Assembly (NCBI GenBank): GCA_013112585.1
Contig: JABFGH010000003.1
Location: 186,001 to 250,000, forward strand
Source: Ignavibacteriota bacterium
Lineage (GTDB): Bacteria; Bacteroidota; Ignavibacteria; Ignavibacteriales; Melioribacteraceae
Reading direction: 5' to 3'
DNA length: 64,000 nucleotides
The position numbers were made by a program, and so were the translations under genes. Each line of letters begins with the position of its first letter. Position 1 is the stretch's first letter. Positions 1 to 64,000 of this stretch are shown here, piece after piece. The notes below the pieces were generated by a model, which was not told where the DNA came from, made no database searches, and saw only the letters and a list, made by a program, of their open reading frames with translations.

Positions 1-1607
1 TTTATACGGGCTGGTCATCTCCTAAATCAAATTTTGGCGGGGGAGTAGATAATTGGAACCGCGAACATGTTTGGCCTAAGTCGCATGGCTTTCCGAATGA
101 AGGTGACACGGCATACACAGATATTCATCATTTGCGTCCGACTGATGTTACGGTAAACAGTGCAAGAGGCAATTTGGATTTTGATAACGGCGGTATTGAA
201 GTTCCGGAAGCACCTGGTAATTATTTCGACGGCGACTCATGGGAACCGAGAGATGCAGTTAAAGGTGATGTTGCGAGAATGGTATTCTATATGTCAACAC
301 GTTACGAGCAGACCGGTAATTATGATCTGGAATTAACAAACTTTGCAGGTACTACGGGTCCTTTTCTCGGAGTTGATTCTACATTAATTGAGTGGCATAA
401 TGGTGATCCCGTTGATACATTTGAAATAAACAGGCACGAAAAAATTTATGCAATTCAGGGCAACCGCAATCCATTTGTCGATCATCCGGAATTTGTTGCT
501 AAAATTTGGGGCGATACAAGTTCAACACCCGACCCGACTGCCGATAGTACATTTTATATTAGTGAAGTTTCTGATGCATTGGCAACGGGAAATGAGTTTT
601 TAGAAATATTTAACAATTCAGATCAAGTTGTTGATTTGACTGGTGCTAAACTTATAAGACTTAATGGAAACGGCACATTTGACGGCTACGTATTTGATTT
701 TGCATCGGACGGTTCAGGTGATACACAGATCCAGCCGTATGGATTTTTAATTACGGCAAGAGGTTCATCCAAAGCAGCATTTGAAGGCGAGTGGGGAGTA
801 TTACCAACTGGCGTTGCATATTTTCAGGGTAACGACAATCTATATTTTGGTTCGGGAACAGCGCGCAGATGGGCAATGAAAACAGGCGGAACGGCAAATA
901 CAAACGATGGAACTTTGATTGATGATACTCAAACGGCAGTTGCAGGCAGCGGAAAGAGATCTTATCAGAATGTTGTGGGCGGCTGGATTACCGAAAATTC
1001 AATTGCTAATTCTACTCCGGGTGAACTGGATGCCGGACAAGCTTTACCTGTTGAGTTAACATCATTTAGTGTTCAAACTGTAAATGGTTATGCACTAATT
1101 ACCTGGCAGACAGCAAGTGAACAAAACAATTTAGGTTTTGAAATTCAGCGTTCTGTTGGAATGAAAAATAATTGGGGAAATATAGGTTTTGTTCCGGGTA
1201 AAGGAACTTCAAATGCAGCTAACTATTATTCATTTACTGATGATAAAAATTTATTAAGCGGAAATTACAGTTATAGATTAAAGCAAATTGATTTAGACGG
1301 CAGTTACACTTTTTCCGATGTTCTGCAGCTAAATATTACCGAGCCTGACGAAACAGTTTTATACCAGAATAGCCCTAATCCCTTTAACCCATCAACTAAT
1401 ATCGAGTTCAAAGTTCAGTCAGCGCAAAATGTAATTCTGGATGTATATGATATTAAGGGTGAAAGAATAATCACTCTTGTCAATAAATATTTACAGCCGG
1501 GAAGTTATAAATTTAATTTTGATGCAGGTAATTTATCTAGCGGGATTTATTTTTATAGATTGCAATCCGATAAAACTATTATTAAGAAAATGAATTTCCT
1601 TAAATAG
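1..1607 (+). CDS. Secreted endonuclease I family protein with lamin-tail domain and T9SS sorting domain (5' partial)
   Basis: The reading frame is open from base 3 and continues off the left edge, so the signal peptide and N-terminus are missing; 534 residues are visible. The first residues carry the endonuclease I signature NREHVWPKSHGF (visible residues 19-30) followed by HHLRP, the histidine-rich metal site of the EndA/NucM family of non-specific nucleases. A lamin-tail domain follows at about 183-310 (ISEVSDA, NEFLEIFNN). A Fn3-like linker and a type A T9SS sorting domain (NSPNPFNPSTNIEF) complete the protein. Family knowledge predicts export across the outer membrane and degradation of extracellular nucleic acid. 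A full-length paralogue lies at 56305-57930, with a much more divergent C-terminal half. An ATG-like start at 132 would cut through the nuclease motif and is not the real start. Confidence 0.9.
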   Translation, partial: YTGWSSPKSNFGGGVDNWNREHVWPKSHGFPNEGDTAYTDIHHLRPTDVTVNSARGNLDFDNGGIEVPEAPGNYFDGDSWEPRDAVKGDVARMVFYMSTRYEQTGNYDLELTNFAGTTGPFLGVDSTLIEWHNGDPVDTFEINRHEKIYAIQGNRNPFVDHPEFVAKIWGDTSSTPDPTADSTFYISEVSDALATGNEFLEIFNNSDQVVDLTGAKLIRLNGNGTFDGYVFDFASDGSGDTQIQPYGFLITARGSSKAAFEGEWGVLPTGVAYFQGNDNLYFGSGTARRWAMKTGGTANTNDGTLIDDTQTAVAGSGKRSYQNVVGGWITENSIANSTPGELDAGQALPVELTSFSVQTVNGYALITWQTASEQNNLGFEIQRSVGMKNNWGNIGFVPGKGTSNAANYYSFTDDKNLLSGNYSYRLKQIDLDGSYTFSDVLQLNITEPDETVLYQNSPNPFNPSTNIEFKVQSAQNVILDVYDIKGERIITLVNKYLQPGSYKFNFDAGNLSSGIYFYRLQSDKTIIKKMNFLK

Positions 1608-1724
1608 GCGGCTATATTTTAAATTTTATGATTATGTAGTATAGAAGAAACATTGATAAACTGGTTTAATCGAAAGAAAATTTTATTTGAAGTTAAATTA
1701 AAAAAGAGTGCTTTAAAAAAGGAA

Positions 1725-1758
1725 AGCTGCTAAGGTAGAGGGCAAAACCTTAGCAGCT
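1725..1758 (-). terminator. Hairpin with 12-bp perfect stem, possible minus-strand terminator
   Basis: Between the nuclease gene and the convergent histidine kinase gene is a 335-base gap. The only clear structure in it is AGCTGCTAAGGT, a 10-base loop, and the exact complement ACCTTAGCAGCT. Read on the minus strand, the stem is followed by TTTCCTTTTTT, which suits termination of the kinase transcript about 185 bases after its stop. On the plus strand there is no T-tract. The rest of the gap is AT-rich with no supported gene. Confidence 0.45.
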
Positions 1759-1942
1759 GGATAGTATAATTGAGGAGGGGGTTATAAAGCTATTTACTTT
1801 ACCACAAACCACTAATAGTAATACAACCTGTGTGCCAATAAAGTTTCCTACAAATTTTAACTTAATAAAGGAACTAGTTTATCTAAATATCTTAATTGAG
1901 AATTAGGATTATTTAATTTTCAAAAATGAGAAATAGATTGAA

Positions 1943-3151
1943 TTATTTCTTTAATGAAATCTTAAATGTTGTCCCTTCATTTATAACCGAGTTTTTTACA
2001 ATAATTTTACCCCTGTGGTATTCCTCGATAATTCTTTTAGAGAGACTTAAACCCAATCCCCAGCCCCTCCGTTTGGTGCTGTATCCGGGTCTGAAAACTT
2101 CTGTTCGCTTTCTCAAATCAATTCCTTTACCATTATCGGCAACTTCAATATCAACACATTTTTCACTGTCAATAATTTCAATTGATATTTTACCTTTTTT
2201 ACTTTCAATCGCATCTAAAGCATTTTTAATTAAATTTTCTATTACCCATTCAAACAACTCAGTATTTAACTCACTCTCAATTTCTTTATTACCCTTTAAT
2301 GAGAGCATAACATTCCGTCTCGATTGGGGTAATCTTCGTTCAAAATAAGCTACTACATTTGATATTGTTGAATAAACATTCTTTTTTTTGAGTTCAGGTT
2401 TAGAGCCGATTTTTGAAAATCGCTGTGCTATCTTATTAAGTCTTTCCAAATCGCTATTAATTTCTTCGGCAGTATCTAAAACTTTATCAGGATTTTTATG
2501 ATTTATTTTCAGCATTTCAGACCAGCCCATTAAGCTGGAAATTGGTGTGCCGAGCTGATGTGCTGTCTCTTTTGACATCCCGACCCAAATATTGCTCTGC
2601 TCGGTTTTTTTAACGTGACTGAAGCCGACATAAAAAATTATTATAAAAAGTATTGCAAAAATAATTTGTAGATAGGGATAATACTTTAGCCTTTTTACGA
2701 GATCAGAATCGCCGTAATAAATTTTTGCTAATACAATAGAATCGCGGTGAGTAACCTCGATGGGGGGATTAATTTTTGCCAATTCAATTATTTTATTTTC
2801 TAAAAATTCCTTTGTCTCTTCGGGTGTTAAGGTCGAATCTATTTCAAGATTGCGTATTCCGCCGCCGATGCCAGTTAAATTTACGTTGTTGCTATTGTCT
2901 GTTAAAATTAAAGGAAAGTCAATTCTTTGAATTACATTTGTAAAAATGAATGTAAGGTCGGAATCAGTAAGATCAGTATTGACGATATACTCAAAGCCGT
3001 CTGCGTAAAGCTGAACAACTTGTTTCTCTTTTTGCTGTAATTTTTCAACAAGGTTTTGTGTGTAAAAAACAGTGCCCGATGCAATTGCAAGCGCAAGTAC
3101 AAGCAGCACTAATTTTATATTTAGTGAGGTTGTGGTGCTATTAAGTTTCAT
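1943..3151 (-). CDS. Membrane sensor histidine kinase (orphan)
   Basis: The protein has 402 residues. Membrane segments at about 11-30 and 158-178 bracket a 125-residue extracytoplasmic sensor region that I do not recognise. The phospho-acceptor H-box is SKETAHQLGTPISSL, with His198. The ATPase domain has an N-box (ENLIKNALDA), a G1 box (DNGKGID) and a G2 box (GWGLGLS). A kinase that autophosphorylates on His198 and passes phosphate to a response regulator is well supported. No response regulator is adjacent, so the partner and stimulus are unknown. It lies downstream of purA on the same strand with a 91-base gap and no terminator between them, so read-through is possible. Confidence 0.9.
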   Translation of the reverse strand: MKLNSTTTSLNIKLVLLVLALAIASGTVFYTQNLVEKLQQKEKQVVQLYADGFEYIVNTDLTDSDLTFIFTNVIQRIDFPLILTDNSNNVNLTGIGGGIRNLEIDSTLTPEETKEFLENKIIELAKINPPIEVTHRDSIVLAKIYYGDSDLVKRLKYYPYLQIIFAILFIIIFYVGFSHVKKTEQSNIWVGMSKETAHQLGTPISSLMGWSEMLKINHKNPDKVLDTAEEINSDLERLNKIAQRFSKIGSKPELKKKNVYSTISNVVAYFERRLPQSRRNVMLSLKGNKEIESELNTELFEWVIENLIKNALDAIESKKGKISIEIIDSEKCVDIEVADNGKGIDLRKRTEVFRPGYSTKRRGWGLGLSLSKRIIEEYHRGKIIVKNSVINEGTTFKISLKK

Positions 3152-3242
3152 TTATAAAAACCGGTAATTCAATTTTGAGATAAACGAAAACTAACAAATA
3201 CATTCAGCAGAAAAAAGGAATGAATAAATAATTATACTGCGC

Positions 3243-4511
<1,269 letters not shown>

Positions 4512-4549
4512 TTAATATTTTCTCCTAATAGAACTGTTTTAAGGCGGGC

Positions 4550-4577
4550 AAAAAAAGCTCCGGTAAAAAACCGGAGC
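4550..4577 (-). terminator. Rho-independent terminator after the STAS gene
   Basis: GCTCCGG, an eight-base A/T loop and CCGGAGC form a 7-bp GC-rich stem. On the minus strand it is followed directly by seven T residues. It ends the transcript of the STAS gene at 4616-4954. Confidence 0.85.
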
Positions 4578-4615
4578 AAAGTAATTAACCTAATTATTAA
4601 TAAATAAATTTAATT

Positions 4616-4954
4616 TTATTTAAAACTTTCAACTGCTTCATCAACTGAAGTGTAGTGATCAAAAATTGTAATCAATTTTGTAATAACTAATAAACTATTA
4701 ATCTTATCGGTTGCGTTAGCTAACTTAAAAGAACCGCCGCCATTTTTAATTGTAGTAAAACCGCTAATAAGCATACCTAGTCCGGAGCTATTCATAAATT
4801 TCACATCAGCTAAATTTACAACAATATTCTTTTTACCATCTTCAAGTTGTTTATGCAGTAAAGAGCTAAACTCCTGAGCATCGGGTCCGCCCATAACATT
4901 ACCTTTCAATTCAATTACTACTGCTCCGTATTTTTCCGATGTTTTAATTTTCAT
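4616..4954 (-). CDS. STAS-domain anti-anti-sigma factor
   Basis: This is a single STAS domain of 112 residues, the fold of SpoIIAA/RsbV. The phosphorylatable serine motif SSGLG is at about 56-60 (KFMNSSGLGML). In the family, the unphosphorylated form binds an RsbW-type kinase and frees that kinase's other partner. A reading frame four codons longer exists, but its first codon is a TTG that overlaps the Shine-Dalgarno GGGAGAG. I therefore take the ATG at 4954 as the start. The gene is transcribed divergently from the sigma-factor gene at 5173 and ends at its own terminator, so it is a separate unit from the second STAS gene at 9236. Confidence 0.92.
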   Translation of the reverse strand: MKIKTSEKYGAVVIELKGNVMGGPDAQEFSSLLHKQLEDGKKNIVVNLADVKFMNSSGLGMLISGFTTIKNGGGSFKLANATDKINSLLVITKLITIFDHYTSVDEAVESFK

Positions 4955-5172
4955 ATTCTCTCCCAAAATTTATTTGTTAAATTAAGTATATATGCTTTTT
5001 TTAGCAACAATTATAAATTAAATTAGTATTGAATTTTTCTATAAATGCGGATAAATATTTATATTGTGTTAAATTATATAATCTATTCCAAAAAAAAAAG
5101 TTCTAAATCCTCAATGAACAATCTGATTATACTATAATATTCGGAACAATACTATTTTGATTAGCGTCTAAA

Positions 5173-5775
5173 ATGTCAGATACAGAAAAAAAACAAAATA
5201 CCCCCAAAGCAAAAGTTACAGATGAGCAGAGTGAAAAGGACTTTGGCATTATAAGGGATTTTATTGAAGGTGATGAAACGGCATTTGCTAAATTAGTTGG
5301 CTTGCATAAGGAAAAAGTGAGAAATTTAGTTTATTTAACCCTGGGTGATTCTGAATATGTTGATGATATTTCCCAAGATGTTTTTATTAGTGTTTATCAT
5401 AAACTGGCTGAGTTTAGATTTGAATCGAAATTTACTACATGGCTTTACAGAATTACAGTTAATAAATGCAGGGATTATTTAAGAAAGAAAAAGGTACGTA
5501 GTATTTTTGTGCCTATAAAGGATTCGCACAATGATATTAGTGTTAGAACACATTCTGAAAATTTAGATTTACCGCAGCTTGTTCGAAAAAATATTGAGAA
5601 GCTGCCTGATAAACTTAAAGTGCCTTTAATATTAAGAGATATTGACGGATTCAGTTATAAGGAAATTGCCGATAAACTTGATTGCGAAGTTGGTACGGTA
5701 AAGTCGAGAATATTTAGAGCGCGTGAAAGTTTAAGAGTAATTTTAGAACCTTATTATAGAGAGCTTAACAGGTAG
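5173..5775 (+). CDS. ECF-type RNA polymerase sigma factor
   Basis: The protein has 200 residues. Region 2 spans about 35-105 (promoter -10 recognition, ending TTWLYRITVNKCRDYL). Region 4 spans about 140-195, with the helix-turn-helix FSYKEIADKLDCEVGTVKSRIFRARESLR; the span between them lacks region 3, which defines the ECF group. It starts 218 bases from the divergent STAS gene in very AT-rich DNA. The membrane protein gene at 5790 follows after 14 bases. No zinc-finger anti-sigma factor is next to it. Whether the partner-switching proteins downstream control this sigma factor is inference. Confidence 0.93.
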   Translation: MSDTEKKQNTPKAKVTDEQSEKDFGIIRDFIEGDETAFAKLVGLHKEKVRNLVYLTLGDSEYVDDISQDVFISVYHKLAEFRFESKFTTWLYRITVNKCRDYLRKKKVRSIFVPIKDSHNDISVRTHSENLDLPQLVRKNIEKLPDKLKVPLILRDIDGFSYKEIADKLDCEVGTVKSRIFRARESLRVILEPYYRELNR

Positions 5776-5789
5776 TTGAAAAAAGTGAA

Positions 5790-7085
5790 ATGGAAAGTAA
5801 ATCAAAATATTTAATAAAAAAATTTTCTCCTTATGCAATTCTGCTTATTGCTGCTGCTGCACTAATGCTTTACTTTAAGAAGAACAATACGCTTAATGAA
5901 TTCATTGTAGAGGGTAAATCAAGTTTAGTAAAATATTATACTGAAAATCTTAAACCTTTGTTTTTTAAAACAGAAATTACAAACGAAGATGTTTTCAACT
6001 TTGCACTTCATAAAAACATTCCCGTTGATAAAGAAAATAAAAAATTGCTTCAGATAAATAGTGATGAAGAAAGCGGAAAGTCATTTACGATAAAACCGGG
6101 TGTATGGAAAAGTGCAACTAACAATTTTGAAAAATATGTAAATTATTTAGAGTTGAATAAAAAACAAATTGTAGAGCTTGACTCGATTTTAGAACTGTAC
6201 AAAGAAGACATATACACGTCGATATTATTAGATGACAGCAATACTATTGCCGTAAGCCCGAACATCTACCATCTTCAGAAAGCGGCATACGGTGATATTT
6301 TAAGATTTACAGAATTATTAGGAATAGATAATGGCACTGTATCATTAAAGGATGAAGAAGTTTTTAACCATGAAAAAGTTATGAACTTGATAAATGAAAA
6401 AAATAAAAGTAATGAATTTATTGTCTTTGCAGAAGATACAGTGTTCGAAACTGTTTGTGATTACGACAAAATAAAAATTAAAGAAAAACTTACCGCAGCC
6501 AAAGGTAACTTAGATGAACTGCGCGCTGAATTTAAATCGAAAGGGATATTTAACGGGGATAAACTAAAAGGAGCTATAGCTAAATCCGGAGACGCTAAGG
6601 ATGAAATTTTATTTGAGATAAGCAGCAAAATGAAAAAAGCATATGTGCCGGAATCTTATACCTCCTCAATTTCAATACCCGAAGTAGGAGATATTAACTT
6701 TGGAATAAGCAGTATTAAAAACCCAGAACTGCCCGAAGGATTAACCGTTCAAACAGATAGCTTGCTTAATAGTTTAGTTATAAGTATTTCAAATGGAATT
6801 GATGAAGCAATAGAAACAAAGTTTGAATTTGATTTTAATATCGATGAGCTAGCAGATTTATCTGTTGAGAATTTAAATATTGATGAGAACCTTAACTTAG
6901 AAGAGTGGGCAGAATTTGGTTTAAGAATTGACTCTCTTGCAAATTCCTTTGAATTTCATTTTAGTGATTCTTCGGGCGGGTTTGATTATTCCAAATTTAA
7001 AGTTGATATGAAAAAATTTAAGAAAGTAATAAAGCAGAACAGAGATAAAATTAAGCAGGAAGTTAAAGCTAAAGAGGAATATTAA
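5790..7085 (+). CDS. Membrane-anchored protein of unknown function
   Basis: The protein has 431 residues and I do not recognise the family. One membrane segment at about 14-29 (YAILLIAAAALMLYF) is preceded by a short lysine-rich cytoplasmic tail, so most of the chain should lie outside the cytoplasmic membrane. The remainder is acidic and mainly helical in character, with repeated DE/NLNIDE-type stretches around 345-375 and a very basic C-terminus. No zinc-binding anti-sigma motif is present. Because it follows the ECF sigma gene by only 14 bases, co-transcription is likely. It could be an atypical membrane anti-sigma factor or a regulated target; the sequence does not decide between them. 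Confidence 0.75.
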   Translation: MESKSKYLIKKFSPYAILLIAAAALMLYFKKNNTLNEFIVEGKSSLVKYYTENLKPLFFKTEITNEDVFNFALHKNIPVDKENKKLLQINSDEESGKSFTIKPGVWKSATNNFEKYVNYLELNKKQIVELDSILELYKEDIYTSILLDDSNTIAVSPNIYHLQKAAYGDILRFTELLGIDNGTVSLKDEEVFNHEKVMNLINEKNKSNEFIVFAEDTVFETVCDYDKIKIKEKLTAAKGNLDELRAEFKSKGIFNGDKLKGAIAKSGDAKDEILFEISSKMKKAYVPESYTSSISIPEVGDINFGISSIKNPELPEGLTVQTDSLLNSLVISISNGIDEAIETKFEFDFNIDELADLSVENLNIDENLNLEEWAEFGLRIDSLANSFEFHFSDSSGGFDYSKFKVDMKKFKKVIKQNRDKIKQEVKAKEEY

Positions 7086-7163
7086 AACCTTTGCAATTGC
7101 AATAATTAAAATCTATTTATCATTACTTTCCTCAATTAGCGGTTCAACTACAAACCAAATTAA

Positions 7164-9236
7164 ATGATAAAATTACTTAGTCAGCTAAGCAGAGCACGTA
7201 AGTTAGAAAATTCAATTTTTCTTCTTATAGTCTTGTTCGTTTATAAAATAATATTTCCCACACTTTCAAGTGTACCAATCTTAATAGTTAACGAACTGCT
7301 TTTACTCTCTGTTATTTTTTTTATTATTGCCTACACAGATGATTTTATCAGCGATAAAATTGATTCGCCTATTGCAATTGTACTGAATGTTGGAATACTA
7401 ACTGCAGTACTCTTTTTTATAATCTCACTATCATCAGCACTCTTTGAAGAATCTGCCGCGCTGACTGAAGGCGCAGATTTCATAATAACCATTCTATTAA
7501 CTTTGCTGGCATTCGTTTTTGTAGGTTCACTCACCTACATATTTTCGGGGTTTAGATCTTTATTTTTTTTAAGACAAAAAAAAGAACCGAAGAAATTATT
7601 TAACATTATGATGTTCTTAATATTTCTTGCGGCATTTTCAAGCGCAATTGTTAAAATGGATTCTTCAACAGAGTATATTTATAATACATTTTATGTGCTC
7701 TCGATAATTTTAATTTCCTTTAACTCACTTCGTGTTTCGTGGATTGCATTTTTAATAAAGAAACAAAAATTATATCTGCTTATTATTTCAATTGTTCTCT
7801 CCGCATTATTCGCTTTTAACTTTGCACTTATTATCAGCGATGTTTTTATTATTAGAGTACTAAGCGGATTTTCTCCTTCACTGCTTACCTTCTTAAATCT
7901 AATTATGCTTTACGGACTAATCTACTTCGGGGTTATATTTTTCACTACACTATTTCATTTGCCTACCGCCGAAGCATTTGACAGGAAGGCAGAAGAAGTT
8001 TCCTCACTAATTGATTTAAGCAAACTGATTACACAAGTTTTTGATTTTAAAGAACTTGCAGATACAGTAACAAAGATGACAACAAAAGTCAGTAATTCCG
8101 ATTCAGCCTGGCTTGTTATTAGTAAGGATGGCAGTCTTGAACTTGCATCAATAAATAATATAGGATACTTAGAGGCAGATGAAATAATTGATGCAATTGA
8201 TTGGTCGAAATTTGATAATAATAATGAAGTTACGTTATTAAAGAAAAACAATTTCAGCAAAGCTAAGGGGGCTGCATTAAAAAAAAATCATTTTGATTGT
8301 ATTGCTCTTGCACCTCTCAAAGTTCATAATAAACTTAGCGGCTATTTGCTGGCAGGAAGAAAAGATAATTATGAATTTGATTCCGATGATAAAAAATCTA
8401 TTGGCGCCTTTGCCGATTATGCCGCGGTGGCATTAGAGAATGCAAAACTTTTTAAGGAATCTATTGAAAAAGAAAGGCTAGAAAAAGAATTAGATGTTGC
8501 AAGGGAGATTCAATATAAAATTATACCGAGCAAAACCCCCGAATTTGAAAAGCTTAAAATCTCGGCACTATTTATTCCAGCCTTTGAAGTCGGCGGAGAC
8601 TATTATGATTTTTTTGAAGTTGATAAAAATAAAATGGGATTTGTAATTGCCGATGTTTCAGGCAAAGGAATTTCTGCGGCATTTATTATGGCCGAAGTGA
8701 AAGGAATATTCGAATCGCTTTCACGCTTAATCGATAGCCCGAAAGAGTTATTAGTTAACGCAAATGAGATTTTAAAAAACTCTCTCGATTCAAAAACATT
8801 CGTCACTGCAATTTACGGTGTCTTCGATACTGAAAAAGGAAAACTTCTTTTCTCACGTGTAGGTCATACTCCGGTTCACGTATTACGAAATAATAACGTT
8901 AAAAGATTAACACCGGGCGGTATAGGTTTGGGCTTAGACTATACCGATAAATTCAGTAAATCAATAAAAGAAATGGAATTTGATTTGATTAATGATGATA
9001 TTTTGGTGTTCTATACTGATGGGGTAACCGAATCGCAGGATGAAAATAATAATGATTTTGGTACTGACCGGTTAGATAAACTTTTGGTAGAAAATTCCGA
9101 TAAAAGGATTGAAAACCTTTCAAACGAAATTATGAAAGAGATAACTGTATTTTCAAAAAATAAAGCACAGCATGATGATATAACGATGGTTATATTTAAA
9201 TGGAATTTAAGTAAAAATAAAAATGGAGAAAATTGA
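7164..9236 (+). CDS. Multi-pass membrane GAF-SpoIIE (RsbU-type) phosphatase
   Basis: The protein has 690 residues. About eight hydrophobic segments fill residues 15-265, followed by a GAF-like sensor domain (about 280-430), a short coiled linker with the conserved AREIQYKIIP motif, and a PP2C/SpoIIE phosphatase domain (about 460-690). All metal-binding motifs are intact: GGDYYD (477-482), DVSGKG (497-502), TDGVTE and the final HDDIT. Family members dephosphorylate STAS proteins. The stop codon overlaps the ATG of the STAS gene at 9236 (TGATG), which strongly suggests translational coupling and makes that protein its likely substrate. Confidence 0.93.
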   Translation: MIKLLSQLSRARKLENSIFLLIVLFVYKIIFPTLSSVPILIVNELLLLSVIFFIIAYTDDFISDKIDSPIAIVLNVGILTAVLFFIISLSSALFEESAALTEGADFIITILLTLLAFVFVGSLTYIFSGFRSLFFLRQKKEPKKLFNIMMFLIFLAAFSSAIVKMDSSTEYIYNTFYVLSIILISFNSLRVSWIAFLIKKQKLYLLIISIVLSALFAFNFALIISDVFIIRVLSGFSPSLLTFLNLIMLYGLIYFGVIFFTTLFHLPTAEAFDRKAEEVSSLIDLSKLITQVFDFKELADTVTKMTTKVSNSDSAWLVISKDGSLELASINNIGYLEADEIIDAIDWSKFDNNNEVTLLKKNNFSKAKGAALKKNHFDCIALAPLKVHNKLSGYLLAGRKDNYEFDSDDKKSIGAFADYAAVALENAKLFKESIEKERLEKELDVAREIQYKIIPSKTPEFEKLKISALFIPAFEVGGDYYDFFEVDKNKMGFVIADVSGKGISAAFIMAEVKGIFESLSRLIDSPKELLVNANEILKNSLDSKTFVTAIYGVFDTEKGKLLFSRVGHTPVHVLRNNNVKRLTPGGIGLGLDYTDKFSKSIKEMEFDLINDDILVFYTDGVTESQDENNNDFGTDRLDKLLVENSDKRIENLSNEIMKEITVFSKNKAQHDDITMVIFKWNLSKNKNGEN

Positions 9237-9598
9237 TGGCAGATTTCAACGTCAATGTACGCGGAGTTGGATCTGTAAACGTAATCGAGCTGAACGGCTA
9301 TTTAGATGCGCACACAGCTCCCATGTTAGAGAGTACCTTCAATAAATTAATTGAAGAAAATAATTTTAGAGTTGTAGTAAACTTTGAAACCCTTAACTAT
9401 ATAAGCAGTGCCGGACTTGGCGTTTTTATGGCTTATGTAGAAACTATGAGGGATAATAAAGGGGATATTAAATTCTCTAACATGCAGGATAACGTTTATA
9501 ATATTTTTGATTTACTCGGCTTTCCTATGTTATACGAATTTTTCAAAGATGAAAGCGAAGCTGTTGAAAAGTTTAACGAACAGGGGCTTAATAAATAG
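9236..9598 (+). CDS. STAS-domain anti-anti-sigma factor
   Basis: A 120-residue RsbV/SpoIIAA-like protein with the phosphoserine motif SSAGLG at about 57-62. The ATG at 9236 shares bases with the phosphatase stop codon and follows GGAGAAAAT; a TTG one codon upstream is a weaker choice. It lies between its probable phosphatase (7164-9236) and a probable kinase (9603-10025), the classic order of a partner-switching module. It is a diverged paralogue of the protein at 4616-4954. Confidence 0.93.
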   Translation: MADFNVNVRGVGSVNVIELNGYLDAHTAPMLESTFNKLIEENNFRVVVNFETLNYISSAGLGVFMAYVETMRDNKGDIKFSNMQDNVYNIFDLLGFPMLYEFFKDESEAVEKFNEQGLNK

Positions 9599-9602
9599 GA
9601 AT

Positions 9603-10025
9603 ATGGGTAAGCTTCAGAAAAAAATAACTGTGAAAAGCTCCACGGATAACCTTGCCAAGGTAAGGGAGTTCACAAGGAGCAATGCAGCCAAAAGCGGTTT
9701 TGACGATGATACTATCGGCAAAATTATTTTGGCGGTGGATGAAGCTTGCACTAACATTGTTAAACACGCTTATAAATACTACCCCAATGGTGAAATAACC
9801 ATTAATATTGATTCAGATAAATCTAAATTTAAAATTACAATAACCGATTCCGGTTCAAAATTTAATCCTAACGAAATTGAAGAACCAAACTTAAGTGAAT
9901 ACCACAGAAAAAGGAAAGTTGGCGGATTAGGTATGTTTCTTATGAAAAAACTTATGGATGAAGTAAAGTATCACACCCTTTCCAAAGATAGAAATCAAGT
10001 CGTTTTAGTTAAATATATTAAGTAG
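9603..10025 (+). CDS. RsbW-type serine-protein kinase / anti-sigma factor
   Basis: The protein has 140 residues and a GHKL ATPase fold. The N-box is DEACTNIVKHAY (Glu47, Asn51), followed by TDSGSKF as the G1 box and VGGLGMFLMKK as the G2 box. Family members phosphorylate the serine of a STAS protein and bind a sigma factor or other target when that protein is phosphorylated. The frame can be extended upstream to 9507 inside the STAS gene, but the ATG at 9603, four bases after the STAS stop and behind AATAGGAAT, gives the normal family length. No group 3/sigma-B-type sigma gene is present in the window. Confidence 0.93.
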   Translation: MGKLQKKITVKSSTDNLAKVREFTRSNAAKSGFDDDTIGKIILAVDEACTNIVKHAYKYYPNGEITINIDSDKSKFKITITDSGSKFNPNEIEEPNLSEYHRKRKVGGLGMFLMKKLMDEVKYHTLSKDRNQVVLVKYIK

Positions 10026-10150
10026 TTTTGTTTAAATAAAGCTAAGTAAAAGTTAAAAACTTATTAGCAGATCAAGACACTCGTTTTTCACTCGGTATTT
10101 TGAAATTATTAACTGCACCTTAACCACATCTGCAATTAGGAATAAACAAA

Positions 10151-10190
10151 TGATTTAAGAACAAGGATTAACGATTTTTGATTTGATAAG
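10151..10190 (+). repeat. Left inverted-repeat arm of the four-helix-bundle element
   Basis: This arm contains TGATTTAAGAACAAG followed by GGATTAACGA and TTTTTGATTTG, just before the four-helix-bundle gene. The reverse complement of the sequence after the gene (10571-10634) contains the same three blocks in the same order. The right arm differs by a 7-base insertion and by a GC-rich palindrome placed between the first two blocks. The arms would pair in a transcript and leave the gene in the loop. Confidence 0.8.
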
Positions 10191-10200
10191 TTGATTACAA

Positions 10201-10563
10201 ATGAATAAATATGAATTAGAAGAGCGATTGATTGAATTTTCAGTTTTGATAATTGAAATAGTAAATGAAATGCCAAATACAAAAGCTGGTAATCATTTAT
10301 CCGGTCAACTGGTTCGTTCAGGCACTTCATCTGCTTTAAATTATGGAGAGGCTCAAAGTGGCGAATCAAGGAAAGATTTTATTCACAAGATCAAAGTTAT
10401 GCTTAAAGAATTAAGAGAAACTTTCGTTTGTTTGAAGATTATTGACCGAACAAAACTATATAAAACGGTAGAGAAAATAAAATCAGCACTTAAAGAGAAT
10501 GATGAACTGATTTCTATATTTGTAAAAAGTGCTGAAACTGCACAAAAGAATTTGAGTAAGTGA
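10201..10563 (+). CDS. Four-helix-bundle protein (IVP / S23 family)
   Basis: The protein has 120 residues and the pattern of the family first found as proteins encoded within 23S rRNA intervening sequences: GNHLSGQLVRSGTS, NYGEAQSGESRKDF and MLKELRET. The Avd accessory proteins of diversity-generating retroelements share this fold. The function of the free-standing members is not established. It lies between the RsbW-type kinase and the next phosphatase gene, and is enclosed by a long interrupted inverted repeat (10151-10190 and 10571-10634). That arrangement suggests an inserted unit rather than a signalling gene. No reverse transcriptase or variable-repeat pair was seen nearby, so a diversity-generating retroelement is unlikely here. 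Confidence 0.9.
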   Translation: MNKYELEERLIEFSVLIIEIVNEMPNTKAGNHLSGQLVRSGTSSALNYGEAQSGESRKDFIHKIKVMLKELRETFVCLKIIDRTKLYKTVEKIKSALKENDELISIFVKSAETAQKNLSK

Positions 10564-10570
10564 AATAATA

Positions 10571-10634
10571 AATAAATCAAAAATCGCTAATCGTTAATCC
10601 CTGCCTACCGGCAGGCAGGCTTGTTCTGAGATCA
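10571..10634 (+). repeat. Right inverted-repeat arm with internal GC-rich palindrome
   Basis: Read as its reverse complement, this arm matches the left arm at 10151-10190. It includes AATCAAAAATCG and TCGTTAATCC, then the palindrome CCTGCC-TACC-GGCAGG at 10600-10615 with an extra CAGG, then CTTGTTCT at 10620-10627. The palindrome is absent from the left arm, so it would bulge out as its own hairpin on a long stem. Confidence 0.8.
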
Positions 10635-10717
10635 ATTGAATTCTATTTTGGTTATTACTTACAAAACTATTACTCATGTAATTAACTTATTAAATAATTA
10701 AACCAAGTATTTAATAA

Positions 10718-12400
10718 ATGCTTTTAACAGATCACAACTCGGTACAGCGCAATCTTTCAGCATTAGTAGATTTTAGTAATCTCATTAATTCCACTTTGGA
10801 TATTGAGTTTACGCTAAATAATTTACTGCTGACATGTTTTGGTAAGTTCCATACCACAAAGGGTTTGGTAGCACTTACCGATGGTAATAATGAATTGAAA
10901 GTTATCGCTTCAAAAGGATTTTCTGATAAAGTAAAAAACAGTTTCCCGAAAGTTAATGCTGCGGAAATTGAAAATTGCAAAGAACTGAAAAAATTTTTAG
11001 ATGAGTTTAATCTTCCAATCTGCCGTGAAATTAAGTCCTCGAACAAAACAATTGGGGTATTAATTTTAGGCGAGCGATTAGTAAACAGAAAATTTGATAA
11101 CGATGACAATGAATTTATAAACACCCTTTTAAGTATTGCCGCTACTGCAATTGATAATTCCATTGGAGTAAAAAAATTAAAAACTCTTAACCGTGAACTT
11201 GATTCAAAAGTAAATCAATTAAGCTCCTTATTTGATTTGAGCAAAGAATTTAGCGGTATTTTGGAAATTGAAATGGTGGGTAAACTTTTAGTTTATTCAA
11301 TCATTGGTCAAATGCTGGTTTCGAGGTATGCAGTGCTTACTTGTGATGAAAATAGCAATTGTACAATATTGGATTCAAAATTTGATTACAAACTTTTGGA
11401 TAAAGCACTTACGGAGTATTCGGCATCTCAATTAACAGAAGTAGTAAAAGGTAAAAAGCTGCAGGAGGATTTCCCATCATTTAGTAATTTAGGCGTAGAG
11501 TTATTAGTACCGATGATAATAAAGGGTAAATCTAAAGGGATTATCTTATTAGGTCCTCGTATCAGCCTTCAAACTTATTCCCGTTCCGATATAGAATTCG
11601 TTTCATCGGTTGGAAGTCTTGCAATAATTTCGATAGAAAATGCTAAATTATTTAAAGAAACTGTAGAAAAACAGCGGATGGAAAAAGACCTTGAACTTGC
11701 GAGAAACATTCAGCGGAACTTGCTGCCGAATAAAATACCAAAACTAAAATCATTTGAAATAGCCGCTTTCAATGAATCGGCAAGGCAGGTAGGCGGCGAT
11801 TATTATGATGTGATAAAATTAAATGATGGAAAAACTTTAGTAGCAATTGCTGATGTTTCCGGTAAAGGAGTTCAGGCAGCTTTAATGATGGCAAATTTAC
11901 AGGCTTTTTTAAAATCTATAAGTAAACAGAATATACCGCTGGATGAAGCCACCAATCTGATAAATGACCTTGTTTCTGAAAATACTGTGATGGGAAATTT
12001 TATTACCTTTTTTTGGGCAGTGCTTAATGAAAAAGAAAAAAAAGTCACTTTTGTTAATGCAGGTCACAATCCGCCGCTTTTAATAAGAAATGGTGAAATT
12101 AAAAAAATGAAAAAAGGGGGAATGATTTTAGGTGTAATGGAAACAACTATACCCTATGAAGCGACTAATATAATAGTAGAATCGGATGATACAATTATTT
12201 TGTTTACTGATGGAGTGACCGAAGCAATGAATAAATTAAATCAAGAATATACAGATGAACGATTTGAAGAACTTCTAAAAAGAAACTATTCAAAAAGTGC
12301 TGATGAACTTTTAAAAACAATTAGGCATGATGTATTAGAGTTTACACAAAATGCGGAGCAATCCGATGATCTTACAGCATTAGTAATTAAGGTATTATAG
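10718..12400 (+). CDS. Soluble GAF-GAF-SpoIIE (RsbU-type) phosphatase
   Basis: The protein has 560 residues and no membrane segments. Two GAF-like sensor domains lie at about 10-150 and 170-310, then a coiled linker containing LARNIQRNLLPNKIPK and a PP2C/SpoIIE domain (345-560). The metal-binding motifs GGDYYD (359-364), ADVSGKG, TDGVTE and SDDLT are complete. It probably dephosphorylates one of the two STAS proteins in response to a cytoplasmic ligand. The next phosphatase gene starts two bases after its stop, so the two are co-transcribed. The four-helix-bundle element separates it from the kinase gene upstream. Confidence 0.93.
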   Translation: MLLTDHNSVQRNLSALVDFSNLINSTLDIEFTLNNLLLTCFGKFHTTKGLVALTDGNNELKVIASKGFSDKVKNSFPKVNAAEIENCKELKKFLDEFNLPICREIKSSNKTIGVLILGERLVNRKFDNDDNEFINTLLSIAATAIDNSIGVKKLKTLNRELDSKVNQLSSLFDLSKEFSGILEIEMVGKLLVYSIIGQMLVSRYAVLTCDENSNCTILDSKFDYKLLDKALTEYSASQLTEVVKGKKLQEDFPSFSNLGVELLVPMIIKGKSKGIILLGPRISLQTYSRSDIEFVSSVGSLAIISIENAKLFKETVEKQRMEKDLELARNIQRNLLPNKIPKLKSFEIAAFNESARQVGGDYYDVIKLNDGKTLVAIADVSGKGVQAALMMANLQAFLKSISKQNIPLDEATNLINDLVSENTVMGNFITFFWAVLNEKEKKVTFVNAGHNPPLLIRNGEIKKMKKGGMILGVMETTIPYEATNIIVESDDTIILFTDGVTEAMNKLNQEYTDERFEELLKRNYSKSADELLKTIRHDVLEFTQNAEQSDDLTALVIKVL

Positions 12401-12402
12401 CT

Positions 12403-14976
12403 ATGACCATAATAGGAAACTTTCTTGCAAAAAGAAGGCAGAAATTAATTTTGCCTGTTACCTTATTACTGTTTCTGATAGGGCTTGTAAATTTATTTTT
12501 TGTTTTTATTATTACACCTCAATCTAATGATGAATGCTTGTGGGAAAATAAAAAAGTAGGCGGTGAAAAAAACGTTGTAGTTTTTGACTTTGTAAAATTT
12601 GAAGGAGTTGCCTGGGAAGCAGGAATTAGAGACGGTGATATTTTGTTGGAAATTAATGGTACTTCTTCTAAAAATACAATAATTTTTCAGGATGTACTAA
12701 ACCGGGTAGCTTGGGGTGATTCCGCCACTTACTTAGTAAGCAGAAACGGAAGTCCTTTTGAGACAAAGGTTGAGGTCAAAAAACTTTTTAATTTTGGTGC
12801 TATGGCAATGGTGTTCTTAGCGTTGGGCTGGCTTCTAGTAGGGTTTATTGTTATAAAAGCAAAGCCCGACGGCATTGCTCAAATACTATTTTACAGGGTT
12901 GGGGCAATGTTAATCCTTTATTCAACGTTCAGCCTTTTTGGGTCATTCCCAAATTATTTATCTAATCCTTTATTCAAATCACCATTTCTTTTAAGATTAT
13001 TTGATTATACCTATATGTTAGGCGGTGTATTCACTCCCTTTTTGTTAGTTCACTTTTTTTGGGAATTCCCTAAAAAAACAAAAATTATTCGAAAAAAATA
13101 TACTACAAAAGTATTATATGCCACCCCCGTAATTCTTTTCGTTTTATCTATTATATACAAGCATGTTTTCATTTATAACTCAGATTATAATCCATTATTT
13201 TACATAAATATTTACGCAGCTTTTCTTGGGGTTTTATTTTTTTGGGGACTTGCAACCGGGCTGGTTTCATTATTTATAAGTTATGTAAGATTAAAAACTC
13301 CGCGTGAAAGAACTCCAATATTTGTGATCTTAATAAGTTATTCGCTGGGAGTTTTAGGGTTACTTTATTCAAGCACACTGGCAAATGTATTTGCAGATAC
13401 TGTGTTTAATTCTCCCGAACATTTTATGCCGATAATTTTAATTGCAGTTTTACCGGTAGCGTTTGGTTACTCAATATTTCGTTATTCCTTAATGGACGTA
13501 AGCGATGTAGTGAAAAATGCAATTATGTACGGTACCGCTACTGTTACTGTTGCTGCAATTTATTTTCTAATAATTTATTTAATTGGTCAACGGTTAAGCA
13601 CTGTTATTGGTTCGGAGTATCAAGGAATTACTGCGGGAGTAATATTTATAGTTTTCGCAATAGTTTTCCAATCAACTAAAGATAGGTTTCAGGAAGTAAT
13701 AACAAGAAAATTTTATCCGGAGCAATTTGCTTATCAAAAAGTACTTGTAAAATTTAGTAATGATGTTGCTACTATTGTTGGTATTGATAATATATTAGAC
13801 TCTGCACAAGCTACTTTTGTTGAAGCTTTAAAGCTGGATAAATTTGCGATAGTACTTAAAGTTGATGACAACAGCAAATTTAAATTAGTTAGGGAAAAAG
13901 GTTTCACAACATCTGATTTAGCTATTTACAATAGCGGTAATCAAATTCAAAAATATATAATTCAGAGAAATAAATTACGTCAACTCCCTGTAATTGATCA
14001 TACAAGTTTTGAAGAAGTATTACCTGAAAGTGCAAACAATTTATTGAAGGAAGAAATATTTACAATTATTCCATTAATTATAAAATCCAAAGTTGTTGGT
14101 TTGCTGCTGTTCGGATTAAAATATTCAGGATCCAAATTTGCCGGCAGGGATTTAGAATTATTAGTTGCATCATCAAATCAGTTGGCAGCATCAATAGAAA
14201 ATGCACGTCTCTATAATTCCGAGGCGGAAAAATTAAAAATAGAAATTGATTTAGATAACGCAAGAAAAATTCAGGAAAAATTGCTGCCCGGATTTATACC
14301 TAAAGTTAGAGGATTAGATATTGCCGGTAAGATGATTCCCGCAATGCATATTGGCGGTGATTATTATGATTTAATAGCAGTTAGCGATACTAAACTTTTT
14401 GTTATTATCGGCGATGTTTCAGGTAAAGGCATGGCAGCTTCATTTTATATGACAAAGCTTCAAACAATGATGAGACTTCATTGTAGAGGAGGGGAGTCGC
14501 CTAAAGAAATTTTAATTAATGTTAATAAGGAGCTATATAATTCCATTGAGAGAAATTGGTTTATTACTGCCTCCGTTGCTCTGTTCGATACAGAAAAAAA
14601 ATCATTGTGCTATTGCCGTGCCGGTCATACTCCCTTAATTATATTAAACGGTGAAGATAAAAAAGTAATTCAGCCGCAAGGAATAGGTCTCGGTTTGGAA
14701 AGCGGCGCCGTCTTTAATTCATCTCTCGAGGAGATTGAAATTCCGATTAATAATAATGATATGTATGTTTTGTTTTCCGACGGTGTAAATGAAACGATGA
14801 ATAAAAGTGATGAACTTTACGGTATGGAACGTTTTGAGGAGGTGCTGCTTAAAACATCTCAAATGAGAGCGGCATCGGCATTAACAAATGTGCTTAATTC
14901 CTTAGATAAATTTAGACTTGAACAACCGCACAATGATGATATAACTCTTGTAATAGTTAAGTATTGTGAGGAGTAA
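12403..14976 (+). CDS. PDZ-like, multi-pass membrane, GAF-SpoIIE phosphatase
   Basis: The protein has 857 residues and five recognisable parts. A membrane segment at about 15-38 precedes a PDZ-like domain at about 45-128 (GVAWEAGIRDGDILLEING) placed between the first and second membrane segments. A multi-pass region (about 130-420), a GAF-like domain (about 450-600) and a C-terminal PP2C/SpoIIE domain follow. The phosphatase motifs IGGDYYD, GDVSGKG, SDGVNE and HNDDIT are present; the usual TDGVTE reads SDGVNE, but the metal-binding Asp is kept. The PDZ part suggests sensing of a peptide or protein end outside the membrane. It is the last gene of this run. Confidence 0.92.
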   Translation: MTIIGNFLAKRRQKLILPVTLLLFLIGLVNLFFVFIITPQSNDECLWENKKVGGEKNVVVFDFVKFEGVAWEAGIRDGDILLEINGTSSKNTIIFQDVLNRVAWGDSATYLVSRNGSPFETKVEVKKLFNFGAMAMVFLALGWLLVGFIVIKAKPDGIAQILFYRVGAMLILYSTFSLFGSFPNYLSNPLFKSPFLLRLFDYTYMLGGVFTPFLLVHFFWEFPKKTKIIRKKYTTKVLYATPVILFVLSIIYKHVFIYNSDYNPLFYINIYAAFLGVLFFWGLATGLVSLFISYVRLKTPRERTPIFVILISYSLGVLGLLYSSTLANVFADTVFNSPEHFMPIILIAVLPVAFGYSIFRYSLMDVSDVVKNAIMYGTATVTVAAIYFLIIYLIGQRLSTVIGSEYQGITAGVIFIVFAIVFQSTKDRFQEVITRKFYPEQFAYQKVLVKFSNDVATIVGIDNILDSAQATFVEALKLDKFAIVLKVDDNSKFKLVREKGFTTSDLAIYNSGNQIQKYIIQRNKLRQLPVIDHTSFEEVLPESANNLLKEEIFTIIPLIIKSKVVGLLLFGLKYSGSKFAGRDLELLVASSNQLAASIENARLYNSEAEKLKIEIDLDNARKIQEKLLPGFIPKVRGLDIAGKMIPAMHIGGDYYDLIAVSDTKLFVIIGDVSGKGMAASFYMTKLQTMMRLHCRGGESPKEILINVNKELYNSIERNWFITASVALFDTEKKSLCYCRAGHTPLIILNGEDKKVIQPQGIGLGLESGAVFNSSLEEIEIPINNNDMYVLFSDGVNETMNKSDELYGMERFEEVLLKTSQMRAASALTNVLNSLDKFRLEQPHNDDITLVIVKYCEE

Positions 14977-15051
14977 TAAGAATATATATTATTGAATAAA
15001 GTAAATCATCTGTTATGGAAAAATAAAAATAATGCACACAATTTTACTGGT

Positions 15052-17613
15052 TTAGTTACTTCCTTTCCTTGCGTTTTCTTTTCGAGTCAGCAATTGCAAG
15101 TTCTCAACCTTTGTAAGTCCACCGTTGCTTCTTGATACTATATGATCAATCTGAAAATTAAGTTTGTTTTTACTTTTATATCTTTTAGTCGCACTAAAAT
15201 AAAATCCATCTTCATCTTTATATTTTTCATAAACTGAATCGCTTAACCATTTCCAGTATTGAGGGTTAATTTCTCTTATTTCCTGCATCGACATATTTTC
15301 TAGTTTACGAAGTTCTTTCTCATCTTCCGGAACAACAGATGGTCGTTTATACAAGTCTGGGTTAATCAACTTACGAATTGCTAAATCTATTTCATTTAGA
15401 AAATACTTTTTATTATAACCAAAAAATGCCTTCCACTCGATCACATTGCTTTCCCAGAGTTTATTCTTATAATTTGCCTCATCTTTTCGTCCAAAATTTT
15501 TATTTAATATTTCTTCTGATACTTTTACAAGATCATATTTCTTTCTTTCCTTCAGTTCAATGAATTTCGGCTCAATATCTTTTTGCGCAAAGTATTGTAG
15601 AATGTCCTTAATATCTTGTCTGCTGTAACCTGGATATTTCACACAACCAAAGAAAAATTCATTATCAATTTCCTCGCTAAGATAATTAAGCTCAGCCTCT
15701 GATAAATTGTCAATCTCAGTTAGTTTATGTTTTTCAAAAAAGAAAGGTAATGCGTTTACGAAGTCTAAATATGATTGCTTGAGGTTGTCATAAATTAAAA
15801 TTTCGCAATTTTTTTCAACTTCGATCTCATTTGGAGATTTATTTAATATCGAGAAGTGATAAAGACCAAGTGGGATACGCTCAATGAAGGTTAATCTTTC
15901 TAGTTCATCCTTTGTGGCTTTATCAATTGTTTTATTTGAAAGTATCGCAAATTCCTGAATCTTACTAATAGCAACGAGTCTGATAATATGTTTTTTATGT
16001 TCATAATCTTTGTCAGGGAAATCGATTTTTTCTTGGATTATTAATTTTTCAGGATTAACCCAGTTTACTTTATCTTTCCAATCATCAATAAAACTTACAA
16101 TGAATGCTTCTTTAGTCCCGCCGGCTTTTTCACCTCGCAGTCCTCTCCCAATCATTTGCGTCATCAGTATTGTGGAAATAGTTGGACGAGCAAGAAAAAT
16201 TGATTGAACATTCGGTAAATCCATGCCTTCGGTAAGAATGTTGACACTAATTAGCACGTCAAAATCACCTTTCCGAAACTTGTCAATTTTAATTTTATTT
16301 TCCCTGCTCGAAATTGTTACACCAGTTGCTTCATCTCTAACATCTGATAAAATATATTCTGATTTTATTCCTGAATTATCAAAAAGTTTCTGAAGGGCAA
16401 ATGCGTTATCTCGGTTTAGGGCAAATACAATTGTTTGTTTGTATTTGCTTTTAAATTTCTTATACCTATTAACAATAGTACTATTCCTATTAGCATTTTT
16501 TGCTATTGTCTTTGCTGTTGATTTTCCTATTGAACTAATGTCAAAATATTTAATATTGTTAAGTTGTTCCTCGGTTAAATCTTTAGTTATATCATAGTCA
16601 GTATTTATTTCTTCAAAAATTGGTTCGGATAAAATTCCTCTACTAATAAGGGTTCTTAAATCAACTTTATAAATAATATCATCGGGAAAAACTTTTGCAA
16701 GAAGTCCCTTTTCAAATTTAGATGTCCTGTAAGGAGTTGCGGTTAATCCAAGCATCTTAAATTGCTCAACCTTTTCTTTTAAATTATTAATAAGTTTTCT
16801 GTAAGTTTTCGCTGTTGCATGATGAGCTTCATCAACAATCAAAAATATTTCATCACTTCCTTTGAGCCAGTTTTTATATAAATAATTAAATCCTGAATTA
16901 AGACTGTCCTTACTCGAAATAATAATATCATCTGTTGATTTAATATTTACAGGCTTATCATGGATTCCTGAAATTATCCGGTAATTAAATGATTTTTTAC
17001 TGCCAAATATATCACTATACGCAAGTCTTTCATGAAAAGTAGCTTTTGCCTGATTTAATAATTCATGCCTGTGAGCAATCCAAAGTATTTTTTTATTTTT
17101 ATCCAAAAAGTTTTTTGCGAGCCAGTGAGCAGCTGTTAAAGTTTTTCCCCCACCCGTTGGTAATACAAGTAGTCCTTCAAAGGGATTTTTATGATTATTA
17201 ATAATTTTATTTTGCAGACTGTCAATTGCGTCTTCCTGGTGTTTGTAAAGTTTTAGTCCACTCTCTTGAGCTGCTATTTTAATTGTACCTGCGTTTTGAT
17301 GTCTTACTCTTTTTTTCCCTTCATTAGTAAATTTATTATTGGTTTTAACTTTACCATCCAACTTAAAAGTAATTCTATCTTCTCGTGTAAAATCCTTGAT
17401 AGAGTTTTTCTTTTCTCTACCAGCCCATAAAGTAATGTTGTGTTTTTTCAGTTGGTAATCTACTTTATTTAATACCTTAAAATTTCTTTTATAATACATC
17501 CCAAACCATTTAAGAAAGCTTTCATAGTGTCGATAAATTAATCCTCTATCACTTCTATTAATAGGTTCAAAAATTCTCTTGTCACATATCTGCTTAATTT
17601 CTTTGAGTTCCAT
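15052..17613 (-). CDS. SF2 DEAH-box helicase fused to C-terminal HNH endonuclease
   Basis: The protein has 853 residues. A roughly 115-residue N-terminal region of unknown fold precedes an SF2 helicase core of the type III restriction (ResIII) kind. Its motifs are YKHQEDAI, Walker A LPTGGGKT (151-158), DEAH (261-264), LTATPYR (289-295), TEGMDLP and QMIGRGLRG. A long middle region has no recognisable domain. The C-terminus is an HNH nuclease (IDHIVSRSNGG, Asp823-His824, Asn838, Asn847). ATP-driven DNA translocation or unwinding coupled to cleavage is inferred from the fusion. No methyltransferase or specificity gene is adjacent, so it is not a standard restriction system. It appears monocistronic, isolated from secF by the terminator at 17701-17730. 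Confidence 0.9.
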   Translation of the reverse strand: MELKEIKQICDKRIFEPINRSDRGLIYRHYESFLKWFGMYYKRNFKVLNKVDYQLKKHNITLWAGREKKNSIKDFTREDRITFKLDGKVKTNNKFTNEGKKRVRHQNAGTIKIAAQESGLKLYKHQEDAIDSLQNKIINNHKNPFEGLLVLPTGGGKTLTAAHWLAKNFLDKNKKILWIAHRHELLNQAKATFHERLAYSDIFGSKKSFNYRIISGIHDKPVNIKSTDDIIISSKDSLNSGFNYLYKNWLKGSDEIFLIVDEAHHATAKTYRKLINNLKEKVEQFKMLGLTATPYRTSKFEKGLLAKVFPDDIIYKVDLRTLISRGILSEPIFEEINTDYDITKDLTEEQLNNIKYFDISSIGKSTAKTIAKNANRNSTIVNRYKKFKSKYKQTIVFALNRDNAFALQKLFDNSGIKSEYILSDVRDEATGVTISSRENKIKIDKFRKGDFDVLISVNILTEGMDLPNVQSIFLARPTISTILMTQMIGRGLRGEKAGGTKEAFIVSFIDDWKDKVNWVNPEKLIIQEKIDFPDKDYEHKKHIIRLVAISKIQEFAILSNKTIDKATKDELERLTFIERIPLGLYHFSILNKSPNEIEVEKNCEILIYDNLKQSYLDFVNALPFFFEKHKLTEIDNLSEAELNYLSEEIDNEFFFGCVKYPGYSRQDIKDILQYFAQKDIEPKFIELKERKKYDLVKVSEEILNKNFGRKDEANYKNKLWESNVIEWKAFFGYNKKYFLNEIDLAIRKLINPDLYKRPSVVPEDEKELRKLENMSMQEIREINPQYWKWLSDSVYEKYKDEDGFYFSATKRYKSKNKLNFQIDHIVSRSNGGLTKVENLQLLTRKENARKGSN

Positions 17614-17700
17614 ATTTTATCTATTGGTTGTGAATTTATTATGATAATTCTAAAGTACCCTTTACTTAAGTATCAAAATATAAATGAATTTAAAGCAAAA

Positions 17701-17730
17701 AAAAACCGGTGAACATTTCACCGGTTTTTT
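17701..17730 (-). terminator. Rho-independent terminator after secDF
   Basis: The perfect inverted repeat AAAAACCGGTGAA / TTCACCGGTTTTT has a 3-base loop and T-tracts on both strands. On the minus strand it closes the secD-secF transcript and separates it from the helicase gene. Confidence 0.9.
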
Positions 17731-17752
17731 CAATTCAAAATATTAAAATTTA

Positions 17753-18892
17753 TTAAAACTGAATCTTCTTTTTACTTTTCATGGCATATTCATAAACAAA
17801 ATTACTTGCTACAAATATTGAAGAGTAAGTACCTATAATAATACCGAAGAACATTGTGAATGCAAATCCTCTTAGCACTTCGCCGCCGAAGAATAAAAGA
17901 ATAGTAACAACAAATAGTGTTGTTAAACTTGTTACAAGAGTTCTTCTAATAGTAAGATTTATTCCTCTATTAATGTTTTGCTCAAGTGCAGCGGTTTTAT
18001 GAATTTTTAGGTTTTCCCTAACTCTATCAAACACAACAACAGAGTCGTTAATAGAATAACCGATTAAGGTTAGAAAAGCAGCAACAATGCTGACTGATAT
18101 TTCTAAATTTAAACCGGGTATCACATCATAAAGCAGGGAGAAAATACCGAGAGTAATAATAACATCGTGGAATAGGGCTGCAACAGCGCCTACGGCAAAT
18201 GCAAACTTAAATCTGAAACCAATGTATATCAAGATTACCAGAAGTGCTAAAAGTATAGATATAATAGCATCAAATTTCAGTTCATCGCCAATTTTCGGTC
18301 CCACTAAAGTTTCGCTCGAAACCGAAAATTTGTTATCTGCATGTTTTTCTCTAAGTGTTTCTTGTATCCAATCAGATATGGTTACTCGAACAACTAAGTC
18401 AACGTTATTGGCTTCTTGTGAAGCTAAGCTTGACTGAAAGCCATGCCTAAGCAATTTTGCAGAAACATTTTTTGCAGTTTCAGGATCAGGTAATCTTAAA
18501 GTTACATGATCTCTGCTGGAATCAGTTACGGAATATTGTATGCCTTCAAAACTTGCATCAATAAAGTTTGTTATCGATGCTACAATTCTAGGAAAAATTT
18601 CAGGTGGAATGTTCTGTAATTCTGTTCTAACTAAAACACCTTGTTCGCCGCCGAATGTTTTAACCTCAACATTACCAATGCCTATGTTGCTTAAATCTTC
18701 TCTGATATCAGTAATATCGATAGGGTTCTCAAATTCTAAGGTTATCTCGGAACCACCCTTAAAGTCGATACCTAATTCTAATCCGCGTAATACTAAACTT
18801 CCAATTCCTAAAATCAATAAAACAGAAGAAACTATATATGCAATTTTTCTGTTTTTTATAAAATCAATATTTAAGTTATCAATGATTTGCAT
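17753..18892 (-). CDS. secF: Protein translocase subunit SecF
   Basis: SecF works with SecD to pull exported proteins across the cytoplasmic membrane using the proton or sodium gradient. The 379-residue protein has an N-terminal membrane segment, GLELGIDFKGGSEI at its start, a periplasmic domain, and five more membrane segments with GYSINDSVVVFDRVREN, the SecF signature. The start is preceded by GGAG. It lies 23 bases downstream of secD on the same strand. Confidence 0.97.
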   Translation of the reverse strand: MQIIDNLNIDFIKNRKIAYIVSSVLLILGIGSLVLRGLELGIDFKGGSEITLEFENPIDITDIREDLSNIGIGNVEVKTFGGEQGVLVRTELQNIPPEIFPRIVASITNFIDASFEGIQYSVTDSSRDHVTLRLPDPETAKNVSAKLLRHGFQSSLASQEANNVDLVVRVTISDWIQETLREKHADNKFSVSSETLVGPKIGDELKFDAIISILLALLVILIYIGFRFKFAFAVGAVAALFHDVIITLGIFSLLYDVIPGLNLEISVSIVAAFLTLIGYSINDSVVVFDRVRENLKIHKTAALEQNINRGINLTIRRTLVTSLTTLFVVTILLFFGGEVLRGFAFTMFFGIIIGTYSSIFVASNFVYEYAMKSKKKIQF

Positions 18893-18915
18893 TTATTAAA
18901 AATCTCCTTTAACAA

Positions 18916-20811
18916 TTAACCAATATTTATCTTAGCGCCTCTGGCAGCCATTATATCGAAAACTAATCTGGTAATTACCAATGCACAAAATAGTGATGAG
19001 GCAATACCAATCATTAATGTTAGAGCAAAACCTTGTATTGGTCCGCTGCCGAATTGATACAATATTATACCGGTAAAAAATGTTGTGATGTTCGAGTCAA
19101 ATATAGCTGAGTAAGATTGTGAATAACCACTTTCAATTGCTGCTTTAACTGTTTTACCGGTTCTTAATTCTTCTCTAATTCTTTCAAATATCAATACGTT
19201 GGCATCAACCGCCATACCTATGGTTAATATTATACCGGCAATACCGGGTAAGGTTAAGGTTGCTTGAAATGCAGCTAATATTCCTAGTATGAAAAGAACT
19301 GTAAAAAACAATGCTAAGTCGGCAACTGTACCGGCTTTTTTATAGTAAACGATCATAAATACGGCAACTAATAAAAATCCAAATAGAGTTGAATTAAAAC
19401 CCTGGCTAATTGAATCTTGACCGAGGGAAGGTCCGACAGTTCTTTCTTCAATAATATCAACAGGTGCCGGCAGAGCACCGGCTTTTAGTACAATCTCTAA
19501 AAGTTTTGCTTCGCTGTTATCATCCATACCTGAAATTCTTGTGCTGCCGGAAGGAATTTTTTCTTGAATATTAGGAGCTGTATAAACAAATCCGTCAAGT
19601 ACAACTGCAATTCTTCTTCCAATGTTTGCTCCTGTTATTCTTGCCCAATCTCTTGTTCCTTCGGAGTTCATCGACATATAAACAACAGGTTCCGAAGTGG
19701 TGGGGTCTATATTGGCTTGTGCGCTTTCAATAACGCCGCCGGTAAGTTCCGGGGTTTTATTGAGAAGATAAAGCGTATAAAATTCTTTGCCTTCTTCATT
19801 TATGATTGGTTTAGCACTGAATTTAAACTCAACATTATCGGGAATTACCCGCTCAACTTCGACTCTTTTTAAGTAGCTTGTAATAATATCTCTATCTTCG
19901 CTGTCCACATAAATATCACCTGTGTATTGAGAAAACCTGCCGTATGTAAAGAATGGATGAAGGATACGTTTTTCTTCTTCACTCATTTGTTCAAACCCAA
20001 GTGAATCCTCTTCAGCTTTCAATCCGGCTAACAGGGTGGAGTCGGCTGCTAAGCTTTTTGCGAGAACTTCATCAATTCTATTTAATATTGGGTTCGCAAA
20101 TTCAGGGTCTTTAACAAACTTAAATTCAAGTAAAGCCGTACCTTGAAGTAATTGCTTTGCTTCTTCTTCTTTAGCAATGCCGGGCAGTTCAACAATAATT
20201 CTACGCGAGCCTTGTTTTTGTATGCTTGGCTCAGAAACGCCGTACTGGTTAATTCTATTATTTAATACTTCAATAGCACGGGTCACAGCATCAGATTCTT
20301 GCTCAAGCAGATTATCGATAATATCGGAATCTTCATCTCGTCTCGATCCAAAATACCTGCTTAATCTAATATTTCGTTCCTGGAGTTTACGGGTTAATAT
20401 CGAAACTACATTTTCATCAGAAAGCTCCGATTCTCTTTTTGCTTCATCGAGTACTTCCAGGTAAACTTCATCGGGGTCGTTTGCAAGGTTTTCAAATAAT
20501 TTAGCTGTATTAACCTCCATAACAAGGTACATTCCGCCTTGAAGGTCTAACCCAAGTTTAATTCTTTTTTCACGATCACTTTTGAAGGAAGGATCACTTG
20601 AGAAAATACTATCCTCTTTTGCTTCGAGAATAGCTTCCATATCAGCCTCGGACATTTGGGGACTTGAGGCATTAATACTATCTGCAATTTTACCAACTTT
20701 TTCAGTAATATATTTACTGTTTTGATAATCGGAATAAGTAGGATAAAGCAGATAAACACTGAGCGCAAATGCGGCTGCAATTAAGATGATTCTAAACCTA
20801 AATTCTTTCAT
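18916..20811 (-). CDS. secD: Protein translocase subunit SecD
   Basis: The 631-residue protein has an N-terminal membrane segment, the LGLDLQGGMYLV motif, a large periplasmic P1 region (about 100-450), and six C-terminal membrane segments with GMAVDANVLIFERIREE, the SecD signature that carries the ion-path aspartate. It forms a complex with SecF, encoded just downstream. The P1 region is longer than in E. coli, as is common in Bacteroidetes-group proteins. The 165 bases upstream, between it and the rplI terminator, show no further gene. Confidence 0.97.
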   Translation of the reverse strand: MKEFRFRIILIAAAFALSVYLLYPTYSDYQNSKYITEKVGKIADSINASSPQMSEADMEAILEAKEDSIFSSDPSFKSDREKRIKLGLDLQGGMYLVMEVNTAKLFENLANDPDEVYLEVLDEAKRESELSDENVVSILTRKLQERNIRLSRYFGSRRDEDSDIIDNLLEQESDAVTRAIEVLNNRINQYGVSEPSIQKQGSRRIIVELPGIAKEEEAKQLLQGTALLEFKFVKDPEFANPILNRIDEVLAKSLAADSTLLAGLKAEEDSLGFEQMSEEEKRILHPFFTYGRFSQYTGDIYVDSEDRDIITSYLKRVEVERVIPDNVEFKFSAKPIINEEGKEFYTLYLLNKTPELTGGVIESAQANIDPTTSEPVVYMSMNSEGTRDWARITGANIGRRIAVVLDGFVYTAPNIQEKIPSGSTRISGMDDNSEAKLLEIVLKAGALPAPVDIIEERTVGPSLGQDSISQGFNSTLFGFLLVAVFMIVYYKKAGTVADLALFFTVLFILGILAAFQATLTLPGIAGIILTIGMAVDANVLIFERIREELRTGKTVKAAIESGYSQSYSAIFDSNITTFFTGIILYQFGSGPIQGFALTLMIGIASSLFCALVITRLVFDIMAARGAKINIG

Positions 20812-20975
20812 TACACAGTCTTAGGAATTGTTATTGTTTAATTTTATTAAAGACTACTAATATAAATAGTCACTCCTCCAAAAGCAATTAAAAGTATATG
20901 CTGCACAGGCATTTACGCCGTATTTACTGCTTTAAATTGCCGATTGAAAGAGATTTTTTCGATTAAAATTTAAAT

Positions 20976-21000
20976 AAAAAAACCCCGCAAATTTGCGGGG
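20976..21000 (-). terminator. Rho-independent terminator of the rpsF-ssb-rpsR-rplI operon
   Basis: CCCCGCAAATTTGCGGGG is a perfect palindrome. On the minus strand it is followed by seven T residues, 24 bases after the rplI stop. Confidence 0.93.
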
Positions 21001-21023
21001 TTAAACTAATTATAATTGTACTT

Positions 21024-21467
21024 CTATTCTCTTACAACCCATGTTTTAATATTTGATGTAACTTCATGATGAAGTTTAACACTAATTGTATAAATACCAA
21101 GTGATTTTATAGGTTCGGTAATTTCAATTTTGCGTTTATCAACATCAAAACCTTTTTCTTTAATTGCGTCGGCAATCATCTGGGTAGTAACTGTTCCGAA
21201 TAATTTATCTTCTTCACCAACCTTAACAGGAATAGTGATAGATAATTTTTCTAATTCGGAAGAAAGTTTTTGAGCCAGGTCTAACTCTTTAGCCTGCTTT
21301 TTAGCCATTTGCTTTTTTTCTTCTTCAAGAGCTCTTATGTTACCGGCTTGAGCCTGGTAAGCAATTAAACGTGGTATTAAAAAATTGTTGGCAAAGCCGT
21401 CTTTTACATCAACAATATCGCCTACTTTACCAAGCTGGTCATAATTTTTTCTTAATATTACTTTCAT
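21024..21467 (-). CDS. rplI: 50S ribosomal protein L9
   Basis: L9 binds 23S rRNA near the L1 stalk. The protein has 147 residues with the N-terminal domain MKVILRKNYDQLGKVGDIVDVKDGFANNFLIP, the central helix, and the C-terminal domain (KEKGFDVDKRKIEI, SLGIYTISVKLH). Two ATG codons stand side by side; the second (21467) is six bases from AGGAG and matches the usual MKVIL start. It is the last gene of the rpsF operon, eight bases after rpsR. Confidence 0.97.
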   Translation of the reverse strand: MKVILRKNYDQLGKVGDIVDVKDGFANNFLIPRLIAYQAQAGNIRALEEEKKQMAKKQAKELDLAQKLSSELEKLSITIPVKVGEEDKLFGTVTTQMIADAIKEKGFDVDKRKIEITEPIKSLGIYTISVKLHHEVTSNIKTWVVRE

Positions 21468-21477
21468 CATATTCTCC

Positions 21478-21687
21478 TTATTTAACTGCTTCTGATATAT
21501 AAGGCATTATTGCTATTTGGCGGGCACGTTTAATTGCTCTAACCAATTCTCTATGCTGTTTTGCGCTTAACCCGGTAATACGTCGTGGAATAATTTTACC
21601 TTGGTCAGTAATAAATTTCTGTAATTTTTTTGCGTCTTTATAATCAATATATTCATCAATTACGCGTCTTACTTTTTTAGATTTCAT
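21478..21687 (-). CDS. rpsR: 30S ribosomal protein S18
   Basis: S18 pairs with S6 on the platform of the small subunit. The 69-residue chain has the core [49 protein letters not shown]. The N-terminal zinc-binding cysteines of some S18 proteins are absent, so this is the cysteine-free form. It sits between ssb and rplI in the conserved order. Confidence 0.97.
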
Positions 21688-21707
21688 TATTAAACTCCTA
21701 AAATGAA

Positions 21708-22187
21708 TTATTCATTCATTAAATTTGATTCTTCATCAGTTAAAAATTTATCAAAAGAATTTTCTTCATAACTTGAATTACTTTCGCTGCTTGATATTGA
21801 ATCAGAAGCAGCATTAGTTGTACTAGTATCGCTATTCTTAGAAAATTTATTTAAAAATTGTATTCGTTTTGCTTTTACTTCAACAATGGTTCTATTTTTA
21901 CCATCTTCAGTTTTAAAAGTTCTACTTTGTAATTCACCATCAATCAAAACTGCACTACCCTTTTTTAACCTTTCTCTACAGCTGTCAGCTAATTTATTCC
22001 ATGCAACAACTCCAACATAACAAACATCTTCCTGCCACTGGTTGCTGCTGTCTTTGTATCTTCTATTAGCTGCAACATGAAAGTTGACGACTGGGGTATT
22101 ATTTGAAGTTTCTCTAAATACAGGGTCTTTAGTTAAGTTTCCCGCTACTATTACACTGTTTAATTCCGGCATTTTCAAATCAGCCAT
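21708..22187 (-). CDS. ssb: Single-stranded DNA-binding protein
   Basis: The protein has 159 residues. An OB-fold spans about 8-112 ([61 protein letters not shown]). A Ser/Asn-rich tail follows and ends in an acidic stretch, but it lacks the classical DDDIPF-type tip. A longer frame begins at a TTG that overlaps the Shine-Dalgarno GGAGG, so the ATG at 22187 is chosen. Its place between rpsF and rpsR is typical and links its supply to ribosomal protein synthesis. Confidence 0.95.
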
Positions 22188-22215
22188 TATTTCCTCCAAT
22201 CAATCTAATAATTAT

Positions 22216-22617
22216 TTATTCTGCGTTATCACTTTTTTCAACAACAGTTTCATTCGTTTCGTTTTCGGAATTTTCAGCAAGGGTTTCTGCTTTTTGTTTT
22301 TTTAGGTTTTCGTAATTCTGAAGTGCTTCCTTATCCAAAAGAATAGTTATGTATCTGATGACATTTTCATCAAACCTAAGCATTCTTTCAAACTTTTTAA
22401 TCAAATCGGTCGGAGCATCGTATCTTAATAAAAGATAGTAACCGCTTTTAGATTTTTGAATAGGGTAAGCTAATCTTTTGCGCCCCCATTTGTCAACATC
22501 AATAACTTCGCCGCTGTTAAGCTTTAAGTTATCAACTATTTTTGTAATAACTGTTTCAACTTGTTCATCTTCGAGTGCTGCATTAATTATAATAACACTC
22601 TCATAGTTTTTAACCAT
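22216..22617 (-). CDS. rpsF: 30S ribosomal protein S6
   Basis: S6 binds S18 and 16S rRNA. The 133-residue chain has YESVIIINAALEDEQVE, the WGRKRLAYPIQKSKSGYYLL signature, and an acidic C-terminal extension (from about 105) of the sort variable in the family. The start has a strong Shine-Dalgarno, GGGAGG. It is the first gene of the S6-SSB-S18-L9 operon. A perfect 22-base palindrome lies in its leader. Confidence 0.97.
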   Translation of the reverse strand: MVKNYESVIIINAALEDEQVETVITKIVDNLKLNSGEVIDVDKWGRKRLAYPIQKSKSGYYLLLRYDAPTDLIKKFERMLRFDENVIRYITILLDKEALQNYENLKKQKAETLAENSENETNETVVEKSDNAE

Positions 22618-22642
22618 GTCATATCCTCCCTATGGTCAATTG

Positions 22643-22664
22643 GCTTCTAAATTTATTTAGAAGC
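22643..22664 (-). promoter_or_regulatory. Leader hairpin upstream of rpsF
   Basis: GCTTCTAAAT-TT-ATTTAGAAGC is a perfect inverted repeat 25 bases upstream of the rpsF start. It has no T-tract after it on the minus strand, so a terminator for hppA is not supported. Just outside it, CCCT on the 5' side could pair with AGGG of the rpsF Shine-Dalgarno region. In other bacteria an S6:S18 complex binds the rpsF leader; whether this hairpin has that role is inference. Confidence 0.5.
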
Positions 22665-22697
22665 AGGGTTATTAAAAATACATCAATAAATATAATA

Positions 22698-24758
22698 CTA
22701 TTTGATAAGCGGTGCAATAACTAAAGAAACCACCGACATTAATTTAATCAGAATATTAAGGGAGGGTCCTGAAGTATCTTTGAAGGGATCGCCGACCGTA
22801 TCACCAACAACCGCAGCCTTATGAGCTTCGGAGCCTTTACCGTACATAAATCCGTCAATTTTAATTCCGCTTTCAATTAGTTTTTTAGCATTATCCCACG
22901 CACCGCCGGCATTTGACTGAAATATAGCCATTAGTACACCGCTTGCTGTAACTCCGGCTAATAAACCTGCCAGCATATGTGAATCAATAAAACCGATAAT
23001 AACCGGTACTGAAACTGCCATTAAACCGGGCAATACCATTTCTCTAATTGCAGCTTTCGTAGAAATTTCAACACACTTTTTGTAATCGGCTTTTGCAGTC
23101 CCTTCACGCAGTCCTTTAATTTCTCTAAATTGCCTTCCAACTTCAATAATCATTTCTTTAGCAGCTCTTCCAACAGCATCCATTGCCATTGCCGAAAATA
23201 AAAACGGAAGCATTGCGCCTATAAAAAGTCCGCCCATGATAACAGGTTCCGTTAAATCTATAGTTGTAATACCGGCTTGCTCACGGAAAGCGGCAAACAG
23301 TGCCAATGCGGTAAGTGCAGCCGAACCAATTGCAAACCCCTTACCAATTGCGGCAGTTGTATTTCCTACTGCATCAAGTTTATCTGTTCTTTCTCTAACT
23401 TCTTTTGGAAGGTTTGCCATTTCTGCTATGCCGCCTGCATTGTCGGATATTGGTCCGTATGCATCAACTGCAAGTTGAATACCGGTTGTTGATAGCATAC
23501 CCAGTGCGGCAATTGCAATACCATATAAATTTGCAAATTCAAATGCACCGATAATTGAAAATGCTATTATTAAAATTGGAATTGCTGTAGATTTCATCCC
23601 TACTCCCAGTCCGGAAATAATGTTAGTAGCAGCACCGGTAACAGACTGGTTAGCAATTCCTCTAACAGGTTTTTTATCTGATCCGGTATAATACTCAGTA
23701 ATTAATCCGATAAGAGTTCCTGCGGCAAGCCCTATTAAAGTAGCATAAAATATTCCGCTGCTTGTGTATTCAATGCCATTATGTGTCCAGCTATCGGGCA
23801 GAATGTTATTGATAATAAAATATGAGACAATAAACATTAATCCGGTAGCGCCAAATTCACCAATATTCAAAGCTGTTTGCGGGTTTCCGCCTTCTTTAAC
23901 TTTTACGAAAAATGTACCGAAGATCGATAAAAGAATTCCGGCACCGGCAATCATTAAAGGTAGTAATACTGCATCAATTCCAATTTCAGCAATAAAGACT
24001 GCGCCTAATACCATTGTTCCAATAATTGCTCCAACATAGGACTCAAACAGGTCGGCACCCATACCTGCAACATCACCAACGTTATCACCAACGTTATCGG
24101 CAATGGTGGCTGGGTTACGGGGGTCATCTTCCGGTATCCCCTCATAAACTTTACCTGCAAGATCGGCTCCAACATCAGCAGCTTTTGTATAAATACCGCC
24201 GCCCACTCTGGCAAATAATGCAATTGATGAAGCTCCGAGTGAAAAACCGGATAACACATTAATTACTTTTGAAATGCTCCAATCCATATTACCGTAAAAT
24301 ATGAATAAGGAGCTTAAACCAAGTAATCCTAATCCAACTACATTCATACCCATAATAGTACCGCCGGAGAAGGCTACATTAAGTGCTTCGCCTAAACTTT
24401 TACGGGCGGCATTGGTAGTTCGTACGTTCGATTTAGTAGCGGCTATCATTCCAAGATATCCGGCAAGTGCGGAACAAAACGCACCCACTATAAACGATAT
24501 TGAAATCATCCACGATGAATCAGCTCTACTACCGTTTGCAAATCCAAGTATTAATGCAACAGCAATAACAAAAATCGAAAGAACTTTATATTCAGTTTTT
24601 AAAAATGCAATTGCTCCATCTTTAATATTCGCTGAAATTTCTGCCATTTTGTCAGTGCCGACATCTTGTTTATTTATCCACTGATTTTTTGTGAAGGCGT
24701 AAAGTAAAGCTAACAAACCTACAATAGGGATGAGGTAGAGTATGAAGTCAAAATCCAT
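22698..24758 (-). CDS. hppA: Membrane-bound, ion-pumping pyrophosphatase
   Basis: The enzyme hydrolyses pyrophosphate and pumps H+ or Na+ across the cytoplasmic membrane. The 686-residue, many-pass protein has the substrate site [21 protein letters not shown] followed by DNVGDNVGD, and the C-terminal [15 protein letters not shown]. The residue after GNTT is Ala ([10 protein letters not shown]), which marks the potassium-dependent class; the independent class has Lys. The [11 protein letters not shown] motif places the glutamate where Na+-pumping and related enzymes have it, so sodium transport is possible but not proven. The ATG follows AGGAG. The gene starts three bases after the pth stop on the same strand. 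Confidence 0.96.
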
Positions 24759-24760
24759 AT

Positions 24761-25369
24761 TTAGTCTCCTGGATGATCATCTATTTGATTAGATTTTAGT
24801 TTATTTATTAATTGACTATAATATTCCAGCATAGATTTTTTTCCGCCGGTAATAAATTTACTTATTAATTCCCCCGAATCTTCAATTGATTTTTTTAAAA
24901 GTGGAATTGATGAATCATTAAATTCACTTAGAACATAATCAGCCATTCTGCCTTCTTTAAAATCTTTCCCAATTCCAAATCTAAGACGAGGGTATTGGTC
25001 ATTTTCCAAATGGTAATTTATTGAGTGAAGACCATTATGTCCGCCGTCTCCGCCGGCATTTCTAATTCTCAATTTTCCTTCATCAAGATTAACATCATCA
25101 ACAACCACCAAAAAATTATCAATTGTAATATTAATATCCTCAAAAACTTGTTTAGCCGCAATTCCGCTCAAGTTAACGTATGTAGCAGGCTTAATTAAAA
25201 AAAATTGGGAAGCTTCAATTTCGCTTCCCGCTATATAATAATCTTTTTGGGATGGTTCAAATTGCAGATTATATTTTTCTGCGAAGTGGTCTAATACTGT
25301 AAAACCAATATTGTGTTTTGTGCTCAGGTATTTTTTACCCGGATTGCCTATTCCGAATATAACACGCAA
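24761..25369 (-). CDS. pth: Peptidyl-tRNA hydrolase
   Basis: Pth releases peptides from prematurely dropped peptidyl-tRNA. The 202-residue protein aligns with the family from its first residue: [22 protein letters not shown] (catalytic His19), [39 protein letters not shown] and PRLRFGIG. The start is TTG, with GGAG 14 bases upstream inside the end of rplY. No ATG or GTG offers a better fit. It is coupled to rplY, whose stop is six bases away, as in many bacteria. Confidence 0.95.
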
Positions 25370-25375
25370 AACTTT

Positions 25376-26038
25376 TTATTGATCTCCTTCATTCTCGTCT
25401 TCAGATTTTCCTTTACCGATTACTTCCGGTTCAGCAGGTTCGTCAGCAAGAATTTCATCTTCAAGCGTTTCTTCAGGTTCTTCGATGGCACGCGGAGCAA
25501 TAACTGAAACAAGCATAACTGTTTCTGCATTAAGTATTTTTACATTTTCGAGATTTAAATCTTTTACGTGAATCGAATCACCAATACTCAAATCTGTAAC
25601 ATCAATTTCAATTTGTTCCGGTATGTGCCTTGGTAAACATTCCACATCAAGTTTATGTGTGCTTTGCTGAACGCTTCCGCCTTCTTTAACTCCAACCGCA
25701 TCGCCTGTTAAAGTAACAGGAATTTCAAGTTGAAGAGTTTGCCCGGCAGTTAAACCAAGTATATCAATATGGGTTACCTTATCTGTTATAGGATCAAATT
25801 GTACATCTTTTATAATCCCGCGTAATTCTTCCTTATCATCATTAATTTTTAAATTTATGATGTTTGTTTCACTTGTGAATACAAAGCGATTTACATCAAC
25901 ATTATGAGCCGCAAATGAAAATGCTTCCTTTTCTTTAGAATAAAAAGTACCCGGTACATATCCATTTTTTCTTAATTCATTCAACACACTTTGGGTTGAC
26001 TTTTCTCTTTTTTCAGCATTTAAAACTATCTCTGCCAT
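25376..26038 (-). CDS. rplY: 50S ribosomal protein L25 / general stress protein Ctc
   Basis: L25 binds 5S rRNA. The 220-residue protein is the long CTC form. The N-terminal L25 domain (about 1-95) includes KNGYVPGTFYSKEKEAF and DVQFDPITDKVTHIDILGL. The C-terminal TL5-type beta domain (about 98-185) includes ITLTGDAVGVKEGG and LPRHIPEQIEIDVTDL. A very acidic tail ends the protein. It lies between prs and pth, a conserved gene order. Confidence 0.96.
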   Translation of the reverse strand: MAEIVLNAEKREKSTQSVLNELRKNGYVPGTFYSKEKEAFSFAAHNVDVNRFVFTSETNIINLKINDDKEELRGIIKDVQFDPITDKVTHIDILGLTAGQTLQLEIPVTLTGDAVGVKEGGSVQQSTHKLDVECLPRHIPEQIEIDVTDLSIGDSIHVKDLNLENVKILNAETVMLVSVIAPRAIEEPEETLEDEILADEPAEPEVIGKGKSEDENEGDQ

Positions 26039-26070
26039 TTTTTATTTTCTCCGAAATTATATTTTATTAT

Positions 26071-27018
26071 CTAACTTTTATCTATTTCAAATAATGAGCT
26101 AACCGACTCATTATTATTTGACCTTATAATCGACTCGGCAAATAATTCTGCCGCTGTTCGAACCAATATTTTATCACTTTTAAAGTTTTCACCTAAAGGA
26201 ATTGTATCGGTAACGTAAAGTTTATTTATTTGTGATGATTCAATACGTTTAATGGCTTCACCCGATAATACTGCATGGGTAACGGCGCCGTAAACTTCCT
26301 TTGCACCTAATTTTTTTAATGCATCAACAGCAGCTACAAATGTACCTGCAGTATCAATTAAATCATCAACAAGCAAAACATTTTTATTTTCAACAGACCC
26401 AATAATGTTCATCACTTCAGCTTGATTGTGCTGGGGTCTTCTTTTATCAATAACAACTAAGCCGGCATCTAATCTTTTAGCATAAGAGCGAGCCAGTTTA
26501 ATACCGCCCATATCAGGCGATACAACTACAAAATCTTCCTCTCCTTTTTTGAATAAGCCTGAAAAAACCGGTGATGAATATAGGTGATCTACAGGAATAT
26601 CAAAAAAGCCTTGAACTTGTGCAGCGTGTAAATCCATGGTAATTACTCTATCTGCACCGGCAACCGTTAGTAAGTTTGCAACTAATTTTGCAGTAATTGA
26701 TACCCTCGGCTGGTCTTTTCTATCTTGCCTTGCATAGCCGAAATAAGGTATTACCGCAGTAATTCTTTTTGCAGAAGACCTTTTAGCAGCATCAATCATT
26801 ATCAGCAGTTCCATTAAGTTTTCAGCAGGGTACTGGGTTGATTGAATTATGTAAATATCTCTGCCTCTAATATTATCTTTGTACTTAACCCAAATTTCAC
26901 CGTCACTAAATCGTTCTAATTTAACGTTACCGAGTGGCAAGTTTAAGTATTCAGCAATTCTATTTGAAAGAACTGTATTGGAACTGCCGGAAAATATTAT
27001 TGGTCCGCTCATTACCAT
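26071..27018 (-). CDS. prs: Ribose-phosphate pyrophosphokinase
   Basis: The enzyme makes PRPP from ribose 5-phosphate and ATP for nucleotide, histidine and tryptophan synthesis. The 315-residue protein has FSDGEIWVKYKDNIRG, IPYFGYARQDRK, ITMDLHAAQVQGFFDIP, VVSPDMGG and the PRPP loop VDDLIDTAGTF. The first two in-frame ATG codons (27018 and 27012) are both possible, and neither has a clear Shine-Dalgarno. Confidence 0.96.
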   Translation of the reverse strand: MVMSGPIIFSGSSNTVLSNRIAEYLNLPLGNVKLERFSDGEIWVKYKDNIRGRDIYIIQSTQYPAENLMELLIMIDAAKRSSAKRITAVIPYFGYARQDRKDQPRVSITAKLVANLLTVAGADRVITMDLHAAQVQGFFDIPVDHLYSSPVFSGLFKKGEEDFVVVSPDMGGIKLARSYAKRLDAGLVVIDKRRPQHNQAEVMNIIGSVENKNVLLVDDLIDTAGTFVAAVDALKKLGAKEVYGAVTHAVLSGEAIKRIESSQINKLYVTDTIPLGENFKSDKILVRTAAELFAESIIRSNNNESVSSLFEIDKS

Positions 27019-27132
27019 TTTAATTTTTGCGCCGTGGCGTACGGTTTATTTCATTTATTAAAAGATTGCAAATATAAGTAAAAGTCTAAGGCAAGTCAAA
27101 TTAACAAGTTAGCAAGATTAACATTCCGAAAA

Positions 27133-27801
27133 TCAAGCACGCTTCTTTTTAAATAGAAAAATTATAACAACCAAAACAACTAATAAAGCTAAATAGTAAA
27201 TCCAACTTGGAGTTTCTTTCAACCTGAATGGTCGATAGGAGGCTGTAATTGTTTTACCTTTACCAATCTCGTCTAAATAAAAACTCCAAATAAGTTTGTT
27301 GTTTGATTTTTCGGTGGCGTTGTGATTAAGAATTTTTCCGGGGAGATAATATGTGTAGCTAATCTTGTAATCTTTCAAATTAAAACCGAAGCCTGTAACG
27401 AAAGGAAGAATAAATTGAGAAAATATTTTTGTGTTATCAGGTCCATCTTTAATTGAAAATTCGGCATTGCGGAATGTGTTGGTTTGTTTTAGTGAATCAA
27501 AATTATTGAATGTTAATTCAATTTGAGAATGAATTGTGCTGTCGGAAAAATCTTCAAAAACATCAATCCTTTCAATTACTGCATAATGGGATGTAAATTG
27601 TTTTCGTAACGAATCACTATTAAACAGCCCTAGATTTGAAAGAATTAATGTATCCTGCCAGCTATTTAGATTAGTATAATAATGAATAAACATTTCACCG
27701 GAACTGTCTGTTCTTATTGTTGTTACTTGTTCATAATTTAAGCAGGAACTTGTAATAAACAGAAAAAGTGAAATGATGGAGTAGTACTGAAGTTTTCTCA
27801 T
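27133..27801 (-). CDS. Probable lipoprotein or membrane protein of unknown function
   Basis: The protein has 222 residues and no family is recognised. The N-terminus is a signal peptide ending SLFLFITSSC, with Cys20 a probable lipidation site although the residue at -3 is Thr. The middle is beta-rich. A C-terminal membrane segment (about 199-216, YYLALLVVLVVIIFLF) is followed by KKKRA, a stop-transfer pattern. The combination suggests a protein held in the cytoplasmic membrane with its bulk in the periplasm. It is transcribed alone, downstream of the convergent fmdB-like gene and after the prs unit. Confidence 0.8.
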   Translation of the reverse strand: MRKLQYYSIISLFLFITSSCLNYEQVTTIRTDSSGEMFIHYYTNLNSWQDTLILSNLGLFNSDSLRKQFTSHYAVIERIDVFEDFSDSTIHSQIELTFNNFDSLKQTNTFRNAEFSIKDGPDNTKIFSQFILPFVTGFGFNLKDYKISYTYYLPGKILNHNATEKSNNKLIWSFYLDEIGKGKTITASYRPFRLKETPSWIYYLALLVVLVVIIFLFKKKRA

Positions 27802-27933
27802 GACTAGTTTTTTTTATTTTAATATACAAATATCCAAAATTTTAATTAAAGAATGTTGTTTATTTTAATTTTATAACTCTCTATCTTTCGCATCTTTAAA
27901 AGTAATTAGTATAACAATAAAGAGATTTACAAA

Positions 27934-28176
27934 ATGCCGAATTATGATTATAGATGCATGGTATGCGATCATCAGTTTGAATATTTTCAGAAGATGACTG
28001 ACGACCCTTTAACTGAATGCCCAAATTGCGGGGGCAGTGTTAGAAGATTAATTGGAGCCGGCTTAAGTCCGATATTTAAAGGTACCGGTTTTTATCAAAC
28101 AGATTATAAAAATAATTCCGGGGGTAAAAATTCTTCAGCCGGAAAATCCGACAGCACAAAAAAGGATAAAAAATAA
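27934..28176 (+). CDS. FmdB/CxxC-type zinc-ribbon regulatory protein
   Basis: An 80-residue protein whose first half is the FmdB zinc ribbon: PNYDYRCMVCDHQFEYFQ, with cysteine pairs at 8/11 and 29/32 (TECPNCGG). The basic Ser/Lys/Gly-rich tail is low complexity. Members were linked to regulation of formamidase genes, but most have no established role. It is a lone plus-strand gene among minus-strand genes. Confidence 0.9.
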   Translation: MPNYDYRCMVCDHQFEYFQKMTDDPLTECPNCGGSVRRLIGAGLSPIFKGTGFYQTDYKNNSGGKNSSAGKSDSTKKDKK

Positions 28177-28200
28177 AAAAGCCGGAAGTAATTTCCGGCT
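28175..28200 (-). terminator. Rho-independent terminator after the Omp85-like gene
   Basis: GCCGGAA-GTAA-TTCCGGC is a 7-bp stem with a six-T tract on the minus strand, six bases after the stop of the gene at 28207. It slightly overlaps the end of the convergent fmdB-like gene. Confidence 0.85.
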
Positions 28201-28206
28201 CGAAGA

Positions 28207-31200
28207 TTAAAAATCTAATCCAATAGATAAATAGAATTTCGGTTTGGAAAATTTATCAAGGTCGTAAGAGTAAGCCATATCAAATTTCCATAAGAAGATG
28301 AAATAAACTCTAAAGCCATATCCAAGTCCTAAAAGCATATCATTAGTAACAGTTTTTCCATTTTCATTTTTACCTATCAACTGAAGTTTTTCCGTTTTAT
28401 CCCACGCCGAACCAACATCAACAAAAGCTACACCCAGCACATTTTGGAAGAATAAAGGTAAACCGCCTGTAACAAGATATCTAATTATTGGAATTCTGAG
28501 TTCAAGATTCATTAAGGCGTACTTGGTTCCAAGTTTTTCAGCATAGTTGTAGCCTCTTAAAGGAAGTGCAGGTGAAAGAAACGCAAAATCCGAAGCTCCG
28601 TCAATTGGGATATCACCGGTTGCGAATGTTCTATTTATCCAGCCTTCAGTTCCGCCTAAGAAAAAGCGCTGAGCATTTGCCCCGCCGGAATAGCCCCCGG
28701 AAAAACGAAAGACAAATGAATTGTCGAACCAGAATCTCATATACCGTCTGTAGTCCCAGGTCACGGAATAAAAACTTCTTTTTGTATCACCAATACCCGG
28801 ATTACCGAAAAGTCCAAATCTATATCTAACTCCTTCAATAGGAGATGTATAACCAAACAAAGTATTATCATGAACAAAATTAATTGATGGAATTACGTAA
28901 GATACTTTTTCTGTCGGAACCGCCGGATTATCTAAATTTTCAGATGAAACATTTAAGTAACTCACACTTGCATCAACTCTGTAAAAGGAACTTATTGGAA
29001 GCCGGGCAGATAGAACACCGCCGAAATTCCTGTAGCGGTACAGCTCTGATGAAAACCCGCCCCGGTTTACAAATAAAAATCGGGCGGTGTGAAATGCTTC
29101 TATTCCGTAATCTATTTTTTTAGGTAAATAATAATATGCTAAACCGTAATCACTATTTTTGAGATCAATTTGAAGACTGGTAACACCAACCAATCTGTGA
29201 TTTCCTAAAACATCACTAAACGATAGAACAGTTGTACCGAGCAAACCATAAAAAGTACTATACCCTGCATTGGCATAAATTAAATCCGGCGAAAAACTAA
29301 TTTTATATTTATTAACTAAATAATTACCGTCTGAATCTAAAGTTTCGGTAAACAGTTCTTCTCTTTCCTGCGCTCTGGTAGAATCATTCTGTTTTATTTC
29401 GCTGCCGAAAACATAATTGCTGTAGTCAGTTTTGTTTGTATCCCGCTCAACTTCATCGTCCATTATTATTTGTCCGGTAACTATTGTTGGGGTTTTGCTG
29501 CTGCTCTTACCTGCGCTGTCTTCAACAGCTTTATTATTTTCAACAGATTCAACATCATCAGTATCAATTTCGTTCATTGCTATGTTTTCCGGACTCACAA
29601 CTTCAGTTACAGGAAGAATATCGCCGTAAATAGAATTTGAGAGAACATTATTGTCATCTTTAATTACAACATCCGTTGATTCATTAGATGATTTTATAAG
29701 CCGAGCCATAAAATTCGTAGGTTTAATATTGGGGTCATCTAATTCAATTTCAAATGGATTGTTCAAGAGATATATATTATAACCGGCATTATACAAGGAA
29801 CTAAAAACTAATTTTTTACCATCCTTAGAAAGTGATAAACCATTTATTCCGTTTAATGAATTTGTGATTGGTATTGCAGGTGTTTCTAAAACTGTTGTGT
29901 ATGGGTCATCGTCAGAAAAATTTATTTTCTTTTTATAAATATTGTCAATTCCATTTTTATCCGAGATAAATAGAATCTCACTCATATCAGGAGAAATTAC
30001 GGGAGATGATTCGTCACTCAATTCCCAATCGGTTAATCTTATAATTTCTTCACTTTCAATATTAACGCTGTATAAATCATTATGTTCGTAATCATGATTA
30101 AAAATAAAAAAGTTTTCGGACAGCTCTTGCGGGTTAGTAAACTCACCTCTATCAGATGAAAAAAATATTGTTTTACTATCGGAGCCCCATACCGGTTGAT
30201 AATCAGAAAAAATATCATTAGTAATATTAGTTAGTTCTTCTGTTTCAAAATTATAAACATAAATATCCGATTGCTTTGTGTTGCTTCCGTTCAGAGCTAA
30301 TTTAGTTCCATCGGGCGACCAGCTTACACTTTCAATACCGTCAAGTTTAAATGGTAAATCTACTCCGTCACCATCTTCAACATCAGCAATAAATATTCTA
30401 TCGTAGCCGCTGCTTTTTCTGCTAAGTGCAATTCGTTTATTATCGGGTGCCCAGGTTAACGACGGAAATAAAACATTCAGTTCTTCAAAGTCATTAGTTT
30501 TTCCGCTCGCAATTACCTTTTTAATTACTTCTCCGTCAAAGGTGTTCATTACATAAACATCCATATAAATATCACGGTCAGATATAAAAACAACCTTATC
30601 TCCCTGTGGAGAAATAGCCGGACTAGTATTATAAAATCCGCCGACTTTTTTATTATCTGTTAATCTCTTAGCAAATTCTTCAGGGTCTTGCCGTTCCGCT
30701 ATACCGGGCCAATATTCACGTTTTAATTCCTTCTTCCATCTGTCGTTCAATTCTTCAATACTTAAACCTATTGATGATTTTATTCCTGCTTGAACATTTC
30801 CCAGTCCTTTAATTTTATTAAGAAGTTCACCAACTTTTTCTCTGCCGTAAGTTTCTGCAATATAGTAGAAAAGTGATTGACCGCCTCGATAAGCAAAATA
30901 ACCGCCCAGTCTATTTATATCGGGTAAATATTCATTAATTATCGCATCGCGAATAAACATATCGGAATTAGTTTCCCAGCCGCTCGATAAAAATTCAGCC
31001 ATCCCTTCATGAAACCACAATGGAAGCTGAAGTGTAATCCCTTTTGAAATAATGTTCTGAACCGTTCCGCCGTAAAGCATATCCCGCATAACTGCATGTA
31101 CTAATTCATGACGTATTACATGTCTGAATTTTTGAAAACCACCTTCAAAGGGAAATACAACTCTGTTTTTGAATGGCTCTGTAAAGCCGCCTATGCCCTG

Positions 31201-31515
31201 ACTTAAGTAGCTGTCCGTTGTATTAGTTTCCTGAAAATCATTATGTGAGTTATAAACAATAAGAGCAATTCTATTATTTATTTTGTAATTAAAATCAGTT
31301 TGAAACTGTTCAAGTGCTTCTTCGGCTGCATGGGCTGTAAACTCCGCCGCTGTTTCACCTTCGGGCGAAAAGTATATATCAAAATGTTTTGTTTGAATGT
31401 AGTACCAATCATACTCTTTATACTGCACCCTATTTCGCCCAAACTGTGCAAATAATTCTGCCGCCAGCAAAAACAATATTGCGGTTAATAAGTACTTATT
31501 TGTTTTCTTGATCAT
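28207..31515 (-). CDS. Metallopeptidase / PD40 propeller / Omp85-like outer-membrane barrel fusion
   Basis: The protein has 1102 residues. A signal peptide (about 1-24, ending ELFAQ) is followed by a gluzincin-type peptidase domain with HELVH at 136-140 and a possible third ligand Glu174 in HEGMAEF. TolB-like PD40 beta-propeller repeats occupy about 285-600 (SPAISPQGDKVVFISDRD, SWSPDGTKLALNG, SPVISPDMSEILFISDK). After a low-complexity linker, residues from about 720 resemble the Omp85/BamA surface-antigen barrel (GYSGGANAQRFFLGG, LPLRGYNY, FVDVGSAWD) and the chain ends in LSIGLDF, with the terminal Phe of outer-membrane proteins. It is probably a surface or periplasm-facing processing and assembly protein. 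It follows rnr by 40 bases. Confidence 0.88.
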   Translation of the reverse strand: MIKKTNKYLLTAILFLLAAELFAQFGRNRVQYKEYDWYYIQTKHFDIYFSPEGETAAEFTAHAAEEALEQFQTDFNYKINNRIALIVYNSHNDFQETNTTDSYLSQGIGGFTEPFKNRVVFPFEGGFQKFRHVIRHELVHAVMRDMLYGGTVQNIISKGITLQLPLWFHEGMAEFLSSGWETNSDMFIRDAIINEYLPDINRLGGYFAYRGGQSLFYYIAETYGREKVGELLNKIKGLGNVQAGIKSSIGLSIEELNDRWKKELKREYWPGIAERQDPEEFAKRLTDNKKVGGFYNTSPAISPQGDKVVFISDRDIYMDVYVMNTFDGEVIKKVIASGKTNDFEELNVLFPSLTWAPDNKRIALSRKSSGYDRIFIADVEDGDGVDLPFKLDGIESVSWSPDGTKLALNGSNTKQSDIYVYNFETEELTNITNDIFSDYQPVWGSDSKTIFFSSDRGEFTNPQELSENFFIFNHDYEHNDLYSVNIESEEIIRLTDWELSDESSPVISPDMSEILFISDKNGIDNIYKKKINFSDDDPYTTVLETPAIPITNSLNGINGLSLSKDGKKLVFSSLYNAGYNIYLLNNPFEIELDDPNIKPTNFMARLIKSSNESTDVVIKDDNNVLSNSIYGDILPVTEVVSPENIAMNEIDTDDVESVENNKAVEDSAGKSSSKTPTIVTGQIIMDDEVERDTNKTDYSNYVFGSEIKQNDSTRAQEREELFTETLDSDGNYLVNKYKISFSPDLIYANAGYSTFYGLLGTTVLSFSDVLGNHRLVGVTSLQIDLKNSDYGLAYYYLPKKIDYGIEAFHTARFLFVNRGGFSSELYRYRNFGGVLSARLPISSFYRVDASVSYLNVSSENLDNPAVPTEKVSYVIPSINFVHDNTLFGYTSPIEGVRYRFGLFGNPGIGDTKRSFYSVTWDYRRYMRFWFDNSFVFRFSGGYSGGANAQRFFLGGTEGWINRTFATGDIPIDGASDFAFLSPALPLRGYNYAEKLGTKYALMNLELRIPIIRYLVTGGLPLFFQNVLGVAFVDVGSAWDKTEKLQLIGKNENGKTVTNDMLLGLGYGFRVYFIFLWKFDMAYSYDLDKFSKPKFYLSIGLDF

Positions 31516-31555
31516 ATAAAATCCAATTTTGATTTAACTTTAATATAAAAGTTTA

Positions 31556-33661
31556 TTAATCATTCAAAAGTAAAAAATCAATACCCCTTTTTTCTTCGTC
31601 AATTCTAATTATCTGAACTCTAACTTTATCGCCTAATCTATATTTTTTACCGTTACGCTGACCAAGCAAGGCATAATTTTTTTCATCATGAAAATAAAAA
31701 TCATCATCCATATCCCTTAATTTTACAAGTCCTTCAGCAAGAATATCCGACAGCTCAATGAACATTCCAAAATTAGTTATACCAGAAATCACACCTTCAA
31801 ACTCTTCACCAATATGATTTCTTAAATACTCCATCTGTTTTAATTTAACAGAAATTCGTTCGGCAGTAACAGCCTTGCGTTCCTGATCCGATGCTCTTTC
31901 ACAAATTTCATTCAATCTGTTTTCATCATAAACCTGCCTGCCGTTTTTAGTTTCGTAATTAAACAAAATGTCATGAACCACTAAATCGGGGAACCGGCGT
32001 ATCGGCGATGTGAAATGTGTGTAGTGACCGAAACCTAAACCATAGTGACCAATATTAAATGTTGAATAAACGGCTTTAGCCATTGACCTGATAGCAACTT
32101 CATTTATCAATGACTCCTCACTTGTATCTTTAACTTGATCTAATAAATGCTGAAGCTGTTTTGATTGATTAGCTGTGTTTGCATCAAAAGAGTGCCCTAA
32201 AGATTTAACAAATGCAGCAAACTCCTGCAGCTTTTCCGGTTCGGGGTAATCATGTACGCGATAAACAAATGGAACATGTTTTGTTTTGTCCTTCTTCGAT
32301 ACTATATGTTTCGCTGTTATTTGATTTGCTAATAACATTAGTTCTTCTACTAAATTATTACTTTCGGTTATCTGCTTTACACTAATATCAATCGGAACTC
32401 CTTTATCATCCAGCTTAAATTCCACTTCGGGAGTAATAAAATTGATACTTCCTTTTCGTGATCTGTTTTGCTTAAGAGTTTTAGCAATTCTATTTAGCAA
32501 ATTTAACTCTTCTATGTAATCCCCGGTTCCATCGTCCAAAATTTTTTGCACTTCTTTATAAGTAAATCTTTTTTTGCTGTTTATCACACTTTTTCTAATA
32601 GAGTAGTTTACAACTTTTCCCCTTTTTGTAAGCTCGGCTATTACTGAATAAGTGAGCCTATCTTTATTCGGCACGAGTGAACAAACAGTATTAGATAACC
32701 GCTCCGGCAGCATTGGAATTACCTTGCCAACAAAATAGATACTTGTGCATCTGTTAAAGGCTTCGTCAAAAATTGCTTTATTTTTGGATACATAATGACT
32801 CACATCGGCAATGTGAATACCGACTTGATAATTACCATTATCTAACTTTTTTACCGAAACGGCATCATCAAAATCTTTTGCATCATCAGGATCAATAGTT
32901 ATTATAACTTCTTCTCTAAGGTCTAATCTTTCATTAATTTCTTCTGCCGGTATCTCCTCCGAAATTTTTTCAGCTTCATTTAATACCTTTGCCGGAAATT
33001 TGTAATTCAGATTCAATTCTCTTGCAAGTGCTGAAATTTCAGTATCATAACTGCCGGTTTTACCAAGTACTTCTTTTACTTTTCCTTCGGGGTTTAATTG
33101 ATTCGATGACCAATCAATGTCCGATACAACAACCTTATCACCATTTTTAGCTTTGTTAACATGTTCTGCCGATATATAAATATCACGGTGAATTTTAGGA
33201 TCATCAGGCTCAACAAAATAAAATGATTTTGTTTTTTTAAGAGTTCCAACAATTTCCTCTCTTCCGCGGCTGATAATTTTTGTTATCTCTCCCTCAACAT
33301 TTTTACCTTTTTTCTTAGCAAGAAGAATCACTTCAACAATATCATCATTAAATGCTGTACCCAAATTTCTTTCAGAAATAAAAACATCTTTTGAATTTGA
33401 GTTGCCGGGGATTACAAAACCATAATTTCCGTCGTCAACAATTTGTAATTTGCCGGTTATCTTTCCATCGCCTGAATAATTAAATATGAATCGTTTACCC
33501 TTTCTTAATAAAAACCCCTCATCGGTAAGCTCATGCAGTATTTTTTTCATTTGCTGGTACTGATCGAGATCATTAATTCTCAATCTTTTTGCAAGTACTT
33601 TTGATTTAATACTTAAATTGGAATTCTTTTTAAAGAAAGCTTTAATTTTTTTCTTGATCAA
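31556..33661 (-). CDS. rnr: Ribonuclease R
   Basis: This is a 3'-5' exoribonuclease of the RNB family acting on structured RNA. The 701-residue protein has an N-terminal winged-helix region, cold-shock domains (about 70-220), and the RNB catalytic domain with TIDPDDAKDFDDAVSV and the metal-binding aspartates. HYTHFTSPIRRFPDLVVH lies near its end, followed by a C-terminal S1 domain (EGVISGITNFGMFIELSD). The start is a TTG that overlaps the tamB stop codon (TTGA), which suggests coupling. The usual lysine-rich C-terminal tail is missing. Confidence 0.96.
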   Translation of the reverse strand: MIKKKIKAFFKKNSNLSIKSKVLAKRLRINDLDQYQQMKKILHELTDEGFLLRKGKRFIFNYSGDGKITGKLQIVDDGNYGFVIPGNSNSKDVFISERNLGTAFNDDIVEVILLAKKKGKNVEGEITKIISRGREEIVGTLKKTKSFYFVEPDDPKIHRDIYISAEHVNKAKNGDKVVVSDIDWSSNQLNPEGKVKEVLGKTGSYDTEISALARELNLNYKFPAKVLNEAEKISEEIPAEEINERLDLREEVIITIDPDDAKDFDDAVSVKKLDNGNYQVGIHIADVSHYVSKNKAIFDEAFNRCTSIYFVGKVIPMLPERLSNTVCSLVPNKDRLTYSVIAELTKRGKVVNYSIRKSVINSKKRFTYKEVQKILDDGTGDYIEELNLLNRIAKTLKQNRSRKGSINFITPEVEFKLDDKGVPIDISVKQITESNNLVEELMLLANQITAKHIVSKKDKTKHVPFVYRVHDYPEPEKLQEFAAFVKSLGHSFDANTANQSKQLQHLLDQVKDTSEESLINEVAIRSMAKAVYSTFNIGHYGLGFGHYTHFTSPIRRFPDLVVHDILFNYETKNGRQVYDENRLNEICERASDQERKAVTAERISVKLKQMEYLRNHIGEEFEGVISGITNFGMFIELSDILAEGLVKLRDMDDDFYFHDEKNYALLGQRNGKKYRLGDKVRVQIIRIDEEKRGIDFLLLND

Positions 33662-36600
33662 AATACAAACCTATATTTTAGTGCTAACTCATTAATTTTA
33701 TTTTCAAATTCACTATCGGTAGTATATGATATATACGGGTCTTTCCTTTCCGCTCTAACTAAAAAATTTGATGTAAATAAATATTCTACCTTCAGATTAG
33801 CATTTTGAATATTCTGAAAAACCTGATCGGTGCCGCCGAATGAATATCTGAATTTTTGATAACGCCCTGAAACTTTAAATCGTGTATAAAGCCCGGTTTT
33901 GCTAAGCTGAATATCATTAACAATATCACCAATTTCTGAATTTATAAAATTTGTAAGAACAGGACCAACAAGAGAAGTTGCTGTACTGGCAACCTCGCTT
34001 GCTACCGATAGTTTGCTCGCACCTGTCAAATCTTTTTTAAACTTATTCAAAATCAAAAATACAATTGCATCGGCGGCATCAAGCTGCTGATCGGGAATAT
34101 TATTATCAATATTTCTTCTGGATCTATAAACTGAAATATTACCCGATTCTTCTGTTAGATTACTTGCAATTTCATCCACCGGACCAACTAATTTAATTTT
34201 AACTGCTACTTCCTCAACTTCTTCATTCAAGGGGTTTTCATCATATTCGCCGGTATAAGTTGCAACAATATCCATGTAGGGATTTGTTAAATCAGATTCA
34301 AATCTAAGCGTTCCTTCCGCATCAAGCGTTTTAAAAAATTCAAGTTTAGAACCTTCCAAAAGAGTAAACGCACCTTGTGCACTCGACCTTCCGTCCTTAC
34401 TTTCAAAATTCATTTGACCGCTTGTAATAGCAACTAAGCCCTGGTTTACTGCTTTAGCAAAAATAAACGACAGCTCAGCTTCATCAACAATATTAACTCC
34501 AACATTATAATTAAAGTTCAGTTTACTGTCTTCGTTTGATGATGAAAATGCCTGCCTAAATCTTTCTTGTGATACTAATCTCTCAAACTTAACTTCTTCT
34601 TCATCAAGTTTTGAAGAATCAACTAAAATTTTATAAACAAAATCTCTATCAGACCTTGAATAAGAAGTTTTAGGCGGAATAAATTTTATATCACTGTTTT
34701 TAATAAGCACATCGGCTTTTAAGGTTAGCTGATCTTTCGATTGAATTATTTTCCAATCACTTCCCGATGCAATTACCAGATCCCCGTACAATGAGGGACT
34801 AACTCCTTTTGAACGATCACTGAGAATTGCAAGTTCACCGTTTAAATCTAATTCAAACTCATCAAGCTGCAATCCATCAAGAATAAAATTGCCTTTACCG
34901 TATAAAGTGCCGCCGTAATTTGTGCCGCCTCTATTACTGATATCAAAATTTGTTATAGTGCCTGTGCTGCCTTTAAAATCCGTTGAAATATTCATAACAT
35001 AATCTAGGTTGTTACCTGCAACAGTAAATGCAGCTTCGGGTAATGACAAATTACCGTAATAGCTTAAATCCTTTATGGTTCCATCAACAACTAAATCGGC
35101 ATTAAAACTGCCTGATTGATTAATAATGAATGGCAGTAAATTTCCGAAAGTGCTAATATTAAAATTTGTAGATTTTAAATTAATTCTTAAACTATCATCC
35201 TCAGCTACTCTGTTTTCAACCGTTTTAAAACCTAAATAAACAGGAAAGTATCCGTTAATTTTTAATAGAGGATTTTGAAGATCGAACTCCGAATTAATAA
35301 AATTTAAGTCGGTATTTAAACGGCTGTTAGCGTAATTAAAATTACAGAGCAAACTGCCGAAGTTAATACCCGAAACAGTTACATCGGATACCTCCATATT
35401 GAAATCAATTACGGGGTGTTCTAAATCTCCGGCAACACTTGTTGTTAAGTTTATTTCAGAGTTTAAGTTACCTTGTTCGGTGTTAAGCAAATATTTATCA
35501 ATAATGTTACCGGGCAGTTTGGTAATCTCAAGACTCAGATTCTGATTTCCGTTATCGAGCAAAAAACCACCTGCAGTAAATGCTGCATTTTGATTACGTA
35601 AATTTAAATTTGCCAGGTGCGTGCTGTCGGAATAAAATTCAATTTTAATTGGTTCATCATTTTCCCATTCAATATTTTTATAATCAACCCAAAGTGTATT
35701 TAGATTAAAAATTTGTTCATCGGGTGATAATTCAAAAGTTCCTTCCGCTTCTGCTTTAACATCGGGCTCCATTTCTCCGTAAAGATTATAAAATAATTTA
35801 TCAGCATTAAAAATTAAATCTGCAGAGATATTAGTGATGTTATCGCCTGCAAACATTCTGCTTCCGGTAGCCGAAACTGTACCGAATAGATTTTCAAAAG
35901 AAACCAGGCTGTTATCCCTGCTGAAGTTTAATCCGAATTCAAATTCGGAGAGATAAAAAACATCATCATCTTTCCGTTTAACAAAATAATCTAAAACAAT
36001 ATTTGTGGAGATTGAGAAGTTATTGGAGTTGTTTGTTATTTGACCTGAACCTGTGCCGGCTACATCTAATTTATCATCGCCGAGTATAGCTGCAATTAGT
36101 TTGAAATCATTAAATTCAAAATCGTAATTGATAACAATATTGGAATCTACAATAGATGGGATATCTAAATAATCAGTTTCAATATCATAAATTTCTTCGC
36201 CTAAAGGATTAAACCCTTCAAATTTTTCAGTAACAATAGTAGAAATAGTTGAGCTTTCATAGGAGAGTAAATCAATTGCCTGCTTCAAGGAAAACTCTCC
36301 GCTCATTGTTAAATCAACAAGTTCAGAGTTCAGCAGTATTTTTCTTAAAGCTCCATCCCGTTCTAACTTTAGGGAAACACTTGAACTGTCAATTTTTTCA
36401 TCTCTAAAAAATGAAGGTTCGAGATCAATTGTCAATTCGCCTGTCATATTATCAATATCTAAATCTTTGCCCTCGGCATTCAGCTTAAAGTTTAAATCGC
36501 TGAACATATCCGGCTGTTCTAAAAGCATTGCTAAATTTAAATTATCAAGATTACCTTCAATTTCATATTCGGGCGCTGTTGGTAATGTAAAATCGATTAT

Positions 36601-38160
36601 TCCGGCTAAGTAGGTATGGGAGTAATTTATATTGCCGTCTAAAATAAATTCAATCACTTCGGAGCGGGCGAGAGTTTCAAAACGAAGCGAATCGATAGCA
36701 AGGTTCTTGTATTTCGAATCATCAATTGATATTTCAAGTTCTGCATTTAATTCTTCGGGTGAGAGTCCAACCCCCTGTATTTTACCGTTTGATGTAAGAA
36801 TGGTTGGTACGTCAACAATGTTAGTCAGGTTTAAATTCTTCGTTTCAAAATTTATATCATAACGCAAAATATCTTCTTCAACATCCATGTATGAATCTGT
36901 TTGAAAAAAACCATCTCCAATTTGCGCACTCATATTTGCATGAAATATAGTAGGCTGACCTCTAAAATTCATATTCATATTAGTAACAAGTAAATCTTCA
37001 AATTGCGGTATATCTAAATCAGGCAGCAATTTGCGTGCAGTTGAATAATCGGCAGAGGAATTATTAATTTCTACATCTAAAAAAAGGTTTTCCGGAGTGT
37101 GCAGGTTTTCTAATCTGCCTGCTAAGTCGAGATGAGTTTTATCGTAATCAACAATTAAATAATCAACATTAAAACTTCCGAATTGTCCGTCAGCTTTTAA
37201 TTTTACACTTGGGCTGCCGTACAGAATTCGTGTCCCCGAAAGAAATACCGATAGATCATCAAAAGTAAAAGGGGAGGCATCAAGTTCTAATTGCAAAGGA
37301 TATTTCTGGAAGTTCTCTAAATCTATATCGCCAAGTAAATTAATTTGTCCTAAAAAAGCACTTATACTTATATCTGATCGGTCGGTTTGGATATTCAATT
37401 GTTTTACATTTGCATATCTATCGGTAATTTCAAATGTTCCTGAAAGTTTATTTATTTCAAAATCTGAAATATTTGTTTTACCGGAAAAGTCATTGAATAC
37501 AAGCTGATATATCTCTTCTTCATTATGGATTAATAATTTGGCGGCAAGATTAAAGTTTTCTAAGTGGAAGTCATTTAAGTTTAAGTAGGGATAAGTTTTA
37601 TTTGAGTTAAGGTTTTCATAACTCCTTATTACCAGGTTTATATTTTCAAGATTAAGATTATTGACTTGTATAGCAAAGGGAAATTTACCTTTTTCTTCAG
37701 CTTCTTCTACCGCGGTAGTATCCTCGGTTGTTTTTTCAGACTGCTGTAATAATCTGTTTAAATTAGTTACTCTATTTTGGTTTTCTAAAATTGAAATATC
37801 AACGTTTTGCAGTTGAATACTTCTAAAATAGATACGCTTAACCAAAAGCTGAAGGGGGCTTATCTTTATATCGATTTTTTCTGCGGAGAGTAAATTTTCA
37901 TCTTCTACGGTAACATTAATATTACGCAAAATAAGAGAAGTAAAAATTGAACCGTCTATTTTTTCGATTGAAACTTTACCATTTAAACCGGCGTTGGCGG
38001 CATCAACAATCTCATCTCTTAAAATATCACGGAATGTAGAGGTTTGGGTAAACCCGAATAGAATGATCAGGAGAATAAAAACAGCTATAAAAAACCCTAA
38101 GAATATATTTACAATTCTTCTGAAAAGAGATTTTTTTTGTTTCTGCTTTTTGTCGCTCAA
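33658..38160 (-). CDS. tamB: TamB-like translocation/assembly module protein (AsmA/DUF490 family)
   Basis: The protein has 1500 residues. An N-terminal membrane anchor (about 15-40, IVNIFLGFFIAVFILLIILFG) precedes a very long run of beta-strand repeats, the hallmark of bridge-like lipid or protein transfer proteins. The C-terminal 350 residues match the TamB/DUF490 domain (LEGSKLEFFKTLDAEGTLRFESDL, and AADAIVFLILNKF near 1370). In the family it spans the periplasm and works with TamA/BamA-type barrels in outer-membrane assembly or phospholipid transport. The only possible start is TTG, two bases after the hldE2 stop. No tamA gene is adjacent; the Omp85-like fusion gene downstream of rnr is a possible partner. 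Confidence 0.92.
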   Translation of the reverse strand: MSDKKQKQKKSLFRRIVNIFLGFFIAVFILLIILFGFTQTSTFRDILRDEIVDAANAGLNGKVSIEKIDGSIFTSLILRNINVTVEDENLLSAEKIDIKISPLQLLVKRIYFRSIQLQNVDISILENQNRVTNLNRLLQQSEKTTEDTTAVEEAEEKGKFPFAIQVNNLNLENINLVIRSYENLNSNKTYPYLNLNDFHLENFNLAAKLLIHNEEEIYQLVFNDFSGKTNISDFEINKLSGTFEITDRYANVKQLNIQTDRSDISISAFLGQINLLGDIDLENFQKYPLQLELDASPFTFDDLSVFLSGTRILYGSPSVKLKADGQFGSFNVDYLIVDYDKTHLDLAGRLENLHTPENLFLDVEINNSSADYSTARKLLPDLDIPQFEDLLVTNMNMNFRGQPTIFHANMSAQIGDGFFQTDSYMDVEEDILRYDINFETKNLNLTNIVDVPTILTSNGKIQGVGLSPEELNAELEISIDDSKYKNLAIDSLRFETLARSEVIEFILDGNINYSHTYLAGIIDFTLPTAPEYEIEGNLDNLNLAMLLEQPDMFSDLNFKLNAEGKDLDIDNMTGELTIDLEPSFFRDEKIDSSSVSLKLERDGALRKILLNSELVDLTMSGEFSLKQAIDLLSYESSTISTIVTEKFEGFNPLGEEIYDIETDYLDIPSIVDSNIVINYDFEFNDFKLIAAILGDDKLDVAGTGSGQITNNSNNFSISTNIVLDYFVKRKDDDVFYLSEFEFGLNFSRDNSLVSFENLFGTVSATGSRMFAGDNITNISADLIFNADKLFYNLYGEMEPDVKAEAEGTFELSPDEQIFNLNTLWVDYKNIEWENDEPIKIEFYSDSTHLANLNLRNQNAAFTAGGFLLDNGNQNLSLEITKLPGNIIDKYLLNTEQGNLNSEINLTTSVAGDLEHPVIDFNMEVSDVTVSGINFGSLLCNFNYANSRLNTDLNFINSEFDLQNPLLKINGYFPVYLGFKTVENRVAEDDSLRINLKSTNFNISTFGNLLPFIINQSGSFNADLVVDGTIKDLSYYGNLSLPEAAFTVAGNNLDYVMNISTDFKGSTGTITNFDISNRGGTNYGGTLYGKGNFILDGLQLDEFELDLNGELAILSDRSKGVSPSLYGDLVIASGSDWKIIQSKDQLTLKADVLIKNSDIKFIPPKTSYSRSDRDFVYKILVDSSKLDEEEVKFERLVSQERFRQAFSSSNEDSKLNFNYNVGVNIVDEAELSFIFAKAVNQGLVAITSGQMNFESKDGRSSAQGAFTLLEGSKLEFFKTLDAEGTLRFESDLTNPYMDIVATYTGEYDENPLNEEVEEVAVKIKLVGPVDEIASNLTEESGNISVYRSRRNIDNNIPDQQLDAADAIVFLILNKFKKDLTGASKLSVASEVASTATSLVGPVLTNFINSEIGDIVNDIQLSKTGLYTRFKVSGRYQKFRYSFGGTDQVFQNIQNANLKVEYLFTSNFLVRAERKDPYISYTTDSEFENKINELALKYRFVF

Positions 38161-38162
38161 AA

Positions 38163-38645
38163 CTAATCTTTAAATTTTTTAATAATAGTATCAATTATAC
38201 CGGATGTTGATTGAAAATTTACGAATTCTATTCTTTCTACTTTACCGCCGTTTTTTTCAACGGTTTCTCTGCCAACAATATTATCAATTTTCCAATCGGC
38301 ACCTTTGACAAGTATATCGGGAATGATATCATCAATAATTTGTGCAGGGGTATCTTCCTCAAAAAAAGTTACGTAATCTACCGCCTTTAAGTTAGCCATA
38401 ACAAAAGCTCTTTCTTCTTCCTTAACAATCGGTCTTTTATTTCCTTTCAGACGTTTAACGGAGGCATCGGTGTTAAGTGCAACAATCAGCACATCGCCAA
38501 ATGCCCTTGCTTTATTAAGGTAATCAACATGTCCGGCGTGTAAAATATCAAAACAACCGTTTGAGAAAACAACTTTTTTATTTTCCTCTCTCAGTCGTTT
38601 TCTAATTTCAATCAGTTCGTTTCTATCTTTAATAATATTGTTCAT
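38163..38645 (-). CDS. rfaE2: D-glycero-beta-D-manno-heptose 1-phosphate adenylyltransferase (HldE C-domain, stand-alone)
   Basis: This 160-residue nucleotidyltransferase makes ADP-heptose for the lipopolysaccharide core. The HxGH nucleotide-binding motif is in NGCFDILHAGHVDYL (His36, His39), and FQSTSGIIDTI matches the family ending. In enterobacteria this domain is fused to the kinase as HldE; here the two are separate genes whose ends overlap in ATGA. Confidence 0.94.
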   Translation of the reverse strand: MNNIIKDRNELIEIRKRLREENKKVVFSNGCFDILHAGHVDYLNKARAFGDVLIVALNTDASVKRLKGNKRPIVKEEERAFVMANLKAVDYVTFFEEDTPAQIIDDIIPDILVKGADWKIDNIVGRETVEKNGGKVERIEFVNFQSTSGIIDTIIKKFKD

Positions 38646-39637
38646 TTAATAACCGAGTTAACAGTATCAAATAATTTATTCAATTCAACAGGTACAATTC
38701 CAACCTCTTCGCAAACAATTCCCGCGGCGTAGTTGGCTAGGCAAGCTGCATCAGCAATATCGGCATTAGCTGCTAAAGCCATTGTTAATGTTGAAATAAC
38801 AGTATCACCTGCGCCGGAAACATCACGCACTTTCCGCGCTTTGGTTGAAATTCTTTTTATGTCGTTACTGCTTTTAAAAAGTGCAACACCGGCTTCGCCT
38901 AATGTTAATAGGGCGTATTTAGGTTTAAGCTTTTCGATAAGTTTTTTACCGGCTCTTGCTATTTCTTCGTCACTTTCTATTCTTATTCCAAAAGCATCTT
39001 CAGTTTCTTTTTTATTGGGCTTAAATACAGTTACGTTTTTGTATTCAAAAAAATTATCAAATTTCGGATCGACTGTAATTATAATATTTTTACTATTAGC
39101 TATTTCTATAATTTCTTTTATCACCCGTTTAGTTAGAACACCTTTATTGTAATCCTGAAGTATTACTGCATCTAAACTTTCACTTTTACTTCTGAAATAT
39201 TCTATAATCTTATTTTCAGTTTCTACAGAAATTTTGTTTTTGCTTTCTCTATCAATTCTTACAACGTGGTGGTTGTATGCTATTACTCTTGTTTTTGCAG
39301 TTGTCGGTCTTTGGTCATCTATAATAATTCCTTCGGAATTTATTTCTGCTTCCTTCATTAAAGAATTAAACTCTCTGCCGTCATTATCGCTGCCGATAAC
39401 GCCGATAGGTAAGGGAATGCCTCCGAGTTTAATAATATTATAAGCACAGTTTGCGGCACCGCCGAATCTGAAAAATTCATTATCAATTTCAACAACCGGT
39501 ACCGGTGCTTCGGGTGAAATTCTTTTTACCTCGCCCCAATAGTAGCAGTCGAGCATCATATCGCCAACTATGGCTATTTTTTTTCCGATAAAATTATTTT
39601 TAATATTTTCTAATTCATTTTTAGATAATTGGAACAT
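38642..39637 (-). CDS. rfaE1: D-glycero-beta-D-manno-heptose-7-phosphate kinase (HldE N-domain, PfkB family)
   Basis: The 331-residue PfkB-family sugar kinase has the start signature GDMMLDCYYWGEVKRISPEAPVPV, RFGGAANCAYN, and the ATP/anion-hole motif VRDVSGAGDTVISTL with the catalytic Asp. It phosphorylates heptose 7-phosphate at C1 in ADP-heptose synthesis. A frame seven codons longer starts at GTG inside the upstream gene. The ATG at 39637, five bases from AGGA, is the better start. Confidence 0.94.
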   Translation of the reverse strand: MFQLSKNELENIKNNFIGKKIAIVGDMMLDCYYWGEVKRISPEAPVPVVEIDNEFFRFGGAANCAYNIIKLGGIPLPIGVIGSDNDGREFNSLMKEAEINSEGIIIDDQRPTTAKTRVIAYNHHVVRIDRESKNKISVETENKIIEYFRSKSESLDAVILQDYNKGVLTKRVIKEIIEIANSKNIIITVDPKFDNFFEYKNVTVFKPNKKETEDAFGIRIESDEEIARAGKKLIEKLKPKYALLTLGEAGVALFKSSNDIKRISTKARKVRDVSGAGDTVISTLTMALAANADIADAACLANYAAGIVCEEVGIVPVELNKLFDTVNSVIK

Positions 39638-39645
39638 CTGTATTC

Positions 39646-40728
39646 CTATTTTTGCCACTGTGCTAATTTGTTAATTAATTCAATTCTAATTATTCCGCTG
39701 CTTGAGCCGAGCCACATATTTTTACCATCAAAGTAAAGTGTGTTAATTGTATTTGGAATTCTTTCATCGTATATCATTTTTACTTCATTGGTTATAATAT
39801 TCAGTAATGCTAAACCTCTGCCGTATTGGTCTTTTGTTTTATCACCGAATTGATAAAGTGAAACCCACAAGAAATTACCGGTACGTTCAATATCATAAAT
39901 GCCGTTAGCTGCAAATCCTGTCTCTGTATCAAATCTTTTCCACTCGTTTCTTCTGTCAAATTTATATAAGCCGCCGAGGTTATAATTTGGATTATATTGT
40001 GTCACAAATTCATCAAGACCAATCCAAACATTATTCTGCTCAAAAAGTATCGAGCTTATTGAAACCTCGTCACCTTCACCTCTGAAAAAGTTTAATCGGT
40101 TGTTGTAAAATTCTACCGCGCCTTTTTCGTCAAGGTCTCTAAACTTATCATACTTATGTAAACCGGCTTCTGTTCCAAACCAAACTAAGCTGTCGCCGTC
40201 CACCTGAATTGATTTAATTGTATTTGTTTTTTCATCACCGCCGGTTGTTAAATCGTAATCAATAAATTTTCTTTTTTTAATATCATATTTTGTAAGGTAT
40301 TTAAATCTGCCAATCCACAGCAGATCAGATGAGGCATCGTACGAAAGAGAACGGATCCAATTGCTAAGCTGCCCCCCTTTAGCAAATTTTCTTTTCATCC
40401 ATCTGTTTCTTTTTTTATCAAGAATCATCAAACCATCGATAGAACCTGCCCAAACGTATTGTTTGTTTGCGGCAATGCTGTAAACAAAGTCATTCTGTAA
40501 GTTATTTTTTGAGGTCGAATAGTTTGTCCATTTATTATTTTTAATGTTATAACGATAAACCCCGCTGCCGTTTGTTGCAGCCCAAATGTTTTCTCCGTCT
40601 CCGGTAATATCTTCAATTGCTGAACCTTCTAAAAATTTAGTTACATCTAAATTAATTTGAGCCGCGGTTATCGAACTGAAAATTATAATCAGAAGAAATA
40701 ATAAAAATATGGAGTATTGGTTTTTCAT
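39646..40728 (-). CDS. Secreted beta-propeller protein (two-component-regulator-propeller type)
   Basis: The protein has 360 residues with a signal peptide (about 1-23, IIIFSSITAAQ). It has several repeats of the kind found in the sensor halves of hybrid two-component regulators, such as IWAATNGSGVYRYNIKNNKW, VWAGSIDGLMILDKKRNRW, LVWFGTEAGLHKYD and MWLGSSSGIIRIE. No kinase or membrane domain follows, so it is a stand-alone periplasmic or surface propeller of unknown ligand. Its end overlaps a possible GTG start of the heptose kinase gene. Function is unknown. Confidence 0.85.
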   Translation of the reverse strand: MKNQYSIFLLFLLIIIFSSITAAQINLDVTKFLEGSAIEDITGDGENIWAATNGSGVYRYNIKNNKWTNYSTSKNNLQNDFVYSIAANKQYVWAGSIDGLMILDKKRNRWMKRKFAKGGQLSNWIRSLSYDASSDLLWIGRFKYLTKYDIKKRKFIDYDLTTGGDEKTNTIKSIQVDGDSLVWFGTEAGLHKYDKFRDLDEKGAVEFYNNRLNFFRGEGDEVSISSILFEQNNVWIGLDEFVTQYNPNYNLGGLYKFDRRNEWKRFDTETGFAANGIYDIERTGNFLWVSLYQFGDKTKDQYGRGLALLNIITNEVKMIYDERIPNTINTLYFDGKNMWLGSSSGIIRIELINKLAQWQK

Positions 40729-40844
40729 TTATTTATAATTCTTTTAGAGAACGTTTATGTTTATCGGTTAACCTATAAAAAGTTTATTTGAATTTAAAAT
40801 TAAAGTTTAGAGGCATCATATCAAAGTATGGTAATGGGGGTGAA

Positions 40845-41600
40845 TTATTTACTAAGCTCAACGGAGTCTTCAATTAAAAAACTGATACCCCAATTTTTTT
40901 CAAATGAGTTGATAATACAATCGGTCAGCAAGCGGTAATCTGTCTGCTCATTTGTAATTTCTTCTATTTCAATTGTGTGGTCTTGCAGTTCTTCCAACAG
41001 CATAGGTTTCACTTCATCACTTACATTCAAATATTCAGGAAGTTTTCTGTGAAAACTGCCGCAGAGAATTGAGCCATGCTGTAAAATTCTATTACCGATT
41101 TTTCTTTGAGCGCTGCCTATTATTTTTTTGCCATTAAATTTGACTTCACTTTTTGCCGTACTGGCAAAGCATAAAACACCCGATTGCTTTTTTAAGAGGC
41201 TCGGAAAGTGAGGCTGCTGATTTTCCAATTCTACATCTTTTAATGCTGGGCTATATTTTCTTAAACCGGCTACAAGCGCGAGTGAAATTTTTTCGTACAA
41301 TTTTTTTGCCGTCATCTTATCTTTATCAATAGGCATAATAACCGAGTAGGTAAGTTCTTCGGCATGAAGTATTGCCCGTCCGCCGGTTGGTCTTGAAACA
41401 ACTTCAATATTATCGGCTGCGGCAAAATTCAAATCAATATCGTCATAGCTTTGATTTGCGCCGAGAGAAATACAATATGGCTTCCATCTGTAGAATCTTA
41501 AATATGCAGTTTCGTTACTGCATGAATTAACAAGGTTCAAATCAAAATCCATATTATACTTACCGGAATTTGATCCGCTATTAATTAATTTCCACTCCAT
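40845..41600 (-). CDS. Lipoate/octanoyl transferase family protein (LipM-like)
   Basis: This 251-residue protein is of the biotin/lipoate protein ligase (LplA/LipM) fold. Conserved features are SRPTGGRAILHAEELTYSV (substrate loop), FNGKKIIGSAQRK with the catalytic lysine region, and LQHGSIL. A cysteine in VLCFAS (Cys144) sits where LipM octanoyltransferases carry their acyl-enzyme cysteine. This favours octanoyl transfer from acyl carrier protein over ATP-dependent lipoate ligation. Its ATG overlaps the lpxA stop (TAATG), so it ends the envelope operon. ACP-linked acyl groups are also the donors for LpxA and LpxD, which may explain the grouping. Confidence 0.85.
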   Translation of the reverse strand: MEWKLINSGSNSGKYNMDFDLNLVNSCSNETAYLRFYRWKPYCISLGANQSYDDIDLNFAAADNIEVVSRPTGGRAILHAEELTYSVIMPIDKDKMTAKKLYEKISLALVAGLRKYSPALKDVELENQQPHFPSLLKKQSGVLCFASTAKSEVKFNGKKIIGSAQRKIGNRILQHGSILCGSFHRKLPEYLNVSDEVKPMLLEELQDHTIEIEEITNEQTDYRLLTDCIINSFEKNWGISFLIEDSVELSK

Positions 41601-42373
41601 TAATTAAATCCGCCCCGCGTACTTTTGTTTAAGAACTCTAAAATCTGTTCAACATGCGGATCGCCTGCAAAATCTTCAGCAATTTTAGCTTTACCCTGAC
41701 TGATATTTAACCCTGATTTATAAAGAATTTGGTAAGCCTTTTTAATAGTAAAAATTTCATCGCTCGTAAATCCTCTTCTTTTCAGTCCGATAGAATTTAT
41801 TCCCGAATATTTAATAGGGTGGCTGGCAGCTTTTACAAATGGGGGAATATCCTGCGTGGCTTTAAAACTTCCGCCAATCATGCAGTGCTTGCCAACTTTA
41901 ACAAATTGATGTATGGTTACTACACCGCCAACAACTACCCAGTCATCAATTTCTACATGCCCGCCTAATTGGGCAGCGTTAGCTATAACAACATTATCTC
42001 CGATAATACAATCGTGAGCAATGTGAACATAAGCCATCAGCAAACAATTTTTTCCTACTCTTGAACTTTCTCCTTCAATTGATGCTCTGTGCAGTGTTAC
42101 AAATTCACGGACTGTTGTATCATCGCCAATATGGAAATAAGATTTTTCATCTTTAAATTTTAAATCCTGCGGAATATCAGACACAGAAACAGATTGTGAA
42201 AACTTTACCCTGTTTCCAATTCTTGCTCCATCGTGAATAACGGTATGCGGACCGACAATACAATCATCGCCAATTTCAACATCATCTTTGATAATTGCGT
42301 ATGGAGCTATTTTTACATTGCTGCCAATTCTTGCTTTTCTACTTACAATAGCTGTCGAATGAATATCTGTCAT
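41600..42373 (-). CDS. lpxA: UDP-N-acetylglucosamine O-acyltransferase
   Basis: LpxA catalyses the first step of lipid A synthesis, moving a 3-hydroxyacyl chain from ACP to UDP-GlcNAc. The 257-residue protein is a left-handed parallel beta-helix of hexapeptide repeats (IGSNVKIAPYAIIKDDVEIG, IGDNVVIANAAQLGGHVEI). It has YVHIAHDCIIGD with the catalytic His, and a helical C-terminus (GLKRRGFTSDEIFTIKKAYQILY). It starts six bases after lpxC/fabZ. Confidence 0.97.
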   Translation of the reverse strand: MTDIHSTAIVSRKARIGSNVKIAPYAIIKDDVEIGDDCIVGPHTVIHDGARIGNRVKFSQSVSVSDIPQDLKFKDEKSYFHIGDDTTVREFVTLHRASIEGESSRVGKNCLLMAYVHIAHDCIIGDNVVIANAAQLGGHVEIDDWVVVGGVVTIHQFVKVGKHCMIGGSFKATQDIPPFVKAASHPIKYSGINSIGLKRRGFTSDEIFTIKKAYQILYKSGLNISQGKAKIAEDFAGDPHVEQILEFLNKSTRGGFN

Positions 42374-42379
42374 AATATT

Positions 42380-43798
42380 TTAATCTTCTTGTCCATTATT
42401 TTTTTCTCTATCAACAATACCCGCCATCAGTTCAGCTTCGGCAACTAAATTATTATCAACATATGCTTCTGTTTTAATTACCATAACGCTTCGTTTTTTG
42501 CTTACCAATTCTGCCTGCAGTACTAATTGATCGCCCGGAACAACTTGCTTGCGGAATTTTGCCTTATTGATTCCCATAAACACCATAAGTTTGCTGGCGG
42601 GGTCCATGTATGAATTTAATAATAAAATACCCCCGCATTGCGCCATTGCTTCAATTATTAAAACGCCGGGCATTATCGGTTCATCAGGAAAATGTCCTTC
42701 AAAAAATGGTTCGTTGCCGGTAACTGATTTAATGCCTACAACTTTTTTCTCCATTTCGAGATGTGTAATTTTATCGACTAATAAAAACGGGTAACGATGA
42801 GGGAGTATTCTTTTGATAGCATTAATATCGAATACTACCCCTTCTTTTTTTACATGCTGATATTTTTTAACAAGTTTTTTCTGCTGGTATAGCTGTCTAA
42901 TTTTTTTCGCAAACTCAACGTTTGCTTTATGTCCGGGTCTTGCGGCAAGTATTTGTGCTTTAAAGGGAACTCCAATTAATGCAAGATCGCCGATAAGATC
43001 CAGCAATTTATGTCTTACCGGTTCATTTCTAAATCGTAAAGTTTTATCATTTAAAAAACCGCTAGTGCCTAAAGATAAATCGGAATTTAACCCGAGCTTA
43101 TTTTTAAGCTGGATAATTTCATTTTCCGACATATCGTGGTCAACTATAACAACAGCGTTATCTAAATTTCCCCCTTTTATCAATCCCTTTTCAGCAAGTG
43201 TTTCTACTTCGCTTAAAAAGCAGAAAGTTCTTGCAGGTGCAAATTCGCTTACAAATTCTTTTCCTAAATCAAACAAACCTGTGTGCTGGCTTCCCAGCGC
43301 AGGGTTTTGATAATCTACCATCACTGTTAATCTATATCCGTCTAACGGAAGAGCAACAATATCAACCTGCTCTTCTTCGTTATGATACATAACTGTTTCA
43401 TCTATTATTATATAATCCTTAGGTGCTTCCTGCTTTTCAATTCCGGCTTCCAGCAATTTTTCAACGTAGGGCATTGCACTGCCGTCTCCAATCGGGGGCT
43501 CGATCCCATCAATTTCAATTATTATGTTATCAATCTGCAGACCTACAATTGCCGCGAGTACGTGCTCAACTGTATGAACTCGAGTATCTCCAATTCCAAT
43601 TGTGGTGCCCCGCGAAGTATCAACTACATAATCTGCATTAGCAGGTATTTCAATTCTCTCTGCTAAATCGGTTCTAACAAATCTAATTCCAAAATTTTCC
43701 GGAGCAGGTTTGAACGTCATTGTTGTTAAATGTCCGGTATGAAGCCCGGCACCCGAAATTGATGCTGACTTTGATATTGTATGCTGTAATTCAAGCAT
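42380..43798 (-). CDS. lpxC/fabZ: Bifunctional LpxC deacetylase / FabZ dehydratase
   Basis: The protein has 472 residues and is a fusion typical of the Bacteroidetes-Chlorobi group. The LpxC half (about 1-310) removes the acetyl group in the committed step of lipid A synthesis. Its zinc motif is VHTVEH (His79), with HKLLDLIGDL further on. The FabZ half (about 320-472) dehydrates 3-hydroxyacyl-ACP, with LPHRYPFLLVDKI and EGHFPDEPIMPGVLIIEAMAQ. Joining them puts the two competing uses of hydroxyacyl-ACP under one expression control. Its stop and start overlap or nearly abut lpxA and lpxD. Confidence 0.97.
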   Translation of the reverse strand: MLELQHTISKSASISGAGLHTGHLTTMTFKPAPENFGIRFVRTDLAERIEIPANADYVVDTSRGTTIGIGDTRVHTVEHVLAAIVGLQIDNIIIEIDGIEPPIGDGSAMPYVEKLLEAGIEKQEAPKDYIIIDETVMYHNEEEQVDIVALPLDGYRLTVMVDYQNPALGSQHTGLFDLGKEFVSEFAPARTFCFLSEVETLAEKGLIKGGNLDNAVVIVDHDMSENEIIQLKNKLGLNSDLSLGTSGFLNDKTLRFRNEPVRHKLLDLIGDLALIGVPFKAQILAARPGHKANVEFAKKIRQLYQQKKLVKKYQHVKKEGVVFDINAIKRILPHRYPFLLVDKITHLEMEKKVVGIKSVTGNEPFFEGHFPDEPIMPGVLIIEAMAQCGGILLLNSYMDPASKLMVFMGINKAKFRKQVVPGDQLVLQAELVSKKRSVMVIKTEAYVDNNLVAEAELMAGIVDREKNNGQED

Positions 43799-44859
43799 TA
43801 AGAATTCTCCAGATTATTTTTATCATTGATGAATTTTTCAAGTTCACCAATTTTCTTTTCAAGTTCTTTGATCCGCTGTGCATATTTGGGCAGGTTTCTA
43901 ACTTGGGCTTCAAGTCTTAAGCGGTCTTTAAGTTCTTGAGCAGGCGAGCCTGAATATGTGCCCGGTTTTGTTAATGATTTTGATACTCCGGCTTGCGCGC
44001 CTACGATAACTTTATCCCCAATTTCAATATGACCGACTAAACCAACCTGACCGGCTAATATACTATTATTACCAACTTTTGTACTGCCCGATACACCGGT
44101 TTGTGCTGATATTACTGTGTTTTCGCCAATTGTAACATTGTGTGCAATTTGAACTAAGTTATCTATTTTAGCATTCTTCTTTATTGTTGTTGAACCTAAT
44201 GCAGCTCTATCAATTGAAACATTTGAACCGATTTCAACATCGTCTTCCAACACTACATTACCAATCTGCGGAATTTTATTGTATATACCATTTTCATCGG
44301 GAGTATAACCAAAGCCATCGGATCCGATAACAGTGCCGGAATGAATGATTACTCTTTTGCCAGTTTTACAGTCTTCGCGAATTGAAACATTTGAGAAGAT
44401 CAAACAGTCATCATCAATTATTACATTTTCGCTAATAACCGTGTTATGAAAAATTTTAACATTATTCCCAATTTTACAGTTTTTTGAAACAACTACATTT
44501 TTACCGATTGCAGTATTGCTGCCTATCTCTGCACTTTCGTCAATAAATGCGGTATCATCAATTCCTTCTAACTTAAATTCGGGATTAAAGAAATGCATAA
44601 TTATTTTATGGAGAGCAATATTCGGTTTTTCAACTTCGATGTAGTTTATATCATCACGGCTTTTTTCAAATCCGGATTTAACAATAATAGCAGTGGCTTT
44701 TGTATCGGGGAAATATTTTTCGTAAGCAGGGTGATATAGGAATGTAAGCTCGCCTTCCGATGCCTCTTCAATTTTAGCTACATTATGGATCAGGGAGTTT
44801 TCATTACCAAAAATTTTGCCGCCGATAAGATCGGCGGCATCTTTAATTTTTATTTCCAT
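43798..44859 (-). CDS. lpxD: UDP-3-O-(3-hydroxyacyl)glucosamine N-acyltransferase
   Basis: LpxD adds the second acyl chain in lipid A synthesis. The 353-residue protein has an N-terminal uridine-binding domain ([30 protein letters not shown]), then hexapeptide repeats. [15 protein letters not shown] and [21 protein letters not shown] (catalytic His) follow. A C-terminal coiled-coil helix (about 315-350) is the trimer-forming, ACP-binding end. It sits 11 bases after the second skp gene. Confidence 0.97.
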
Positions 44860-44870
44860 TCATTAAAGTA

Positions 44871-45383
44871 TCAATTTTTTAACTTATCCAAAACTAAAGC
44901 TGTAATATCGTATTCCTCTTTGGCAAAAACAAACATCATATCACCGCTTCTATCAAAAACAAAATCATAATCTTCTTCAGCAGCAATTTCGTTTATTATA
45001 TTAAATACTTTGTTTTGAATGGGTTTCATAATTTCATCTTGTTTTTGAAAAAGTTCACCATTAACTCCAAACTTAGTTTGTTTATAGCTGCTGATTTCAT
45101 CTTCAAGTTTAACAAGCTGTTTTTCAATTTCTACTCTTTTCTGGTCACTTAAAATTAGTTTTCTCTTTTCATAATCATCGTATTTTTTTTTCCATTCACC
45201 TTCTAATTTGGCAATTTCTTCCTGCCACTCCTGAATGATTGCATCAATTTTCTGCTGAGCATCTTGTGCATCGGCGTATTCCTTCATTATTGTATCAGAA
45301 TCTACATAAGCTATATTCAATTGCGCAAACGAAGTTGCACTGAAGGATAATAATAATATTGAGAGAAAAAATATTTTTTTCAT
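44871..45383 (-). CDS. skp: OmpH/Skp-family periplasmic chaperone (second copy)
   Basis: The 170-residue protein has a signal peptide (MKKIFFLSILLLSFSATSFA), a short beta segment (LNIAYVDSDTIMKEY) and long charged coiled-coil arms (about 40-115), the tentacles that hold unfolded outer-membrane proteins. The end has YDFVFDRSGDMMFVFA. A GTG three codons upstream overlaps the Shine-Dalgarno AGGTGA, so the ATG at 45383 is preferred. It is one of two adjacent, clearly diverged copies. Confidence 0.92.
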   Translation of the reverse strand: MKKIFFLSILLLSFSATSFAQLNIAYVDSDTIMKEYADAQDAQQKIDAIIQEWQEEIAKLEGEWKKKYDDYEKRKLILSDQKRVEIEKQLVKLEDEISSYKQTKFGVNGELFQKQDEIMKPIQNKVFNIINEIAAEEDYDFVFDRSGDMMFVFAKEEYDITALVLDKLKN

Positions 45384-45406
45384 TTTAGTCACCTTTTAGA
45401 AAGTAA

Positions 45407-45937
45407 TTATTTACCTCTTTTAAGTTTATCCAAAACTTTAAAAGTTATGTCGAACTCATCATCTGCATGCAGAAGAAGAGGAATTGATTCACTTTTATCA
45501 AATACAAAATTCATTTTTTCCTGGGCAGCAATATCATCAATTGCTTTTATAACTTTTGTTCTAATAGGAGCAAGCATTTCTTCCTGCTTAACAAAAGCTT
45601 CGCCATTAGGCTGTGAAAATTTTTCTTGTCTGAATTGCTCCATACGCTGCTGCTGTCCTACTAATAATTGCTGAGCTTCCTGCTGTTTATCAGCCGCCAT
45701 AGTAGCTTCTTTTTGCTGGTAATCAGCATAAGCCGCTTGTAAATCTTGTGTCATACTGTCTAATGAATTTTGCCATTGCTGAATCATAGCATCTAAATCG
45801 CTTTGAACTTTTATTGCAGCAGGCAACTGAGCAAAGATTACCTGTGAATTAACAAATCCAATTTTTTGTGAAGACTGTGCATTCACAGTTCCAAACACGA
45901 ATAATACAATCGAAAAAATTAATAATGCTTTTTTCAC
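45407..45937 (-). CDS. skp: OmpH/Skp-family periplasmic chaperone (first copy)
   Basis: The 176-residue protein has a signal peptide (LLIFSIVLFVFGTVNA), then SQKIGFVNSQVIFAQLP, a glutamine-rich coiled coil (about 45-120), and MNFVFDKSESIPLLLHADDEFDIT. It lies 33 bases downstream of bamA, the usual place for skp. It shares architecture with the next gene but differs in composition: Gln/Ala-rich arms here, Lys/Glu-rich arms there. That may reflect different clients or hetero-oligomers. Confidence 0.92.
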   Translation of the reverse strand: MKKALLIFSIVLFVFGTVNAQSSQKIGFVNSQVIFAQLPAAIKVQSDLDAMIQQWQNSLDSMTQDLQAAYADYQQKEATMAADKQQEAQQLLVGQQQRMEQFRQEKFSQPNGEAFVKQEEMLAPIRTKVIKAIDDIAAQEKMNFVFDKSESIPLLLHADDEFDITFKVLDKLKRGK

Positions 45938-45970
45938 ATCTACCTCATAGTTATTGTTTTATTATTGATT

Positions 45971-48484
45971 TTAAAAACCTTTACCAAATTGAAAATGGAA
46001 TAACCACTGTGCATCTTGTCCGTCAACTTGATTTCTGTCAAATCCATAGCCGTAGTCAAATCCAAGTAATCCAATTGGGTTAATTAAAATTCTAGCTCCA
46101 ATACCGGCAGATCTTCTCAAATCGAAAAAGTCTGCCTGGTTAAATTGAAAAAATGTATTTCCGGCTTCGGCAAATGCCAATAAGTAAATTGGGATTGGCT
46201 CTAAAGCTAATGCAGCTCTCAATTCTATTGTGTACTTAGTCATTACCTTACCGCCGATAATATCACCGTTGCTGTTTCTAGGTCCAACAGTTCTGTCGTC
46301 GTAACCCCTTAAAGGAGTGGTGGCAATAATTAAACCGTTGCCGCCCATAAAGAAATATTCAAACGGGTTAATGTTTGTTCCTTTTACAATTTCATCTATG
46401 TAACCGATATCCGCACTTGTATAAAGTGCAATACGGTTTGAGTTAAATAATCTTTTATAAATTTCGGTTTTGAATGCAAGTTTATAATAATCAACATTAC
46501 CCGGTAGAAGCGGACCGCCGGAAAGCTCGCCGCTTAAAGAAACACGGGAACCGCGGGAAGGGAATATCGGGTTATCAATATCAGCACGGCTTAATGTTGC
46601 GCCCACTGTGTACTGCCTTGTTAATCCTTCAGCATAAAAACTTCTACCATCAATAACATTATTATATTGAAATCTGAATTTACCTTGAATGTAGAAAAAG
46701 TCATCGGGCCAGCGCAATCTTCTACCGACTTTAAATGTTATACCGGATTGACGAAGATCGTAAATATATTGCTGACGAGTATCAAACAGATCGAAGCCGA
46801 CGAGAGTTGGAGTATCTAAAAACCATGGCTCGGTAAAGCCGAGGGTAAATGTTCTATAGAAATTACCAACACCGAACTGCCAGTTAAAGTTCATTACTTG
46901 TCCGCCGCCCAACTGAAAAGGCTCGCCGATAGAAAAGTTTGTGAGGGTAACGCCAACCGCACCGCTGAATCCAAAACTTCCGCTGTAACCGACAGATGCA
47001 TTTAGGTAGTCACTCGATTTTTCTTCAACGTTGTAAACTAAGGTTACGGTGCTGTCGTTAACCGGGCGGGGATTAACGCCGGTCTGATATAATTTTTCTA
47101 CATTAAAATATTGAAGGTTAGCTAATTGCTGAATACTTCTAAATATATTGTTCCGGCTGTAGTAATCACCGGGAATTGTAAATAATTCACGTCTTACAAC
47201 TTTTTCCTTTGTTCGTTCATTGCCGGTAATATCAATCTTTCCTACCTTAAATCTATTTCCTTCATTTACAACAATGTGCAAGTCAATTGAATCTACAGCA
47301 ACAACTTCTTCCTTAGGTTCAAGTCCAAAACCAAGATAGCCGATATCTTGATATAGAGAAGAAACATCGGTTTGACTCTCATTAAACCTAAGGTTCATAT
47401 TAAATTTTTCATAATCATATATGTCACCTTTGGCAAAATCCAATCGTTCTCTTAGAATTTCATCTTCGTAAACTGTATTGCCTTCCCAGGTGATATTTCT
47501 AATTTTGTATTGCGGTCCTTCATAAACTGAAACATTTATGTATAAATCTTTTTTATCATCAGAATAGGAAAGCGAATCACCTATTACTTGAAAGTCTCTA
47601 TAGCCATTGTTCCGGTAGAAGTTTGCTAAAAGTTCTTTATCTTCTTCGAATTTCTTTGTGTCAAATTTGGCACCGTCCCAAAATTTCCACCATCTGGCTT
47701 CAGTCGTTTCATCAAATTCACTTTTCAAGTCATCATCATCAAAAGCTGCATTACCATCAAAACTAATTTTCCTAACAACAACTTCGTCACCTTCTTCAAT
47801 TTTGTACATTAGGAGCAGTCTGTTTTTAATTTTTGATAAAAGCCTATTAGACAATCCTTTATCAAATTCATAAGTTGTTTCATATTCATCAGAGGGGTCT
47901 GTTAAATTCTGCCATGTTACAAAAATTTCTTCTTCGGTAGTATCGGCGGTAATAAACTTAAATTTGGCGTGTTCAATTTCAGTATTAAGAAAACCTTCCT
48001 CATAGTATAAGTCTCTAATTTTGGATTCGACTCGAAAAATATCCTGCGGTTTAAGAGTTTGCCCCCGTCTAAAAAATACTTTTTCTCTTATATCATCTTC
48101 ATCAATTTCATCGTTTCCGATAATTACAATTTCCTCAACACGCGGATGTTCTTTTACTTTAATTAAAAGAAAAACACCATTATCAATTTTCTTTTCAATT
48201 TGAATTTCAACATGTTCAAAAATTCCAATTGACCATAATCTATTTATTGCATTTCGTGTATCATCGCTTGGTATTTCGATTTCGTTGCCTATTTTTAATC
48301 CGGTATTAGCAATAATAGTAGCAGCATCGGCAGATTCGTTCCCTTCAACCGAAATTCCTAATATCTGAAAATTAGCAACTTTAGGCTGGGGGAGGGTGTT
48401 TGAATAAGCTAGAAATAAAAATAAAAAACTAAACTTTAACCACTTTGCCGGTTTGTTTTTTTTCTGTTTGAGTATTGATGTCAT
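45971..48484 (-). CDS. bamA: Outer-membrane protein assembly factor BamA
   Basis: BamA inserts beta-barrel proteins into the outer membrane. After a signal peptide (LKFSFLFLFLAYSNTLPQ), five POTRA-type repeats cover about 40-440 (FQILGISVEGNESADAATI, RVEEIVIIGNDEIDEDDI, KISFDGNAAFDDDDL, ITWEGNTVYEDEIL, KIDITGNERTKEKVV). A C-terminal Omp85 barrel follows, with the VRGF/Y-type motif in PLRGYDDRTVGP. It ends in FHFQFGKGF with terminal Phe. The open frame extends to 48556, but the ATG at 48484 gives a proper signal peptide; even so the gene overlaps uppS by 56 bases. Confidence 0.95.
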   Translation of the reverse strand: MTSILKQKKNKPAKWLKFSFLFLFLAYSNTLPQPKVANFQILGISVEGNESADAATIIANTGLKIGNEIEIPSDDTRNAINRLWSIGIFEHVEIQIEKKIDNGVFLLIKVKEHPRVEEIVIIGNDEIDEDDIREKVFFRRGQTLKPQDIFRVESKIRDLYYEEGFLNTEIEHAKFKFITADTTEEEIFVTWQNLTDPSDEYETTYEFDKGLSNRLLSKIKNRLLLMYKIEEGDEVVVRKISFDGNAAFDDDDLKSEFDETTEARWWKFWDGAKFDTKKFEEDKELLANFYRNNGYRDFQVIGDSLSYSDDKKDLYINVSVYEGPQYKIRNITWEGNTVYEDEILRERLDFAKGDIYDYEKFNMNLRFNESQTDVSSLYQDIGYLGFGLEPKEEVVAVDSIDLHIVVNEGNRFKVGKIDITGNERTKEKVVRRELFTIPGDYYSRNNIFRSIQQLANLQYFNVEKLYQTGVNPRPVNDSTVTLVYNVEEKSSDYLNASVGYSGSFGFSGAVGVTLTNFSIGEPFQLGGGQVMNFNWQFGVGNFYRTFTLGFTEPWFLDTPTLVGFDLFDTRQQYIYDLRQSGITFKVGRRLRWPDDFFYIQGKFRFQYNNVIDGRSFYAEGLTRQYTVGATLSRADIDNPIFPSRGSRVSLSGELSGGPLLPGNVDYYKLAFKTEIYKRLFNSNRIALYTSADIGYIDEIVKGTNINPFEYFFMGGNGLIIATTPLRGYDDRTVGPRNSNGDIIGGKVMTKYTIELRAALALEPIPIYLLAFAEAGNTFFQFNQADFFDLRRSAGIGARILINPIGLLGFDYGYGFDRNQVDGQDAQWLFHFQFGKGF

Positions 48485-49262
48485 CCTTTTCTGAAATTTG
48501 TTCACTAACAAGTCCAAATCGTCTTTCTCTTTTTTGATAATCTTTAATAGCTTCAATTAATTTGGTATATCTAAACTCCGGCCATAAAACTTTTGTAACG
48601 TAAATTTCTGAATAAGCAATTTGCCATAATAAAAAATTGCTTATTCTGTATTCACCGCCGCTTCTTATAAGCAGGTCAGGGTCGGGCATCCCTTTTGTGG
48701 ATAAATGTTCTGAAACCAATTTTTCTGTAATTTCATCAAGATCAACCTTTTTGTTTTTATACAAGGTTGATATACTCTTAATCGCTTCAGTAAGTTCCCA
48801 TCTTCCGCTATAACTTAGTGCTAAATTTAATGTGAGTCTTTTATTATTCTTAGTTTTTTCAATTGCTTGATTAAGCTCATCTCTAACTTCGGAGGGCAAT
48901 GCATCTGTATTACCAATTGTAGTTAGTTTAATATTATTTGCATGTAAGTCATTTGTTTCAGTTTGCAGACTTTTTACAATAAGTCTCATTAATGTCGAAA
49001 CTTCATTCTTAGGTCGTTTCCAATTTTCAGTAGAAAAAGTATATATGGTTAGATAACTAACACCAAGCTGTGCGCATGCTTCAACAATTTCCCTTACAGT
49101 TTCAACACCTTTTTTATGTCCTGCTACTCTCGGTAATCCGCGCCGCTTTGCCCATCTGCCGTTACCATCCATTATAATAGCTATATGGCGCGGCACATCG
49201 GTTGATTCATCTGCAAATTTAGTAATTTTTTTAATATCAGGTTCTTTAAGTCTGCTATTCAA
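48429..49262 (-). CDS. uppS: Isoprenyl (undecaprenyl) diphosphate synthase
   Basis: This cis-prenyltransferase makes the C55 lipid carrier for peptidoglycan and O-antigen. The 277-residue protein has HIAIIMDGNGRWAKRRGLPRVAGHKKG (catalytic Asp32), TIYTFSTENWKRP, and the C-terminal PDLLIRSGGEYRISNFLLWQIAYSE. No ATG precedes the catalytic motif. The TTG at 49262, five bases after AGGA, is the likely start. The 3' end overlaps bamA, so the two are probably translationally coupled. The 207 bases upstream hold no recognisable gene. Confidence 0.95.
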   Translation of the reverse strand: MNSRLKEPDIKKITKFADESTDVPRHIAIIMDGNGRWAKRRGLPRVAGHKKGVETVREIVEACAQLGVSYLTIYTFSTENWKRPKNEVSTLMRLIVKSLQTETNDLHANNIKLTTIGNTDALPSEVRDELNQAIEKTKNNKRLTLNLALSYSGRWELTEAIKSISTLYKNKKVDLDEITEKLVSEHLSTKGMPDPDLLIRSGGEYRISNFLLWQIAYSEIYVTKVLWPEFRYTKLIEAIKDYQKRERRFGLVSEQISEKDDINTQTEKKQTGKVVKV

Positions 49263-49469
49263 CTTTATCCTGTCATAAATTTAAAATAGACCTATCAAAA
49301 TAATCTTCGAGATTCTAAATGTCAAGATTTGTTATAGCCATAGCGTATTTAACAAAAATTAAAATACTGCTTGTAATTGACTACAAATTTAAAGAATAAT
49401 AAACTGATTGTGCAATACACTTTTACGGTAGGTATTAATTTTTAACATTTCAAAAGTGAATGCTAAAAA

Positions 49470-49856
49470 TTAATTTTTTGAAGAGGGGACACCAATAATT
49501 TTTATGTTGTTTTGAGCATTGCTGTCTAAGCCGGCAACAATCATTTCCGCTTTAAGTATTAAGTCTTCCGGCACACCGACGTATAATGTAGTGTTTCTAT
49601 TAGAATAATTAGAATTACGGCTAGCAAGGAAATTTAATTTTGAGATAATTTTCGGATCGTTAAGTTCCTCTGCTTCTAAAACTAAACCGACGGCTATTTT
49701 TCTTCTGTATTTTGCCACGGCATCAATTGCATATTTACCAACCGGGTTCGGTTCGGGTAAATACTTGCCGTATCTTCTGCTTACGGTAAGATATCCTTTA
49801 CGCCAAAATTGTTCAATTAAAGCGTCAACTCTTTCTTGCCTTGTTAACTTTTTCAT
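49470..49856 (-). CDS. Small protein of unknown function in the lexA operon
   Basis: The protein has 128 residues. I do not recognise a named family. A basic helical start (KKLTRQERVDALIEQFWRKGYLTVSRRYGKYLP) leads into PVGKYAIDAVAKYRRKIAVGLVLEAEEL, then a helix and LYVGVPEDLILKAEMIV. The helix-then-hairpin layout with a conserved-looking Asp recalls the PD-(D/E)XK nuclease fold. The position of the E-x-K pair reads G-L-V, so catalysis of that type is not supported. Its ATG overlaps the stop of the preceding gene (ATGA), so it is the third gene of a lexA transcript and probably DNA-damage inducible. Confidence 0.8.
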   Translation of the reverse strand: MKKLTRQERVDALIEQFWRKGYLTVSRRYGKYLPEPNPVGKYAIDAVAKYRRKIAVGLVLEAEELNDPKIISKLNFLASRNSNYSNRNTTLYVGVPEDLILKAEMIVAGLDSNAQNNIKIIGVPSSKN

Positions 49857-50116
49857 GTTTTCTTCTCATATAATTGTGTTATTGGTATAATCGGAGAAAA
49901 CTTCCTGCTATTTAATAATTTTATGTCAATAATTTTATCATAGTCAAATTTTTCAATTTCATTTTTTGAAACCGCACGTCCGTACAATATTTTTTTCCCA
50001 TTATTATTCTCTTTAGAAAAATAAGGTTCAATAATTACATTTTTCATTGCGTATCGAAAACGAATTTTGGTTCTCTTTATAATTGCATGTTTAATTATTT
50101 CATCTCTTTCATTCAT
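49853..50116 (-). CDS. Small WYL-like protein in the lexA operon
   Basis: The protein has 87 residues. The order of segments (HAIIKRTKIRFRYAMKN, VIIEPYFSK, GKKILYGRAV, FDYDKIIDIKLL, RKFSPIIPI) resembles a minimal WYL domain, the ligand-sensing SH3-like fold found in regulators of defence and DNA-damage genes. No DNA-binding domain is attached. The ATG at 50116 follows the lexA stop at once. A longer frame starting at TTG inside lexA is less likely. It is coupled to the downstream 128-residue gene by ATGA. Confidence 0.75.
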   Translation of the reverse strand: MNERDEIIKHAIIKRTKIRFRYAMKNVIIEPYFSKENNNGKKILYGRAVSKNEIEKFDYDKIIDIKLLNSRKFSPIIPITQLYEKKT

Positions 50117-50117
50117 C

Positions 50118-50753
50118 TTAATAGTATCCTCTATATACGCCAATTACTTTTCCAACAACTTTAAAGTCCTCTCTTCCTGTAACATCAATCGGGTCAAAAT
50201 CATTATTTTCGGGTAAAAGCTTTAGTGTGTTTTTATCTTTATGATACCTTTTCATAGTAGATTCATCGCCTAACAGAGCAATTACAATATCACCGTTATT
50301 TGCGTTATTTTCTGTTTTGACCATAACTAAGTCGCCGTCTAAAATTCCTGCATTTATCATACTTTCACCGCGGACTTTTAATCCGAAACATTTTTTGCTG
50401 TTTTTAATTAGACTTGCATCAATCTTCAAAGTTCCTTCAATATTTTCTTCTGCAAAAATTGGGTAACCGGCAGCAACGCGCCCAACAATTGGAATACTCT
50501 GAATAGATTCATCAGGTTGAACTTTTGTATTGCCGTTATTTTCATTTACTGAAAGTGTCCTACTCTGATTGCTTTCATAATTTAAGTATCCCTTTTTTGC
50601 GAGAGCATCAATATGCCGCTTTACACCAAAGGTCGAGGAGATTTTAAATTGTTTACCGATTTCCCTGTAGGTTGGCGGATACCCGTTTTCTTCTAAATGT
50701 TCCTTGATAAAATTGAGAATTGAATTTTGTCTATCAGTAAGAGGTTTTTTCAT
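50118..50753 (-). CDS. lexA: SOS-response repressor LexA
   Basis: LexA represses DNA-damage genes and cleaves itself when RecA filaments form. The 211-residue protein has an N-terminal winged helix (LTDRQNSILNFIKEHL, PPTYREIGKQF) and the Ala95-Gly96 cleavage site in GRVAAGYPIF. Its Ser131 (RGESM) and Lys168 (STMKRY) form the peptidase dyad. The frame runs further upstream, but the ATG at 50753 gives the standard start. A palindromic operator overlapping the promoter lies 15-53 bases upstream, consistent with self-repression. Confidence 0.97.
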   Translation of the reverse strand: MKKPLTDRQNSILNFIKEHLEENGYPPTYREIGKQFKISSTFGVKRHIDALAKKGYLNYESNQSRTLSVNENNGNTKVQPDESIQSIPIVGRVAAGYPIFAEENIEGTLKIDASLIKNSKKCFGLKVRGESMINAGILDGDLVMVKTENNANNGDIVIALLGDESTMKRYHKDKNTLKLLPENNDFDPIDVTGREDFKVVGKVIGVYRGYY

Positions 50754-50767
50754 TATAGTGTTCCTTT

Positions 50768-50789
50768 GTTCACTGCAAATATAGTGAAC
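50768..50789 (-). promoter_or_regulatory. Candidate LexA operator (SOS box) of the lexA operon
   Basis: GTTCACT, an 8-base spacer and AGTGAAC form a perfect 7-bp inverted repeat directly upstream of lexA. It covers the -10 box of the promoter at 50778-50806, the position expected for a repressor site. The sequence differs from both the E. coli CTGT-N8-ACAG box and the Gram-positive GAAC-N4-GTTC box, though the half-sites contain GTTC/GAAC. Confidence 0.75.
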
Positions 50790-50806
50790 GAGTGTGCACA
50801 TGTCAA
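50778..50806 (-). promoter_or_regulatory. Sigma-70-like promoter of the lexA operon
   Basis: On the minus strand the -35 box TTGACA (50801-50806) and the -10 box TATATT (50778-50783) are exactly 17 bases apart. The palindromic operator overlaps the -10 box. Confidence 0.75.
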
Positions 50807-50840
50807 GTTAAATTTTTATCAGTTAAAAATTGTTTAAAAT

Positions 50841-50864
50841 AAAAAGAGCAGCCAAAGCTGCTCT
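50841..50864 (-). terminator. Rho-independent terminator after ilvE
   Basis: AGAGCAGC-CAAA-GCTGCTCT is an 8-bp stem followed on the minus strand by TTTT. It lies between the ilvE stop and the lexA promoter. Confidence 0.88.
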
Positions 50865-50891
50865 AAGTTTCAAAACTAATTTAAATTATTT

Positions 50892-51977
50892 CTAGTCCAG
50901 ATAAGTCAACCAATTATATCTGTCTTCAATTCTTCCGTATTGAATATCGGTTATTTCCTTATAAAGTTTTTTACCTAATTCACCGGCTTCGGTATCGCTA
51001 AACTTCATTACTAAATCTTTATACTTAAGTTTACCAATCGAAGATATGACCGCAGCAGTTCCCGCACCGAACAGCTCTAACAAGGTTCCGTCTTCATAAG
51101 ATTTAACAACTTCGTCAATTGAAACATTTCTTTCACTTACATTGTAACCCCAGTCGCGTAAAATTTCCAATACTGAAAGTCTGGTAATACCGGGCAGTAT
51201 TGAACCGGTTAAATTCGGTGTTACAACTTCATCCTTAAATTGAATAAAAATATTCATCGTGCCTACTTCTTCAATATATTTTTGTTCAATCGCATCAAGC
51301 CATAGCACTTGTGAATATCCTTCCTCTTTAGCTTCACGCTGAGCCATTAAACTTGCAGCATAGTTGCCGGCAGCTTTACAATCGCCAATACCTTTGCGTA
51401 CCGCACGAACATATTTATCGGTTACTAAAATTGGTACAGGTTTAAATCCTTCGGGGTAGTAAGGACCAACAGGACTAAGCATAATAAATAGTTTGTAAGT
51501 ATTACCGGGACGAACTCCAAGAAATGGATCAGTAGCAAAAACTACGGGACGCACATAAAGTGAGTGCCCGGGTTTTGTCGGAATCCAATCTTGATCTACT
51601 TTAACTAATTCTTTCAGAGCTTCAACCAAAAAGTCGGTATCGGTTTCCGGCATGCACAATCTTTTTGAAGACCTATTTAATCTACCAAAATTTTGTTCGG
51701 GTCTGAATATTACAATTTTACCGTCATCCTGCTTGTAGGCTTTCAGCCCTTCAAAAATCGCTTGTCCGTAATGTAAAGCCATTGCGGCGGGACTAATTTT
51801 AAAATCCTCAAATTTCTTGATTGTCGGGTTAATCCATCCGCCTTCTTCTGCATTGTAATCCATCTCAAAAACATGATCAGTAAAATTTCTTCCAAAAACT
51901 AAGTTTTCGGGTAATACAACTTTTGAATCTCTTTCAACTAATTGAAAATTAATTTCTTGTTTAGTCATTGTTGTCAT
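50892..51977 (-). CDS. ilvE: Branched-chain amino acid aminotransferase
   Basis: This PLP enzyme moves the amino group between glutamate and Leu/Ile/Val. The 361-residue class IV aminotransferase has GQAIFEGLKAYK, the catalytic lysine in GDCKAAGNYAASL, YIEEVGTMNIF and ELFGAGTAAVISSI. The length and the ending fit the BCAT type with a longer N-terminus. The ATG follows GGAGATAAA. It is a single-gene unit with its own terminator. The 285 bases to the divergent mlaE are AT-rich with no other feature seen. Confidence 0.96.
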   Translation of the reverse strand: MTTMTKQEINFQLVERDSKVVLPENLVFGRNFTDHVFEMDYNAEEGGWINPTIKKFEDFKISPAAMALHYGQAIFEGLKAYKQDDGKIVIFRPEQNFGRLNRSSKRLCMPETDTDFLVEALKELVKVDQDWIPTKPGHSLYVRPVVFATDPFLGVRPGNTYKLFIMLSPVGPYYPEGFKPVPILVTDKYVRAVRKGIGDCKAAGNYAASLMAQREAKEEGYSQVLWLDAIEQKYIEEVGTMNIFIQFKDEVVTPNLTGSILPGITRLSVLEILRDWGYNVSERNVSIDEVVKSYEDGTLLELFGAGTAAVISSIGKLKYKDLVMKFSDTEAGELGKKLYKEITDIQYGRIEDRYNWLTYLD

Positions 51978-52262
51978 TTTATCTCCGCATATTATTTAAT
52001 AACGTAAAACTTTATTGTTTGAAAAAAATGTTCGTTTTATATTTAACCAAATACAGTTTGCTAATTGTTTTGAAAAATAAAATTTTTACCGGCAATTAAA
52101 TATCTGAACTTGTTTAATTGTGAACTCTAATAAAGTATTCCAATGCACTAATATAAAAATTTAACCAAAATAGGCAATGAAAAAAGGATGAAAAGGTTGT
52201 AATAAAAAGTCTATTTTAATTTAAAGTTTCAGAATGTTAATTTTTATCAATATTTTCATTTT

Positions 52263-53036
52263 ATGATTCAAAAATTTTTTCTAAATGTTGGACGAAAAAC
52301 ATTATCATTTTTAGAAGAGTTTGGGCAAATATCCCTGCTGCTGATAAGAATATTAAAATTTTTTCCGCGCATAATTAAAAATAGAAAACTGCTGTTTGTT
52401 CAAATGGAGCATATCGGTGTAAACTCTATGCCGCTTGTAATAATTATTGCCGCATTTACAGGAGCCGTTGCAGCTTGGCAGGCGGCTTATCAATTAAAAG
52501 GAGTTGCCCCGCTTTCATTTTTAGGTACTGCAACAAGTAAAGCTATAATTACCGAGCTTGGTCCGGTGCTGACCGCAATTGTTATTGCAGGCAGAGTAGG
52601 GGCATCAATTGCCGCAGAGTTAGGCTCTATGAAAGTAACCGAGCAGATTGATGCATTGGAAACAATGGGCATCAGCCCAATCAGATATTTAGCAATGCCC
52701 CGATTTTTTGCCGCAATTTTTATGATGCCTGTTTTAATTGTTTTTGCAAATATTATTGCAGTTTGGGGAGCCTTCTTCATTTCAAACTATTTTATCGGTG
52801 TCTCCTTCGATGTGTTTTTTGAGTCTGTCAGGCAGTCATTCTATTTCGGCGATCTTATTTTTGGAATGATTAAAGGCGTTGTATTTGGCGGAATGACATC
52901 ATTGGTCGGCTGCCATATTGGTTTTAAAACTGAAGGCGGCGCTGAAGGTGTGGGCAATTCAACAATCCGTTCCTTTGTGTTAAGTTCCGCACTAATTCTA
53001 ATTTTAGACTACCTCCTTTGGACTTTGATTTTTTAA
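52263..53036 (+). CDS. mlaE: MlaE-type ABC transporter permease (orphan)
   Basis: This is the permease of the Mla/MCE phospholipid transport complex. The 257-residue protein has about five membrane segments, LTAIVIAGRVGASIAAELGSMKVTEQIDALETMGI (the EQIDA coupling region) and KGVVFGGMTSLVGCHIG. In most genomes the ATPase gene mlaF and the MCE-domain gene mlaD follow at once. Here the gene is followed by more than 1 kb of repeats instead, so the partners must be elsewhere or this copy has been cut off from them. Confidence 0.95.
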   Translation: MIQKFFLNVGRKTLSFLEEFGQISLLLIRILKFFPRIIKNRKLLFVQMEHIGVNSMPLVIIIAAFTGAVAAWQAAYQLKGVAPLSFLGTATSKAIITELGPVLTAIVIAGRVGASIAAELGSMKVTEQIDALETMGISPIRYLAMPRFFAAIFMMPVLIVFANIIAVWGAFFISNYFIGVSFDVFFESVRQSFYFGDLIFGMIKGVVFGGMTSLVGCHIGFKTEGGAEGVGNSTIRSFVLSSALILILDYLLWTLIF

Positions 53037-53141
53037 GGTTTCTTTCCCAAATAATTTATTCAATGACTCTGCCCGGTAGCTTCGATATATCCCGCGCTTC
53101 GCGGGATTACTCAGCTACCTATCATGATGAAAAAAATAAAA

Positions 53142-53345
53142 GGTTATCGAGTAGCTCCGTTTTTTGGAGCGTATCGAGATGCCGGTAGCTTCGATACATC
53201 CCGCGCTTCGCGGGATTACTCAGCCACCTATCATGATGAAAAAAAATAAAAGGTTATCGAGTAGCTCCGCAGTTTGGAGCATATCGAGATATCGGTAGCT
53301 TTGATACATCCCAAACTGCGGGATAACTCAGCCACCTATCCTAAT
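53142..53345 (+). repeat. Two tandem copies of a 110-bp bipartite palindromic unit
   Basis: Units begin with GGTTATCGAGTAGCTCC at 53142 and 53252, exactly 110 bases apart, and a partial unit precedes them from about 53076. Each unit has two halves: GAGTAGCTCC...GGAGCGTATCGAGAT, then CTTCGATACATCCC...GGGATTACTCAGCCACC. The second half resembles the reverse complement of the first. The loop of the second half contains CCGCGCTTCGCGG, itself a hairpin. Confidence 0.88.
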
Positions 53346-53689
53346 CTAACAAAAGTTTTAACCCTATCATTAATAACAAAATATCTTGTATGTTACATTA
53401 AAGAAGTAGTTCAACCGCGCTGCGGTTGGGTTCACAGCCTGTTTCCATTTCTACAAACACCTGACTGCCGTCAGGCAAGTTTGGACGGCACTGCCGTCTG
53501 AAATACAAATAACAAATTGTTCTAACAATTCATTGTAAAATATTCATTCAATTATTCTGTTTCTTTTCAAACCGCGCTAGCGGTTCAATGTTTGTAGAAT
53601 GAGCGAATAGTAAACACATCCAACCATTTTAGTGGATGAACAAAAACTGTACGTTGGAATACCTAATCAAATTAAACCCAGAAATGCAA

Positions 53690-53875
53690 GGTTATCGAGT
53701 AGTCCCGCAAAGCGATACGTATCGAGATGCCGGTAGCTTCGATACTTTCCGCTCTGCGAAAATACTCAGCCACCTATTATGTTGGGAAATGTAAGGTTAT
53801 CGAGTAGTCCCGCCTTTTGGGACGTATCGAGATGCCGTCAGCTATGATACATCCCAAACAGCGGGGTAATTTCCA
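53690..53875 (+). repeat. Two further copies of the bipartite palindromic unit
   Basis: Units begin with GGTTATCGAGTAGTCCCG at 53690 and 53795, 105 bases apart. The outer parts (GTATCGAGATGCCG, GCTTCGATAC, CTCAGCCACC) match the copies at 53142 and 53252. The hairpin tips differ, as expected if pairing rather than exact sequence is kept; the last copy is decayed. Confidence 0.85.
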
Positions 53876-54145
53876 AAAATAATTATCTTGGTGCAGAACA
53901 TTTTAAATAATTTAACTTGATAATAATTTGAACTAATAACATATTGAAATTGAAATCGGGTTACATTATCCGGTATCATTAAGCACTATTAAAATCTAAA
54001 AAAACCGCACAAAAAAAATGAATAAATGTCCATCCCTTTTTAGGGCAGGGTATTTTATTCTTTGTTTATTGAATTAAATTTTAGGCAGTACTAAAGTAAT
54101 TGAAAAATAATTAGCGCAAACAATAATAATTTATTTGGAGGTATT

Positions 54146-56185
54146 ATGAGAAAACTATTTACAATAATTACAGGAATTTTTCTTCTTAATGTTTCAATTT
54201 CTGGGCAAGTTTTTATAACAGAACTTGCCGATCCTAATAATAATGCTGGGGTTAGATATATTGAATTATATAATGCAGGTGCAAGTGCAGTTGATTTTAC
54301 AGAGGGATCAAATTGGCGAATTGATAAATATACAAATGCATCTGCTACTGTAAGTCAAACACTCAATCTAAGCGGTATAATTCCTGCTGGAGGTTTTTAT
54401 ATTATTGCGACTGGAACTGATGATGGAGATTTCTTTAGTGTTTATGGAGTAAATGCAAATCAGTTCGATGGCGCAGATAATGATGTTGCAGGAAGTAATG
54501 GTGATGATAATCTTGAACTCTATGACGGAACAGGAACTTTGATTGATCAGTTTGGAGTTCCAGGTGAAGATGGCTCCGGTACTGCACATGAATTTGAAGA
54601 TGGAAGGGCAGAAAGAGTAGCAACTGTGACAAGCGGTAACAGTACCTGGGACACAGCAGAATGGAATATTGATAATGATAGCGGCGGCGGAGAGGGACCT
54701 CAAGATGCACCTGCTGATTTTGATCCTGGTGCATGGATCGGTGCTGCGTCAACAATTGACCCAGAACCCACAAATCATGCTACTGGTTTTACTGCAACTT
54801 CCAATGGTCATAATCAAATTGATTTAAGCTGGACCGACGCAACGGGAGCACAACTACCCGCCGGATATTTAATAAAGGGAAGTGATGTCAGCTTTGCAGC
54901 AATCACAGCACCTGTGGATGGAACTCCCGAAGCGGATGCTGGGCTTATTAAAAATGTAGCCCAAGGTGTTCAAGCAGCTACAATAACAGGTTTAACCGAA
55001 ACTACTCAATACTTCTTTAAAATATTCCCATATACCAATTCAGGTGCAACAATAGATTACAAAACGGATGGAACTGTCCCGCAAGATGACGCAACAACAG
55101 ATGCGGCACCAAGTTTACCAAACGCATGGATAAATGAATTTCATTATGATGATGTAGGTGCTGACTCAGATGAATTTGTTGAAATTATAATCGAAGATGG
55201 CTCAGCATATACATTGTCTGATTTTCAAGTGAATCTTTATAACGGAAATGGTGGTGTGTCTTATAATTCGAGAACACTCGATACTTATACTGTAGGTGAT
55301 ATTATTAATGAGAGTGGTAAAACATTCAACCTATACTCATTTAATTACACTTCGGAAAATGGAATTCAAAACGGGGCTCCGGATGGGTTAGCTCTTTCTT
55401 ATCAAGGGACTCTAATCCAATTCTTGAGCTATGAGGGTACCTTCGCTGCAACAGATGGTCCTGCTAACGGTGTGATGTCAACTGATATAGGAATTTCAGA
55501 ATCAGGTACGAGTGAAGGTTCTTCACTTGGGCTTGAAGGAAATGGCACACAGTATTCTGATTTCACATGGGTTGCTTTTGATGCTTCAGCAACGCCCGGC
55601 AGTCAGAATGGAAACCAGGCACTTCCTGTCGAACTTACATCATTCTCAGCATCAGTAATTAAAAACTCAGTAAAATTGGTTTGGAACACGGCAACTGAAA
55701 TCAATAATTATGGATTTGAAATTCAAAGATCGGCAGATAAGGAAGTTTGGAGCAATGTTGGATTCATTAACGGCAGCGGCACAACTAATGCACCAAAAGA
55801 GTATTCATACGTTGACAGCAAATTATCAAATTCAAGCAGCTATTATTACAGATTAAAACAAGTTGATAACGACGGCAGCTATGAATATTCAAAAACAATT
55901 GAAGTAGTTTTAGGAACGCCTACTGAATACGAGCTGGGTCAAAATTATCCTAATCCATTTAACCCATCTACTCTCATCAGTTTCACTTTGCCCGAAGCAG
56001 GTTATACAAGTTTGATAGTCTATAACTCACTAGGACAAGAAGTTGCAGAATTAGTAAATAATCAACTTGAAGCAGGTTCTCATCAATATAATTTTGATGC
56101 AAAAAACCTAACAAGCGGAATTTATTTTTATAAACTTGAGTCAGAAAATTTTGTTCAAGTAAGAAAAATGATGCTACTAAAATAA
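54146..56185 (+). CDS. T9SS-exported protein with lamin-tail and Fn3 domains
   Basis: The protein has 679 residues. The signal peptide is LFTIITGIFLLNVSISGQ. A lamin-tail domain (about 21-150: VFITELADP, RYIELYNAG) is followed by a fibronectin type III domain (about 205-315: IDLSWTDATG, TQYFFKIFPYT). A second lamin-tail-like domain follows (about 327-490: AWINEFHYDDVGADSDEFVEI). The C-terminal 200 residues hold a Fn3-like module and a type A T9SS sorting domain (NYPNPFNPSTLISF, ending KMMLLK). No catalytic domain is seen; adhesion or binding at the cell surface is likely. The start follows GGAGGTATT, an unusually strong Shine-Dalgarno here. Confidence 0.92.
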   Translation: MRKLFTIITGIFLLNVSISGQVFITELADPNNNAGVRYIELYNAGASAVDFTEGSNWRIDKYTNASATVSQTLNLSGIIPAGGFYIIATGTDDGDFFSVYGVNANQFDGADNDVAGSNGDDNLELYDGTGTLIDQFGVPGEDGSGTAHEFEDGRAERVATVTSGNSTWDTAEWNIDNDSGGGEGPQDAPADFDPGAWIGAASTIDPEPTNHATGFTATSNGHNQIDLSWTDATGAQLPAGYLIKGSDVSFAAITAPVDGTPEADAGLIKNVAQGVQAATITGLTETTQYFFKIFPYTNSGATIDYKTDGTVPQDDATTDAAPSLPNAWINEFHYDDVGADSDEFVEIIIEDGSAYTLSDFQVNLYNGNGGVSYNSRTLDTYTVGDIINESGKTFNLYSFNYTSENGIQNGAPDGLALSYQGTLIQFLSYEGTFAATDGPANGVMSTDIGISESGTSEGSSLGLEGNGTQYSDFTWVAFDASATPGSQNGNQALPVELTSFSASVIKNSVKLVWNTATEINNYGFEIQRSADKEVWSNVGFINGSGTTNAPKEYSYVDSKLSNSSSYYYRLKQVDNDGSYEYSKTIEVVLGTPTEYELGQNYPNPFNPSTLISFTLPEAGYTSLIVYNSLGQEVAELVNNQLEAGSHQYNFDAKNLTSGIYFYKLESENFVQVRKMMLLK

Positions 56186-56203
56186 TATCCGGTGTAAATC
56201 TTT

Positions 56204-56236
56204 AAAGGCGGCATTTTTTTAATGCCGCCTTTTTTA
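56204..56236 (+). terminator. Rho-independent terminator
   Basis: AAAGGCGGCATT, a T-rich loop and AATGCCGCC followed by a T-tract lie about 20 bases after the stop of the lamin-tail protein gene. Confidence 0.92.
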
Positions 56237-56304
56237 TTCAAAATATTCAAAAAATTTCCGATAATTATAATGTTAATTCTTTTACTCTAATTCCTTTATT
56301 GATA

Positions 56305-57930
56305 ATGAAAAAATACTTACTGCTGCTGCTCATTTTAGCCGCCGCTCAAAAAACAATACCGCAGGAAAATTACTATACACAAACTGACGGACTTTACGGT
56401 GATCAATTAGAAAACCGCCTTCATCAAATTATTCGCAATCATGTTAGATACCCCTACACCTCTTCCGCCGGCACCGATGTTTGGGATATACTAAAACAAA
56501 CAGATAAAGACACATCTAATCCGAGCAATGTTATACTTATTTATTCCGGCTGGAGTATAAATGCTGATGCCGAATATAATAACGGCAGCGGATGGAGCAG
56601 GGAACATATTTGGCCTAAGTCGCATGGTTTCCCGGGTTCAGGTGATACCGCTTATACTGATGCACACCACCTGCGTCCGTGTGATATAACTGTAAATTCC
56701 CGCAGAAGTGATAAAGATTATGATAACGGCGGTGAACAGGTTATTGACGATGATGGCGCTACAAACTGTTACACTGATTCAGATTCATGGGAACCGCGTG
56801 ATGAGGTAAAGGGTGATTGTGCTAGAATGATTTTTTATATGGCAGCTCGCTACGGAAATATAGATAGCGAAGGATTAGAGATTGTAGATTATACAGGCAC
56901 CTTATCGGGTACTCCTTTAATCGGCAAGTTATCCACGCTGCTTAGTTGGAATAGATTTGACCCGCCGGATGATTTTGAACGAAATAGAAATAATGTTGTT
57001 TTCGCATTCCAGAATAACCGTAATCCTTTTGTTGATTGCCCCGAATTTGCAGACCGTATTTACTGTGCAAATGGGCTAGTTGTTGAAAATGTTCAGGTAA
57101 TTTCTCAAAATCAAATTGTTGTAAAATTTAATTCTAATCTTGAAGCATCATCAGCAGAAAACACTGCAAATTATTTTATTGATCAATCGGTAGGCACACC
57201 GTTATTAGCAGAACTTGGTTATTTGGGTGACCATAGCTCGGTGCTGCTGACAGTTAACCCACTAAGTACTAATAAAAATTATATAGTTAAGTTCTCAAAT
57301 ATTTTGAGTGCATCCGGCAGTAGAATATTTGATAATTCAATTTCGGCGTTAAATATTACTTCATCCTTTCCGGTTGAGTTAATGAGTTTTACTGCAGAGA
57401 TTTTTCAGAATGTCGTAAAACTTAAATGGAGCACAGCAACAGAAATCAATAATTATGGTTTTAAAATTCAAAGATCTGTTGATGAGGAAGTTTGGAATAA
57501 TGTTGGATTTGTAAGCGGAAACGGAACTACCAATGCACCAAAAGATTATTCTTTTGTTGACACTAAATTATCAAATTCAAGCAGCTGCTATTACAGATTG
57601 AAACAAGTTGATAACGACGGCAGCTATGAATATTCAAAAACAATAGAAGTGGTTTTAGAAACGCCAACTGAATACGAGCTGGGTCAGAATTATCCTAACC
57701 CATTTAACCCATCTACTCTTATCAGTTTCACTTTGCCCGAAGCAGGTTATACAAGTTTGATAGTCTATAACTCATTGGGACAAGAAGTTGCAGCATTAGT
57801 AAATAATCAACTTGAAGCCGGATCACATCAATATAACTTTGATGCAAAAAACCTGACTAGCGGAATTTATTTTTATAAACTTGAGTTGAATGATTTTATT
57901 CAAGTAAGAAAAATGATGCTTCTAAAATAG
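56305..57930 (+). CDS. Secreted endonuclease I family protein with T9SS sorting domain
   Basis: The protein has 541 residues. The signal peptide is KKYLLLLLILAAAQKTIPQ. The endonuclease I domain (about 25-250) carries SREHIWPKSHGFPGSGD, HHLRPCDITVNS and DSWEPRDEVKGDCARM, the metal-site and family motifs. An Ig-like region follows (about 255-355), then a Fn3-like module and a T9SS type A sorting domain. It is a full-length paralogue of the gene at the left edge, without the lamin-tail domain. Its last 200 residues are nearly identical to those of the gene just upstream. A TTG two codons earlier is less likely than the ATG chosen. Extracellular nucleic acid use is the probable role. Confidence 0.93.
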   Translation: MKKYLLLLLILAAAQKTIPQENYYTQTDGLYGDQLENRLHQIIRNHVRYPYTSSAGTDVWDILKQTDKDTSNPSNVILIYSGWSINADAEYNNGSGWSREHIWPKSHGFPGSGDTAYTDAHHLRPCDITVNSRRSDKDYDNGGEQVIDDDGATNCYTDSDSWEPRDEVKGDCARMIFYMAARYGNIDSEGLEIVDYTGTLSGTPLIGKLSTLLSWNRFDPPDDFERNRNNVVFAFQNNRNPFVDCPEFADRIYCANGLVVENVQVISQNQIVVKFNSNLEASSAENTANYFIDQSVGTPLLAELGYLGDHSSVLLTVNPLSTNKNYIVKFSNILSASGSRIFDNSISALNITSSFPVELMSFTAEIFQNVVKLKWSTATEINNYGFKIQRSVDEEVWNNVGFVSGNGTTNAPKDYSFVDTKLSNSSSCYYRLKQVDNDGSYEYSKTIEVVLETPTEYELGQNYPNPFNPSTLISFTLPEAGYTSLIVYNSLGQEVAALVNNQLEAGSHQYNFDAKNLTSGIYFYKLELNDFIQVRKMMLLK

Positions 57931-57980
57931 AATTTAGGAGTTAGGAGCCAGTAGTTAGCATAAAAACAAATAATTTCAAA

Positions 57981-58015
57981 GCCGCCATTCAATTTGTGTT
58001 TGGCGGTTTTTTTTT
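57981..58015 (+). terminator. Rho-independent terminator after the nuclease gene
   Basis: GCCGCCA and TGGCGGT separated by about 13 bases form a stem followed by nine T residues. Confidence 0.85.
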
Positions 58016-58045
58016 ACTAAAATTTGAAAACGACAAAAATTAAAG

Positions 58046-58074
58046 TTGCCAAAATGGGAACAGTTTTCTATCTT
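58046..58074 (+). promoter_or_regulatory. Probable promoter of higBA
   Basis: TTGCCA (58046-58051) and TATCTT (58069-58074) are separated by exactly 17 bases and end 16 bases before the higB start. The order and spacing fit a housekeeping promoter; the boxes are not perfect. Confidence 0.5.
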
Positions 58075-58090
58075 ATCCATAGAGATAAAG

Positions 58091-58387
58091 ATGAAAAGAA
58101 TTGTAGCAAAAAAAACATTAATTGAATTTTGGAAAAGGTATTCAAACAGTGAACAGTATCTTAAAACATGGTACAGTACTGCAAAAAGCTCTAATTGGAG
58201 AACTCCTACGGGCGTTAAAAAGACATATGCAAATGCAAGCATTATTGGTGATAATAGAGTAGTTTTTAACATAAAGGGAAATGATTACAGATTGATTGTA
58301 AAATTTAATTATGAAAGACAATGGGCGTTTATTCGATTTATAGGTACACATGCCGAGTATGATAAAATAAATGCTGAAAGTATTTAA
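58091..58387 (+). CDS. higB: HigB-family toxin (mRNA interferase)
   Basis: The protein has 98 residues. It shows the HigB/RelE-like family pattern IAKKTLIEFW-type start (RIVAKKTLIEFWKRY), NWRTPTGVKKTYANASII, NRVVFNIKGNDYRLIVKFNYE and FIRFIGTHAEYDKI. Members cut mRNA on the ribosome. The open frame begins at 58046, but the ATG at 58091 matches the family start. The toxin gene comes first, which is the usual HigBA order. Confidence 0.93.
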   Translation: MKRIVAKKTLIEFWKRYSNSEQYLKTWYSTAKSSNWRTPTGVKKTYANASIIGDNRVVFNIKGNDYRLIVKFNYERQWAFIRFIGTHAEYDKINAESI

Positions 58388-58405
58388 TGATAATGAGGAA
58401 ATACA

Positions 58406-58774
58406 ATGAAAATTAAGCCGATAAAAAATGAAAAAGACTATGAAGCCGCATTAAGAAGGCTGGAAAAAATTTTTGATGCCAAACCAAATACCAAAGATGG
58501 TGATGAGGCGGATATATTAAGTTTATTAATTGAAAATTATGAGAATCAAAAATATGAAATTGAAACTCCTGACCCTATTGAAGCCATAAAAATTAGAATG
58601 GAAGAAATGAATTTGAAGCAGAAAGATTTAATTGGTGTAATAGGCGGTAAAAGTAGAGTTTCCGATGTTCTAAATAAAAAAAGGAAATTAAATGTTGATA
58701 TGATCAGAAATCTCGCCAATAAATTAAATCTTTCCGCTTCACTTCTTATTAAGGAATATAATCTCTCTCACTAG
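58406..58774 (+). CDS. higA: HigA-family antitoxin with helix-turn-helix
   Basis: The protein has 122 residues. The N-terminal toxin-binding half (YEAALRRLEKIFDAKPNTKDGDEADIL) is typical of HigA proteins paired with this HigB class. The C-terminal half is an XRE-type helix-turn-helix (LKQKDLIGVIGGKSRVSDVLNKKRKL). It is 18 bases after higB and would neutralise it and repress the pair. Confidence 0.94.
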   Translation: MKIKPIKNEKDYEAALRRLEKIFDAKPNTKDGDEADILSLLIENYENQKYEIETPDPIEAIKIRMEEMNLKQKDLIGVIGGKSRVSDVLNKKRKLNVDMIRNLANKLNLSASLLIKEYNLSH

Positions 58775-58805
58775 AGAATAATTTTTAGTTTTATCAGTTA
58801 ATAAG

Positions 58806-60146
58806 TTAATGTTCGTTTTTTATTCTATTACTTTTAATACTAAACCTAATCGTTAATACTAAAGCAGCTACACTTAACCCAATCAGCAGCCCAATCCAAA
58901 CACCAACTGCTCCCATCTTCATAATAAATGCAAAATATCCTCCCGCAGGCAAGCCAATAACCCAATAAGCGGTAAAGGTAATAAGCATAGGGACTTTAAC
59001 ATCGGTAAGTCCGCGCAATACTCCCAATCCAACAGCTTGTATTCCATCAGAGATTTGAAACAGCGCTCCAATCACAATTAAGGATGAAGCAATTGGTATA
59101 ACCTCGTTATCCGAAATAAATAGTGTAGGAAGAAAATCTTTAAGCAGAATAAAAAGTATTGCTGAAAACGCCATAAATATTGAAGCCAAAGCGAATGCGC
59201 TTAAACCTGCTCTCTTCATTTCGATGAATTTTTCTTCACCCATTTTTGTACTTACACGTATTGTAGAAGCAGTGGCAATACCAACAATAAACATAAATGA
59301 GATAGAGGCAATGCTAATTGCAATTTGATGCGCCGCTAATTGTGCACTGCCAAGCCATCCTATTATTACTGCGGATGCAGAAAAGGCTCCTACCTCAAAG
59401 AAAAATGCTACTCCTATCGGGAAACCTAATTTTATAATTTTATGTATCATCTCCCAATTTATACTTCTGAATTTTAATGTTGGATCATATTCCTTAAATC
59501 TTGGCGAATTCATTACAAAGTACATCATTAAGACAGCCATAAAACCACGGGTTAAAAATGTAGAATATCCGGCACCATCTAAACCCAAGGCAGGCATGCC
59601 CAAATTACCATGAATAAATATCCAGTTGCCCAAAACATTAATTAAATTTGCCGCCAATGTTATATACATAGCAGGCTTTGTGAATGACAAGCCTTCAACA
59701 AATTGGCGATATGTCTGGAAAATCATAAACGGAATTATTGAAGCACTAATAATTCGCATGTATGAATCAGCCATCAAGGTTACTTCATAAGGCTGATTCA
59801 GCAATTCCAAAAAGTACGAGGCGAAAAAGAGTAATAATGAAAGTAGAATTGAAAATACACCGTTAACTATTAATGACTGCCTTAATATAATGCCGCATTC
59901 ATCATTATTCTTTTTGCCTTTTGCTATGCCTATTAATGGTGTGGCGGCAAGGCTCATTCCAAGACCCAATATTAATATTAGAATAACAATTCCATTAACC
60001 AAAGATGCTGCGGCTAACGGGTCTTTGCCTAATGAGCCAACCATTAAACTATCTACAACACCAAACATTACATGCCCAACCTGCCCAATTGCCACCGGCA
60101 TTGCTAATTTAAAAGTTTCATTTATGTGTTTTTTATAGCTCGTCAA
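58806..60146 (-). CDS. MATE-family multidrug/Na+ antiporter
   Basis: The 446-residue protein has about twelve membrane segments in two similar halves, the MATE (NorM/DinF) pattern. Motifs include MPVAIGQVGHVMFGVVDSLMVGSLG near the start and FPIGVAFFFEVGAFSASAVIIGWLG at the start of the second half. It exports organic cations or drugs in exchange for Na+ or H+; the substrate cannot be told from sequence. The first codon is TTG; the next in-frame ATG falls within the first membrane segment, so TTG is preferred. It is convergent with higA. Confidence 0.93.
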   Translation of the reverse strand: MTSYKKHINETFKLAMPVAIGQVGHVMFGVVDSLMVGSLGKDPLAAASLVNGIVILILILGLGMSLAATPLIGIAKGKKNNDECGIILRQSLIVNGVFSILLSLLLFFASYFLELLNQPYEVTLMADSYMRIISASIIPFMIFQTYRQFVEGLSFTKPAMYITLAANLINVLGNWIFIHGNLGMPALGLDGAGYSTFLTRGFMAVLMMYFVMNSPRFKEYDPTLKFRSINWEMIHKIIKLGFPIGVAFFFEVGAFSASAVIIGWLGSAQLAAHQIAISIASISFMFIVGIATASTIRVSTKMGEEKFIEMKRAGLSAFALASIFMAFSAILFILLKDFLPTLFISDNEVIPIASSLIVIGALFQISDGIQAVGLGVLRGLTDVKVPMLITFTAYWVIGLPAGGYFAFIMKMGAVGVWIGLLIGLSVAALVLTIRFSIKSNRIKNEH

Positions 60147-60240
60147 AAATCGTTTAGTTTTTGATTCAAAAAAGGATAAGTTTTATTTCTTAATATCTTT
60201 AATTATTTTAACAAATTATACTTCTAAATAATTGTGAATA

Positions 60241-61365
60241 ATGAAAAATAATAGCAGAATCATATTTCTTGACATACTAAGAGCAATTGCAGTTCTGATG
60301 ATGGTGCAGGGTCATACTATTGATTCTCTGCTGGCTGATGAATATAGAACATTTGATTCTGTGATCTACTCAGTGTGGCATACAATGCGGGGCTTTACTG
60401 CTCCTATTTTTATGTTTACTGCCGGAGTTGTTTTTACTTACTTGCTTAAACTTAACAATCTCCCATTTAAAGATAATCCAAGAGTTGTAAAGGGTTTAAA
60501 AAGGTTTTTCCTTTTACTTGGGTTAGGATATTTACTGCGTTATCCTACTTATAAAATTTTCGATTTTAGATATGTCTCAGAAACTCAGTGGAAAATATTT
60601 TTTGCAGTTGATGCACTTCATTTAATAGCATTCGGTCTTCTATTTATTTTAATACTTACATACATTTCCGAAAAAGTTAAAGTGAGCAGTATTACTGTTT
60701 TTTCATCAGGCGCTGCATTTTTCTTTTTAATGCTCTTTGTCGTGCGCGAATTTTCGTGGGGCGAAATTTTACCGCAATTTGCCGCAGGTTATTTCACGCG
60801 TGAGTTCGGATCAATATTTCCACTTTTCCCTTATGCAGGTTATGTTTTAGCCGGCGGAGTATTGGGAATAATTTTAGCCGGTAATAAAGATATTTATAAA
60901 GAGAGCGGCTTTATGATTAAACTATTGCTTATAGGTTCATCATTAATTGCTGTTTCCTATTTACTGTTCGGTATAATAAATATTTATGAACCTCAAGCAA
61001 ATTATTGGACATCAAGAATATCAATAGTTTTTTTCAGACTTGGTGTTGTACTGATGTTAAACGGTGCAATTGGTTTTGCCGCAGCTAAGCTGAATAATAT
61101 TCCGAATACAATTAAGCTGATCGGCAGGCATACTTTATTGATTTATGTGGTGCATCTTGTAATTATTTACGGCAGTGCATGGTCGCCCGGAGTAAGCAGG
61201 TATTTTAAACATAGTCTAACCCTTTTTGAAGCAATAACAGCCGCACTAATTATGATTTCATTAATGATCGGCATGGTTCTTATCATAAATAAATTAGTTT
61301 TTGAACGCAGAAGAAAAAAACATAAACTTGCCGCAGCTAACGTATATTTAATTAAACCGAAATAA
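60241..61365 (+). CDS. Multi-pass membrane acyltransferase-like protein (DUF1624/HGSNAT-like)
   Basis: The protein has 374 residues and about ten membrane segments. The start [23 protein letters not shown], with a His in the first membrane helix, and the following [15 protein letters not shown] fit the heparan-glucosaminide N-acetyltransferase / acyltransferase 3 superfamily. These move acyl groups across or at the membrane onto sugars. The acceptor is unknown. It ends one base before ruvB, so it is probably co-transcribed with ruvB, kdsA and kdsC. Confidence 0.8.
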
Positions 61366-61366
61366 T

Positions 61367-62401
61367 ATGAGAAATTCTGAAAATACTAATCCCGCGCTGA
61401 CTGAAGAAGAAGCAAAATTTGAACACGCAATTCGCCCGCATGCTTTTAGTGAGTTCAAGGGACAAAAAAAAATTACCGATAATCTTAAAGTTTTTATAGG
61501 TGCGGCAAAAAAAAGAAGCGATGGACTTGATCATTGTTTGCTTACCGGTCCGCCGGGGTTAGGTAAAACTACACTTGCCAATATTATTGCTCACGAAATG
61601 GGAGTGAAACTTAAATCAACATCGGGACCCGTGCTTGAAAAACCGGGCGACTTAGCCGGCATCTTAACGAACTTGGAAGAAAATTCAGTTCTATTCATTG
61701 ATGAAATTCACCGTCTTAGTCCGGTAGTTGAAGAATATCTTTACTCGGCAATGGAAGATTTTACAATTGATATTATGATTGATACAGGACCCAATGCACG
61801 TACGGTTCAAATAAAATTGCCCAGTTACACACTTGTTGGTGCAACGACAAGAGCAGGTTTGTTAACCGCTCCTTTGCGCGATAGATTTGGAATAAAATCA
61901 AGGCTGGATTATTACGATGCTGAATTGTTAAAACTGATTGTGATAAGGTCGTCCCGTATTCTTGGAGTTGAGATAGAAGAAAATGCAGCTTTCGAACTTG
62001 CAAAGAGATCTAGAGGTACACCGAGAATTGCAAACAGGTTACTTAAAAGAACGCGTGATTTTGCAGATTATGAAAACAAAAGTAAAATCGATTTACTTAT
62101 AACTCAAAAAGCGCTTGATGCTTTAGAAGTTGATGAAGGCGGCTTGGATGAAATGGATAAAGATATTATCCTTGCCATAATCGATAAGTTTAACGGCGGT
62201 CCGGTTGGGCTAAGCACTCTTGCCGTTGCTGTTAATGAAGATGCGGGAACTTTGGAAGAAGTATATGAACCGTTTTTAATTCAACAGGGATTTATTAAAA
62301 GAACCCCGCGCGGAAGAGAAGCAACAATACTTGCTTATAAAAAGTTTAACAGAGAATACAAAACACAAAAAAATCAAAACTCATTGTTTGATGAATTATG
62401 A
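61367..62401 (+). CDS. ruvB: Holliday junction branch migration helicase RuvB
   Basis: RuvB drives branch migration at Holliday junctions with RuvA. The 344-residue AAA+ protein has Walker A GPPGLGKT (61-68), Walker B with DEIHR (111-115), the sensor region GATTRAGLL with PLRDRFG, and a C-terminal winged helix ([13 protein letters not shown]). ruvA and ruvC are not next to it. Its stop overlaps the kdsA start (ATGA). Confidence 0.97.
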
Positions 62402-63213
62402 TTAAGCTGAATGAAATAGTCTTTGGAAACGGCAATCCCTTTGTTTTGATTGCGGGTCCGTGTGTAATTGAAAGCAGGGAGATAACTTTTGATACTGCCG
62501 CTGAAATAAAAAGAATTACCGAAGAATTAAATATTCCATTTATATTTAAGTCCAGCTACAAAAAAGCCAATAGAACAGATGTTAATTCATTTACCGGCTT
62601 GGGCGATGACGAAGGATTGCAAATATTAGCCGATATAAAGACTGACCTGAATTTGCCCATTTTAACTGATGTACACAGTCCGGCTGAAGCAAACAAAGCA
62701 AGTGAGGCAGCAGATATTTTACAAATTCCGGCTTTTCTTTGCAGGCAGACTGATTTATTAATTGCTGCAGGTGAAACAGGAAAAATTATAAATATTAAGA
62801 AAGGTCAATTTTTAGCACCGTCTTCTATGAAAAATGCTGCCGATAAAGTTGCATCGACGGGTAACAATAAAATATTATTAACAGAACGAGGAACTACTTT
62901 CGGCTATAACAATCTTGTTGTTGATATGCGTGCGTTAATAATTATGCGTGAATTAGGTTACCCCGTTGTCATGGATGCAACACATTCTGTTCAAATGCCG
63001 GGCGCGGGAAATATAACCGGAGGCAATCCAAAATTTATAGCTCCGTTAGCAAAAGCCGCTGCTGCAGTTGGTATTGATGCGCTTTTTGTGGAAGTGCATC
63101 CCGATCCACAAAAAGCATTAAGTGATTCTGAAAGTCAGCTGCCGTTAAGCGAGCTGAAAAAATTATTGATTGAAGTTAAAAAAATAGATGAAGCAGTGAA
63201 AAACAATGACTGA
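62398..63213 (+). CDS. kdsA: 3-deoxy-8-phosphooctulonate (Kdo-8-P) synthase
   Basis: KdsA condenses arabinose 5-phosphate and phosphoenolpyruvate to Kdo-8-phosphate for the lipopolysaccharide inner core. The 271-residue TIM-barrel protein has [62 protein letters not shown] and [10 protein letters not shown]. The metal-site pattern of the metal-independent form, with Asn in GYNNL, is kept. It is followed by kdsC, the next enzyme of the pathway. Confidence 0.97.
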
Positions 63214-63715
63214 TAATACTTTAAAATTCAATCGTATTAAATTTTTGTTATTTGATATTGACGGTGTGCTCGTCAATAGATATGCTGCTAATCCTATCGG
63301 AGACCTTGCCTGTTATAAAGATGTTCTGATTGAAGCATTAAACTATTTTAGAGTAAGCGGATATAAATCCGGAATTGTTACGGCACGCGGAAAAGATAAT
63401 GTAACAGAATTTTTAAGTGAACTGCCTTTCGATGAATTTTATACCTCATCAATTGATAAAGTTAGTCCTATAGAATTAATGCTTCACTATAACGATATGA
63501 GCTTTGAAGAACTGATGTATACCGGTGATGATATTCTTGATATACCATTAATGCAGAAATCGGGATTTTCAATTTGCCCGGCAGATGCAAAAAGAGAAGT
63601 AAGAAGAATAGCCGATATGATATTAGAAAATAACGGCGGTATTCAAACACTTGCTGAAATTGTAAATTTTATAGAAAATTCAAAATCAAGATTAACAGAT
63701 AATAATATTAAATAG
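63206..63715 (+). CDS. kdsC: Kdo-8-phosphate phosphatase (HAD family)
   Basis: This 169-residue type C0 HAD phosphatase removes phosphate from Kdo-8-P. It has FDIDGVLVN (Asp17, Asp19), VTARGKDNV (motif II), YTGDDILDIPLM (motif IV) and PADAKREVRRIADMI. The overlap with kdsA and the pathway order support the call. The family's usual DVDGVLTDG start is varied here, so other sugar phosphates remain possible substrates. Confidence 0.92.
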   Translation: MTDNTLKFNRIKFLLFDIDGVLVNRYAANPIGDLACYKDVLIEALNYFRVSGYKSGIVTARGKDNVTEFLSELPFDEFYTSSIDKVSPIELMLHYNDMSFEELMYTGDDILDIPLMQKSGFSICPADAKREVRRIADMILENNGGIQTLAEIVNFIENSKSRLTDNNIK

Positions 63716-63759
63716 ACTTAAAACTATATCATTAAAAATATTTTCAAGAATCAATAAAT

Positions 63760-63796
63760 CCTACCCCCGGTGCCAAGTGCACCCCATCGGTGTAGG
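63760..63796. other. Imperfect GC-rich palindrome downstream of kdsC
   Basis: CCTACCCCCGGTG and CATCGGTGTAGG form an imperfect inverted repeat in AT-rich DNA, with GGTGCCAAGTGCACC between them. It lacks a T-tract directly after it, so it is not a clear terminator. It may be a dispersed repeat. Confidence 0.4.
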
Positions 63797-63808
63797 AAAT
63801 CTTAAAAA

Positions 63809-64000
63809 TCTTTTATTCTTTTAATTCTTTAATCTTTTAATCTTGTAATCTTGTAATCTTGTAATCTTGTAATCTTTTAATCTTGTAATCTTGTAATCTT
63901 GTAATCTTGTAATCTTGTAATCTTGTAATCTTGCAATCTTGCAATCTTGTAATCTTGCAATCTTTTAATTTTGTAATCTTTCAATCTTGTAATTTTTTTA
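63809..64000. repeat. 8-bp tandem repeat (TAATCTTG)n running off the right edge
   Basis: About 23 near-perfect copies of the octamer TAATCTTG follow kdsC, with T or C variants (TTTTAATC, TTGCAATC) and decay at both ends. The minus strand reads an open eight-residue cycle, but this is a by-product of the repeat and not evidence of a gene. Confidence 0.92.

Follow-up and report, generated by a model that had tools for sequence, protein, structure and literature searches.

An IVP/S23 gene lies between inverted heptad arms

In the 64,000-nt window (the whole stretch of DNA that was analysed), a gene of the IVP/S23 family was located between an RsbW-like gene and a PP2C-like gene, with an arm of degenerate 7-nt words (heptads) on either side. 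The family was first known from proteins encoded within 23S rRNA intervening sequences, which are held by a stem formed from their two ends; 23S intervening sequences with an S23p/IVP gene occur in Leptospira, Coxiella, Salmonella and others. The features of the locus are listed below.

9603..10025, + strand: upstream host gene, RsbW-like kinase, with its TAG stop 125 nt from the left arm
10026..10717, no strand: whole inserted stretch, 692 nt, from comparison with the junction in relatives
10151..10184, + strand: left (5') arm, degenerate heptads TGATTTA AGAACAA GGATTAA CGATTTT TGATTT, G>C, from the sequence and inverted repeats I2, I3 and I5
10201..10563, + strand: IVP/S23-family gene, 120 aa, four-helix bundle, from PF05635 and TIGR02436 profiles, AlphaFold and Foldseek
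10574..10599, + strand: right (3') arm, inner part, heptads AAATCAA AAATCGC TAATCGT TAATC, from the sequence and inverted repeats
10600..10619, no strand: palindrome CCTGCCTACC/GGCAGGCAGG, a dispersed repeat of its own that interrupts the right arm, from its recurrence in the genome
10620..10634, + strand: right arm, outer part CTTGTTCTGAGATCA, partner of 10151-10165, from the inverted repeat and RNA fold
10718..12400, + strand: downstream host gene, GAF/PP2C-like phosphatase, named by eye from the sequence

The assignment of the gene to IVP/S23 in the earlier note was borne out by profile matches to PF05635 (E 1.8e-11, 44.6 bits, cut-off 33.8) and TIGR02436 (E 4.9e-20, 71.8 bits, cut-off 24). 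AlphaFold modelled the product as a four-helix bundle with a pLDDT of 91, and the closest structures in Foldseek were those of the S23 family (2rld, TM 0.76-0.83; 2gsc, TM 0.76-0.81), followed by Avd (4dwl, TM 0.74) and the Avd chain of a DGR ribonucleoprotein (8ub7 chain E). The protein in 2gsc has been described as a homopentamer (PMC4990558). With a dN/dS of 0.095 between the window gene and paralog L008 and a median of 0.13 over 37 pairs, the IVP gene is under strong purifying selection.

Gene, arms and palindrome were found where the earlier note had placed them, including three left blocks that return on the right in inverted order. Between the left arm (10151-10184) and the reverse complement of the right arm, TGATTTAAGAACAAG and TGATCTCAGAACAAG were identical at 13/15 positions, and the remaining blocks GGATTAACGA and TTTTTGATTT at 10/10 each. 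Each arm is a tandem array of degenerate 7-nt units, and the two arrays stand in inverted orientation on either side of the gene; the inner right arm was the sole period-7 array in the whole window at the strict threshold, and the left arm is short and degenerate. Against first-order Markov shuffles, the arm pair reached a p of ~0.09 in a local alignment without a long gap and of 2e-4 when the palindrome was allowed as a single long gap. By itself this pair is no more than suggestive and moderately unusual, and it is the family-wide pattern described below that sets the window arms above chance. RNA folding of 10145-10640 gave -117.3 kcal/mol (z -4.66), with the arms paired around the gene, as the note had supposed, and the palindrome as a side hairpin. 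No known RNA family was found in 9900-10900.

The palindrome itself, which the note had counted as part of the unit, had to be taken out of it. The CCTGCC..GGCAGG motif has ~35 sites in the genome (27 matches in each orientation, many of these being one site read on both strands), and in nearly all contexts inspected (L200-L227) CCTGCCTACCGGCAGG (window 10600-10619) stood inside heptad arrays of quite different words. It is a separate repeat and no part of the window unit. Its presence within many different-word arrays looks as if it targeted them or arose there.

The window arm word occurred 34 times in the organism's own genome, compared with three occurrences of the reversed control. Often it stood in gene-less hairpin units of ~120 bp, made of the window-arm heptads in tandem copies, as at C5:65743-66354 (L022), C7:169118-169535 (L015), C9:71918-72207 (L030) and C5:240480-240863 (L023), the last being flanked by two copies of a tRNA-like gene.

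Heptad arrays accompany the gene family across phyla

Ten IVP genes are present in the organism's own genome, and the family was found in 36 of 38 relatives; the related-genome sample comprised 114 family genes from 38 related genomes. One relative (G014) carried 31 IVP genes in 4.1 Mb, several of them clustered (for example on contig C310), making it a candidate in which to catch recent copying. On inspection by eye, nearly every copy was bracketed by heptads with a word of its own. Plain Smith-Waterman comparison of the flanks with those of control ORFs gave a weak signal because the arms are degenerate, and period-7, own-versus-other and same-genome tests were used after it. At lags of 7, 14 and 21, the self-match of the flanks was 11.5, 10.4 and 6.8 for the 114 genes versus 3.6, 3.4 and 3.0 for control ORFs, and no other lag in the 4-24 range was comparably raised. 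When a period-7 array was defined by a score of at least 9, with control ORFs lying >2.5 kb from any IVP gene, 74/114 genes had an array in either flank and 39/114 in both, compared with 19/225 and 4/225 controls, though ~35-40% of the family genes had no strong array at this threshold. The enrichment was specific to period 7 and absent at 5, 9, 10 and 11.

In 454 kb of sequence, made up of stretches chosen around IVP genes, 31 of the 75 period-7 arrays fell within 250 nt of 26 IVP genes, a zone covering ~5% of the bases, and the other 44 lay away from any IVP gene. The tie between arms and gene family drawn in the earlier note was therefore upheld, since arms accompany the majority of the gene's relatives, and arrays, though also found without the gene, are strongly concentrated at it.

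The tie also holds across phyla. Beyond the close relatives, 79 loci of named genomes (Bacteroidota, Desulfobacterota, Anaerolineae, SAR324, Lentisphaerota, Gracilibacteria, Atribacterota and others) were sampled with a consensus protein query, which biased the sample to one subfamily. Of these loci, 47 had a period-7 array on one side or more, 25 of them on both sides, and the own-arm score was 17.9 versus 10.0 with the right arms of other elements. An additional 45 loci gave an inverted score of 15 or more in 31 cases and a direct one in eight. S23 genes on cyanobacterial plasmids (Calothrix, Nostoc, Stanieria, Anabaena, Picosynechococcus, Geminocystis and Aulosira) mostly had matching inverted heptads, with words such as GGGAACA and GGGAGTA; one Calothrix copy (L402) had none of these, and several viral contigs carried the same gene-and-heptad pattern. 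As an exception, the AAAAGCT arrays that flank the gene on plasmid pPg_01 of Pseudanabaena (L399) are in direct orientation and differ slightly in their words. On cyanobacterial plasmids, IVP genes were also seen amid CRISPR genes (L397, L398 and L399), in the order cas6-IVP-cas4 in Anabaena sp. 90 and Pseudanabaena galeata and cas10-IVP-cmr3-like in Picosynechococcus. The window locus is one instance of an architecture that is general and, apparently, so far undescribed.

The two arms of a copy match each other in inverted orientation

The consensus heptads of the two arms agreed within one mismatch as reverse complements in 26/39 elements and in direct orientation in six. Local alignment of each left arm with its own right arm scored 18.1, compared with 10.8 for the right arms of other elements and a maximum of 12.1 over 2000 permutations; restricted to partners from the same genome, the values were 18.4 and 10.8 (p 1.5e-15). 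Arm complementarity is thus maintained within elements. The words themselves differed from copy to copy, being distinct in 58 of 61 left arms, and no convincing shared motif was found in the heptads of the left arrays. Arms of two elements were alike only when their proteins exceeded ~60% identity, indicating that the arms travel with the gene yet turn over fast.

These comparisons bear on the reading that heptad arrays arise at gene ends by ordinary slippage, that IVP genes accumulate nearby and that arm matching reflects composition. The 44 arrays away from IVP genes fit it, and among the long simple repeats of bacteria heptamers are the most common (PMC4692102, PMC4679880). It would not account for matching that is inverted and not direct, for own partners that surpass other right arms of the same genome, or for the empty sites described below, which have no array. 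Ordinary slippage is therefore already disfavoured, and we regard it as improbable.

If RNA pairing were selected, G-U use would predict a sense advantage in duplex energy. Sense pairing had no steady advantage over antisense: the difference had a p of 0.018 in one set, but in the second its sign was reversed and it did not reach significance. The test did not separate RNA from DNA pairing, so that the two arms may instead change in concert as DNA.

Empty, occupied and decayed sites show a discrete insertion

The spacing between the RsbW-like and PP2C-like genes was 0-9 nt in 28/29 relatives and 105 nt in one, as against 692 nt in the window, which confirmed the earlier claim that the unit interrupts a partner-switching operon. 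The inserted stretch extends beyond the arm-gene-arm unit, with ~125 nt before the arms and 83 nt after them. A weak 11-nt repeat was noticed in the window flanks, TTAGCAGATCA (10064-10074) resembling TTAACAGATCA (10724-10734, at the start of the downstream gene); it is possibly a worn insertion-site duplication, or else chance.

The junction of nuoC and nuoD provided a second site. In 48 parsed genomes it was empty in ~26 (0-27 nt), occupied by an element of 430-700 nt in 15 and held a decayed remnant in about six; the organism's own nuoC-nuoD site is empty, and within one genus two members were occupied and a third was empty without a spacer. Empty sites here and at the window junction agree with the discrete inserted unit that the note had proposed and show that gene and arms arrive together. 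The words of the 15 nuoC-nuoD elements differed, and their arms matched their own partners (18.2 versus 12.5). Their proteins form one subfamily, which is not strictly confined to this site and not strictly monophyletic with respect to Bacteroidota copies, so that one ancestral insertion followed by losses and repeated insertion are both possible. At empty nuoC-nuoD sites we found no match that would derive the heptad words from the target, and by eye no target-site duplication was evident at the 15 occupied junctions.

The elements also keep a register with the upstream stop codon. Across 131 elements, the 7-nt periodicity begins at the last two bases of that codon, and behind TAG stops the dinucleotide AG repeats in phase at 7-nt intervals (TAG NNNNNAG NNNNNAG), 110 times versus 11-29 in the other phases; the corresponding values in controls were 25 and 8-17. 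Upstream genes ended in TAG in 40% of cases, compared with 20% of controls. At nuoC the stop was TAG in 14/15 occupied and 4/26 empty alleles (p 1e-6, a contrast that shared ancestry among the occupied alleles may exaggerate). The window element is not a textbook member, because its left arm begins 125 nt after the stop codon.

The elements also have a polarity. The 5' arm had G>C in 82/85 elements and the reverse in three (56 versus three across phyla). In the same comparison, the 3' arm is C>G relative to the gene, opposite to the 5' arm. Both neighbours were codirectional with the IVP gene in 98/105 cases versus 210/298 for control ORFs; wherever the two neighbours shared a direction, the gene was sense (98/98) and never antisense.

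A DNA transposon, with IVP as the transposase, the arms as terminal inverted repeats and the gene-less hairpins as MITEs, would accommodate an inserted unit with inverted ends and the tandem same-word hairpin units of the own genome. We nevertheless consider it unlikely. Transposons and MITEs have a conserved terminal inverted repeat to which their own protein binds, while the terminal words here have no consensus (58/61 distinct); the protein is a four-helix bundle like the S23 and Avd structures, with no nuclease fold; orientation is strictly sense; and the nuoC-nuoD junctions bear no evident target-site duplication.

Sense-only insertion and the fold similarity to Avd (4dwl and the Avd chain of 8ub7) would instead suit a retro-mobile element, in which an Avd-like IVP protein works with a reverse transcriptase supplied in trans, whose slippage produces the heptads. 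Adenine-specific variation was absent from the left arrays, however (variant fractions A 0.15, C 0.24, G 0.17 and T 0.17), and no reverse transcriptase was recognised by eye among the neighbouring ORFs in 4-18 kb of the window, and we hold this reading to be improbable as well.

Strong purifying selection and long residence at nuoC-nuoD would be expected of a domesticated regulatory gene whose structured 5' and 3' UTRs tune the operon. Patchy presence, decayed remnants, empty alleles within a genus and unrelated host operons speak against such a role, which we think very improbable.

A probable intervening sequence in mRNA

A 5' heptad array, an IVP/S23 gene and an inverted 3' array have been added together into a tight operon gap; the arms are able to enclose the gene in a long paired stem, the gene is sense to its operon and this anatomy recurs across phyla. 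Gene, stem and heptads are of the kind found in the Coxiella intervening sequence, here placed in operon gaps and in sense, from which we infer an intervening sequence of mRNA. We therefore favour, as the probable though by no means certain reading, that the unit is an intervening-sequence (IVS) element in mRNA and not in rRNA, selfish and tolerated in operon gaps.

On this mRNA-intervening-sequence reading, the promoter of the host operon would transcribe the unit and the arms would form a duplex in the transcript. By analogy with rRNA intervening sequences, RNase III could cut this duplex, which would free the IVP message and split the operon mRNA, harmlessly because the cut would fall between two cistrons. 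The pentameric IVP protein would then bind through the shape, not the sequence, of the stem or of the freed RNA; recognition of a fixed arm sequence is unlikely because the words vary from copy to copy. Such binding may aid persistence or spread of the element, and the arms would change by heptad slippage with complementarity retained. The element is most likely selfish, and tolerated because it is placed exactly between a stop and a start codon.

The association joins two puzzles. Heptanucleotide repeats have been known since the early cyanobacterial genome studies and, to our knowledge, have no accepted source, and we know of no function assigned to the IVP/S23 protein, for which crystal structures have existed since 2006. 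The link between gene and heptads may help explain these puzzling 7-letter repeats of bacterial genomes. A bolder version is possible but doubtful, namely that the elements form a widespread and hitherto unrecognised class of mobile element, in which an Avd-like pentamer gene with copy-specific inverted heptad arrays inserts at operon stop codons, spreads via an RNA stage and has given rise to a large part of the heptanucleotide repeats in bacterial genomes, including the STRRs of cyanobacteria and GGGAATC of Xanthomonas. The element is testable, with clear ends and natural empty sites, and the arms that covary at orthologous sites offer a direct test of the proposed stem.

Comparison with known systems

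Like RAYT/REPIN and MITE systems, the family combines a gene bracketed by inverted repeats with gene-less hairpin units of the same repeat; unlike them, it has no transposase-like protein and its repeat sequence is not conserved between copies. It shares the four-helix bundle fold with Avd of diversity-generating retroelements, and differs in having no adjacent reverse transcriptase, template/variable repeat or adenine mutagenesis signature.

The STRR heptanucleotides of cyanobacteria and the GGGAATC repeats of Xanthomonas are likewise intergenic, degenerate 7-nt tandem arrays, in inverted pairs in Xanthomonas (PMC4692102). Xanthomonas has 70-75 such pairs, and heptameric repeats have also been described in Nostoc (PMC4692102) and Beggiatoaceae (PMC4679880). 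Here heptads flank S23 genes on plasmids of Nostoc, Calothrix and Anabaena, whereas many STRRs have no gene. S23/IVP genes are unmentioned in the reports of the Xanthomonas and Nostoc (PMC4692102) and Beggiatoaceae (PMC4679880) heptamers. For the Xanthomonas protein XCC0516, the best match in the class searched had 55% identity. In the open-access literature, to which our search was limited (subscription papers were outside its scope), heptads and the IVP/S23 family were joined nowhere except in the Coxiella observation.

A close counterpart is the 23S rRNA intervening sequence, with which the unit shares the protein family, a size of ~0.4-0.5 kb and terminal inverted repeats that form a stem around the gene. 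In Coxiella, RNase III cuts the stem of the terminal inverted repeats; the heptad GACAGAT stands two to three times in tandem ahead of the S23p gene, and the 5' cut is made at the first copy (PMC4990558). The window unit resembles the Coxiella element in its tandem heptads upstream of the gene. The 3' half of the organism's own 23S gene (the 5' half being masked) contained no insert. Because it is located between RsbW-like and PP2C-like genes, the window unit is not assigned to the rRNA intervening sequences but is regarded as working like one, with excision by RNase III proposed by analogy. The layout of gene and inverted arms that the earlier note had recognised outside rRNA is thus sustained; unlike the 23S elements, the unit lies between protein-coding genes and each copy has its own heptad word. 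The association of gene and heptads suggests that the elements in rRNA are just the visible part of a far larger population in mRNA.
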